NCBI GenBank assembly: GCA_017397835.1
Contig: JAFQHV010000036.1
Span: 1 to 40,179, forward strand
From: Oscillospiraceae bacterium
GTDB lineage: Bacteria; Bacillota; Clostridia; Oscillospirales; Oscillospiraceae
DNA length: 40,179 nucleotides
Reading direction: 5' to 3'
Below the pieces are notes generated by a model. It was not told where the DNA came from, ran no database searches, and saw only the letters and a list, made by a program, of their open reading frames with translations. The position numbers and the translations under genes are program-made. This document shows positions 1 through 40,179 of this stretch, piece by piece. Every line of letters starts with the position of its first letter. Position 1 is the stretch's first letter.

Positions 1-129
1 TGCCATTCGTTCTATTCGCTCAAAGATTTTGAGGCACAACTCACTGTTCACAATCGCCGTTCCAACAACTTTCCCATGAGGCCGCTCGGCTGGTTATCTC
101 CCGCCGAGTTCACTGTCCAATATGTTTGA
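1..129 (+). CDS. Transposase, C-terminal end only (DDE integrase-core type)
   Basis: The open frame enters from the left edge and stops with TGA at 127-129, leaving 42 residues. The tail contains NRRSNNFPMRPLGWLSPAEF. A basic NRR followed by P-MRPL-W-SP is the usual end of DDE integrase-core transposases, where it follows the last catalytic Glu. The catalytic residues lie outside the window, so activity cannot be judged. Right after the stop, the bases from about 125 (TGTTTGACAAACC) may be part of the right terminal repeat of the insertion sequence, but no left end is visible to pair it with. The family assignment rests on the tail motif alone. Confidence 0.65.
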   Translation, partial: CHSFYSLKDFEAQLTVHNRRSNNFPMRPLGWLSPAEFTVQYV

Positions 130-170
130 CAAACCTACAATGTCCGATTTATGTAACTGAACTCAAATCC

Positions 171-191
171 TGTGCCGCAATAATCAATGAA
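171..191 (+). repeat. 21-bp repeat, copy 1
   Basis: First of three near-identical 21-bp copies (others at 976-996 and 2810-2830) sharing the core GCCGCAATAA. Copy 1 differs from copy 3 at two positions. It sits just before the hairpin at 193-230. Confidence 0.75.
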
Positions 192-192
192 A

Positions 193-230
193 AAGCGCCC
201 CTCTGAAATCACAATTTCAGAGGGGCGCTT
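193..230. terminator. Bidirectional hairpin terminator
   Basis: Perfect 17-bp inverted repeat (193-209 with 214-230) around a 4-base loop, with A-rich bases on the left. It lies between the end of the transposase fragment (+) and the end of the TPR-like gene (-), so it can stop both. The inner arm CCTCTGAAAT recurs in the tRNA-Pro terminator at 5545-5580. Confidence 0.8.
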
Positions 231-267
231 GCTGTATCTGCTCACACAGCTTAGGAGGGATTCAGAT

Positions 268-798
268 CTACTCAACTGTGGCTTTTTTGATTCTCTTATA
301 CACAAGTGACAATTCGTCGCTATGCATTCCATTCGACTCCGCATATGCCCTATCGCAACATTTTTTTGCCCGCTCATAATCTTCAATATCGCAATAAGCC
401 GCAGCTGCAGATGTCAGCAGAACTGGCGTAATCATACTTCTGCCAAACATTTTGCTTGCATATGTCAAAATATCAATCGCTTTTTGCGGCCGGCCACTTT
501 TCCTGTAGCAAGAAGTTATCCTTGGCAAGATATATGCCATTGCTCTGCTATCAGCCTTTTCCACTGCAACCTCATAAAATTTCAAGGCCAGGCCGGTGGA
601 GCCGCTACTTTTGAATTTATCCCCTTGTTCAATACAGGCTTCAAGTGAAAGCAGCGTCGGATCAAGTTGCTTGGCATATTCCTTATTTAAATCCCGTTGA
701 AGTCCTTCATGCACAACAAAGTTATGCGCATCGACCCATTTACCTTTCCGTCTTGTATAGGTTTCACCCTCATATGTAATTACGGTTTTTTCTTCCAC
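268..798 (-). CDS. TPR-like protein of unknown function
   Basis: The predicted protein has 176 residues and is soluble, with no signal peptide or membrane span. The N-terminus has a short motif, TYEGETYTRRKGKWVD, typical of a small strand-rich extension. It is followed by alternating helices with TPR-like spacing of small residues: ALKFYEVAVEKADS, ITSCYRKSGRPQKAIDIL and AAAYCDIEDYERAKKCCDRAY. TPR folds bind partner proteins; the partner here is unknown. I chose the GTG at 796-798 over one three codons upstream because GGAGG then lies 8 bases before the start. It has its own promoter (834-862) and terminator (193-230), so it is a single-gene unit. Being AT-rich and set between two copies of a 21-bp repeat, it reads as accessory cargo. 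Confidence 0.7.
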   Translation of the reverse strand: MEEKTVITYEGETYTRRKGKWVDAHNFVVHEGLQRDLNKEYAKQLDPTLLSLEACIEQGDKFKSSGSTGLALKFYEVAVEKADSRAMAYILPRITSCYRKSGRPQKAIDILTYASKMFGRSMITPVLLTSAAAAYCDIEDYERAKKCCDRAYAESNGMHSDELSLVYKRIKKATVE

Positions 799-833
799 GA
801 CACTCACCTCCGCAAAGGCATTTCATCGAGCAA

Positions 834-862
834 ATTATATCGAATTCGCGCACAGAAATCAA
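834..862 (-). promoter_or_regulatory. Promoter of the TPR-like gene
   Basis: On the minus strand TTGATT (857-862), a 17-base spacer and a perfect TATAAT (834-839) lie about 36 bases upstream of the start codon. Confidence 0.7.
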
Positions 863-1058
863 TTATTTGTCAATGGCTTGTCCATCAAAATATGGAATTC
901 TGTATATTAAAAGTTCTTCCGACCAGATTTTCCTCCAGCAGTGGGGGATTCTGCCGCAGAGAGCAACTCAGAAATTGCGCCGCAATAAACAAGGAAATAA
1001 ACCTCATAGAACACGCAATATAATTCACTCAGGAATATCCATTCTTCTCGTCTCGCAG
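863..1058. other. Intergenic stretch of the island
   Basis: Between the TPR-like gene promoter and the toxin operators I see no convincing gene. It holds repeat copy 2 (976-996). The plus frame before that repeat reads as a short protein-like tail ending in APQ and a stop, as it does before copy 3, which may mark a decayed gene end. Confidence 0.5.
976..996 (+). repeat. 21-bp repeat, copy 2
   Basis: Differs from copy 3 (2810-2830) at one position and from copy 1 at three. It lies between the TPR-like gene and the toxin-antitoxin operon. No hairpin follows this copy. Confidence 0.75.
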
Positions 1059-1080
1059 TTATATCATTACAATGATATAA
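1059..1080. promoter_or_regulatory. Palindromic operator 1 of the toxin-antitoxin operon
   Basis: Perfect 10-bp arms around 2 bases, with the core TATCATT-N2-AATGATA. The same core recurs at 1118-1133, just before the toxin start. Two matching palindromes upstream of an operon that encodes an HTH protein suggest autorepression; binding is inferred. Confidence 0.7.
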
Positions 1081-1117
1081 AAACTTTTCTCCGTTCGGCA
1101 AAAACCACTTGAAATAC

Positions 1118-1133
1118 TATCATTAAAATGATA
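1118..1133. promoter_or_regulatory. Palindromic operator 2 of the toxin-antitoxin operon
   Basis: TATCATT-N2-AATGATA, identical in its 14 defined bases to the core of operator 1. It ends 27 bases before the toxin start codon, where a bound repressor would block transcription or early elongation. Confidence 0.7.
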
Positions 1134-1160
1134 TAGTTAGTGCAAGAGAGGAGGATGACT

Positions 1161-1847
1161 ATGGCAAAGCACATCAAACTCTACCACGGCTCCGATAAAA
1201 TCGTCGAGTACCCTGAGTTAGGCAAAGGCAGCGCCCAAAATGACTATGGCCAGGGGTTTTACTGCACGGCGCATTTTCAACTGGCCTGCGAGTGGGCATC
1301 AAAAAACGAAGCCGTCAACGGTTATGCAAATGAATATGTATTAGATTTTTCTGGCTTGAAGGTATTGGATTTATCTGATCCGGCCTACAATATTCTTAAT
1401 TGGATCACCTTGCTGATTCAAAATCGCACATTCCCCTCTACCTCTCCAATCAGCGAACAGGCAAAACAGTATCTTCTCGCAAACTTTAGTGTTGATATTT
1501 CTGGCTATGATGTGATTAAGGGTTATCGGGCAGATGATTCCTACTTCTCTTTCGCCAGAGATTTTGTAAACAACACCATTTCCGTTCAGCAGCTTGCTAA
1601 GGCGATGAAGTTGGGCAAACTGGGTATCCAGTATATGTTGCGCACTGAGAAGGCGTTTGCAAATCTAACTTATGTTGGTGCGCAGGAGGTCGATTCCACC
1701 GTCTACCACGCCAAGTATCTGAATCGCGATTTGAAAGCTAAGAGCGACTATAAAAAGAGCAAGGTAAATCTGACGATAGATTCCAACGAACTGTATGTTC
1801 TGGATATCATTCGTGGAGGTATCAAAAATGGAGATCCGCGCCTATAA
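1161..1847 (+). CDS. DUF3990 family protein, putative ADP-ribosyltransferase-fold toxin
   Basis: The protein has 228 residues. It opens with KLYHGSDKIVEYPELGKG and then has NDYGQGFYCT and a WA pair, the pattern of DUF3990 (His in YHG, Tyr in GFY). That family is related in fold to ADP-ribosyltransferases and is found as a toxin-like partner of small HTH or DUF3791 proteins. Start: GTG and ATG codons exist upstream at 1140 and 1155, but AGGAGG at 1149-1154 sits 6 bases before ATG 1161. The next gene overlaps its 3' end by 20 bases and encodes an HTH protein, so the two are probably translationally coupled as toxin then antitoxin. Two palindromes upstream fit autoregulation. Target and activity are unknown. 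Confidence 0.8.
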   Translation: MAKHIKLYHGSDKIVEYPELGKGSAQNDYGQGFYCTAHFQLACEWASKNEAVNGYANEYVLDFSGLKVLDLSDPAYNILNWITLLIQNRTFPSTSPISEQAKQYLLANFSVDISGYDVIKGYRADDSYFSFARDFVNNTISVQQLAKAMKLGKLGIQYMLRTEKAFANLTYVGAQEVDSTVYHAKYLNRDLKAKSDYKKSKVNLTIDSNELYVLDIIRGGIKNGDPRL

Positions 1848-2460
1848 CGAACTATACCTTGAAAACGCCATGTCGACCATGGGCACTATGCTTGACTACG
1901 CTGTGAATTACTGCCATTGGGAGATCGACGAGTTCTTTCAGGCATTCCTCGAAACACGCCTGTTCCCCCGACGATTTGAGAGTGGACATCCTGGTACAGT
2001 TGCCGGCAAGTCTGGAGTGGAATTGTACCTCTGTGTAACTGGAGAAAATGCGAAAAAGATTCCGGAGTATGTGGAGTTTGACCGCTCCCCGGAATACTGG
2101 GTCGGCTGGGCGCTGGCTTACTGCCAGTGGCATATGAACCGAACCTTCCGAGACATTACCGCCGTTGTAAAACCCAGCGAAATGCTCCGGTGGTATCCTA
2201 TTTACCATGAAATGGATATCCTCCATGTGGTAGATTCCATTGAGGAACGCATCAAAAAAACTCCCACCAATCTCGAACTCCTGCGTAAGCAAGCCGGATA
2301 CTCCCAAGCTCAGCTTGCGGAGTTGAGCACGGTTTCTCTGCGCTCTATCCAGATGTACGAGCAAAGAAACAACGATATCTCTAAGGCGCAATTCAATATC
2401 CTTAATGCGCTGGCGAAGGTGCTAAAATGCTCGGTCTATGATTTGGTGGACGGGGATTAG
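1828..2460 (+). CDS. HTH (Xre/Cro-C1) protein, putative antitoxin of the DUF3990 toxin
   Basis: The protein has 210 residues and two parts. The first roughly 145 residues form a helical domain with AVNYCHWEIDEFFQAFLET, VAGKSGVELYL and SPEYWVGWALAYCQWH, which I recognise as a conserved partner of DUF3990 proteins but cannot name. The last 60 residues are a classic Cro/C1 HTH (LLRKQAGYSQAQLAELS, then SLRSIQMYEQ). ATG 1828 is chosen because GGAGG lies 7-8 bases before it; a longer frame from 1795 lacks a site. The start lies inside the toxin gene. Expected role: neutralise the toxin and repress the operon at the two TATCATT palindromes. Confidence 0.8.
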   Translation: MEIRAYNELYLENAMSTMGTMLDYAVNYCHWEIDEFFQAFLETRLFPRRFESGHPGTVAGKSGVELYLCVTGENAKKIPEYVEFDRSPEYWVGWALAYCQWHMNRTFRDITAVVKPSEMLRWYPIYHEMDILHVVDSIEERIKKTPTNLELLRKQAGYSQAQLAELSTVSLRSIQMYEQRNNDISKAQFNILNALAKVLKCSVYDLVDGD

Positions 2461-2629
2461 AAATTACCACTAAGCCACTTGAAAAAACGCTGCGCATTGC
2501 TTCTTCCGGAACTTTCTCGATTATAAATCAAATTCTAATAACGGAATCATTTATATTCAACCCGCTAACAATATCACTGTTGCGGAGCGAAAAGGCTTCT
2601 CTCGCCTTAAAATTAGTCCTTATTGGGAA

Positions 2630-2664
2630 GAAGCAGTTGTTGCATTTTTTGCAACAACTGCTTC
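2630..2664. repeat. Perfect 14-bp inverted repeat
   Basis: Arms 2630-2643 and 2651-2664 (GAAGCAGTTGTTGC and its complement) around a 7-base T-rich loop. No T-run follows, so it is not an obvious terminator. It may be the end of a small element or a structural remnant. Confidence 0.6.
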
Positions 2665-2809
2665 AAAATGTTTTGAATGATGTGATGGTTAGTCGACACA
2701 AGAGAAATACTGGCCCTGATAATTTCCGTAACAAGCGATGGTCTAATCCACTATCAACCGATTTCAGAGCTTTTGGGGTCGAAGAGTCATTAAATAATCT
2801 GGCAAATTC

Positions 2810-2830
2810 TGCGCCGCAATAAACAATGAA
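2810..2830 (+). repeat. 21-bp repeat, copy 3
   Basis: One mismatch to copy 2. As with copy 1, a 17-bp-stem terminator hairpin with an AAGCGCCC-like outer arm follows (here after a 50-base gap). Confidence 0.75.
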
Positions 2831-2880
2831 CAAGGAGCTGTTGCATTATTCTGTTTTTGCATAAACAATCCGACTAATAA

Positions 2881-2921
2881 AAGGCGCCCTAACACACAAT
2901 CAAAGTGTGTTAGGGCGCCTT
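2881..2921. terminator. Bidirectional hairpin terminator
   Basis: Perfect 17-bp stem (2881-2897 with 2905-2921), 7-base loop, flanked by A residues on the left and T on the right. It lies downstream of the ATPase-nuclease gene on the minus strand, though 230 bases away. Confidence 0.75.
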
Positions 2922-3150
2922 TCAACTGACAGCTTTGGGCATTGTGCGAATTATACAATAGTTTCTTTGGCCCGAATGAATCTCGCAGCAGTTGCAGCTA
3001 CGTATATTCGACGGTGCTTAATCCGTACCGCAGCGATAGCAAAGTGCGCTGGTTTCCAGTCTGGCGCGGTCAGGAAGTTTGTTCTCCAATCACTCCTGTC
3101 GTGGGGTATGACTGTGAGTCAGCATTCCGGGTATGACGGAAGCACAAAAA

Positions 3151-5151
3151 CTATATGCCAAGTTTATCAAAGAGAATTCTATTGCGTTTCTTTGCATCGT
3201 ATATGATTTTGTCATACGACAAAATTTCGATATATGCATTCATTTTATCGTTGTACTTATAGTACCCCAGTTTATCAGGTGTTTGGGAGAAATCATGGAA
3301 ATCCAGAATCTGTTCTAACGTAGTCGTGATGTCACAAACTGCATATAAATAGAATTTGGTGTTTTGTCCAACTCTAATTACACGGCCATCTTTGTCCCTC
3401 TTTTTATTGGTCCTTAACTGCGTAACATACTCGTACAACTGATTAACGGGGTTGTTACTACCGTTGTAGTCATCTCGCATTGGACGCTTGAGTTCAAACA
3501 AGACAATGTTTTCGTATTCTCGGCCATCATTTTCTTCGTCAGAAACAGCGACTGGAGAATCAAGGATCATTATGTCTGTTCGATCTTCTTTGGGATTATT
3601 ATCAAACGGAATATCAGAAGAAATATAACTGCAGTAGGCAAGCTTTTCGTCCAGCAACCACAGGTTGTGATTGCTATAGGGGGTATCCACAGAGGTTGTT
3701 CTCATTGGATAAATGATATTATGGAGAAAGCTTTCCTTTTGAAACCGCCCATCATCATTTTTTCGTATTGCAAACTCCATCAAATCAAGGATGACTTTTC
3801 GATGCGCAACATATTCGGCTAACGCAGCGCCGTTAGCGCTGTTGATTTTTTCAATTTGCAATCCGAATTTCTGTATATACTCGTCTGAACTGATTATTCC
3901 TTTGTTCAGATCATTGAGAAGTTGGGTGTTTTCTTTGGTTGTCGTTCTATCGAAATCTCTCTTTATGCGATGAAGTTCGTCATCCAACTTATCTTCGCTT
4001 AAATTGGGTTTGATCTTCGAAATTGCCTCTGGCATATATTTCAGCAAATGGCGAAATTGCGGGGCTCTGTGTGTCACGTATTCTGTTATTCTCTTAATTT
4101 TTCCAGTAGCAATAGGATGAAGGTAGTCTTTGAGAAATTCATTTACCTCAACGACAACCGCTCGCATAATTTGATCCATAGTAATCATGTTTGCCATGCT
4201 ATCTAACGGACCACCATCAGGAATGTTAAAGGAAAGTCTATTCATATCAACGGACTCATCAAGATAACGCCCTCTCAAAACACCAACATACCAAAACCCA
4301 CTTTTTTCATAGATTTCACGATCAAGATCAGTAATATATTTGTCCAGTTCTTTTGTTTCTACTAAGCGGTTATGCGCACACAAATACAATTTGTTTCCGT
4401 TGATGGTTGATTCCTCGGCTTTTACATGAAGCAACTCGAAAGTTTCATCACCCAGGGTAATAATCTTACTGTTCTCTTCAGAGCGAATTTTTTCTTTAAA
4501 TACATGGTTTAAGTTATACGCTCCATCAATATCCTGTAAGATAATTTGAGGACAGTCATCAGAAATGAAATATACAAGGCAGTGCTGGATTATCCGCATA
4601 GCGATAGTAATGCCACGCTTCGGAACATTATCGGCATATGGCTTAATGTAGTTGAGCAATTTGACTGTTGTCTGATTATCATCATATCCAGTGCAGTCAG
4701 TAAGGGTATCGTTGATTTCAGAGTTAGAGATGGAGAACTCAAAGGTGCGTTTTACATATCCGTCTCCCTCGGAATAGACACTTTCTATTTCAGCTTTCTC
4801 AAAAGCGATTAACCAAGAAAAACGTCCAACGCCTTTTCCACCAATTTGAGCTTTGTATGTTGAGTCCGATTCCATAAATGAAGCAATGTTTGCTTCATTG
4901 AATCCAATTCCGTTATCAACGATTTCAAAAGACTGGATCTGGGGCAATTCGCCAGTACCATCCATTACAAACTGTTCATCCCGAAGGACTTTGATGACAA
5001 TCCGGCCTTCAAAAGACGGAGTAGTGGATTTTCGTTCGTCAATGGCATGAATGGCATTCACGATAGCCTCAAAAAGGGGCACAAGTGGCTGATTCTTAGG
5101 AAGATTGAAGTTCTTTACACGGCCCCGTATATTGATTGAAAACGGTCTCAT
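3151..5151 (-). CDS. GHKL ATPase fused to a PD-(D/E)xK-like nuclease domain, candidate defence gene
   Basis: The protein has 666 residues and no membrane span. The N-terminus is a Bergerat (GHKL/MORC-like) ATPase: Asn box EAIVNA at 28-33 with a Glu and Asn in place, DNGIGF at 79-84, and glycine lid GGKGVGRF at 104-111. The C-terminus has a nuclease signature: Asp526 in RTDIMILD, ELK at 553-555, then QLYEYVTQLR near 568-577, matching the D, ExK and QxxxY pattern. The middle is helical and charged. GHKL ATPases joined to restriction-type nucleases occur in bacterial restriction and anti-phage loci; I cannot name a specific system. AAGGAGG lies 10 bases before ATG 5151. It stands alone on the minus strand, beside a toxin-antitoxin pair and tRNA genes, in AT-rich DNA. 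Confidence 0.8.
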   Translation of the reverse strand: MRPFSINIRGRVKNFNLPKNQPLVPLFEAIVNAIHAIDERKSTTPSFEGRIVIKVLRDEQFVMDGTGELPQIQSFEIVDNGIGFNEANIASFMESDSTYKAQIGGKGVGRFSWLIAFEKAEIESVYSEGDGYVKRTFEFSISNSEINDTLTDCTGYDDNQTTVKLLNYIKPYADNVPKRGITIAMRIIQHCLVYFISDDCPQIILQDIDGAYNLNHVFKEKIRSEENSKIITLGDETFELLHVKAEESTINGNKLYLCAHNRLVETKELDKYITDLDREIYEKSGFWYVGVLRGRYLDESVDMNRLSFNIPDGGPLDSMANMITMDQIMRAVVVEVNEFLKDYLHPIATGKIKRITEYVTHRAPQFRHLLKYMPEAISKIKPNLSEDKLDDELHRIKRDFDRTTTKENTQLLNDLNKGIISSDEYIQKFGLQIEKINSANGAALAEYVAHRKVILDLMEFAIRKNDDGRFQKESFLHNIIYPMRTTSVDTPYSNHNLWLLDEKLAYCSYISSDIPFDNNPKEDRTDIMILDSPVAVSDEENDGREYENIVLFELKRPMRDDYNGSNNPVNQLYEYVTQLRTNKKRDKDGRVIRVGQNTKFYLYAVCDITTTLEQILDFHDFSQTPDKLGYYKYNDKMNAYIEILSYDKIIYDAKKRNRILFDKLGI

Positions 5152-5290
5152 ATGTTAGCAACCTCCTTACTGACAAAACAACTTTGATTAGATACTTGAA
5201 CGGACGATGTAGACAAAAAACTCGTTATTCCCTGAATTCCATGTGAGTTTTATGCAACGCTCCACTCAAAACAATTTACTCAATACAAAA

Positions 5291-5332
5291 TAACCCCTCC
5301 TTTGGAATTAAGGAAGACCAAAAGAGGAGTTA
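5291..5332 (-). terminator. Terminator of the tRNA-like gene
   Basis: On the minus strand a 15-bp stem with two G-U pairs is followed by TTATTTTG. It lies about 30 bases past the 3' end of the tRNA-like gene. Confidence 0.65.
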
Positions 5333-5363
5333 AGTACAAATATAAAAGCAAGAAGCTTAAAAT

Positions 5364-5437
5364 GATCGCATGGGGGACTCGAACCCCCGTCTACCTCTTA
5401 GTCAAGGAGGCGCTCTATCCAACTAAGCTAATACGGC
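5364..5437 (-). tRNA. Divergent tRNA-like gene, anticodon GAC (nominally Val)
   Basis: The 74-base minus-strand sequence folds as a cloverleaf: D-arm GCTT/GAGC, anticodon loop TTGACTA, and a perfect T-arm GGGGG-TTCGAGT-CCCCC. The fold is imperfect: anticodon stem pair 31-39 is C-A, acceptor pair 2-71 is C-A, 1-72 is G-U, the base at position 73 is C, and no CCA is encoded. It still has a strong promoter (5454-5482) and a terminator, so it is probably transcribed. It may be an island-borne or decaying tRNA; the amino acid identity is uncertain. Confidence 0.6.
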
Positions 5438-5453
5438 TAATTGGGATATTAGA

Positions 5454-5482
5454 ATTATAGCACGATTAAACTAATACTGCAA
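5454..5482 (-). promoter_or_regulatory. Promoter of the tRNA-like gene
   Basis: Minus strand TTGCAG (5477-5482), 17-base spacer, perfect TATAAT (5454-5459), ending 17 bases before the first tRNA base. Confidence 0.75.
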
Positions 5483-5544
5483 GAAGAAAAGGGGAGTCCT
5501 TTGATCACGAACCTACAGATAACGTAAAGAAAGGGATCTAATGC

Positions 5545-5580
5545 AAAAACCTCTGAAATCAGCCGATTTCAGAGGTTTTT
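5545..5580 (-). terminator. Terminator of tRNA-Pro
   Basis: Perfect 16-bp stem (5545-5560 with 5565-5580), 4-base loop, A-run on the plus strand equal to a T-run on the transcript. It directly abuts the CCA end of the tRNA. Confidence 0.85.
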
Positions 5581-5655
5581 GGTCCGAGTGGGGCGACTCG
5601 AACGCCCGGTCTCTTGAACCCAAATCAAGCGCGATACCACCTTCGCTACACCCGG
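5580..5655 (-). tRNA. tRNA-Pro (anticodon TGG)
   Basis: Complete cloverleaf on the minus strand: acceptor CCGGGTG pairs with CACTCGG (one G-U), D-arm GCGA/TCGC, anticodon stem CTTGA/TCAAG around TTTGGGT, T-arm GGGCG-TTCGAGT-CGCCC, and an encoded CCA. It differs in the D-loop and anticodon stem from the neighbouring tRNA-Pro remnant (5840-5877), whose 5' half is closer to the usual bacterial tRNA-Pro sequence. This copy may have come with the island and taken over the function. Confidence 0.9.
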
Positions 5656-5671
5656 ATATTCAGTTTTTGCT

Positions 5672-5699
5672 ATTATACCACGGCCCAGGCGAAAATCAA
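5672..5699 (-). promoter_or_regulatory. Promoter of tRNA-Pro
   Basis: Minus strand TTGATT (5694-5699), 16-base spacer, perfect TATAAT (5672-5677). Confidence 0.7.
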
Positions 5700-5712
5700 A
5701 GTTTTTCCTGTC

Positions 5713-5732
5713 TGTGGTCATTCCTGTGGTCA
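5713..5732 (+). repeat. Tandem 8-bp direct repeat between the tRNA-Pro copies
   Basis: TGTGGTCA occurs at 5713-5720 and 5725-5732, one 12-base period apart, in a stretch without a gene (5700-5839). Short direct repeats beside a tRNA crossover point are what integrase arm sites look like; that role is inference. Confidence 0.45.
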
Positions 5733-5839
5733 AGGCCGCTTTTCGGCCCGGTTTTGCAATCCGGAGAATCCCGCAAATCACCGTGTTTCAGGGTCTTGTG
5801 CCCTCCGGGGTTTCGGGTCGTGGATGGCGCGGGAGCCAC

Positions 5840-5877
5840 ACCCAAAGCAGGCGCGCTACCAACTGCGCTACACCCGG
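5840..5877 (-). pseudogene. tRNA-Pro(TGG) remnant, 5' half only
   Basis: On the minus strand the acceptor 5' strand, a canonical D-arm (GCGCAGTTGGTAGCGC), the anticodon stem 5' strand CCTGC and the loop TTTGGGT are all present. Then pairing is lost: GTGGC replaces the expected GCAGG, and no T-arm or acceptor 3' strand follows. The break falls at the 3' edge of the anticodon loop, a common crossover point for tyrosine recombinases. The strong promoter at 5893-5921 is kept. Confidence 0.75.
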
Positions 5878-5892
5878 ATATCACACCTCAAC

Positions 5893-5944
5893 AGTATAAT
5901 ATATTCCATCAACGATTGCAAGGATTCTTTTCCTGTGGTAAGAT
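5893..5944. promoter_or_regulatory. Divergent promoters sharing one -35 hexamer
   Basis: TTGCAA at 5916-5921 is its own reverse complement. To the right a 17-base spacer leads to TAAGAT (5939-5944) for trmB. To the left a 17-base spacer leads to TATACT on the minus strand (5893-5898) for the tRNA-Pro remnant. Only one polymerase could occupy the shared -35 at a time. Confidence 0.7.
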
Positions 5945-5964
5945 AGTTGCTGAGGTGAACCCCA

Positions 5965-6669
5965 ATGAGAATGAGAAAGAAACCCAATCTGCTGCCCCGT
6001 ATGGAGCGCTGCGGTCATCTGCTGATCGACACGTCCGAACAGTCCTCCCCCATGCGCGGTCACTGGCGCGACCTGATGCCTGACGCCACCGCCCTGCATC
6101 TGGAACTCGGCTGCGGCAAGGGCCGCTTTACAGTGGAAACCGCCGCCCAAAACCCCGACGTGCTGCATATTGCTGTAGAACGCGTACCCGACGCCATGGT
6201 CATCGCCATGGAGCGTGCCAACGAGCTGGGTCTGACCAACGTGTTTTTCGTAGACGATGACGCCAAACGCCTGCCGGAGCTGTTTGCTCCCGACGAGGTG
6301 GATCGGATTTATGTAAACTTCTGTGACCCCTGGCCCGGCCATCGGCACTCCAAACGCCGACTGACCGCGGTTGGCTTTTTGGAACTGTATCGCCAAGTCC
6401 TTAAGGACGGCGGACAGATCCACTTCAAGACGGACAACCGCGACCTGTACGAGTGGTCCCTGTTCCAGTTCCCCAAGGCTGCTTTCGAACTGTCCGCGGT
6501 CACCCGCGATCTGCACGAGCACGGCATCTGCGGAGTCATGACTGACTACGAGGAGAAGTTCCACAATCTCGGTACCCCCATCAACCGCTGTGTAGGCACC
6601 AAGCTTTTCCGCGAAGCGCCCCCCGCGCCGGAAATCCCGGAGGACGAACCGGAGCAGGACCACGAATAA
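5965..6669 (+). CDS. trmB: tRNA (guanine46-N7)-methyltransferase TrmB
   Basis: A 234-residue cytosolic SAM-dependent enzyme that makes m7G46 in the variable loop of tRNAs. SAM motif LELGCGKGRF at 46-55; the family signature DPWPGHRHSKRR at 121-132 (usually DPWPKxRHxKRR); TDNRDLYEW at 156-164; TDYEEKF at 193-199 near the tRNA-binding end. The length is normal for the family and the acidic tail is variable. GAGGTG precedes ATG 5965 by 7 bases. It has its own promoter, whose -35 is shared with the tRNA-Pro remnant, and it ends inside a 27-bp inverted repeat shared with the converging feo operon. It marks the first core gene right of the island. Confidence 0.95.
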   Translation: MRMRKKPNLLPRMERCGHLLIDTSEQSSPMRGHWRDLMPDATALHLELGCGKGRFTVETAAQNPDVLHIAVERVPDAMVIAMERANELGLTNVFFVDDDAKRLPELFAPDEVDRIYVNFCDPWPGHRHSKRRLTAVGFLELYRQVLKDGGQIHFKTDNRDLYEWSLFQFPKAAFELSAVTRDLHEHGICGVMTDYEEKFHNLGTPINRCVGTKLFREAPPAPEIPEDEPEQDHE

Positions 6670-6715
6670 AAAAACTCCCCGGAGCGTTCGCTCCGGGGAG
6701 TTTTTTTATTCGTGG
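6660..6715. terminator. Long bidirectional terminator shared by trmB and the feo operon
   Basis: A perfect 27-bp inverted repeat (6660-6686 with 6689-6715) around 2 bases, made of a GC-rich core flanked by A7/T7. Both convergent genes end within it: trmB in CAC GAA TAA and, on the other strand, the Cys-rich gene in the same codons. Confidence 0.9.
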
Positions 6716-6840
6716 GGACAGCTTTTGCACTTGCTGCAGTCGCCACAGCAGCCGCCGCCGGATTTATGGCTGCGCCACATGGAGCGCACCACCAGACCAA
6801 CCACAACAACCAGCACTGCAATTACAATTATATCGCCCAT
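6706..6840 (-). CDS. FeoB-associated Cys-rich membrane protein
   Basis: A 44-residue protein with one N-terminal membrane span (IIVIAVLVVVVVGLVV), then a basic WRSHK and a Cys-rich cytosolic tail (GGGCCGDCSKCKSCPHE) with five cysteines. This matches the small FeoB-associated Cys-rich family, thought to assist ferrous iron transport, perhaps as metal ligands at the pore exit. It starts 7 bases after the feoB stop; a weak site, AGTGAGG, overlaps that stop, implying coupled translation. Its stop codon lies inside the terminator, where the opposite strand encodes the end of trmB. Confidence 0.88.
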   Translation of the reverse strand: MGDIIVIAVLVVVVGLVVRSMWRSHKSGGGCCGDCSKCKSCPHE

Positions 6841-6847
6841 AAGCGCC

Positions 6848-9040
6848 TCACTTTCCTGCGCCTACGCTGTCAAGCCGTTCAACTTTACGAGCCTGATATC
6901 CCTTACGGAACACCAGCCAGCACAGCACAAGCAGCACCACCGCCGCCACTACGGTCCACACACTGAAGGCAGCCGTACCGCTGATCAGACCGCCCAGCTG
7001 ATAGACGATCATGGAAATTGCGTAGGCGAACACACACATATAACCAATGGAGATGGCCGTCCACTTGCCGCTGTTCATCTCACGGCGAATGGCACCCATA
7101 GCCGCAAAGCAGGGGGCGCACAGCAGATTGAAAATCATAAAGCTGTATGCGCGCAGAGGGCCAAAGTCCTGGGCCACCAGCGCCCAGATCTCGTCGCCGG
7201 TCTCGGACAGTTCCCCGGCATAGTTGTAGAGAGTACCGAAGGTCATGACGACCTCCTCCTTGGCGATCAGACCGGTGACGGTGGCCACAGCAGCCTTCCA
7301 CGCCATATCCCCCATCCAGCCAAGGGGATAGAAGATCCATGCGATCATCTTACCCATGGTAGCCAGCAGAGAGTAGTTGTTGTCCTCCACCGCGCCGAAC
7401 ACGCCGTTCTGGAAACCGTAGCTCTGCAAAAACCACAGCACGATGGAACTCAGCAGCACGATGGTAGTGGCGCGCTTGACAAAGTCCCAGCCGCGCTCCA
7501 CGGTGGTGCGGGCCACGTTGCGGGGAGAAGGCATATGGTAGGCAGGCAGCTCCATAACGAAGGGGGCGGCATCACCGGCCAGAGCCTTAAACTTCTTCAG
7601 CAGCACACCGGACACCACCACAGCGGCGATACCGATGAGAAATGCAGACAGCGCCACCAGGGGGGAATTGCCAAACACAGCACCGGCAAACAGGCCGATG
7701 ATGGGCATCTTGGCCCCGCAGGGGATAAAGCCGGTGGTCATGACGGTGATTTTACGGTCGCGCTCGGTCTCGATGGTGCGGGAGGCCAGAATGCCCGGCA
7801 CACCGCAGCCGGTAGCCACCAGCATGGGGATGATGGATTTACCGGACAGACCGAACTTGCGCAGCACACGGTCCATGATAAACGCCACGCGGGCCATGTA
7901 GCCGATATCCTCCAGGATGGACAGCAGCAGGGACAGCACCAAAATCTGCGGTACGAACCCAAGCACCGCACCCACACCGGCCAGAATGCCATCCATGATC
8001 AGGGCGTACAGCCAGCCGCTGACTCCAAGGGTGGTCAGGATACCGTCAAAGAAGTTGGGGACGATCTCTCCAAACAGCACGTCGTTGGCCCAGTCGGTAC
8101 CCAAAGTTCCGATGGAGAACGGATAACTGCCCATGGCAATGGCGTACATGAGGTACATGATGCCGGCAAAAATGGGCAGAGCCAAAACACGATTGGTTAT
8201 GATTCGGTCAATCTTCCCGGACAAAGTCAGTCCATGCTTGACGCGTTTTTTCTTCACCGCTCTGCCCACCACATCCGCAATATAGCGATAGCGCTGGTCA
8301 GCGATGATGCTCTCGGCATCGTCATCCAACTCCTGCTCACAGTCGGCAATATGCTTTTCCAAATGCGCAATCAGCTGGGCATCCAAACTCAACTCCAAGC
8401 GGACGTTCTCATCACGCTCAAACATTTTGATGGCATACCAGCGCAAATAGTTCCCCTGCACCTTGCCTTCGATGGACTCCTCAATGTGCGCCAGTGCATG
8501 CTCCACGCTGCCATTGAATACGTGAGGCATCTCACCGTGGCTGTGGTTGCGGGCCAATTCCACTGCCTTCTCCGCAGCTTCCGCACACCCCTCTCCTTTC
8601 AGGGCGCTGATCTCCATTACCACACACCCAAGGGCGCGCCCCAGCTTTTCCAGGTCAATTTGATCTCCGGTCTTGCGCACCAGGTCGATCATGTTTACCG
8701 CCACCACCACCGGGTGTCCCAACTCGATGAGCTGGGTGGTCAGGTACAGGTTGCGCTCGATGTTGGTACCGTCCACGATATTCAAAATAGCATCCGGGTG
8801 TTCGTTGACCAAATAAGTACGGGTAACTACTTCCTCCGGGGAATAGGGAGAGAGCGAATAGATTCCGGGCAGGTCCTGAATAATGACATCCTTATGCCCT
8901 TTCAGCCGCCCTTCCTTCTTCTCCACCGTGACGCCGGGCCAGTTGCCCACGTACTGATTGGATCCGGTCAGGTGGTTGAACAGGGTGGTCTTGCCGCTAT
9001 TGGGATTGCCTGCAAGGGCAATTCTAATATCCATTTTCAT
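6848..9040 (-). CDS. feoB: Ferrous iron transport protein B
   Basis: A 730-residue membrane Fe(II) transporter with an N-terminal G domain. G1 GNPNSGKT at 11-18, switch region GNWPGVTVEKKEG at 32-44, G3 DLPG at 56-59, G4 NMID at 116-119. A cytosolic helical linker follows to about residue 270, then the two Gate-type membrane halves with conserved CGVPGILASRTI and PCGAKMPIIG segments. The length is normal. Start: ATG 9040 has GGAAGG only 3 bases away; ATG 9034, two codons in, has a better 9-base spacing and may be the real start. It is the middle gene of feoA-feoB-Cys-rich protein. A GTTAG-N6-CTAAC palindrome sits upstream at 9053-9068. Confidence 0.97.
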   Translation of the reverse strand: MKMDIRIALAGNPNSGKTTLFNHLTGSNQYVGNWPGVTVEKKEGRLKGHKDVIIQDLPGIYSLSPYSPEEVVTRTYLVNEHPDAILNIVDGTNIERNLYLTTQLIELGHPVVVAVNMIDLVRKTGDQIDLEKLGRALGCVVMEISALKGEGCAEAAEKAVELARNHSHGEMPHVFNGSVEHALAHIEESIEGKVQGNYLRWYAIKMFERDENVRLELSLDAQLIAHLEKHIADCEQELDDDAESIIADQRYRYIADVVGRAVKKKRVKHGLTLSGKIDRIITNRVLALPIFAGIMYLMYAIAMGSYPFSIGTLGTDWANDVLFGEIVPNFFDGILTTLGVSGWLYALIMDGILAGVGAVLGFVPQILVLSLLLSILEDIGYMARVAFIMDRVLRKFGLSGKSIIPMLVATGCGVPGILASRTIETERDRKITVMTTGFIPCGAKMPIIGLFAGAVFGNSPLVALSAFLIGIAAVVVSGVLLKKFKALAGDAAPFVMELPAYHMPSPRNVARTTVERGWDFVKRATTIVLLSSIVLWFLQSYGFQNGVFGAVEDNNYSLLATMGKMIAWIFYPLGWMGDMAWKAAVATVTGLIAKEEVVMTFGTLYNYAGELSETGDEIWALVAQDFGPLRAYSFMIFNLLCAPCFAAMGAIRREMNSGKWTAISIGYMCVFAYAISMIVYQLGGLISGTAAFSVWTVVAAVVLLVLCWLVFRKGYQARKVERLDSVGAGK

Positions 9041-9052
9041 CTTCCTTCCGCA

Positions 9053-9068
9053 GTTAGTTTTAGCTAAC
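9053..9068. promoter_or_regulatory. Putative iron box 1 (feoA-feoB gap)
   Basis: GTTAG-N6-CTAAC. The same motif occurs at 9365-9380 and, with one mismatch, at 9413-9428. It resembles a shortened DtxR/IdeR-type operator; the regulator is not in the window. Confidence 0.6.
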
Positions 9069-9109
9069 CGCCGTCCATAAAAACAGGCGGCTGCAGATGC
9101 AGAGTTGGA

Positions 9110-9331
9110 TTACTCCACCTCTATCATTTCCGCGTCCGCCTTGCGCAGACTAAGTGAATATCCGCGCAGGTCCAATTCCATGGGATCCCCCAGAGGTGCC
9201 ACCTTTCTCACAAAGATTTCCACTCCCTTGGTAATACCCATATCCATGATGCGGCGGCGAACGGGACCCTCCCCGTTCAGCTTAACTACCACAGCGCTTT
9301 TCCCCACAGGCACATCCTTCAGCGTTCTCAT
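9110..9331 (-). CDS. feoA: Ferrous iron transport protein A
   Basis: A 73-residue SH3-like cytosolic protein that works with FeoB. The sequence has the usual order: a strand with VGKSAVVVKL, then RRRIMDMGITKGVEIFV, DPMELDLRGYSLSLRKADAEMIEV. GITKG and the DLRGYSLSLRK stretch are family hallmarks. TTG two codons upstream is open, but GAGGAGGG lies 6 bases before ATG 9331. It is the first gene of the feo operon, under a strong promoter that overlaps two putative iron boxes. Confidence 0.95.
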   Translation of the reverse strand: MRTLKDVPVGKSAVVVKLNGEGPVRRRIMDMGITKGVEIFVRKVAPLGDPMELDLRGYSLSLRKADAEMIEVE

Positions 9332-9364
9332 ATTCAACCCTCCTCGCTCTCGCCGGGTTTGCGA

Positions 9365-9380
9365 GTTAGCTTTATCTAAC
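9365..9380. promoter_or_regulatory. Putative iron box 2 (downstream of the feoA -10)
   Basis: GTTAG-N6-CTAAC, extended by one base pair on each side. It lies just downstream of the -10 box, over the likely transcription start. Confidence 0.65.
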
Positions 9381-9391
9381 TTCCATCAGTG

Positions 9392-9420
9392 AGTATACAC
9401 TCCCCTTCCAAAGTTGTCAA
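9392..9420 (-). promoter_or_regulatory. Promoter of the feo operon
   Basis: Minus strand perfect TTGACA (9415-9420), 17-base spacer, TATACT (9392-9397). Such a strong promoter usually needs a repressor, which fits the palindromes on both sides. Confidence 0.8.
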
Positions 9421-9428
9421 TAGCTAAC
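9413..9428. promoter_or_regulatory. Putative iron box 3 (over the feoA -35)
   Basis: GTTGT-N6-CTAAC, one mismatch to the other two boxes, covering the -35 hexamer. Confidence 0.5.
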
Positions 9429-9448
9429 TTGGAATTTTTTGCATAAAA

Positions 9449-9480
9449 AATCCCCGGCACGCAACTGCGTGCCGGGGATT
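9449..9480 (-). terminator. Terminator of the uvrC-rsmD-coaD operon
   Basis: Perfect 15-bp GC-rich stem with 2-base loop, followed on the minus strand by a T-run. It separates this operon from feoA. Confidence 0.9.
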
Positions 9481-9489
9481 TACAGGCAA

Positions 9490-10011
9490 TCAGTCTTCCT
9501 CCGCCGCGGCATCAAAAATAGGACGGGCAGGGGCCGCGGTTGCAGGCGCAGCGGAACCGGCCGCGGCACGGAACCGGATGCGGGAGCCCTGGATCTCCTT
9601 ATACGCTTCGGCCACAGCCTCTTCGGTGCGGCGCAGAGCATCCTCACAGTACTCATTGGCGGAACGCTTCAGCTCACGGCTGCGCTCCTCCGCCTGCTGC
9701 ATCATTTCGGCGCTGCGCTGGCGGGCCTGATTGAGCACCTCGTTCTCGGCCAGCATTTGCTTGGCTTTCTCCTCCGCCTGCTGGCGGATCAGGTCAGCCT
9801 CTCGCTTGGCAGAGGCAATGTACTCCGTGCGCATATCCAAAAGGCGCTTCGCCTCGGCCAGTTCCATAGGGAACTGGGCGCGGATATCGTCGATCAGGTC
9901 CAACGCACGGTCCCGCTCGATGGCGCATTTGTCGCTGGAAAAGGCCACATTCTTCGCCTCGTCCACCATTTCAAAGAGCATATCCAGCAGTTCTTCCACT
10001 CCGCTTGCCAT
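9490..10011 (-). CDS. Coiled-coil protein, DivIVA- or ATP synthase b-like
   Basis: The 173-residue protein is almost all charged helix. From about residue 45 to 130 it shows coiled-coil spacing rich in Ala, Glu, Arg and Gln (AKREADLIRQQAEEKAKQML, QARQRSAEMMQQAEERSREL), like DivIVA or F-type ATPase b stalks, with no N-terminal membrane span. The tail is Ala/Pro-rich and ends acidic. The function is not known; a placement after coaD is common in clostridial genomes, where it is often labelled ATPase without support. GGAAAGG lies 8 bases before ATG 10011. It is the last gene of its operon, one base after the coaD stop, and is followed by a terminator. Confidence 0.85.
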   Translation of the reverse strand: MASGVEELLDMLFEMVDEAKNVAFSSDKCAIERDRALDLIDDIRAQFPMELAEAKRLLDMRTEYIASAKREADLIRQQAEEKAKQMLAENEVLNQARQRSAEMMQQAEERSRELKRSANEYCEDALRRTEEAVAEAYKEIQGSRIRFRAAAGSAAPATAAPARPIFDAAAEED

Positions 10012-10012
10012 A

Positions 10013-10516
10013 TCAGTTACCTTTCCTTTCCTGCATCTTCTGTTGGATGCGTGTGTTTACTTCGTCAATGATCTCCCGGGGAACAAAATCCGTCAAATCC
10101 GCCCCGTAGCGGGCCAGTTCTTTCACCACGGTGGAGCTTAAATAAGTATACTTCTCACTGGAGGCCAGGAACATGGTTTCCAGATCGGGGTTGAGCTTAC
10201 GGTTGGTAACCGCCATCTGAAACTCCTGCTCAAAGTCGGACACGGCCCGCAGCCCCTTGACCACCACGTGGGCACCCCGCCGTTTGGCGTAGGAGGCCAG
10301 CAGCTCATCGGAGAAGTCGACCTCTACATTATCAAACCGTTCCGTCGCCCGGCGCAGCATATCCACCCGTTCCTCCGGGGTAAAGAGCCCCCGCTTGCTG
10401 GCGTTGATCATCACGCAGACGATCACCTTGTCAAAGCAGCAGCTGGCCCGCTTGATGATATTCAGATGACCCAGCGTTACCGGGTCAAAGCTGCCGGGAT
10501 AGATGGCAATGCTCAT
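10013..10516 (-). CDS. coaD: Phosphopantetheine adenylyltransferase
   Basis: A 167-residue cytosolic enzyme that joins ATP and 4'-phosphopantetheine to give dephospho-CoA, the fourth step of CoA synthesis. The nucleotidyltransferase motif GSFDPVTLGH (HxGH class, ending TLGH) is at 8-17, and SST at 127-129 belongs to the second signature (YLSSTVVKE). The length is typical. Its ATG overlaps the rsmD stop as ATGA, so translation is coupled. With coaX and the pantothenate-type transporter near 28-29 kb, three CoA-supply genes fall in this window. Confidence 0.97.
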   Translation of the reverse strand: MSIAIYPGSFDPVTLGHLNIIKRASCCFDKVIVCVMINASKRGLFTPEERVDMLRRATERFDNVEVDFSDELLASYAKRRGAHVVVKGLRAVSDFEQEFQMAVTNRKLNPDLETMFLASSEKYTYLSSTVVKELARYGADLTDFVPREIIDEVNTRIQQKMQERKGN

Positions 10517-11070
10517 AGGGCCGCACTCCCCTGTCGGTTGTATACAGTCAGCTTGATCTTGCCGTAGCGGTACTCCCGCCCTTTTTCATAGGGAGCGGTC
10601 AACTCCGGCAGCTGCGTGCTGTCTGCACTTTCACATACCATTATACCATGTTCCGACAGAATGTCAAACTTTGCAATGGCAAAAATGCAGTTTTCCAGCA
10701 GCTGCGTGTTATAAGGCGGGTCCAAAAGGATCAAATCAAATTTCTCCCGGCAGCCGGCCAGGAACGCAAGGGCATCCCCCTGCTGTACCCGGGTCCTGCC
10801 CGCAAATCCGGTGGTCTTCAGGTTTTCACCGATGACCGACACCGCTTGACGGCTCTGGTCCACGAAGGTACAGCCTGCTGCTCCCCGGGACAGGGCTTCG
10901 ATACCCAGCTGACCGGTGCCGCCAAACAGATCCAGCACCTTCCTGCCCTCAATGTCGAACTGCACAATGTTGAACAAAGACTCCTTCACCTTATCGGTGG
11001 TGGGCCGGGTGTCCATGCCGGGCAGTTCCTTCAACCGCCTGCCCCGTGCCGTGCCGGAAATCACACGCAT
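10513..11070 (-). CDS. rsmD: 16S rRNA (guanine966-N2)-methyltransferase RsmD
   Basis: A 185-residue SAM-dependent enzyme that methylates G966 of 16S rRNA. It begins with the family signature MRVISGTARGRRL and RPTTDKVKESLFN, has the SAM motif DLFGGTGQ at 47-54 and the catalytic DPPY at 117-120. ATG 11070 is chosen over an upstream frame because MRVISG is the conserved start and AAGGAAG lies 7 bases before it. The gene starts 3 bases after the uvrC stop codon and overlaps coaD by 4 bases, a tight operon. The rsmD-coaD order is widespread in Firmicutes. Confidence 0.95.
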   Translation of the reverse strand: MRVISGTARGRRLKELPGMDTRPTTDKVKESLFNIVQFDIEGRKVLDLFGGTGQLGIEALSRGAAGCTFVDQSRQAVSVIGENLKTTGFAGRTRVQQGDALAFLAGCREKFDLILLDPPYNTQLLENCIFAIAKFDILSEHGIMVCESADSTQLPELTAPYEKGREYRYGKIKLTVYNRQGSAAL

Positions 11071-11072
11071 GG

Positions 11073-12902
11073 TTAATCTTCCTTTCCAGAACAAAAATGA
11101 TCGTACACCGCCGCTGCAGTCTTCTTCCCCACCACTTCTGCCAACTGCTCCACACTTGCGGCTTTGATGGCTTTTATGGTCTTAAACTGCTTCAGCAGCT
11201 GCTGCCGCCGCTTTTCGCCCACGCCGGGAATGTCGTCCAGCACCGAGTGCTTCACCCGGTTGGACTGCAGCTTGCGGTGGTACTCGATGGCAAAGCGGTG
11301 GGTATCTTCCTGAATCTGCCCGACCAGGGCAAACAGGGCGGGAATAGCCTGGATACCGATCTCCCGTCCGTCGGCCCCGATAAGAGCGCGGGTACGGTGG
11401 CGGTCATCCTTGACCATGCCGTAGGCCGGGATGCTCACTCCCATCTGCTCCATGACCTGCACGGCCACCCGCACGTGTTCCTGCCCGCCGTCAATGAGCA
11501 GCAGGTCGGGTTTCGCGCCAAATTCCTCATCCCCGTCCAGCAGCCGCTGCAAGCGCCGCTCCAAAACCTGTGCCATGGCCGCATAGTCATCCGGGCCGTC
11601 CATGCTCCTCAGCTTGAAGTGCCGCCAGTCGCTCTTGCGGGGGCGGCCATCCTCATAGACCACCATGGAGGCCACGATGTCGCTGCCGCCGGTGTTGGAG
11701 ATGTCATAGGCCTCCATGCGCCGGGGCGGCTCATCCAGTCCCAGCATACGGCCCAGAGTCTGCACCAGCCTGCTCTGCCGCTCGGCCCGGGTGGTGACCC
11801 GCTCCACTTCCTCCCGGGCGTTTTGGTTCGCCAGACGGATCAGCTCCGCCTTGGCCCCCCGCTGGGGGGTCAGCAGCTCCACCTTGTGCCCCACCTGCTC
11901 GGTAAACAGGCGGGTCAAGGGCACCGCATCGTCCAATTCACAGGGCAGCAAAATCTGCCGGGGCAGCTGGCCCCGCCCATCGTAGTACTGGCGCACAAGG
12001 TCGGAAATGATGTCCCGCTCGTCCTCCTCCAAAGGGGTGTCGATAAGTTCCACGTCCTTGGCAGTCAGGTCGCCATCTACGTAGTGCAGCACCACGAAAC
12101 CGCTTTTGACCTCGCCCCGGAAAAAACCGGTCACATCGGTGTCGGCCAGCGAACCGGCCACCACCTTTTGCCGCTTACTCAAAAGTTCAATGGCCCGCAG
12201 CCGGTCCCGGAGCAGCGCCGCCTGCTCAAACCGCAGTTCCTCCGCCGCCCGCTCCATTTCGGCGGTCAGGTCGGCGGCCACTTCTTTGAACCGGCCCTCC
12301 AGCAGACCGATCGCCTGCGCGATGGCCCGGTCGTGGTCAGCCTTCATCCCCGCATCCCGGCAGTAGCCGTCGCACTGTCCCATGTGATGGTTCAGACAGG
12401 GCCGCTCCTTGCCGATGTCCCGTGGAAACTGTTTCCCGCAGGCGGGCAGATGGAGGGCGGCACGGATGGCATCAATAATATTTTGTGTGTTGCCCCGGCT
12501 GGCATAGGGACCGAAGTAACGGGCCCCGTCCTGCGCCGGGCGGTTGGTCAGAGAAAAACGGGGGTATGCCTCCCCCACCGACAGGCGGATATAAGGATAC
12601 CCCTTGTCATCCTTCAGCAGGATGTTGTATCGTGGTTGATGGCGCTTGATGAGAGAGTTCTCCAGCACCAGTGCCTCGAACTCACTGTCGGCGATGATAA
12701 CGTCAAAGTGGTCGATCTGCGCCACCATGGCACGGGTCTTATCCGTGTGGGAGGCCGAGTCCTGAAAGTATTGGCTCACGCGGTTGCGCAAGGCTTTTGC
12801 CTTGCCAACGTAGATGACCTGACTGTGCTTGTCCTGCATGATGTAGACGCCGGGCTTCAGGGGCAGGGAATGAGCCTTGTCCCGCAACTGTTCAAAGGTC
12901 AT
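11073..12902 (-). CDS. uvrC: Excinuclease ABC subunit C
   Basis: A 609-residue nucleotide excision repair endonuclease that cuts on both sides of a lesion marked by UvrAB. Domains in order: GIY-YIG nuclease (PGVYIMQDKHSQVIYVGKA, about 17-35) for the 3' cut; a Cys-bearing segment (CNHHMGQCDGYC-like, near 160); UVR motif near 210 (EELRFEQAALLRDRLRAI) for UvrB contact; an RNase H-like nuclease (DLLLIDGGQEH near 470) for the 5' cut; and C-terminal helix-hairpin-helix pair (IPGVGEKRRQQLL). The length is normal. AAAGGAGG lies 8 bases before ATG 12902. It follows the isomerase-like gene by 34 bases in the same operon. Confidence 0.97.
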   Translation of the reverse strand: MTFEQLRDKAHSLPLKPGVYIMQDKHSQVIYVGKAKALRNRVSQYFQDSASHTDKTRAMVAQIDHFDVIIADSEFEALVLENSLIKRHQPRYNILLKDDKGYPYIRLSVGEAYPRFSLTNRPAQDGARYFGPYASRGNTQNIIDAIRAALHLPACGKQFPRDIGKERPCLNHHMGQCDGYCRDAGMKADHDRAIAQAIGLLEGRFKEVAADLTAEMERAAEELRFEQAALLRDRLRAIELLSKRQKVVAGSLADTDVTGFFRGEVKSGFVVLHYVDGDLTAKDVELIDTPLEEDERDIISDLVRQYYDGRGQLPRQILLPCELDDAVPLTRLFTEQVGHKVELLTPQRGAKAELIRLANQNAREEVERVTTRAERQSRLVQTLGRMLGLDEPPRRMEAYDISNTGGSDIVASMVVYEDGRPRKSDWRHFKLRSMDGPDDYAAMAQVLERRLQRLLDGDEEFGAKPDLLLIDGGQEHVRVAVQVMEQMGVSIPAYGMVKDDRHRTRALIGADGREIGIQAIPALFALVGQIQEDTHRFAIEYHRKLQSNRVKHSVLDDIPGVGEKRRQQLLKQFKTIKAIKAASVEQLAEVVGKKTAAAVYDHFCSGKED

Positions 12903-12936
12903 GGCGTAAACCTCCTTTCACGGATTTTGGTGCTTG

Positions 12937-13731
12937 TTACCCTCGCTGGCTGCGGTAGTACTCCACCCGGTCGGCCAGCCTGCGGGCCGCCTGACCGGCG
13001 TGCTTGTAGTACTGCTCCGGAGTCCAGCCGTCGTATACGTCGCTGGCCGGGGCGCACAGCTCCAGCATCAGGCTGCGGTCATAGTCCACCGCCGCGATGG
13101 AAGCCGCCACCCGCTCATAGTCGATGGAGCCGTCGTAGGGAATGATGTGCACGTCCCGCGTACCGGGGCCGAAGTTGTCGTGGACGTGAAGCTGGGCCAG
13201 CAGATGGCCGAACAGGGGCATATAGCGCCGATTGTTGGCAAAGACTCCCTCGTGTCCCACGTCCCAGCAAAAGCCCGCCGAGGGGAACTGCTCAAAGGCG
13301 AAGGCAATATTGGCCAGATAGCGCTGATTCTCGAAGGCAATCTTCACCCCATGCTCGTCGGCATAGTCCACCAACTTCTTGAACCGCTCGTAGCCAATCT
13401 CGCTGATGCGAGGGCACGGCACGCCGGAGGACAGATGCATCACCATCACAGGAATCTCGTACTTGGCACAATCGTCCACCGTGCGCAACTGACGGTTCAG
13501 CATGACTTCGCCGGCCTCTCCCTCGTACCACAGGTCGTTGAGCTCGCCGCCGATGGGGGCGTGGGTGCTTTCGCAGATGATCCCGGCCTTGCGAATGGCC
13601 CGCATCATGGCCTCCATCCGGGGGTTCTCCGCCCCGACAAAGGTGGCCTCAAAGCCGTTTTCCTGCATCAGCCTGATTTGCAAATCGATATCAATGTCCC
13701 CAAAGGCGTTCATGTTGATTCCAATTTTCAC
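12937..13731 (-). CDS. Sugar phosphate isomerase/epimerase-like TIM barrel protein
   Basis: A 264-residue protein of the AP endonuclease 2/xylose isomerase-like barrel class. Likely metal ligands and barrel motifs visible: AFENQRY (about 147), CWDVGHEG (about 171), LHVHDN (about 197) and the terminal MLELC (about 235). Members act on sugars or polyols such as hexuloses and inositols; the substrate cannot be told here. The chosen GTG (13729-13731) has GCGAGGTG about 6 bases upstream; a GTG three codons earlier is the alternative. It is the first gene of the operon with uvrC and has its own promoter (13765-13793). Confidence 0.85.
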   Translation of the reverse strand: MKIGINMNAFGDIDIDLQIRLMQENGFEATFVGAENPRMEAMMRAIRKAGIICESTHAPIGGELNDLWYEGEAGEVMLNRQLRTVDDCAKYEIPVMVMHLSSGVPCPRISEIGYERFKKLVDYADEHGVKIAFENQRYLANIAFAFEQFPSAGFCWDVGHEGVFANNRRYMPLFGHLLAQLHVHDNFGPGTRDVHIIPYDGSIDYERVAASIAAVDYDRSLMLELCAPASDVYDGWTPEQYYKHAGQAARRLADRVEYYRSQRG

Positions 13732-13764
13732 AGCGCACACCTCGCGTAATCAGTTATTTGCTTT

Positions 13765-13793
13765 ATTATGTTCCAACCCCGGAAAATTGTCAA
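13765..13793 (-). promoter_or_regulatory. Promoter of the isomerase-uvrC-rsmD-coaD operon
   Basis: Minus strand perfect TTGACA (13788-13793), 17-base spacer, CATAAT (13765-13770). Confidence 0.7.
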
Positions 13794-13819
13794 CCGAAAA
13801 GGAAGTAGGAACAAAAAAA

Positions 13820-13849
13820 CGGCATCGTCGAAACCGTTCGACGATGCCG
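13820..13849 (-). terminator. Terminator of ptsH
   Basis: Perfect 13-bp stem, 4-base loop, followed on the minus strand by seven T residues. It lies 28 bases after the ptsH stop. Confidence 0.9.
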
Positions 13850-13877
13850 ATATTTTTGGGTAGACCCCTTTGTTCGC

Positions 13878-14141
13878 TTACTCTGCGAAATCGGAAGAAA
13901 TCAGCTGGACCAAAGCCTCGACAGCTTCCTTCTCGTCCGCGCCGTCCGCGATCAGATTGATAGCGGTGCCCTTGATGATGCCCAGAGAGAGAACGCCCAA
14001 CAGGCTCTTGGCGTTGACCTTGCGATCCTCGCGCTCGACCCAGATGGAGCTTTTGAACTCGTTGGCCTTCTGAATGAAGAAGGTGGCAGGACGGGCATGC
14101 AGACCCACCTGATTGTTCACAACGGCTTCCTTGCTATACAT
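13878..14141 (-). CDS. ptsH: HPr family phosphocarrier protein
   Basis: An 87-residue cytosolic carrier of the phosphotransferase system. His15 lies in GLHARPA and is the phosphate acceptor; Ser46 lies in NAKSLLGVLSLG, the HPr kinase site used for catabolite control in Firmicutes. Both residues fall exactly at the standard positions when translation begins at ATG 14141, which has GGAGGTG 8 bases upstream; an upstream in-frame start is rejected for this reason. It has its own promoter and terminator. No enzyme I gene is adjacent. Having both His15 and Ser46, it can serve transport and regulation, unlike Crh, which lacks His15. Confidence 0.95.
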   Translation of the reverse strand: MYSKEAVVNNQVGLHARPATFFIQKANEFKSSIWVEREDRKVNAKSLLGVLSLGIIKGTAINLIADGADEKEAVEALVQLISSDFAE

Positions 14142-14180
14142 AACTTGCACCTCCGCTTCACACGGCGTATTTTCACCCAT

Positions 14181-14209
14181 AGCATATCAAATCCGCACTG
14201 TTTCGTCAA
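14181..14209 (-). promoter_or_regulatory. Promoter of ptsH
   Basis: Minus strand TTGACG (14204-14209), 17-base spacer, TATGCT (14181-14186). Confidence 0.65.
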
Positions 14210-14318
14210 CGGCAATTTGAACAAATCGACGCGCTTTAGTTGTCTAAAATCACAGTACCCTATGTCGTTCTGCATAAAAAAGCCGCCCGTCATCTGTCCA
14301 TACACCATGGACACTCGC

Positions 14319-16694
14319 TCACCGCAGCTCCGCCACCGTTACGCCATCCTCGCCCTCGCCGTAGCGGCCGGGACGGAAACTTTTCACGTAGCGGCTGTGC
14401 TTCAGATGCTCCCGCACCGCTTTTCGCACGGCGCCGGTACCCTTGCCGTGGATGATGCGCACGCTGTCCAAATGGCCCAGCAGCGCGTTGTCCAGAAAAA
14501 TATCCAAGCTGGCCAGTGCCTCGTCCACCATCATGCCACGCAGATCCACCTCACTGCTGGCGGCGGTGGTGCGCAGGGTACGCTCGGCACGGCGGATGAC
14601 CTTGCCCGCCTCGTTCTTGGCATGGGCGGCGCTGTCCTCCACCACACGGACCTCCTCCTGCTTGGCGGTGATTTTCAAAATGCCCGCCTGCAGCTGCAGG
14701 ACACCGTCCTTGCTGACGGAGATGACCTGAGCCTTGGTGCCCATGGACACCAGCTCCACCATGTCACCCGCCACCGCGTCCCGGGTGGGGGGCGGCAGTT
14801 CTTCCTCCTGCTTGGCCCCGATGCCGCGTTCGGCTTCGTTCAGCAGGCGGCGGGCCTCCGCGCGGCGGTCGTTGACCGCCTGCCAGTTATCCTGTTTCTG
14901 CTGCTGGCGGCGCATATCCTTCAGTTCTGCAAAGACCTGATCGCTGGCCTGACGGGCCTGCTCGATGATCTCTCTGGCCTCCGCCTGGGCTTTGTCCACC
15001 ACCTTTGCCCGCTCCTGTTCCAGCTTTTTGCGGTGTTCCTCCACGGTTTTGGCAGACTGCTCCATCTCCAGCCGCAGTTGGGCGGCCCGAAGCTTCTCCC
15101 GCTCCATCTCCTGCCGCTGCTCATCCAGCTGGGTCAGCACATCCTCAAAGCGGACACTTTCCGCATCCAGCCGCTCCGCCGCCCGCTGGACCACCTCCTC
15201 CGGCAGACCCAGCCGCCGGGAAATGGCAAAGGCGTTGGACTTACCGGGGATGCCCACGATAAGCCGATAGGTGGGTGCAAGGGTCTCAACATTAAACTCA
15301 CAGCTTGCGTTCTCCACCCCGGGAGTCGTCATAGCGTAGTGTTTCAATTCGGCGTAGTGCGTCGTGGCAGCCACCTTGGCTCCCTGCCGGCGGGCCTGCT
15401 CGATGATGGCGGCGGCCAGCGCCGCGCCCTCCACCGGGTCGGTGCCCGCCCCCAGCTCGTCCATCAGAACCAGCGTATCCTCGTCCGCCTGTTCCAGCAC
15501 GCCCACGATAGTGGTCATATGGGAGGAGAAAGTGGACAGGGACTGGGCGATGGACTGCTCGTCACCGATGTCGGCCAGCACCCGATCAAACACCCGTATC
15601 GTGCTGTCCGCACCGGCAGGAATGTGCAGGCCGCACTGCGCCATCAGGGTCAGCAGACCGATGGTTTTCAAGGTAACGGTCTTGCCGCCGGTATTGGGTC
15701 CGGTGATGACCAGCGTATCAAACCGCTCCCCCAGCTCCAAATCGTTGGATACCGCCTTTTTCCGGTCCAACAGCGGGTGCCGCGCCTTTGTAAGGGACAT
15801 CCCCTTGTCAGACAAACGCGGCTGATTTGCCTCCATCCGCACGGACAGCTTCGCCCGGGCAAAGATACCGTCCAGCAGCACCAGCAGATCGTAATCTTGC
15901 AAAATGTCCTCTTTATGGGCCGCCGCCTCGGCGGACAGCTCCGCCAGAATGCGGTCGATCTCCTTCTGCTCCCGGGTCTGCAGTTCCCGCAGTTCGTTGT
16001 TGGCCTTGACTACACCCATAGGCTCAATGAAGAACGTGGAGCCGGTGGAGGACACGTCGTGGACCAGACCGGGAATGTCGTTTTTGTGCTCGGACTTCAC
16101 CGGCACCACGTAGCGGTTGGCGCGGATGGTGATAATAGACTCCTGCAGATACTTGGACTGATTGGATGAGATGATCTTCTGCAAAATCTCCCTCACCTTG
16201 GCCTGGGTAGCACGGATGAGCCGACGGATGGAGGCCAGCTCCGCACTGGCGGAGTCGGCGATCTCGTCATCGCCCAAAATGGAGCCGCTGATGCGGTCCT
16301 CCAAATAGCGGTTGGGGGTCAGGCTGCGGAACAGGTGGTCGATGCAGCTGCCCTCTCCCGCGCCGTCGCCGTACTCCCGCACGGTACGGGCGCTGCGCAG
16401 CACCCCGGCGATCTCGGTCAGTTCCCGGGTGTTCAGGCTGCCGCCCATGTCCGCCCGCTGCAGACTGGCACCCACGGGCTTTACGTCACCCAGTCCGGGG
16501 GTGCCCCGCAGGGTGAGCATCTTTACTGCGGCGGACGTTTCCTCCTGAGCCCGCTGCACGTCGTCCCGGTCGGTCATGGGACGCAGAGCGAGGGCACGTT
16601 CCTTCCCCTCCCGGGTGGCCGCCTGGTCGGCCAGCAATTCCAGTACCCGGGGCAGTTCCAGTGTCTGTATGGACTTTTCAAACAGGTCGGTCAT
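14319..16694 (-). CDS. mutS2: Endonuclease MutS2
   Basis: A 791-residue MutS paralogue, the usual length. It lacks the MutS mismatch-recognition domain and starts directly with the core (LFEKSIQTLELPRVLELL). Walker A GPNTGGKT is at 332-339, followed by DELGAGTDPVEGAALA (Walker B region) and TTHYAELK. A long coiled coil covers about 500-620, and the C-terminus is a Smr nuclease domain (VDLRGMMVDEAL, IIHGKGTGAVRKAVREHL). MutS2 acts on branched DNA to limit recombination and on collided ribosomes through its Smr domain. ATG 16694 has GGAAGGAA about 9 bases upstream; a longer frame to 16757 runs through the promoter. It is the gene before ptsH, which has its own promoter. Confidence 0.97.
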   Translation of the reverse strand: MTDLFEKSIQTLELPRVLELLADQAATREGKERALALRPMTDRDDVQRAQEETSAAVKMLTLRGTPGLGDVKPVGASLQRADMGGSLNTRELTEIAGVLRSARTVREYGDGAGEGSCIDHLFRSLTPNRYLEDRISGSILGDDEIADSASAELASIRRLIRATQAKVREILQKIISSNQSKYLQESIITIRANRYVVPVKSEHKNDIPGLVHDVSSTGSTFFIEPMGVVKANNELRELQTREQKEIDRILAELSAEAAAHKEDILQDYDLLVLLDGIFARAKLSVRMEANQPRLSDKGMSLTKARHPLLDRKKAVSNDLELGERFDTLVITGPNTGGKTVTLKTIGLLTLMAQCGLHIPAGADSTIRVFDRVLADIGDEQSIAQSLSTFSSHMTTIVGVLEQADEDTLVLMDELGAGTDPVEGAALAAAIIEQARRQGAKVAATTHYAELKHYAMTTPGVENASCEFNVETLAPTYRLIVGIPGKSNAFAISRRLGLPEEVVQRAAERLDAESVRFEDVLTQLDEQRQEMEREKLRAAQLRLEMEQSAKTVEEHRKKLEQERAKVVDKAQAEAREIIEQARQASDQVFAELKDMRRQQQKQDNWQAVNDRRAEARRLLNEAERGIGAKQEEELPPPTRDAVAGDMVELVSMGTKAQVISVSKDGVLQLQAGILKITAKQEEVRVVEDSAAHAKNEAGKVIRRAERTLRTTAASSEVDLRGMMVDEALASLDIFLDNALLGHLDSVRIIHGKGTGAVRKAVREHLKHSRYVKSFRPGRYGEGEDGVTVAELR

Positions 16695-16727
16695 AGCACG
16701 CGCTTCCTTCCGAAGAGCATTTTTTCT

Positions 16728-16757
16728 ATCATACACCATTTCCTCCCCCTTGTGCAA
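16728..16757 (-). promoter_or_regulatory. Promoter of mutS2
   Basis: Minus strand TTGCAC (16752-16757), 18-base spacer, TATGAT (16728-16733). Confidence 0.65.
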
Positions 16758-16836
16758 GGTTCCCGCCGCTTTTTCTGTGACCGCCCGTTTCGCCGGCGCA
16801 TAGTCTGTTTCAGATATGGAAAACGGAGGGTCGGTT

Positions 16837-17907
16837 ATGCCGAATGTTCAATATTTCCTTGGGGCCAATTCGCCTCAGGGCTTTTATTCCCTGTACGATC
16901 AGCTCATTGACCGCCACATCGCCCGGGCGGTCTATATCCTGAAAGGTGGTCCCGGCTGCGGTAAATCCACCCTGATGCGACGGGTAGCTCTGTGCGCCGA
17001 GCAGGCGGAACTGCCTGTGGAATACATCCTCTGCTCCGGCGACCCCGCCTCGCTGGACGGCGTGGTACTGCCTACCTTGGGCGTGGCGCTGGTGGACGGC
17101 ACCGCCCCCCACGTGGTGGAACCCAAACTCCCCGGCGCGGTCGACCATTATGTAAACCTTGAGCTCTGCTACGATGCCGCCGCGCTTGCCCCGCTCCGGG
17201 GACAGCTGACCGCCTGCACGGCCGGCTATAAGGACTGTTACCGGCAGGCTTACGGCAACCTGTCCGCCGCGGCGCAGGTGCGGCAGGATATGCGTGCCGG
17301 ACTGCAAAGTGATCTGCTCCGGGAAAAAATGCAAAAGCGGGCGGCAGGCATCCTCTCCCGTGAGATTCACCGCAGGAAACACGCACCCGCCGGCCGGGTC
17401 CGCCAGCGGTTCCTGTCCGGCATTACCTGTCGGGGCAAGCTGACTTTGTGGGATACCGCATTTTCACAATGCCCCAAGGTATATCACCTGTGCGACCGGT
17501 ACGGTATGGCCCACGAAATGCTGACCGCTCTGCTGGCCGGGATACAGCGGGGCGGCTACGACGTGGTGGCCTGTCCCTCTCCCATGGCGCCTATGCGCTT
17601 GGAACACCTGTTGGTGCCGCAGCTGGGTCTTGCGTTCCTCTCCTGCCCCGGTGATACCGAGCTGCCCGGCACCCCTCATCGCCGGGTGCACATCGATGCC
17701 ATGATCGGCACGGCTCTGCTGCGGGAAAACCGGGGACGGCTGCGGCTGTCCACCCGCATTGCCGACCAGTTGGAGTCCACCGCAACCGACTTCCTCGCCC
17801 AGGCCAAGTCCATGCACGACGAGTTGGAACAGCTTTACAATCCCCACGTGGATTTCGACCGGGTCAATCGCATCGCAGATGAGATCCTGGCGCAAATCAA
17901 CCTCTGA
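16837..17907 (+). CDS. P-loop ATPase of the PRK06851 family
   Basis: A 356-residue protein with an N-terminal family signature (HFF/QYFLGANSPQGFYSLYDQL) and Walker A LKGGPGCGKSTLMRRV near residue 37-50. A second half (from about 195) repeats the fold more weakly: GKLTLWDTAFSQCPKVYHLCDRYGMAHEML, without a clear P-loop GK[ST]. I recognise this as the PRK06851 family common in spore-forming Firmicutes; its function is not established. CGGAGGG lies 6 bases before ATG 16837, so the in-frame ATG at 16816 is rejected. It is a single gene converging on spoVT with a shared terminator. I see no good sigma-A promoter upstream, so a sporulation sigma factor is possible but unproved. Confidence 0.8.
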   Translation: MPNVQYFLGANSPQGFYSLYDQLIDRHIARAVYILKGGPGCGKSTLMRRVALCAEQAELPVEYILCSGDPASLDGVVLPTLGVALVDGTAPHVVEPKLPGAVDHYVNLELCYDAAALAPLRGQLTACTAGYKDCYRQAYGNLSAAAQVRQDMRAGLQSDLLREKMQKRAAGILSREIHRRKHAPAGRVRQRFLSGITCRGKLTLWDTAFSQCPKVYHLCDRYGMAHEMLTALLAGIQRGGYDVVACPSPMAPMRLEHLLVPQLGLAFLSCPGDTELPGTPHRRVHIDAMIGTALLRENRGRLRLSTRIADQLESTATDFLAQAKSMHDELEQLYNPHVDFDRVNRIADEILAQINL

Positions 17908-17946
17908 GCCCGCAAGGCAAAGTACCTTTACACTCCCCTTGGTGCA

Positions 17947-17977
17947 AAAGAACGGCAGCATTTTGCTGCCGTTCTTT
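17947..17977. terminator. Bidirectional terminator between the PRK06851-type gene and spoVT
   Basis: Perfect 14-bp stem (17947-17960 with 17964-17977), 3-base loop, A-run left and T-run right. Confidence 0.9.
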
Positions 17978-17984
17978 TTTCCTG

Positions 17985-18527
17985 TTAGTTCTCCATGTGT
18001 CGGCCAAGGAAGCCGGCCACCGCCTGTACCAGTTTGACCTCCACTTCCCCGACCTGGACCGCATCCTCACCGCCCACCAGCAGCACACTGCCCAGCACAT
18101 CGCCCTCGGCTAAGATGGGCGCACCGGTCAGCACACGGTACTTTTCTCCGTCTGCACACAGGGGAACCGGCTGCTCCTGCGCATTTGCGGGAAAAACCTG
18201 ACGGCTCTCCATCAGCTGCTCCACCCGGTCAGACACCGGCTTGTCCTGCAGTTCCTTTCTAGGCGCGCCTGCCACAGCGATGCAGCTGTCCCGATCGGTG
18301 ATGACACAGACGTGACCGCAGGTGCGCCACAGGGTTTCGCACAGCTGACCGGCGAACTCGGTAATCCCTCCCAGCAGGGAATACTTTTTGAAGATGACGC
18401 CCCCTTCCTTGTCGGTGTAGATCTCCAGGGGGTCGCCCTCGCGGATGCGCATCGTGCGACGAATTTCTTTCGGTATAACAACTCTGCCCAAATCGTCGAT
18501 GCGCCGCACAATTCCGGTTGCTTTCAT
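17985..18527 (-). CDS. spoVT: Stage V sporulation protein T
   Basis: A 180-residue transcription regulator of forespore genes. The N-terminal AbrB-type swapped-hairpin DNA-binding domain is very conserved (MKATGIVRRIDDLGRVVIPKEIRR, then IREGDPLEIYT), and the C-terminal part from about residue 55 is a GAF-like domain (GHVCVITDRDSCIAVAGAP, GAPILAEGDVLGSVLLVG). The length matches Bacillus SpoVT (about 178), which separates it from the short AbrB and Abh. AAGGAG lies 8 bases before ATG 18527; upstream in-frame codons have no site. It supports a sporulating host. Confidence 0.95.
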   Translation of the reverse strand: MKATGIVRRIDDLGRVVIPKEIRRTMRIREGDPLEIYTDKEGGVIFKKYSLLGGITEFAGQLCETLWRTCGHVCVITDRDSCIAVAGAPRKELQDKPVSDRVEQLMESRQVFPANAQEQPVPLCADGEKYRVLTGAPILAEGDVLGSVLLVGGEDAVQVGEVEVKLVQAVAGFLGRHMEN

Positions 18528-18623
18528 ATATAAATCTCCTTTTTGATCAAATCGTGATGTCAGTATTTGTATTCCCGTTGGATTTATACCCGTTTCAGGA
18601 AAACTATACTTCCCGTGCGCGGA

Positions 18624-18652
18624 TTGCCTTTTGGGTCGATCAGTGATATAAT
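18624..18652 (+). promoter_or_regulatory. Promoter of the TraX-like gene
   Basis: TTGCCT (18624-18629), 17-base spacer, perfect TATAAT (18647-18652). Confidence 0.7.
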
Positions 18653-18682
18653 GTGGCAGTATCGCGTTAAGGAGGGAGTCAT

Positions 18683-19411
18683 TTGACAAACCGTATTTCG
18701 TGCGGCAGGCTCCGCTGTTTCAGCGGAAGCGTGCTCAAGCTTATCGCCGTTGTTTCCATGCTGATCGACCACAGCGCCCTTTTGCTGGCGGCCGAGCTTC
18801 CCATTCTGACCCTTCCCCTTCTCCCCATCGGGGGCGGCAAAGTAACCCTCTACTACATCATGCGCAAGATCGGCCGGCTGGCCTTCCCGATTTTCTGTTT
18901 CCTCATAAGTGAGGGACTGGTCCACACGCGGGACAGAAAGCGGTACCTTCTGCGGCTTGCGTGTTTTGCCGCCGTTTCCGAGTTTCCGTTCAATCTTTTG
19001 GTAAAGGGGACCCTTTTTTACGGCGGGAAGCAAAATATATTTTTCACCCTGCTTTTAGGCGCACTGCTGATCTGCATCTCCGAACGAAAGGCATCTCAGG
19101 CGGACAACGCCGTTCTGATGATTTTCGTCCTGTTTGCGGCCCTGCTTCTGAAGCCCGACTACGGCCTGTCGGGGGTCGTTCTGATCCTGCTGATGTACAG
19201 CTTCCGAACGCGTCCCGCCATTCAGGCTGTCACCGCTTTCCCGCTGCTGTCTGGCGGCTGGGCCGCCTTCGCCGCATTCCTCCCCATAAACCTGTACAAC
19301 GGTCAGCGCGGCTTTATTCGGTCGGCCGCACTGAAATACGGCTTCTATCTGTTTTATCCGCTGCACATTTTGGTTCTGGTCGCCGTCAAACTTATCCTGC
19401 GCACCATATAA
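18683..19411 (+). CDS. TraX family membrane protein
   Basis: A 242-residue integral membrane protein with about seven or eight hydrophobic spans. The start of the fold (LKLIAVVSMLIDHSALLL), then KIGRLAFPIFCFLISEG and FPFNLL, and the final KYGFYLFYPLHILVL match the TraX family, named for an F-pilin acetylase and related to other membrane acyltransferases. In chromosomes of Firmicutes the substrate is unknown. TTG 18683 is the start: GGAGGG lies 6 bases before it and no later ATG has a site. It has a strong promoter and is followed 23 bases later by gpsA, so the two may be co-transcribed. Confidence 0.88.
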   Translation: MTNRISCGRLRCFSGSVLKLIAVVSMLIDHSALLLAAELPILTLPLLPIGGGKVTLYYIMRKIGRLAFPIFCFLISEGLVHTRDRKRYLLRLACFAAVSEFPFNLLVKGTLFYGGKQNIFFTLLLGALLICISERKASQADNAVLMIFVLFAALLLKPDYGLSGVVLILLMYSFRTRPAIQAVTAFPLLSGGWAAFAAFLPINLYNGQRGFIRSAALKYGFYLFYPLHILVLVAVKLILRTI

Positions 19412-19434
19412 CTTTCACGAAAGGACGTTTCAGT

Positions 19435-20481
19435 ATGCGTAAAATCGTCATCATCGGCTCTGGCATGATGGGTTCCGCTCTGGCCTTCCCCGCCCGGGAA
19501 AACGGCAACGATGTGCATCTCGTGGGCACCCATCTGGACCGGGACATCATCGACACCTGCAAGAAAACCGGCCGCCACCCCAAGTTTGTCCGGGACTTTC
19601 CCGACGGCGTACAATACCACCAAATCGAGGAACTGGACACCGTCATCCCCGGCTCCGACTTCATCATCTGCGGCGTCAGCAGCTTCGGCGTGGAGTGGTT
19701 CCGGGATGAGATCCTGCCCCGGCTGGAGGAGAACGTCCCCGTCATCTCCGTCACCAAGGGCCTTTGGAACCTGCCCGACGGCACCCTGCTGACCTACCCC
19801 GACATCTGGCAGCAGAAGCTGGACGAACTGGGCAAACATATCCCCCTCAACGCCATCGGCGGCCCCTGCACCAGCTACGAGCTGGTGGCCCACGATCAGA
19901 CCGAGGTCAGCTTCTGCGGCAGGGACATGGATATTCTCCGTATGATCAAGTCCGCCATGGCCACAAGCTACTACCACATCAGCCTGTCCACCGACGTGGT
20001 GGGCGTGGAGAGCGCCGTGGCCCTGAAAAACGGCTACGCCCTGGGCATCGCCCTGACCATCGGCCTGAACCAAAAGGAGTTCGGTTTGGACAGCGAGCTG
20101 CACTTCAATTCTCAGGCCGCCGTCTTTGGCCAGTCGGTGCGCGAGATGCAGAAACTGCTGGACCTGCAGGGGGCCGGTGACCTGAACAACCTTGTGGTGG
20201 GTGCCGGCGACCTGTACGTCACCGTCTACGGCGGCCGCACCCGGCTTATCGGCATCCTGCTGGGCCGCGGGCTGGACATTGACGAGGCCAAGGCGGAGCT
20301 GCAGGGCGTGACTCTGGAGTCCCTTGTGGTGGCCGGCCGTGTGGCGGAAGCGGTCCGGGCCAAGGCCGAGCGCGGCCTTGCCGATCTGACCGATTACCCC
20401 CTGCTGCTGCACATCGACGAAATCCTGACCCAAAAAAGACCGGTGGACATTCCATGGGAGAAGTTTACTTTTGAACAGTAA
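19435..20481 (+). CDS. gpsA: NAD(P)-dependent glycerol-3-phosphate dehydrogenase family protein
   Basis: The 348-residue protein has an N-terminal Rossmann motif (IVIIGSGMMGSALA, 4-17), the SVTKGL segment, and the helical C-terminal domain with ALKNGYALGIALTIGLNQ, where Lys takes the place of the catalytic lysine of GpsA. The family reduces dihydroxyacetone phosphate to sn-glycerol-3-phosphate for phospholipids. It is divergent: the first glycine motif is GSGMMG rather than GAGSWG, and GGPCTSYELVA replaces the usual GPSFAxEV. A related 2-hydroxyacid or sugar-phosphate substrate is possible. AAAGGACG is a moderate site before ATG 19435; the longer upstream frame overlaps the TraX gene and is rejected. 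A terminator follows. Confidence 0.85.
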   Translation: MRKIVIIGSGMMGSALAFPARENGNDVHLVGTHLDRDIIDTCKKTGRHPKFVRDFPDGVQYHQIEELDTVIPGSDFIICGVSSFGVEWFRDEILPRLEENVPVISVTKGLWNLPDGTLLTYPDIWQQKLDELGKHIPLNAIGGPCTSYELVAHDQTEVSFCGRDMDILRMIKSAMATSYYHISLSTDVVGVESAVALKNGYALGIALTIGLNQKEFGLDSELHFNSQAAVFGQSVREMQKLLDLQGAGDLNNLVVGAGDLYVTVYGGRTRLIGILLGRGLDIDEAKAELQGVTLESLVVAGRVAEAVRAKAERGLADLTDYPLLLHIDEILTQKRPVDIPWEKFTFEQ

Positions 20482-20495
20482 TTGAATCAAATCAC

Positions 20496-20526
20496 AAAAA
20501 TCCCTCCGCTGTGCGGGGGGATTTTT
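20496..20526 (+). terminator. Terminator of gpsA
   Basis: 14-bp stem with one G-U pair, 3-base loop, ending in five T residues. Confidence 0.85.
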
Positions 20527-20560
20527 ATCGAATTGTGGTGCAATTACCTGCACTCCGCCC

Positions 20561-20589
20561 TTGCACTTTCCCTGAAAATGTACTATAAT
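20561..20589 (+). promoter_or_regulatory. Promoter of the transketolase operon
   Basis: TTGCAC (20561-20566), 17-base spacer, perfect TATAAT (20584-20589). The leader of about 80 bases contains a small hairpin, GGTGC-N5-GCACC, near 20600-20613. Confidence 0.75.
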
Positions 20590-20677
20590 AAGGCAGATAT
20601 CATGCCAAGGTGCGCCTTGCACCGGGGCAAACCAGTCAAATACGAGATATCAGTTTGGAAGGGAGTAGATCATTGCC

Positions 20678-21523
20678 ATGACCAGCAACGAGAAAAAGCA
20701 GCTGATGGCAACGGCCTGTAAGGTCCGCATGGGTGTTATCGAGGGCACTCACGGCGCCAAGGCCGGCCATCCCGGCGGCAGCCTGTCCGCCGCCGAAGCG
20801 TTCACCTACCTGTACTTCAAGGAGATGAACATTGACCCCAAGAACCCCAAGTGGGCCGACCGTGACCGGTTTGTCCTGTCCAAGGGTCACACCGCCCCCG
20901 GCCTGTACGCCGTTTTGGCCAACCGCGGCTTCTTCCCCGTGGAGGACCTGCCCACCCTGCGCCACATTGACAGCTACCTGCAGGGCCACCCCAACATGAA
21001 CATGGTCCCCGGCGTGGATATGTCCACCGGCTCTCTGGGTCAGGGCATCTCCGCCGCCGCCGGCATGGCGCTGGCCGCCAAGCACCAGGGCAAGACCAAC
21101 CGCGTGTACACCCTGCTGGGTGACGGCGAGATCCAGGAGGGTCAGGTTTGGGAGGCTATGATGTTCGCCGCCCACTACAATCTGGACAACTTCTGCGCCA
21201 TCATCGACAACAACGGCCTGCAGATTGACGGCAAGGTCGCCGACGTTATGAGCCCCTACCCCATCGACGAGAAGCTGAAGGCGTTCGGTTTTGAGGTCGC
21301 CGTGGTGGACGGCCACGACTTCGAGCAGCTGGAGGCCGCCTTTGCCAAGGCCCGCGCCACCAAGGGCAAGCCCTTCGGCATCATCATGCAGACCACCAAG
21401 GGTAAGGGTGTCAGCTACATGGAGAACCAGGCCGGCTGGCACGGCAAGGCTCCCAACGACGAGGAATACGCCATCGCTATGGCCGAACTGAAGGCCCAGC
21501 TGGCAGAAGTGGAGGCAATGTAA
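20678..21523 (+). CDS. tktA: Transketolase, N-terminal subunit
   Basis: The 281-residue protein carries the thiamine diphosphate pyrophosphate-binding domain. GHPGG at 30-34 includes a conserved His, SKGHTAPGLYAVL at 68-80 a second, and the cofactor motif runs from GDG (148-150) to NN (178-179) with the usual spacing. In Clostridia and Archaea transketolase is often two genes; the partner begins one base after this stop. Together they move two-carbon units in the pentose phosphate pathway. Start: ATG 20678, with GGGAG rather far upstream (12 bases). The high codon bias (nearly all GC-ending codons) suggests high expression. Confidence 0.95.
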   Translation: MTSNEKKQLMATACKVRMGVIEGTHGAKAGHPGGSLSAAEAFTYLYFKEMNIDPKNPKWADRDRFVLSKGHTAPGLYAVLANRGFFPVEDLPTLRHIDSYLQGHPNMNMVPGVDMSTGSLGQGISAAAGMALAAKHQGKTNRVYTLLGDGEIQEGQVWEAMMFAAHYNLDNFCAIIDNNGLQIDGKVADVMSPYPIDEKLKAFGFEVAVVDGHDFEQLEAAFAKARATKGKPFGIIMQTTKGKGVSYMENQAGWHGKAPNDEEYAIAMAELKAQLAEVEAM

Positions 21524-21524
21524 C

Positions 21525-22469
21525 ATGGCAGACGTTAAGAAGATCGCAACCCGTGACAGCTACGGCAATGCGCTTGCTGAGCTGGCCGCCGAGCATGACG
21601 ACCTGATCGTGTTCGACGCCGACCTGGCCGGTGCCACCAAGACCGGCATTTTCAAGAAGGCTTTCCCCGAGCGTCACTTCAACTGCGGCATTGCCGAAGG
21701 CAACATGATCGCCGTGGCCGCCGGTGCTGCTACCGCCGGTCTGGTGCCTTTCGCCTCCAGCTTTGCTATGTTCGCCGCCGGTCGTGCCTTCGAGCAGATC
21801 CGCAACTCCATCGGCTATCCCCAGCTGAACGTGAAGATCGGCGCCACCCACGGCGGTATCTCCGTCGGTGAGGACGGCGCTTCCCACCAGTGCTGCGAGG
21901 ACTTCGCTCTGATGCGTTCCATCCCCGGCATGGTCGTTATGTCCCCCTCCGACGACGTGGAAGCCCGCGCCGCCGTCAAGGCCGCTTACGAGCACAACGG
22001 CCCCGTCTACCTGCGCTTCGGCCGTCTGGCTGTGCCCGTGTTCCACGATGAGGCCAACTTCAAGTTCGAGATCGGCAAGGGCGAGGTCATTCAGGACGGT
22101 ACCGACGTGGCCATCATCGCCAACGGCCTGCTGGTTGCCGAGGCTATCGAGGCTGGCAAGATCCTGGCCGAGGCCGGTATCTCCGCCCGCATCATCAACA
22201 TGGCTACCATCAAGCCTCTGGATGAGGAGCTGGTGCTGAAGGCCGCCAAGGAGTGCGGCAAGATCATCACCTGCGAGGAGCACAACATCATCGGCGGCCT
22301 GGGCGAGGCTGTCTGCTCCTGCGTTGCCGAGAAGTGCCCCGTTCCCGTGCGCCGCATTGGCGTCAACGACGAGTTCGGTCACTCCGGCCCCGCCGTTGCC
22401 CTGCTCAAGCAGTTCGGCCTGTCCGCCGACCACATTGTGGAGGTCGCCAAGGAGTTCTGCGGCAAGTAA
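21525..22469 (+). CDS. tktB: Transketolase, C-terminal subunit
   Basis: The 314-residue protein holds the pyrimidine-binding and C-terminal domains. The Glu that activates thiamine lies in the NCGIAEGNMIAVAAG stretch (about 49-63), followed by ATHGGISVGEDGASHQ (about 106-121) with conserved His residues, and MVVMSPSDDVEA. It starts one base after the N-terminal subunit gene, indicating coupled translation and equal amounts of both chains. The length is normal for split transketolases. The operon ends in a strong terminator (22484-22517). Confidence 0.95.
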   Translation: MADVKKIATRDSYGNALAELAAEHDDLIVFDADLAGATKTGIFKKAFPERHFNCGIAEGNMIAVAAGAATAGLVPFASSFAMFAAGRAFEQIRNSIGYPQLNVKIGATHGGISVGEDGASHQCCEDFALMRSIPGMVVMSPSDDVEARAAVKAAYEHNGPVYLRFGRLAVPVFHDEANFKFEIGKGEVIQDGTDVAIIANGLLVAEAIEAGKILAEAGISARIINMATIKPLDEELVLKAAKECGKIITCEEHNIIGGLGEAVCSCVAEKCPVPVRRIGVNDEFGHSGPAVALLKQFGLSADHIVEVAKEFCGK

Positions 22470-22483
22470 GCTGATAGAAAATC

Positions 22484-22517
22484 AAAACACGGAAGGTCAA
22501 TTGACCTTCCGTGTTTT
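22484..22517. terminator. Bidirectional terminator after the transketolase operon
   Basis: Perfect 17-bp inverted repeat with no unpaired centre, A-run left and T-run right. It also serves the minus-strand membrane protein gene. Confidence 0.9.
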
Positions 22518-22520
22518 TTG

Positions 22521-23240
22521 TTAAGTATCATATTCAAAATAATACATTCTGTCTGTATCGGCATCATAAACGGCTATTGTAAAATTAAAGGAATATCTGC
22601 TTAGCAGTTCAGAATCATCCGACGGATCATTTCCTCCCCTATACCTGTCACGAAAGACGTAGTAACCATTTTCTATCCTTGGCATGTTTGCTTCTTCCGC
22701 CAAATGATACCCGTAGTACCTGCCATTTTTCATCCCACCGTACATCATCAGTTTCACGTTTTCCGGCAAAGGAAGCCTGTCCCATTTGCTGACCGCCTTC
22801 AGCGCTTTCTCCCGGTTCTTCGAACAGTCCAAAATCAAATAATACGTGCCGTCGCCGTGAAATCCACCATGGGTATCTAGTGACTCAACAATCTCGTAAT
22901 CTCCCACCCGCAATCCAAAGTACTTCTCGGATGCGTCTATAAGATTGGCTACCGGATTTATAAGCACCAACAACAACGCCGCAACAGCGATCTGCATGAC
23001 CGGTGTAAACGTTACGAGCGAAATTTTCTCTCTGTCCCACGTTCTTAGCAACGCATACATGTAGATCAAACCATACGGAACAGCCGCAAGCATAAGCATC
23101 AGATAAACCACGACCATGCCAAAGTTCAGCTCAGCGAGTTCCATTACAATTCCCGCCAAAGCAAACAGGCTGTAAAGAGCGGCAAACGGCAGCGGTATTG
23201 CAAAAAGGATAAAGAATAATATGATTCCGAGTTTTTTCAC
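22521..23240 (-). CDS. Membrane protein of unknown function
   Basis: A 239-residue protein I do not recognise. Three or four membrane spans occupy the first 100 residues (LGIILFFILFAIPLPFAALY; VVVYLMLMLAAVPYGLIYMY; VMQIAVAALLLVLINPV). A soluble domain of about 135 residues follows, with GDGTYYLILDCSKNREKAL, ENVKLMMYGGMKNGRYYGYHL and a Tyr-rich, strand-like end (IAVYDADTDRMYYFEYD). GTG 23240 is the start, with AAGGTGG 7 bases upstream. It has its own promoter and shares the transketolase terminator. It is less GC-rich than its neighbours, hinting at transfer. Confidence 0.7.
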   Translation of the reverse strand: MKKLGIILFFILFAIPLPFAALYSLFALAGIVMELAELNFGMVVVYLMLMLAAVPYGLIYMYALLRTWDREKISLVTFTPVMQIAVAALLLVLINPVANLIDASEKYFGLRVGDYEIVESLDTHGGFHGDGTYYLILDCSKNREKALKAVSKWDRLPLPENVKLMMYGGMKNGRYYGYHLAEEANMPRIENGYYVFRDRYRGGNDPSDDSELLSRYSFNFTIAVYDADTDRMYYFEYDT

Positions 23241-23264
23241 TGTTATCCCACCTTCTTATTTCAA

Positions 23265-23293
23265 ATCATACCATACACCCTTTTACTCTGCAA
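23265..23293 (-). promoter_or_regulatory. Promoter of the membrane protein gene
   Basis: Minus strand TTGCAG (23288-23293), 17-base spacer, TATGAT (23265-23270). Confidence 0.65.
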
Positions 23294-23300
23294 TCGTTTC

Positions 23301-23543
23301 GTGCCGGTGGTGGGGATACACACTTCTGCAATACCGCAAAAGTCTCCCACGCCGACCATCGAGATCGGCGTGGGAGAGGTGGGCCGTCTGCGCGCCAAGT
23401 GCCGCCGCAAGCGGCGGTTGCGCTCCGACACACCCGCCTGTGGGCGGGCGTCGAACCCGGTATGTTCTGCATAACCGAACCACCGGCACCAAAAAATGCG
23501 GTACCCCTCACGGGGTACCGCATTTTTTGGTGCCGGTGGTGGG
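23301..23543. repeat. Hairpin-rich element between direct repeats of the tRNA-Leu 3' end
   Basis: GTGCCGGTGGTGGG, which is the acceptor/T-stem end of tRNA-Leu, occurs at 23301-23314 and again within the tRNA at 23530-23543, in the same orientation. The roughly 215 bases between contain nested inverted repeats: CTCCCACGCCGA with its complement near 23344-23376, smaller GC-rich hairpins near 23400-23450, and a perfect 28-bp inverted repeat (23480-23507 with 23512-23539) that runs into the tRNA. Frames here are not gene-like. It looks like a small non-coding element inserted at the tRNA 3' end. Confidence 0.55.
23480..23539 (-). terminator. 28-bp inverted repeat acting as tRNA-Leu terminator
   Basis: Perfect 28-bp arms around TCAC. 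The inner 17 bp (with six A/T at the base) form a standard terminator for the minus-strand tRNA; the outer 11 bp are an inverted copy of the tRNA acceptor end. Confidence 0.8.
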
Positions 23544-23614
23544 ACTCGAACCCACACCCTGTCGCCAGGAACGGATTTTGAGTCCGTCACGTCTACCAAT
23601 TCCATCACACCGGC
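23528..23614 (-). tRNA. tRNA-Leu (anticodon CAA)
   Basis: An 87-base class II tRNA on the minus strand: acceptor GCCGGTG pairs with CACCGGC, anticodon loop CTCAAAA between CGGA and TCCG, a long variable arm, T-arm GTGGG-TTCGAGT-CCCAC, and an encoded CCA. It has a strong promoter (23625-23653). Its 3' end is part of the 28-bp inverted repeat, so the transcript could misfold unless processed quickly. Confidence 0.93.
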
Positions 23615-23624
23615 GTACTGGAGT

Positions 23625-23653
23625 ATTATATACCAGTACGACCGCTTTTGCAA
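23625..23653 (-). promoter_or_regulatory. Promoter of tRNA-Leu
   Basis: Minus strand TTGCAA (23648-23653), 17-base spacer, perfect TATAAT (23625-23630). Confidence 0.8.
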
Positions 23654-23656
23654 GGG

Positions 23657-25081
23657 TTAATTTGCCCGACTGTAAATTTCGGTCAGGCGGGCCAAATGGT
23701 CGGCTACGCCGTCGTTGAACGCCTCCTGCCGCACCCGCCAGGACCAGTTGTGGTCCCCGATGGTACCGGGGGTATTCATCCGGGCATCGGCTCCCAGACC
23801 CAGCACGTCCTGCATGGGTGCAATGGCGAGATAGGCCCTCGTCCCCCACGCGCCGCAGATGCCGCCCCAACCAAGGCCCTCCTCCTCCCGCAGGCGCAGG
23901 TAAGCACGGGCATAGGCCGCGGTTTCGGCATCCGCCTCGGTAAGCCACTGGACAAAGGTGGGGGTATCGTGGGTGCCGGTATAGACCACGCAGTTTTCCC
24001 CGCAGTTGTGGGGCAGAAACGCGCTTTCCGCGCCGGGGGTAAAGGCAAAGACCAGCACACGCATACCGGGCACGCCGCAGGTACTCACAAACTCCAGTGC
24101 CCCCGCGTCCAAATCTCCTAAATCCTCCGCGATCAGTTCCAGCTCGGGGGCGGCTTCCTGCAGGGCGTCGAGCAGCTTCCTGCCCGGGCCGGGCAGCCAC
24201 TGCCCGGTGGCCGCCGTTTCCGCATCGGCGGGTACCGCCCAATAGTTGTGGAAGGCGCGGAAATGATCGATACGCACCGCGTCGTAGAGTTTGGCGCACC
24301 AGCCGATGCGCGCTTTCCAAAAATCAAAGGTCTCCTGTTGGTTCCAGTTGTACAGGGGGTTGCCCCACAGCTGACCGTCGGGACAGAAAGCATCCGGCGG
24401 CACGCCCGCCACAGCAGAGGGCCGCCCGTCCGCTTTCAGTTCAAAAACCTCCGGTCTGCGCCACAGCTCCACACTGTCGGCGGACAGGTAGATGGGGATA
24501 TCGCCCATGAGATGCACGCCTTTTTCGTTGGCGTACTGCTTCAGGGTAAACCACTGGCGGTAGAAGGTGTGCTGCAAAAAGCGGTGAAAGTCCATCTCCT
24601 CCGGATCGGGGACCGCATCGCGGGGCCACTCCCACCAGCCGGACCGATACTTGTCATGCAGGGCGGAGAAGACCGCGTAATCCTCCAGCCAGGGCAGCTC
24701 CACTGGGCAGGCGGGCAGTTCCTTCGCCCGCTGCCACGCCAGCCGCAGCAGAGGCAGGCGTGTGCTGTTCAGCCGGCTATAATCCACCCGGTCCAAATTC
24801 TCACAGCGGGCGCTGTCCAGTTCCGCTTGGGTCAGCAGTCCCTCCCCCGCCAGCAGGTCAAGGTCAATGAGCAGCGGATTGCCTGCAAAAGCGGAGGGGG
24901 ACATATAGGGGGATGCGCCGTTTCCAAGGGGCACCAGGGGCAAGATCTGCCACCAGCGCTGTCTGGCCCGGGCCAGAAAGTCCACGAACCGCCGGGCGGG
25001 CTCGCCCAGCGAACCGATCCCGTAGGGTCCGGGCAGGGCAGAAATCGCAAGTAAAACACCGCTTGCGCGGGCACGCTTCAT
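23657..25081 (-). CDS. malQ: 4-alpha-glucanotransferase (GH77)
   Basis: A 474-residue cytosolic enzyme that moves glucan chains between 1,4-linked oligosaccharides in maltodextrin or glycogen use. GH77 residues are visible: nucleophile Asp272 in RIDHFRAF, acid/base Glu319 in IAEDLG, and Asp372 in YTGTHDTPT. The last motif is usually GTHDN, so a Thr for Asn change is present. The N-terminus has the usual SLPGPYGIGSLG pattern. The length is in the short bacterial/plant range, without the extra N-terminal domain of E. coli MalQ. GGAG lies 9 bases before ATG 25081, under its own promoter. No other glycogen genes are adjacent. Confidence 0.95.
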   Translation of the reverse strand: MKRARASGVLLAISALPGPYGIGSLGEPARRFVDFLARARQRWWQILPLVPLGNGASPYMSPSAFAGNPLLIDLDLLAGEGLLTQAELDSARCENLDRVDYSRLNSTRLPLLRLAWQRAKELPACPVELPWLEDYAVFSALHDKYRSGWWEWPRDAVPDPEEMDFHRFLQHTFYRQWFTLKQYANEKGVHLMGDIPIYLSADSVELWRRPEVFELKADGRPSAVAGVPPDAFCPDGQLWGNPLYNWNQQETFDFWKARIGWCAKLYDAVRIDHFRAFHNYWAVPADAETAATGQWLPGPGRKLLDALQEAAPELELIAEDLGDLDAGALEFVSTCGVPGMRVLVFAFTPGAESAFLPHNCGENCVVYTGTHDTPTFVQWLTEADAETAAYARAYLRLREEEGLGWGGICGAWGTRAYLAIAPMQDVLGLGADARMNTPGTIGDHNWSWRVRQEAFNDGVADHLARLTEIYSRAN

Positions 25082-25111
25082 ATCAGGTCACTCCTAACTT
25101 CGGATAAGAAA

Positions 25112-25139
25112 ATTATAGCATGCAACCGAATTTTTGCAA
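25112..25139 (-). promoter_or_regulatory. Promoter of malQ
   Basis: Minus strand TTGCAA (25134-25139), 16-base spacer, perfect TATAAT (25112-25117), beginning just past the clpC-like stop codon. Confidence 0.75.
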
Positions 25140-25146
25140 GGGGCGC

Positions 25147-27564
25147 TCACCGAGTCCGCAGTACCACCCGGTCCCCCTCCCGGTCAACGACCACTCTGCC
25201 GCCGGAACTCACCCGGCCGCCCAGCAGCAAGTCGGCGATCGGGTCTTCGATCCGCTCCGTTACCGCCCGCAGCAGCGGTCTTGCTCCGTGGACCGAATCG
25301 GCGAGACCTTCGCTCAGGCACTCCAGTGCCCGGTCGGTCACCTCCAGCGCAATGCCCATTCCCTCAAGCCGTTTCGCCACTCGTTCCAATTGGTTTCGTC
25401 CGATCCGGCACAGTGCGGTCCTATCCAACGGATGAAACACCGGGGTCCCGTCCAGCCGTCCCCAAAATTCCGGGCGAAACACCTTTTTCGCATCCGCCAG
25501 AACCGCTTTCTCCACCGCCTCCGCTCCGTTGGGTGAAAATCCAAGCTGACCGCCGGAGAATCGCCCGGCGCCAAGGTTTGAGGTCATGACCACGACCGTA
25601 TTGCGAAAATCCGTTTTCCGTCCCTGCGCATCGGTCAGAGTGCCGCCATCCATGATCTGCAGCAGCAGCCCCCACACGTCCGGGTGGGCCTTTTCGATTT
25701 CGTCCAGCAGCACCACCGACCACGGAGCGCGGCGCACCCGCTCGGTCAACTGACCACCCTGTTCGTGTCCCACGTAGCCCGGCGGGGACCCAATGAGCCG
25801 CGATACCGTATGGGCCTCCATATATTCGGACATATCAAAGCGGATCAGGGCATCTTCGCTGCCAAACAGCGCTTTGGCAAGACATTTGCACAGCATCGTC
25901 TTGCCCACTCCGCTGGGCCCGAGAAACAGGAAGCTTCCCACCGGTCGATCCGGTTCCTTCAGGCCCAATCTGCCACGGCGCACCGCGCGCGACACCGCCT
26001 GTACCGCGTTCTCCTGGCCCACAAGCTGCTTATGGAGCGTCTGTTCCAGCTCTGCCAGCCGCCGCCGTTCCTCCATAGACAGTTCGTCAACAGGAATACC
26101 TGTCCAGGCGGTCAGTACCCGGCGCACGTCTTCGGCAGTCACACACTTGGGCGCGTGGTCATCCTTCCAGCTGCGGATCCGTCCGTCCAGTTGACGGCGG
26201 AAGTCCTCCTCCGCATCCCGCAGCATGGCCGCCCGCTCGTAATCCTGCCCCTGCACCGCCTGTACCCGTTCCCGCGCCGCATCGGCCGCCCGCCGCTCCA
26301 ACTGCTGCAGCTCCGGCGGCAGTACGTGGCGGGCCAGGCGTACCCGGGCCGCCGCCTCGTCCATCAGGTCGATGGCCTTGTCGGGCAGAAACCGTTGGGG
26401 CAGATAGCGACAGGACAAATCCACCGCCGCCGTTATGGCATCTTCTTCAATCGTCAGGTGATGATGCCGTTCGTATCGGCTTTTCAACCCCCGCAGAATG
26501 GCGATGGCACTGTCCCGGTCCGGTTCCCGAATGGTCACCGGCTGAAAGCGGCGTTCCAATGCCGCGTCCTTTTCAATGTAGCGGCGGTACTCATCCCGGG
26601 TGGTGGCACCCAGCATTTGGATCTCTCCCCTGCCCAAGGCCGGTTTCAGGATATTGGCCGCATCGATGGCCCCTTCCGCACTGCCTGCGCCTACAATGGT
26701 GTGCAGCTCATCCACAAAGAGGATAATGTTCCGGGCCCGGCGCACTTCATCCAACAGCTTGCGCAGCTTCTCCTCAAACTCCCCCCGGTATTTCGTCCCC
26801 GCCACCATGGCACTCAGATCCAACGCACAGACCCGCCGCCCCCGCAAGCTGTCCGGCACACTGCCCCGGGCAATGGCCTGCGCCAGCCCCTCGGCAAGGG
26901 CCGTCTTTCCCACGCCGGGGTCTCCGATCAGGGCCGGATTATTCTTGGTTCGGCGGGACAGGATCCGGATGATGTGCTCCAGCTCCTCGTCCCGCCCGAT
27001 CACCGGATCCAAACTGTTTTGAGCCGCCAGCCGGGTCAAATCCCGGGCACACTGATCCAACAGGCGGGTCTCTCCCACCGGTGTGGGCCGCTCCGCCTCC
27101 CGCCCCCGGCGCGTAGGCGACACCTCGCCATTTCCCATACCGGCCCGAAGCTGGCGATAAAGCTGATCCGGTGCGACCCCTTGCCGCCCAAGCAGCTTGG
27201 CCCCGCTGCCGCAGCCGTCCCGCAGCAGTCCCAGCAGCAGATGCTCCGGGCCGACTCGCCGGCTGCCCAACTGCTTTGATTCCACGATCGCCAAACGAAT
27301 GATCTGCCTGCACCGCACCGTCAGCCCCTGGCAAGGGGCCCCGCCGCTTCCCCCGATACCAACCTGTTCCGTCACCGCCCGGCGCAGCTGCGCTCCGGAC
27401 ACTCCGCGGCTGTTCAGCACACGGCCCGCGCGGTTTTGTTCCAGTTCCGAAAGTGCCAGCAGCAGATGTTCGCTGCCAACATAACTGTGTCCCATGGCAC
27501 AGGCATTCTTCTGCGCCAAACACAGTACACTCAACGCCTCGGGCGTAAATCCAATATCCTGCAT
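25147..27564 (-). CDS. clpC: ATP-dependent Clp protease ATP-binding subunit, ClpC-like
   Basis: An 805-residue Hsp100 unfoldase that feeds substrates to ClpP. In order: two Clp N-terminal repeats (about 5-140), AAA1 with Walker A GDPGVGKT at 214-221 and Walker B ILFVDELH at 281-288, a short middle domain with a UVR-like segment (DYERAAMLRDAEEDF, 441-455), and AAA2 with Walker A GPSGVGKT at 549-556 and VVLLDEIEKAH. An LGF tripeptide near 645 can serve as ClpP contact. RPEFWGRLDG replaces the usual RPEF-NRID, so it is somewhat divergent. GAGGTG precedes ATG 27564. It lacks the usual ctsR, mcsA and mcsB neighbours and may be a second ClpC-type copy. Confidence 0.92.
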   Translation of the reverse strand: MQDIGFTPEALSVLCLAQKNACAMGHSYVGSEHLLLALSELEQNRAGRVLNSRGVSGAQLRRAVTEQVGIGGSGGAPCQGLTVRCRQIIRLAIVESKQLGSRRVGPEHLLLGLLRDGCGSGAKLLGRQGVAPDQLYRQLRAGMGNGEVSPTRRGREAERPTPVGETRLLDQCARDLTRLAAQNSLDPVIGRDEELEHIIRILSRRTKNNPALIGDPGVGKTALAEGLAQAIARGSVPDSLRGRRVCALDLSAMVAGTKYRGEFEEKLRKLLDEVRRARNIILFVDELHTIVGAGSAEGAIDAANILKPALGRGEIQMLGATTRDEYRRYIEKDAALERRFQPVTIREPDRDSAIAILRGLKSRYERHHHLTIEEDAITAAVDLSCRYLPQRFLPDKAIDLMDEAAARVRLARHVLPPELQQLERRAADAARERVQAVQGQDYERAAMLRDAEEDFRRQLDGRIRSWKDDHAPKCVTAEDVRRVLTAWTGIPVDELSMEERRRLAELEQTLHKQLVGQENAVQAVSRAVRRGRLGLKEPDRPVGSFLFLGPSGVGKTMLCKCLAKALFGSEDALIRFDMSEYMEAHTVSRLIGSPPGYVGHEQGGQLTERVRRAPWSVVLLDEIEKAHPDVWGLLLQIMDGGTLTDAQGRKTDFRNTVVVMTSNLGAGRFSGGQLGFSPNGAEAVEKAVLADAKKVFRPEFWGRLDGTPVFHPLDRTALCRIGRNQLERVAKRLEGMGIALEVTDRALECLSEGLADSVHGARPLLRAVTERIEDPIADLLLGGRVSSGGRVVVDREGDRVVLRTR

Positions 27565-27619
27565 CCCGTCACCTCACAATCGGTCTGCATGAACTATGCC
27601 CGCTTTTTTGAAAAATATA

Positions 27620-27647
27620 TTGCTTTTTGAAAAACTTGTGTTAGAAT
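27620..27647 (+). promoter_or_regulatory. Promoter of the ferredoxin gene
   Basis: TTGCTT (27620-27625), 16-base spacer, TAGAAT (27642-27647), about 32 bases before the start codon. Confidence 0.6.
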
Positions 27648-27679
27648 AGAATACACATTTCAAATGGAGGTGTTACATA

Positions 27680-27850
27680 ATGGCTTACAAGATCAGTGAC
27701 GCTTGCGTCAGCTGCGGCGCTTGCGCCGATTCCTGCCCCGTGGGCGCTATCTCCCAGGGCGACTCTCAGTACGTGATCGACGCTGCCGCCTGCCTGGACT
27801 GCGGCGCTTGCGCGGACACCTGCCCCATGGGCGCCATCGCTCAGGAGTAA
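27680..27850 (+). CDS. Clostridial-type 2[4Fe-4S] ferredoxin
   Basis: A 56-residue electron carrier. Two cluster motifs, CVSCGACADSCP and CLDCGACADTCP, each with CxxCxxCxxxCP, are arranged as in Clostridium pasteurianum ferredoxin, and the sequence has the same pseudo-twofold repeat with VGAIS and MGAIA. It serves low-potential reactions such as pyruvate:ferredoxin oxidoreductase and hydrogenase, none of which is in the window. GGAGG lies 9 bases before ATG 27680. It is a single-gene unit with its own promoter and a bidirectional terminator, and it uses highly biased codons, suggesting strong expression. Confidence 0.97.
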   Translation: MAYKISDACVSCGACADSCPVGAISQGDSQYVIDAAACLDCGACADTCPMGAIAQE

Positions 27851-27860
27851 TCCAAACAAA

Positions 27861-27892
27861 AAACAGCTCCACCCGATCGGGTGGAGCTGTTT
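27861..27892. terminator. Bidirectional terminator between ferredoxin and coaX
   Basis: A 32-base perfect palindrome with A-run and T-run flanks. Confidence 0.9.
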
Positions 27893-27894
27893 TT

Positions 27895-28662
27895 TTATTT
27901 TTTATTCTTCTTGTAAATGATGTTCAGACCCTTCAAAAGCATATCGCGCTCATAAATGATCTCACGCTTGCACAGCGGAATGATAAACTGCGCCAATCCA
28001 CCTGTGGCAACCACAGTCGTTTTATGTCCCAGTTCCTCTTCCACCCGGTCTATCACACCGTCCAGCATGGCGGCCGTGCCGTACATGATACCACCGCGCA
28101 TACAGTCCACCGTATTCTTTCCGATCACCTGCTTGGGTTTGTCCAGGCTGATACCGGGCAGCTGAGCCGCGTTTCTGGTCAGGGAATCCAGCGATACCAT
28201 AACGCCGGGAAACACCAGACCGCCCACAAACACGTTGTCCGGCTCGATCACCTGAATGGTGGTGGCGGTACCCATATCGATCAGTATCAGCGGCGCGGCA
28301 TACTCCGCCAGCGCGGCTACCGCGGCCACGATCAGGTCACTGCCTACCTGTGACGGGATGTCCATATGGATGTTCAATCCGGTTTTCAGCCCAGGGCCAA
28401 CCACCATAGGCTGTTTCCCGGTAAACTTCCACACACCGGTCTGTACCGAGTTGAACACCGGAGGCACCACGGACGAAATAATGCAATCCTCCACATCCTC
28501 AGCCGTCACATCAAACAGGCTCAGCATATTCTTGATTTCTGCCGCATACTGGTCAGAGGTCATGATGCGGTCGGTCGCGATGCGGGCCTCAAACAGGATT
28601 TTATCATCCTTCAAGCCGCCCAGCACAATGTTGGTGTTGCCAATGTCAATTGCAAGCAGCAT
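27895..28662 (-). CDS. coaX: Type III pantothenate kinase
   Basis: A 255-residue enzyme of the ASKHA fold that phosphorylates pantothenate, the first step of CoA synthesis. DIGNTNIVLG (5-14) binds phosphate, and ILIDMGTATTI (about 124-134) is the second nucleotide motif with its Asp. PGHxx-like segments of type III kinases (GSDLIVAAVAAL) follow. Type III kinases need a monovalent cation and are not inhibited by CoA. GGGGGAG lies about 5 bases before ATG 28662. It follows the ECF S-component gene by 14 bases on the same strand, pairing uptake with the first kinase. Confidence 0.95.
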   Translation of the reverse strand: MLLAIDIGNTNIVLGGLKDDKILFEARIATDRIMTSDQYAAEIKNMLSLFDVTAEDVEDCIISSVVPPVFNSVQTGVWKFTGKQPMVVGPGLKTGLNIHMDIPSQVGSDLIVAAVAALAEYAAPLILIDMGTATTIQVIEPDNVFVGGLVFPGVMVSLDSLTRNAAQLPGISLDKPKQVIGKNTVDCMRGGIMYGTAAMLDGVIDRVEEELGHKTTVVATGGLAQFIIPLCKREIIYERDMLLKGLNIIYKKNKK

Positions 28663-28676
28663 ACAAGCTCCCCCAG

Positions 28677-29270
28677 TCAGGCTTTTTTCCTGTTTACTAC
28701 GCCACAGATCCGCTCCCCGGCGGGGCTGAATACGATGTTGATGATAAGCTCGGGAACAAAGTTCGCAAGGATCAAGCCCGTCAGGACGTAGCCCAACAAA
28801 TCGCCGCCGCCCGCCCAGGCGGCCAGCACGTCAACGAAAAACAGCAGCATACAGGCCACAAACACACCCGTATTGATCACAGGGCACACGATGGCCGCCA
28901 ACAGCATGGCCACGTAGGTATTCTTTCCACGCAGCAGCTTATAGACCCAACCGGAAGCAAAGCCGGCCAGCGTGCCCTTCGCCATTACGACCAAAAAGCA
29001 CAGAACGGGGTTTGCCTGGAACACCATGGCGCCGCCCGGATCCGCGCCGGTCACGCAGTTGATGAACACGATCACGCCAAAGGTCGCACCCAGCAGCGCA
29101 CCCGCGCCCGGGCCAAAGATCGCCGCGCCCAGGACCACCGGGATCAGCACCAAAGAAATGGAGAAGCCGCCCACCGGCGGGATAATTCCGCCAAGCGTCT
29201 GCATCACCAGCACCAGTGCCATCATCAGCGCGATACCGACTAGTTTGCCTGTGTTGTTTTTCCGTTTCAT
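28677..29270 (-). CDS. panT: ECF transporter S component, probably for pantothenate
   Basis: The 197-residue integral membrane protein has about six spans (IALMMALVLVMQTLG; ISLVLIPVVLGAAIFGPGAGALLG; FQANPVLCFLVVMAKGTLAGF; NTYVAMLLAAIVCPVINTGVF; DLLGYVLTGLILANFVPELIINI). The pattern G-GAGALLG and CPVINT is typical of energy-coupling factor substrate-binding subunits, which share an EcfAAT module encoded elsewhere. Pantothenate is inferred from the next gene, coaX. AGGAGG lies 9 bases before ATG 29270; a TTG two codons upstream is open but less likely. The promoter and a leader with two small hairpins lie upstream. Confidence 0.8.
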   Translation of the reverse strand: MKRKNNTGKLVGIALMMALVLVMQTLGGIIPPVGGFSISLVLIPVVLGAAIFGPGAGALLGATFGVIVFINCVTGADPGGAMVFQANPVLCFLVVMAKGTLAGFASGWVYKLLRGKNTYVAMLLAAIVCPVINTGVFVACMLLFFVDVLAAWAGGGDLLGYVLTGLILANFVPELIINIVFSPAGERICGVVNRKKA

Positions 29271-29344
29271 ATTCAATTACCTCCTGCTGTCGCTCCCACG
29301 ATGTGGGATGCAATGCAAATTTTCGGGATATCCCGATTGGCTTT

Positions 29345-29373
29345 ATTATACACGATATCATTCCGAATTTCAA
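29345..29373 (-). promoter_or_regulatory. Promoter of the panT-coaX operon
   Basis: Minus strand TTGAAA (29368-29373), 17-base spacer, perfect TATAAT (29345-29350). The leader between here and 29271 holds CGGGATATCCCG and CCCAC-ATC-GTGGG hairpins, with no riboswitch class I recognise. Confidence 0.75.
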
Positions 29374-29437
29374 GATATTGCCATACAAAGCCTTCTCCAT
29401 AGCCGCCGCACTATCAGCAGCGGCTCGGACACATAAA

Positions 29438-29484
29438 AATAACCGCCGCAGCTGCGACCTTTCGTCGTGACTGCGGCGGTTATT
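29438..29484 (-). terminator. Terminator of the 38-residue gene
   Basis: Outer stem of 14 bp (29438-29451 with 29471-29484) plus an inner CGAC/GTCG stem, with TTATTTTTATG following on the minus strand. Confidence 0.75.
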
Positions 29485-29523
29485 CGTTGCTCATTTCACA
29501 TTGCATTTCGCTTATCCCCTCTT

Positions 29524-29640
29524 TCAGCGTTCACTATGGATTTGAGTCTGCGCGTTGTCCTTGTTCTCGCTGGCGAAAATCATCTCGTCGATGTCCCCGG
29601 CCACACGAACAAGACCACGAATCTTGCCGGTGTTCGTCAT
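29524..29640 (-). CDS. Small conserved-looking protein of unknown function (38 residues)
   Basis: I do not recognise this protein. The 38 residues have no membrane span and no cysteines: MTNTGKIRGLVRVAGDID is a basic, mildly amphipathic start, then EMIFASENKDN and a polar end with QTQIHSER. The case that it is real rests on context: AAAGGAGG lies 9 bases before the ATG, a near-consensus promoter (TTGACA, 17 bases, TATACT) lies upstream at 29676-29704, and a terminator lies about 40 bases after the stop. It is a single-gene unit between the panT and TSCPD genes. It could be a small regulatory or ribosome-associated protein, or a precursor peptide; no export or modification gene is adjacent. 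Confidence 0.7.
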   Translation of the reverse strand: MTNTGKIRGLVRVAGDIDEMIFASENKDNAQTQIHSER

Positions 29641-29675
29641 ATTCCGTTTCCTCCTTTCTCTTTAGGTACAGTTGC

Positions 29676-29704
29676 AGTATATACCCGCACAGAGTTTATG
29701 TCAA
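29676..29704 (-). promoter_or_regulatory. Promoter of the 38-residue gene
   Basis: Minus strand perfect TTGACA (29699-29704), 17-base spacer, TATACT (29676-29681). It is one of the strongest-looking promoters in the window. Confidence 0.8.
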
Positions 29705-29842
29705 CTTATTTTTTCTTCCTAACGTTGAAAAAAGTTTCCATTTTCCATCTTTCTTCCAGAAAAACGCTAAATGTCGATCATTTAATCTTCCATGTACACA
29801 AAATATTGTTTGAAAACCCAAATATTACATTTTTATGTCAAC

Positions 29843-29879
29843 AAGCAAAGGGACACGGCCCGGCCGTGTCCCTTTGCTT
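29843..29879 (-). terminator. Terminator of the aldo/keto reductase-TSCPD operon
   Basis: Perfect 17-bp stem (29843-29859 with 29863-29879), 3-base loop. Its right arm touches the stop codon of the TSCPD gene. Confidence 0.8.
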
Positions 29880-30124
29880 CATTTGCGATGCTGTTTCAGT
29901 GCGGCGGCAAGCTGATCGGGGCAGGAAGTATTTTTCCAGCCGCAGCGGATACCATCCAATCGGGCGATGGCCTCTTCCACCGGCATACCCTCCACCAGAC
30001 GGGAGATACCCTGCAGATTCCCGCTGCAGCCGCCCTCCACGTTGACGGACTTGATAATGTCAGCCTCGATCTCAATCGTCATCTTCCGGGAGCAAACGCC
30101 CCGGGGGGTATATTCAATGGTCAT
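29879..30124 (-). CDS. TSCPD domain protein (TIGR03905 family)
   Basis: The 81-residue protein consists of one TSCPD domain, known from the C-terminus of some ribonucleotide reductases and as a stand-alone protein. Visible motifs: YTPRGVCSRKM near the start, VEGGCSGNLQGISRLVEGM in the middle and the name-giving TSCPDQLAAAL near the end. Four cysteines may bind metal. The role of stand-alone members is not established. GCGGAGG lies 5 bases before ATG 30124. It starts 17 bases after the aldo/keto reductase stop and shares its transcript. Confidence 0.92.
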   Translation of the reverse strand: MTIEYTPRGVCSRKMTIEIEADIIKSVNVEGGCSGNLQGISRLVEGMPVEEAIARLDGIRCGWKNTSCPDQLAAALKQHRK

Positions 30125-30141
30125 GCTAACCTCCGCTTTGT

Positions 30142-31074
30142 TTATGCTTTAGGCCACAGGCTGGGGGTCAACACCTGCTCGGGCGTATCCAAAAACAATT
30201 CCCGGATCTGGGCCATCTGCTCATCGGACAGCGTAACTGCCTGCTCCATCAACTCCACATTCTGCTTGACCTGCTCCACCGTTTCGCTGCCCAGCACCAA
30301 ACCGGTCACACCGGGAACGGACAGCGCAAAGCTCTGCGCCAACGTGGCGGGTGCAAGGCCGTACTCGTCACACAGGAAGCGGAACTTTTCCAGCGTGGGT
30401 CTTGCGAATTCCATGTGGGGCGCCAAATTCTCAGGCTTTTGGAACACCAGCCCCTGCAGATAAACGCTGCGAACAAACACCATCATGCCGGCCTGCTCCA
30501 GCTTCTTGATGCCGCCGTTTTCGATCTGCTGCCAGTCAAACAGGTTCAAAGGGATCTGGGTCGCGTCAAAGCCGGTTGCCGCCAGCTCCGCATAGTCATC
30601 GGTGGAGTAGGCGGACGCACCGGTGAAGCGCACCTCGCCGGAGTCTTTCAGTTCCTGCATCAGGTCGCGGAACAGTTCCTTATTCAGCAGATACTCATCA
30701 AAGTGGTGGAGCATCAGCAGGTCCAGCCGTTCCACGCCCAAGCGCTCCTTGGATGCCTTAACGCGGGCAAACAGGTCCTTGCGCAAATTCTCCGGTGAGC
30801 TTTGATCCAGATGGACCGCCTTGGTGACGATGAAGGGCCGTTTTTCCGCAGGAATCGTCTTCAGCCAGTTACCGATGACCACCTCGGAATCGCCGTAGGC
30901 GGCGGCGGTATCCAGTGTGTTGATGCCGCCCGCAAGGGCCGCGTCCAAAATCGCGTTGGCCGTTTCCTGGCTGGGTTTTCCGCTTGCGTTATTGATGCCG
31001 TAGTTCAGGCCCAGCTGAACGGTGCCCAACGACAAAACGGACAGATCCATCCCTTTTGCACGAATCGTTCTCAT
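30142..31074 (-). CDS. Aldo/keto reductase
   Basis: A 310-residue NAD(P)H-dependent TIM-barrel reductase. The catalytic set is visible: Asp in NTLDTAAAYGDSE, Tyr in the same segment, Lys in FIVTKAV and His in LLMLHHFDEY. VLGSETVEQVKQNVE near the C-terminus is the cofactor phosphate-binding segment. The physiological substrate is unknown; the set resembles the YcsN/TAS-like general reductases. ATG 31074 is chosen because GGGGGAG lies 5 bases upstream; the longer frame to 31230 runs across the promoter. It is the first gene of an operon with the TSCPD gene. Confidence 0.93.
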   Translation of the reverse strand: MRTIRAKGMDLSVLSLGTVQLGLNYGINNASGKPSQETANAILDAALAGGINTLDTAAAYGDSEVVIGNWLKTIPAEKRPFIVTKAVHLDQSSPENLRKDLFARVKASKERLGVERLDLLMLHHFDEYLLNKELFRDLMQELKDSGEVRFTGASAYSTDDYAELAATGFDATQIPLNLFDWQQIENGGIKKLEQAGMMVFVRSVYLQGLVFQKPENLAPHMEFARPTLEKFRFLCDEYGLAPATLAQSFALSVPGVTGLVLGSETVEQVKQNVELMEQAVTLSDEQMAQIRELFLDTPEQVLTPSLWPKA

Positions 31075-31129
31075 CGCAACTCCCCCTTGAAGCAGATCCT
31101 GTCTCATCATAAACTTCCAAATCGCCCAA

Positions 31130-31158
31130 ATAGTACCACCACCGCCCGCATAAGTCAA
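31130..31158 (-). promoter_or_regulatory. Promoter of the aldo/keto reductase operon
   Basis: Minus strand TTGACT (31153-31158), 17-base spacer, TACTAT (31130-31135). Confidence 0.65.
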
Positions 31159-31217
31159 TCTTCGATTGCCCGCAGATGCCTTCTTCCGCTGATATACGGC
31201 CAATCGGAATAAGAAAA

Positions 31218-31249
31218 CACTCTTGCTCAACTTCTGTCAAGCAAGAGTG
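31218..31249 (-). terminator. Terminator of spo0A
   Basis: 10-bp stem (31218-31227 with 31240-31249), 12-base loop, followed on the minus strand by GTTTTCTTATT. Confidence 0.75.
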
Positions 31250-31263
31250 CTTACCATATGCAT

Positions 31264-32022
31264 TTACTGCTCCTTCATCTGCAGGCGGAGTCGGTCGGAG
31301 ATCATGGCAATGAACTCGCTGTTGGTGGGCTTGCCCTTGATGTTGGACACCGTGTAGCCGAAGTACTTCTGCAGGGTGTCCAGATCGCCCCGATCCCACG
31401 CCACCTCAATGGCGTGGCGCACGGCCCGCTCCACACGGCTGGGCGTGGTGTTGAACCGCTTGGCAACCTCGGGATACAGCACCTTGGTCACGGCGTTGAT
31501 TGCATCCAGATTGTCGATGGAGTACAAAATCGCCTCACGCAGGTAGTGGTAACCCTTGATATGGGCGGGAACTCCAATTTCGTGGATGATCGCGGTCACG
31601 CGGGTCTCCATGCTGGAGCGCCAGGTTTGGGGCTGCTCCATATCCAGCCCCGCCAGCTGACGCAGGCGCTCACACAGCACCTCAACGCGGCAAGGCTTGG
31701 TCATGTAGTGGTCGGCACCGTAGCGGATCGCCAACTCTGCCATCGGCCCCCGGGACAAAGCGGACAGCACAAGGGTGCGGGGCCGTTCCTGCTCCGGCAA
31801 CTGGTTCAGTGCCTTCAGCACCTCTACCCCATCCACCTGAGTCAGGATCATGTCCATCACCACAAGGTCAGGTCTGCAGCCGCCGATCATGTCAAGCAGC
31901 TCCTGCCCGTCACCCGTGGTACCCACCACCTGCATATCCGTTTCTGCAGAAATGGCATCTACCAGCAGGGCACGGAACTCCTCCCCTGCATCTGCCACTA
32001 TTACCTTCTTTTTGATCTCCAT
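31264..32022 (-). CDS. spo0A: Sporulation master regulator Spo0A
   Basis: A 252-residue response regulator that commits the cell to sporulation. The receiver has Asp57 ([12 protein letters not shown]) as phosphate site, Ser/Thr in LVLSALS and Lys in MTKP. The C-terminal effector domain is highly conserved ([20 protein letters not shown], then [28 protein letters not shown]). Two receiver changes stand out: the acidic pair at the active site reads Asp11-Ala12 rather than Asp-Asp, and the Pro after the phosphate site (DIIMP in Bacillus) is Thr. ATG 32022 is preceded by AAAGGA at 10 bases. A perfect 0A box lies 140 bases upstream. Spo0F/Spo0B genes are not present here. Confidence 0.97.
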
Positions 32023-32161
32023 CGTTACAAAATCCTTTCTGGCGTATCCGCCCGTTTTAATTTCCATATATTGGTATTCGCCGGTTATCTTTAATTTACC
32101 ACATACATCTCCCGTACGCAATACCGAAATTACCATTTTATGGCAATTTATACGAAAATCG

Positions 32162-32169
32162 TTCGACAA
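32162..32169 (-). promoter_or_regulatory. 0A box upstream of spo0A
   Basis: Minus strand TTGTCGAA, a perfect match to the Spo0A binding consensus (TGTCGAA core). It lies in the 226-base gap between spo0A and the FAD dehydrogenase gene, which otherwise holds AT-rich promoter-like DNA without a clear single promoter. Autoregulation is inferred. Confidence 0.7.
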
Positions 32170-32248
32170 AAACCGCACAAAAAACATCAAAATTCGGTGC
32201 AAGTACATCGAAACGGACGTTTTCGCTCAAACAAGGTCGTTTGGTGGC

Positions 32249-33832
32249 TTATTTTGCCGATGCCACCGCCTCGGCAACCCGGATCCCGTCCACTGCCGCG
32301 GACACGATCCCGCCGGCGTAGCCGGCCCCCTCGCCGCAGGGGAACAGGCCCCGCAAGGCCGACTGGCAATGCTCATTGCGCAGGATGCGCACCGGGGACG
32401 ACGAGCGGGTCTCCACCCCCGTCAGCACCCCGTCCGGTGCGGCAAAGCCGTGGAGTTTTCGGTCCATTACCCCCAGTGCGTCCCGCAACGTATCGGTCAC
32501 GCAGCCGGGCAGACAGCCTTCCATCTGCGTCCACGTCACACCGGGACGGTAGGTAGGCAGGATCCCACCCGGACCCTTGGATCCTTTCTTCTCCAGAAAA
32601 TCACCCACCAGCTGGGCCGGGGCACGCCAGTTTCCGCCGCCGTGGACAAAGGCCGCCTGCTCCCACCTGCGCTGGAACCGCACACCGGCCAGCGGATCGC
32701 TGCCTCCAAAATCCTCCGGCCCCACGCCGACCAAAAAGCCGCCGTTGATGGTTTCACCGTCCCGGGCGCGCAGGCTCATACCGTTGGTGACCAGTCCCCC
32801 CTGTTCCGAGGCGGCGGCCACCACCTGCCCGCCGGGGCAAACGCAGAACGAAAAGGCCGAACGGCCATTGGGCAAATGGCATGCCAGCTTATAGTCCGCG
32901 GCGGGCAGGCGCTCCCACGCCGGGCCGTATTGGCTGCGGCTGACCGCCTGCTGGTTGTGCTCTATACGCACACCGATGGCAAACGGTTTCTGTTCCATGG
33001 GCACGCCAATCTGGTTCAGCAGTTCAAAGGTATCCCGGGCCGAGTGTCCCGGGGCAAGTATCACCGCTTCACAGGCTATGTCGTACCGCCCCTCCGGGCC
33101 GTCCACAGTCACAGACTGCACACCGTCCTGCCCGCACTTGATGTCACACAGGCGGCTTTCAAAGCGAATATCGCACCCCAATTCGATCAATTCCCGACGG
33201 ATGCTTTTTACCACTTCACGCAGCACGTCGGTCCCAATATGAGGTTTGTGGGACCACACCACGTCCTCCGGTGCACCGTGGGACACCAGCATGTCCAGCA
33301 CCGCACCGATGCGCCCGTCGTGGGTACCTGTGGTCAGCTTGCCGTCGGAGAACGTCCCGGCTCCGCCCTCACCAAACTGCACGTTGGAGGTTGGGTCCAG
33401 CTGTCCCGCGGTCCAGAACCGCTCCACATCGGCGGTGCGCCGCTCCACGCTTCGCCCCCGCTCCAGCACGATGGGCGGCACGCCCGCCCGGGCCAGAAAC
33501 AGGGCCGCAAACAAGCCGGCCGGTCCCATACCCACCACCACAGGCCGGTGGGTCAGTTTCGCGGTAACGGCAGGAAACTCGTATCCCTGCGGCACAATCA
33601 GCTCCGCCTTGCGGCAGCCGGAACGGTTCAGCACCCGTCCCTCTTTTTCCACCGTCACGTCCACGGTGCAGACGTAATGCACGTCACTTTTGTTTCGGGC
33701 ATCGACGGAGCGACGGGCCATCTTCATTTCAAATATCTGCCCGGGGTGGATGTTCAGCAGGCGAGCCGCCCGCTTTTTCAGTTGTTCCATATCCCCGTCC
33801 AAAGGCAGGGGAATGTCCCGCACACGGATCAT
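32249..33832 (-). CDS. FAD-dependent dehydrogenase (COG2509 type)
   Basis: A 527-residue flavoprotein. After an N-terminal domain of about 95 residues (IRVRDIPLPLDGD, LLNIHPGQIFEMKMARRSVDARNK) comes the dinucleotide motif PVVVGMGPAGLFAALFLARAG, then LERG, the conserved QFGEGGAGTFSDGKLTTG and HSARDTFELL, and a C-terminal second FAD-binding end (GLFPCGEGAGYAGGIVSAAVDGI). This family is widespread in Firmicutes; a physiological substrate is not established. ATG 33832 has GAGGTG 6 bases upstream; GTG/ATG codons just before it are alternatives. It lies downstream of the lipoprotein gene, separated by a terminator. Confidence 0.92.
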   Translation of the reverse strand: MIRVRDIPLPLDGDMEQLKKRAARLLNIHPGQIFEMKMARRSVDARNKSDVHYVCTVDVTVEKEGRVLNRSGCRKAELIVPQGYEFPAVTAKLTHRPVVVGMGPAGLFAALFLARAGVPPIVLERGRSVERRTADVERFWTAGQLDPTSNVQFGEGGAGTFSDGKLTTGTHDGRIGAVLDMLVSHGAPEDVVWSHKPHIGTDVLREVVKSIRRELIELGCDIRFESRLCDIKCGQDGVQSVTVDGPEGRYDIACEAVILAPGHSARDTFELLNQIGVPMEQKPFAIGVRIEHNQQAVSRSQYGPAWERLPAADYKLACHLPNGRSAFSFCVCPGGQVVAAASEQGGLVTNGMSLRARDGETINGGFLVGVGPEDFGGSDPLAGVRFQRRWEQAAFVHGGGNWRAPAQLVGDFLEKKGSKGPGGILPTYRPGVTWTQMEGCLPGCVTDTLRDALGVMDRKLHGFAAPDGVLTGVETRSSSPVRILRNEHCQSALRGLFPCGEGAGYAGGIVSAAVDGIRVAEAVASAK

Positions 33833-33880
33833 GGTCATCACCTCGTTTGCAACAGTTTACCACAGAACGGGCAAAAAGAA

Positions 33881-33912
33881 AAGCAGAGGCGGGGAGAAAG
33901 CCGCCTCTGCTT
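33881..33912 (-). terminator. Terminator of the lipoprotein gene
   Basis: Perfect 12-bp stem, 8-base loop, followed on the minus strand by TTTCTTTTTG. Confidence 0.85.
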
Positions 33913-33919
33913 AATCTGT

Positions 33920-35539
33920 TTATTCCGCTGCTGCCACGCCGGAGAAGAAGTTGACCATGTCCTGCATATAGAACTCGGTGCTGGGGGGCATCTGCTCCCC
34001 GCTCTGCTGACCGGGCGTCCATAAGCTGGCGTACGGCGGCATCTCACCCTCCGTGAGATCGGGCATCTCTCCTTCAGGGATCTGCGGCATTTGACCCTGA
34101 CCGAAGTCGGGCATTTCTCCGTTCTCCCACTTGGGCATTTCACCCTGAGGACGACCGCCCTTGCCGCCCTCTGGCATCTGCCCTTCCGGGAAGTTGGGGC
34201 GCTCGCCGCCCTGGAAGTTGGGCATCCCGCCCTCAGGGGGCTGCCCCATCTGTCCGCCGGGTCTGCCGCCGCCAAAACCGCCGGGCCCACGCATGACGTC
34301 GGTACCGGTGTAAGCCTGCTGTACCTCGTCCACATAGACCGTATAGGTCTCCCCCTGCTTCAGGAGGGGATCAGAGATAATGGCGCCGCGATAGGTCCGG
34401 TCGGCGGTGGGGTCGTCCTCCTCCACCGCACGGGGAGCGAGGATCCCATTCCCATCCTTATCCAAAATCTTCAGCAGGGACTTGGCACTCATGCCCTCGG
34501 CAAACTGCAGGTTCACGGTCACCTGCCCGCTGTCGCTCTCTGCCCAGTCCATCGTGGAGCCAAAGGCCCACACGCGGCCGCCGTTGATGTAGCTGCCCAT
34601 ATCGCTGTCCAGACCAGCATCAGCAGCAGGATGGGCACTGGAAAACACGTCACCGCCGTTGATGACCAGCCAACCGTTGGAGTCGATCCCGTCGCCTTCT
34701 TTTCCAAGCCCTGCCACGATATGCAGGGTTCCGCCGTTAATAGTAGTGACGGACACACCGTCCTCATTGGTATTGATACCGTCGTTTTGGGCGAAAATAC
34801 TGACATCTCCGCCGTTGATCGTCAGATGCAGCTCGGTGTCCACGCCTTCATTTTCCGCATTGACGACCAATTCGCCTCGGCCGTCCACGTTCATGGACAT
34901 ATAGGAGTAGATGGCACCATCCTGCTTCCACAGCTTCTTTTCACCCTCGGCATCTTTATAGATGCGGGCCACGTAAGAGCCGTTGACCACGTTGGTGCTA
35001 CCCTCGGCCAGCAGTAAATTGGCACCGGCGGCAGAAGTGTCCACATCCTTGGTGGCCGATTCCGCCGACCAGTCGTGGTCGCACTCGTATACGTTCAAAA
35101 ACAGGATGGCCGGGGCAACGCCGCAGGAGATGTCCACCCCATCCAGCACAAGAGTAACCGCCGCAGCCGGGTCAGTCCTGGCATCCTCGCCCAGATCCAC
35201 CCGGATCTGTCCCTTGGACAGCTTGCCGGTCAGGCGGTAGGTGCCGGGCTGGGTAATGTTGACCACCATGTGAGCCGCCGCTTCCTCCGCGCTGTGGCGG
35301 TCCGCCGCCTCTCCCTCGCCGTAGGGGTTGCCGCTTTCATACGTGTCACGGTCTTCATAATATATGATGTCGCCGCCGACAATCACCCCTTCACGATTCA
35401 CGCCCTCGGTCTGAATTTCGTCGTCGCTCAAAGCAATGCGGGTCTCCGCCGGCGCACCCGCACCCCACTGACACCCGCTCAGGCACCCCACCGCCAAAGC
35501 GCAGGCCAGGACCCAAGCATAACATCTTGCAATTTTCAT
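33920..35539 (-). CDS. Lipoprotein with Cthe_2159-type carbohydrate-binding domain and Pro/Gly/Met-rich tail
   Basis: The 539-residue protein is secreted and lipid-anchored: a signal peptide with lipobox LSGC places the modified Cys at 23. Residues from about 80 to 390 look like a right-handed beta-helix with repeating INGGDV, INGGTL and INGGRV turns, matching the carbohydrate-binding domain first described in Clostridium thermocellum Cthe_2159, which binds acidic polysaccharide and calcium. From about 415 the tail is low-complexity, made of [EQ]GEMP/[EG]GQMP units rich in Pro, Gly and Met, and likely extends through the wall. AGGAGG lies 7 bases before ATG 35539. The CotH/VTC-type genes that often accompany such proteins are absent. 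Confidence 0.85.
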   Translation of the reverse strand: MKIARCYAWVLACALAVGCLSGCQWGAGAPAETRIALSDDEIQTEGVNREGVIVGGDIIYYEDRDTYESGNPYGEGEAADRHSAEEAAAHMVVNITQPGTYRLTGKLSKGQIRVDLGEDARTDPAAAVTLVLDGVDISCGVAPAILFLNVYECDHDWSAESATKDVDTSAAGANLLLAEGSTNVVNGSYVARIYKDAEGEKKLWKQDGAIYSYMSMNVDGRGELVVNAENEGVDTELHLTINGGDVSIFAQNDGINTNEDGVSVTTINGGTLHIVAGLGKEGDGIDSNGWLVINGGDVFSSAHPAADAGLDSDMGSYINGGRVWAFGSTMDWAESDSGQVTVNLQFAEGMSAKSLLKILDKDGNGILAPRAVEEDDPTADRTYRGAIISDPLLKQGETYTVYVDEVQQAYTGTDVMRGPGGFGGGRPGGQMGQPPEGGMPNFQGGERPNFPEGQMPEGGKGGRPQGEMPKWENGEMPDFGQGQMPQIPEGEMPDLTEGEMPPYASLWTPGQQSGEQMPPSTEFYMQDMVNFFSGVAAAE

Positions 35540-35598
35540 CCCGTTTCCTCCTAAAACATCACCTTTGCAAGGTTTCCTGCAATTATTATCCATTTCAT

Positions 35599-35627
35599 AT
35601 TTTACCTCGCTGTGTACGAATTGTAAA
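35599..35627 (-). promoter_or_regulatory. Promoter of the lipoprotein gene
   Basis: Minus strand TTTACA (35622-35627), 17-base spacer, TAAAAT (35599-35604). Confidence 0.65.
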
Positions 35628-35771
35628 TAAATATTAAACATACCAAAGGGCGCAAAGGTTGGGCTTCTCGAACAAAAACAGCCGATTATGGAAAATAATA
35701 CAAAAAAGCCCAGCATGAAAAAAAGTGTTTTGTAGGTGCAAACAAACATTTTTTCTGCAAGATTTTGACTA
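35628..35771. other. Intergenic stretch between the lipoprotein gene and gdhA
   Basis: AT-rich DNA between two divergent promoters. No gene or terminator is visible. Confidence 0.5.
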
Positions 35772-35800
35772 TTGACTTGCAAATTTCCTCGTGTTATAAC
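35772..35800 (+). promoter_or_regulatory. Promoter of the gdhA pair
   Basis: TTGACT (35772-35777), 17-base spacer, TATAAC (35795-35800). A further TATAAT follows 3 bases later and may serve as an alternative -10. Confidence 0.75.
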
Positions 35801-35824
35801 ATATAATATAATTTAACAGGGTAA

Positions 35825-37204
<1,380 letters not shown>

Positions 37205-37214
37205 GGAGGCTTCC

Positions 37215-38558
37215 ATGAACGAGTATGTTGCCCGCGTTCGGGAAAACCTGAACCGCCTCTACGCACACGAGCCGGAGTATCTCCAATCCGTACTGACCTG
37301 GCTGGATCTGATCGAGCCCGCCGTGGACGATCCCCGGTACGAGCAGTTGGATCTGCTCAGCCGCATGGTGGAACCGGAGCGTATGTTCTGCTTTTTGGTC
37401 CCTTGGGTAGATGACAAGGGCGTGGCCCATACCAACCACGGGTTCCGTGCCCAGTTCAACAGCGCCATCGGCCCCTATAAGGGCGGTCTGCGCTTCCACC
37501 CCAGTGTGAACGCTTCCGTGGTGAAGTTTTTGGGTTTCGAGCAGACCTTCAAAAACGCCCTGACCGGTCTGCCCATCGGCGGTGCCGGCGGTGGTGCCGA
37601 CTTCGACCCCCGCGGCAAGAGCAATCGCGAGATCATGCGCTTCTGCCAAAGCTTTATGACCGCCATGTACCGCTACATCGGTGCCGACACCGACGTCCCC
37701 GCCGGCGACATCGGCGTGGGTGCCCGCGAGATCGGCTATCTGTACGGTGCATACAAGCGCTTGGCCGGCCGGGCCCAAACCAGCGTGCTGACAGGCAAGG
37801 GCCTGTCTTACGGCGGCAGCCAGGTCCGTATCGAGGCCGCCGGCTACGGCGCGATCTACTTCCTGGACCGCATGCTGACCCAGCACAACGACACCATCGA
37901 GGGCAAGCGCATTGCCATCTCCGGTTTCGGCAACCTGTCCTGGGGCGTGTGCCGCAAGGCTGCCCAGTTGGGTGCCAAGGTGGTCACTCTGTCCGGCCCC
38001 GACGGCTATATCTACGATCCCGACGGCATTACCACCAAGGAAAAATTCGACTTTATGGTGGAAATGCGGATGAGCGGTCAGGACAGGGTCCAAGCCTACG
38101 CCGACAAGTTCGGTTTGGAATTTCACGCCGGAAAACGCCCCTGGGAGGTCCCCGTGGACGTTGTCATCCCCTGCGCTACGCAAAACGAGCTGGACGTGGA
38201 GGATGCGGTGCGCATTTTGGCCAACAACGTCAAGTACTACGTGGAGGCATCCAATATGCCCGCCACGGCCGAGGCGCTCAAACTTCTGCGCCTGAGTCCC
38301 CAGATCCTCACCGTGGGTGCCAAGGCCTCCGGTTCCGGCGGCGTGGCCGTGTCCGCGCTGGAAATGGCGCAGAACAGCGTCCGCTACAGCTGGAGCCATG
38401 AAGAAGTGGAGCAGCGCCTGCGTGACATCATGAACGCCACCTACGACGCCTCTGCCGCCGCCGCGGAGCAGTACGGCTTTGCCAACGATCTGGTCGCCGG
38501 TACCGCCATCGCCGCATTCAAGCGCATCGCTCAGGCCATGCTGGCTCAGGGTCTGTAA
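37215..38558 (+). CDS. Glutamate dehydrogenase paralogue lacking the catalytic lysine
   Basis: The 447-residue protein is clearly homologous to the gene before it ([20 protein letters not shown] is identical in both). Lys89, Lys113 and Asp165 are retained, but the segment holding catalytic Lys125 reads LPIGGAGGGADFDPRG instead of [16 protein letters not shown], so position 125 is Gly. The dinucleotide motif remains (ISGFGNLSWGVCRKA). The frame is intact with no sign of decay. By family knowledge a Lys125 change abolishes glutamate dehydrogenase activity, so it is probably a regulatory or hetero-oligomer subunit, or it has another reaction. AAGGAGG overlaps the gdhA stop and lies 5 bases before ATG 37215: the two are co-transcribed and probably made in comparable amounts. 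Confidence 0.93.
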   Translation: MNEYVARVRENLNRLYAHEPEYLQSVLTWLDLIEPAVDDPRYEQLDLLSRMVEPERMFCFLVPWVDDKGVAHTNHGFRAQFNSAIGPYKGGLRFHPSVNASVVKFLGFEQTFKNALTGLPIGGAGGGADFDPRGKSNREIMRFCQSFMTAMYRYIGADTDVPAGDIGVGAREIGYLYGAYKRLAGRAQTSVLTGKGLSYGGSQVRIEAAGYGAIYFLDRMLTQHNDTIEGKRIAISGFGNLSWGVCRKAAQLGAKVVTLSGPDGYIYDPDGITTKEKFDFMVEMRMSGQDRVQAYADKFGLEFHAGKRPWEVPVDVVIPCATQNELDVEDAVRILANNVKYYVEASNMPATAEALKLLRLSPQILTVGAKASGSGGVAVSALEMAQNSVRYSWSHEEVEQRLRDIMNATYDASAAAAEQYGFANDLVAGTAIAAFKRIAQAMLAQGL

Positions 38559-38564
38559 CCAACC

Positions 38565-38604
38565 AAAAAAGTTCCCGCGCACCGTGGTGCGCGGGAACTT
38601 TTTT
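38565..38604. terminator. Bidirectional terminator after the gdhA pair
   Basis: Perfect 19-bp stem (38565-38583 with 38586-38604), 2-base loop, A6 left and T6 right. It also holds the stop codon of the converging glycosyltransferase gene. Confidence 0.92.
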
Positions 38605-40000
38605 ATTCTTCTTTCCACCAATTTCGCAACGCCATCGCCCCCAGAACAAAAACACAGGGCATCAGGAAGTACCGGTAGCGCACCTGTACCTCCACGATCA
38701 GGTGGACGGCGTAGTAGCCGCACAGCAGCAGCACAGGGACCAGATCCGCTCCGGTCTGCTCCCGCTTGATCAAGCGGCGCAAAACCCCCGCAAACGCCAG
38801 CGCAAAGGCCAGCAGGTAAAGCCCCTTTTCAGCCTGCGCCAAAAGAAGCTGCAGACTGTTCCAGTTCACGCCCGGCAGCGCTTCTCCCTCCGGATCCAGA
38901 TGGCCGAACCCCCAGTACAGATCTTCATACCCGGCCCACATGCCGATGCTTTTGCGCAGAGCCAGTCCGACCAGCTTTCCGGGGCCAACCGACAGCCGTT
39001 GGGTCACTTCCTGCCGCATCGCCGCATCCACCCCCTCGGGATCGGCGGCAGAGGGAACGATGAATCGCTCATAGTCCCCACGGTTCCATTGTCCGTCGGA
39101 TTCCTGATTCAGTCCAACCACAAACTTCCACATGGGCTGGTTGTTGGCAAGGCCGTTGGGATTGATCCCGCTGCCCACGATCAGGGCGGACAGCAGCATT
39201 CCGCACAGGAAATAGCTCGCCGCCATGCCCAAGCCACGCAGCAGTGTTTTCCAATTTCGCCCGGTCAAGGCCCGCAGCACCAACCAGATCACACAGGCCA
39301 ACAGCGGAATGATACCGATGGGCCGCATGGCATTGCCCAGCGCGATCAGGGCGCCCGCCTCAACGGTGCGGGTCCAGGTCAAGCCGCTGCCGCTCATCAG
39401 CACGTAAATACCGGCGTAGAGCAGAAACACCGACAAATGCTGGTTGGTCAGCACCCCGGCAAGAAACAGGGGCGCAGGATACAGCGCATACAGCACGCTG
39501 ACTGCCGCAGCCGCCTTTCCGTTTGTTAACCGGGCCGCAATGCGATAGACCAGCACCGCCGTCCCCGCCATCCACAGGGCGTTGAGCAGCTGCAGCGGCA
39601 GCAGGCTGCCACCGAACAGACGAATAACCAAGGCCTCATAGGCCACAAAAGCCGACTGATAGGCCCAGTTGAAAAAGTAGACATCCTGCAAATACCCATG
39701 GTCACCCCGGGCCAGCTGAACCGCCGCCTGATGCATAGTATCAAAATCCTGCACCGGCTGACTCTTCAGCCATAGGATAAATACAAGGGCCAAAACAAAG
39801 CGCAAAAGGAACAAGCCGATCTCAAACCCCTTGCCCGGCTTCACAAACCGGAACGCAAGCCACACGACCGCCGCTCCGGCAGCCACAGCCAGGGGGATCA
39901 CCAGGCTGTACGTTCTGTTCTGCAGCAAGATCACGGCGCAAATCAACAGGGCGATCGCGGTACAAACCCGCGCCCCAAATCGTCCGGTTTTACTCAGCAT
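38603..40000 (-). CDS. Membrane glycosyltransferase, GT39/ArnT-like
   Basis: A 465-residue integral membrane protein with about ten or more spans and little soluble sequence outside a loop at about 270-375. After the third span, the loop reads SQPVQDFDTMHQAAVQLARGD, with an acidic pair in the place where ArnT and protein mannosyltransferases keep the catalytic Asp; VYFFNWAYQSAFVAYEAL follows, and TNQHLSVFLLYAGIYVL and LGNAMRPIGIIPL are typical of polyprenyl-phosphate-sugar glycosyltransferases. Donor and acceptor are unknown. AAAGGAGGG lies 5 bases before ATG 40000. It is a single-gene unit with its own promoter. Confidence 0.82.
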   Translation of the reverse strand: MLSKTGRFGARVCTAIALLICAVILLQNRTYSLVIPLAVAAGAAVVWLAFRFVKPGKGFEIGLFLLRFVLALVFILWLKSQPVQDFDTMHQAAVQLARGDHGYLQDVYFFNWAYQSAFVAYEALVIRLFGGSLLPLQLLNALWMAGTAVLVYRIAARLTNGKAAAAVSVLYALYPAPLFLAGVLTNQHLSVFLLYAGIYVLMSGSGLTWTRTVEAGALIALGNAMRPIGIIPLLACVIWLVLRALTGRNWKTLLRGLGMAASYFLCGMLLSALIVGSGINPNGLANNQPMWKFVVGLNQESDGQWNRGDYERFIVPSAADPEGVDAAMRQEVTQRLSVGPGKLVGLALRKSIGMWAGYEDLYWGFGHLDPEGEALPGVNWNSLQLLLAQAEKGLYLLAFALAFAGVLRRLIKREQTGADLVPVLLLCGYYAVHLIVEVQVRYRYFLMPCVFVLGAMALRNWWKEE

Positions 40001-40028
40001 AGTCGCCCTCCTTTCATTCGCTGTTTAC

Positions 40029-40057
40029 AGTATAGCACCCCCGCCCCGCCCGGGCAA
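40029..40057 (-). promoter_or_regulatory. Promoter of the glycosyltransferase gene
   Basis: Minus strand TTGCCC (40052-40057), 17-base spacer, TATACT (40029-40034). Confidence 0.65.
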
Positions 40058-40068
40058 CAAAAATTATA

Positions 40069-40097
40069 TTGCACATAAAGCAAAAACAGAGTAGAAT
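40069..40097 (+). promoter_or_regulatory. Promoter of the gene at the right edge
   Basis: TTGCAC (40069-40074), 17-base spacer, TAGAAT (40092-40097), about 43 bases before the start codon. Confidence 0.65.
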
Positions 40098-40140
40098 ATA
40101 ATACAGTAAGACTCACCGCATGACACAAGGAGGAACGATC

Positions 40141-40179
40141 ATGGCTTTTTTTGAAGAATTCAAGGCCCGGGCTGCCGAA
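40141..40179 (+). CDS. Start of an unidentified gene, cut by the window edge
   Basis: ATG 40141 follows AAGGAGG by 7 bases and opens MAFFEEFKARAAE, after which the window ends. Thirteen residues are too few to name a family. The promoter and ribosome site show that it is a real gene. Confidence 0.75.
   Translation, partial: MAFFEEFKARAAE

What the first reader, a model, noticed from the sequence alone, without database searches (positions are those of the whole stretch)
37215..38558. Pseudo-glutamate dehydrogenase co-translated with an active one
Seen: the second gdhA copy keeps Lys89, Lys113, Asp165 and the dinucleotide fold, but the catalytic Lys125 is Gly in a changed loop (GGAGGGADFDP for [11 protein letters not shown]). 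The frame is intact, the ribosome site strong, and it follows the first copy by 10 bases. Known: Lys125 of the Clostridium symbiosum enzyme is essential for catalysis. Inferred: a conserved dead partner that tunes the active hexamer, as other pseudoenzymes do, or an enzyme with a new substrate.
Basis: partly seen in the sequence, partly recalled or inferred. Interest (0 to 1): 0.75.

Follow-up and report, generated by a model that had tools for sequence, protein, structure and literature searches.

The report
Conserved catalytically dead glutamate dehydrogenase partner
Some bacteria of one family carry, directly behind the gene for an ordinary glutamate dehydrogenase, a second well-kept relative that has lost its key catalytic residue but kept its glutamate-binding pocket, so it is probably a sensor or regulatory partner rather than an enzyme.

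Summary
The second gene (37215-38558, GDH2) lies 10 nt behind an intact gdhA (GDH1) and has Gly where catalysis needs Lys125. It is no recent copy of GDH1: it is 53% identical to it and groups with NAD-type (Clostridium symbiosum-like) enzymes. Codons and dN/dS (median 0.20) speak against sequencing error and decay. Of 107 positions invariant in comparison GDHs, GDH2 lost eight (K125, G190, T209, V241, N373, A374, A430, N431); four control clades lost 0-1. T209 and N373 match nicotinamide-site residues. Glutamate-pocket residues are kept in 43 of 43. Best reading: a pseudoenzyme that still binds glutamate or 2-oxoglutarate and acts on GDH1, probably in a mixed hexamer. Physical partnership is inferred; one test of it was negative and one weak. 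Thermus thermophilus GdhA/GdhB is a known precedent for an inactive regulatory subunit, so this is a new variant of a known kind, found so far in one bacterial family only.

The parts
35858..37204 (+). GDH1: canonical glutamate dehydrogenase with the residues of NADP-type enzymes (Ser at the positions of F238 and P262), 448 aa, catalytic Lys present
37205..37209 (+). GGAGG, ribosome-binding site of GDH2
   Evidence: G-rich sites also precede GDH2 in most of the other loci
37215..38558 (+). GDH2: glutamate dehydrogenase homologue without the catalytic Lys, 447 aa
37575..37610 (+). Changed catalytic loop IGGAGGGADFDP (residues 121-132); codon 125 (GGC, Gly) at 37587-37589
37839..37841 (+). Codon 209, Ala in place of the Thr invariant in the comparison GDHs
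38331..38336 (+). Codons 373-374, Gly-Ser in place of the invariant Asn-Ala
38565..38604 (+). Terminator-like hairpin with T run behind GDH2; suggests a unit of two genes
   Evidence: consensus scan of 35550-38800; 5 terminator-like sites found, 3.7 expected from shuffles; this one has the longest stem, 18 pairs

Best explanation
GDH2 is a pseudoenzyme. Shown from sequence: it lost the catalytic lysine and two residues of the nicotinamide site, kept the residues that hold glutamate/2-oxoglutarate, is under purifying selection, and sits directly behind one clade of NADP-type GDH1. Inferred: it cannot carry out the GDH reaction; the two proteins are made together and assemble (a mixed hexamer of the usual GDH kind); GDH2 subunits bind glutamate or 2-oxoglutarate, and perhaps the adenosine part of the coenzyme, without turnover; and closing of their cleft on the ligand changes the activity of neighbouring GDH1 subunits. 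It would act as a built-in glutamate/2-oxoglutarate sensor.
For: 43 of 43 GDH2 rows lack Lys125 and 43 of 43 follow a GDH1 on the same strand, 39 of 43 with a gap of 10-16 nt. Eight of 107 positions that are at least 99% invariant in the comparison set are lost (under half of the GDH2 rows keep the residue), among them K125, T209 and N373; the same count for four other clades gives 0 of 86, 1 of 117, 1 of 110 and 0 of 107. The pocket K89, Q110, K113, D165, T193, R205, V377, S380 is kept in 43 of 43. dN/dS medians 0.196 (GDH2) and 0.175 (GDH1) over the 534 of 630 pairs of 36 genomes with dS between 0.05 and 1 in both genes. GDH2 is one clade, 100/100, on a long stem, in a tree with 20 of the 43. 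In a sample of 400 family genomes all 14 GDH1 that are 78% or more identical to the window's come with a GDH2, one of these disrupted. Literature, passages only: the ligand pocket of Thermococcus GDH, whose residues I match to K89, K113, K125, R205, S380 (PMC11096400); the nicotinamide site of Arabidopsis GDH1, which I match by spacing to N347, N373, T209, N240 (PMC7326016); the catalytic Lys (PMC12612887, PMC8784811); the precedent of T. thermophilus GdhA/GdhB (PMC9570180).
Against: No physical or biochemical data. No excess convergence of GDH2 towards GDH1 (5 of 37 comparable changed sites, against 5 of 21 and 7 of 35 in control groups). The nucleotide-binding domain of GDH2 is not relaxed relative to domain I (median dN ratio 1.43, against 2.00 in GDH1; domain limits recalled), so it may still do something with a nucleotide. 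Two genomes (G041, G038; 65% and 85% complete) have a GDH1 nested in the paired clade and no GDH2 beside it or among the matches, so GDH1 can probably live without it.
Confidence: 0.55

Rival explanations
1. GDH2 is an enzyme with a different reaction: the glutamate-like pocket is kept, but Lys125, Thr209 and Asn373 were swapped for residues that suit another chemistry or coenzyme position.
For: The changes are specific and mostly fixed (A209 and G373 in 43 of 43; Y112 in 42 of 43); G237, G239 and N240 of the nucleotide fold are kept in 43 of 43; that domain is not relaxed.
Against: Loss of Lys125 and of two nicotinamide-site residues points to loss rather than redesign of hydride transfer. 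The residue at 125 varies (S/A/G), as expected for 'not Lys' rather than for a new catalytic group. Other near-fixed new residues (Y112, D431) are absent from the window's own copy.
Confidence: 0.17
2. GDH2 is a free-standing ligand-binding or moonlighting protein (its own homohexamer) that senses glutamate but does not assemble with GDH1; the operon only gives joint expression.
For: No convergence with GDH1; GDH2 derives from a different subfamily, NAD-type.
Against: The adjacency holds in 43 of 43 loci, which span six genus codes and one named contig. Paired GDH1 differ from unpaired ones at 23 sites, though this may only reflect shared descent.
Confidence: 0.18
3. GDH2 is still a slow or ordinary GDH; another residue stands in for Lys125.
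For: Asp165 and the substrate pocket are kept; NCBIfam calls the window's GDH2 NADP-specific GDH above the curated cut-off (607 against 536 bits).
Against: The loop strings of the 43 rows hold no Lys; Thr209 and Asn373 are lost too; 98 of 98 comparison rows keep all three.
Confidence: 0.06
4. GDH2 is a decaying duplicate or an assembly artefact.
For: One of the 16 genomes with GDH2 in the family sample (G509) has a disrupted gene; the window's copy departs from the clade at 112, 191, 241, 430, 431.
Against: dN/dS about 0.2; the pair is present in a one-contig genome, G411; no stops inside the listed GDH2 matches.
Confidence: 0.02

Closest known systems
Thermus thermophilus GdhA (inactive, regulatory) with GdhB (catalytic), PDB 3AOE
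   Same: An inactive GDH homologue working with an active one; there a hexamer of four GdhA and two GdhB, activated by leucine (PMC9570180, passages).
   Different: GDH2 belongs to the C. symbiosum subfamily (683 bits to 1bgv against 192 and 163 to the two 3aoe chains). Which residues Thermus GdhA has lost I could not read. A mixed hexamer and a leucine effect are untested here.
Clostridium symbiosum NAD-dependent GDH (1BGV/1HRD)
   Same: Closest solved structure, aligned over residues 3-447 with a single one-residue gap; same glutamate pocket; same F238, P262, D263.
   Different: GDH2 lacks K125, T209, N373 and A374.
GDH1, the NADP-type GdhA of the same operon
   Same: Same family (Pfam PF02812 and PF00208).
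   Different: 53% identity, separate clade, full catalytic set.

Membership tests
Glu/Leu/Phe/Val dehydrogenase family | Both Pfam domains PF02812 and PF00208 over cut-off | tested here: met
   167.4 and 240.6 bits, cut-offs 25.3 and 23.4
Active glutamate dehydrogenase | Catalytic Lys (C. symbiosum 125) | tested here: not met
   0 of 43 GDH2 rows; 98 of 98 comparison rows
Active glutamate dehydrogenase | Asp165 and glutamate pocket K89, Q110, K113, R205, S380 | tested here: met
   43 of 43
Active glutamate dehydrogenase | Nicotinamide-site residues T209, N240, N347, N373 | tested here: not met
   N240 and N347 kept, T209 and N373 lost in 43 of 43; roles from PMC7326016 passages, matched by spacing
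Thermus GdhA-type regulatory subunit | Catalytically inactive | not testable with these tools
   predicted from sequence only
Thermus GdhA-type regulatory subunit | Mixed hexamer with the active GDH | not testable with these tools
   gene pairing only; convergence test negative; structure prediction never ran
Thermus GdhA-type regulatory subunit | Sequence kinship with the Thermus chains | tested here: not met
   nearest is 1bgv, Thermus chains far lower

The most novel reading that the evidence does not exclude
A family of pseudoenzymes with an intact glutamate pocket works as a built-in sensor subunit in bacteria that are probably Oscillospiraceae: an NAD-type GDH that lost hydride-transfer chemistry (K125, T209, N373) but kept the ligand pocket was recruited into the operon of an NADP-type GDH, with which it forms a mixed hexamer tuned by glutamate or 2-oxoglutarate. 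This would be an evolution of regulatory GDH subunits separate from that in Thermus.
Probability: 0.4. Interest if true: 0.7.

Novelty: new variant of a known kind. Interest (0 to 1): 0.55.

Why it matters
GDH sits at the crossing of carbon and nitrogen metabolism. A conserved dead paralogue with an intact glutamate pocket gives a clean two-gene system for asking how pseudoenzyme subunits regulate an active enzyme. It also exposes an annotation trap: all 42 GDH2 proteins scanned match NCBIfam's NADP-GDH model NF006929, and the window's copy passes its curated cut-off, so pipelines may count it as an active enzyme in metabolic models.

Tried and rejected
Convergence test: at 47 sites changed between GDH2 and its NAD-type sisters, GDH2 matches GDH1 at 5 of 37 defined sites, against 5 of 21 (Bacteroidota) and 7 of 35 (Ruminococcus-type) in control groups, so no signal.

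Loss test: two GDH1 without GDH2 (L173, L174) nest in the paired clade, have long branches, and changed 5 of 19 and 4 of 19 pair-specific sites, against a mean of 0.5 in 38 paired rows. But one paired row (L008) also changed 5 of 21, the two rows are sisters, and L173 changed generally conserved sites too (8 of 189, mean 0.55; L174 0 of 189). Suggestive only. Used: 38 of 43 paired and 19 of 20 fetched unpaired GDH1; the rest failed the cut of 64% identity or 400 residues. That tree was a quick one.

Loop-pattern scan of 400 family genomes: 59 had a match. Of 30 loci read, 7 are GDH and all 7 are GDH2; 23 are other frames or proteins. Four more matches were fetched and read, none is GDH. The other matches were not read as such, so K125-less GDHs outside the GDH2 clade were not searched for exhaustively.

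Order scan: 2 of 394 genomes pass 1e-200, the window's own and G142 of the same family.

Papers: the listings showed no report of this pair; only passages of the papers named were seen. The Thermus structure paper (JBC 2011) is not held. The Pelobacter paper (PMC3543383, passages) does not bear on it; PMC12364357 and PMC4079599 (passages) added only references.

Structure prediction of GDH2 never ran: the machine was busy at all nine tries. So there is no model and no fold search.

Full report
Observation. The window holds a two-gene unit: GDH1 (35858-37204) and GDH2 (37215-38558), 10 nt apart, GGAGG before the second start, a hairpin with a T run behind it (38565-38604), and long minus-strand ORFs on both sides. 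GDH2 has Gly at position 125, where GDH1 has Lys. From about residue 39 on, GDH2 numbering equals that of Clostridium symbiosum GDH in the alignment. NCBIfam names both proteins NADP-specific GDH.

Spread. A search of 64 genomes of the genus with GDH2 gave a clean gap: matches at 70-100% identity in 30 genomes (G012 with two copies; G034 split over contig ends), and the rest at 60% or less, apart from a 40-residue piece (65%) at a contig end in G055. Among 400 genomes of the family, 80% or more complete, 15 have full-length GDH2 and one (G509) a disrupted one, in six genus codes of 92; the other matches reach at most 62% (matches above E 1e-100 were not asked for). In 394 genomes of the order two pass 1e-200: the window's own and G142, same family. 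One more GDH2 came from a named contig, CALWXA010000032.1, an uncultured Oscillospiraceae bacterium (only the best 80 of at least 592 relatives were kept there). G411 is a single-contig genome with the pair and two other GDH genes, so the pair is not an assembly artefact.

Conservation of the loss. Left out: the second copy in G012, the small pieces in G034 and G055, and the disrupted gene of G509. Residue 125 is Ser in 21, Ala in 18, Gly in 4, Lys in none; Ala124 precedes it in all 43. All 43 have a GDH1 on the same strand just upstream; the gap is 10-16 nt in 39 and 24, 53, 170 and 302 nt in four. GDH1 has Lys in the 40 rows that cover the site; three rows are cut. The codons for residue 125 are all at least two changes from a Lys codon.

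Which other residues changed. The comparison set is 98 GDH rows from loci without GDH2 (97 distinct, two under 400 aa) and 43 GDH1 rows. In it 107 positions are at least 99% invariant. GDH2 has lost eight (under half of the rows keep the residue): K125, G190, T209, V241, N373, A374, A430, N431. As a control I did the same for four other clades, each against the rest without GDH2: GDH1 lost 0 of 86, the NAD-type sisters 1 of 117, a Bacteroidota set 1 of 110, a Ruminococcus-type set 0 of 107. A209 and G373 are fixed in 43 of 43. Kept in 43 of 43: K89, G90, G91, Q110, K113, G164, D165, T193, R205, G237, G239, N240, N347, G376, V377, S380; A163 in 42. In Thermococcus profundus GDH the ligand pocket is Lys69, Lys93, Lys105, Arg187, Ser351, with a water at Lys105 needed for the reaction (PMC11096400, passages); by order and spacing I match these to K89, K113, K125, R205, S380. 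In Arabidopsis GDH1 Asn312, Asn337, Thr185 and Asn216 make the nicotinamide site (PMC7326016, passages); by spacing these are N347, N373, T209, N240. The catalytic lysine is named in PMC12612887 and PMC8784811 (passages). So GDH2 lost the catalytic lysine and two of four nicotinamide-site residues and kept the glutamate pocket. Residue roles in C. symbiosum beyond these passages are recalled.

Selection and descent. Median dN/dS is 0.196 for GDH2 and 0.175 for GDH1 over the 534 of 630 pairs (36 of 43 loci, those with both genes near full length) with dS between 0.05 and 1 in both genes. In a tree of 90 rows chosen by me (20 of 43 GDH2, 11 GDH1 partners, 59 of 98 comparison rows) GDH2 is one clade (100/100) on a long stem (0.5), beside NAD-type enzymes mostly of the same family (that fork is weak, 83/27); GDH1 partners form another clade (100/100). 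GDH2 and these sisters share F238, P262 and D263 (43 of 43 and 20 of 20), the residues of the NAD-specific C. symbiosum enzyme whose change shifts preference towards NADPH (PMC3157743, passages), while GDH1 has Ser at the first two (41 of 41 and 42 of 42 covered rows). One loss of the Lys fits this tree.

Bond between the two genes. In the family sample the GDH1 matches split at 78% or more versus 74% or less identity to the window's GDH1; all 14 above the split have a GDH2, one disrupted. GDH2 also occurs in G424 and G397, where only part of GDH1 was in the locus. Against the bond: GDH1 without GDH2 in G041 and G038, nested in the paired clade; these genomes are 65% and 85% complete. Their GDH1 changed 5 and 4 of 19 pair-specific sites against 0.5 on average in 38 paired rows, but one paired row also changed 5 of 21, and one of the two changed conserved sites generally. 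A convergence test was negative. The nucleotide-binding domain of GDH2 is not relaxed relative to domain I (domain limits recalled).

Interpretation. The sequence facts make loss of the GDH reaction very likely (about 0.9, my judgement) and a conserved non-catalytic role likely. That the role is played inside a mixed hexamer with GDH1, with glutamate or 2-oxoglutarate as the sensed ligand, is inference (0.55 for the best explanation). The nearest precedent is the T. thermophilus hexamer of four inactive GdhA and two GdhB subunits (PMC9570180, passages). By sequence GDH2 is nearer the C. symbiosum enzyme than the Thermus chains, so if it works alike it does so by separate descent.

Verdict. A real, conserved pseudo-GDH lineage, for which the searches listed no report (open-licence library only); new variant of a known kind; interest 0.55.

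Noticed in passing
window 37215-38558: The window's own GDH2 departs from the clade's common residues at 112 (F), 191 (V), 241 (L), 430 (T) and 431 (A), although relatives 90-91% identical (L004, L005) keep them; dN is 0.04-0.05 at dS about 0.5 to them.
   Followed up: partly
L223 (G509:C107), about 1860-3030: GDH2 of this genome is disrupted: pieces matching residues 1-92 and 150-447 lie in different frames with the part between missing, behind an intact GDH1. Assembly error or decay cannot be told apart.
   Followed up: partly
L173 (G041:C85), about 3097-4590: Behind the unpaired GDH1 lie ORFs that look like a small heat-shock protein and, on the other strand, an IS-type transposase (my reading of the translation, no search).
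   Followed up: no
L003 (G000:C18:47782-48297): The genome's third relative has a 364-aa open frame, looks like a Leu/Val/Phe-type dehydrogenase by size and motif (my reading), and has its loop Lys.
   Followed up: no
G012:C18 and G012:C27: This genome carries two copies of the GDH1-GDH2 pair on different contigs.
   Followed up: no
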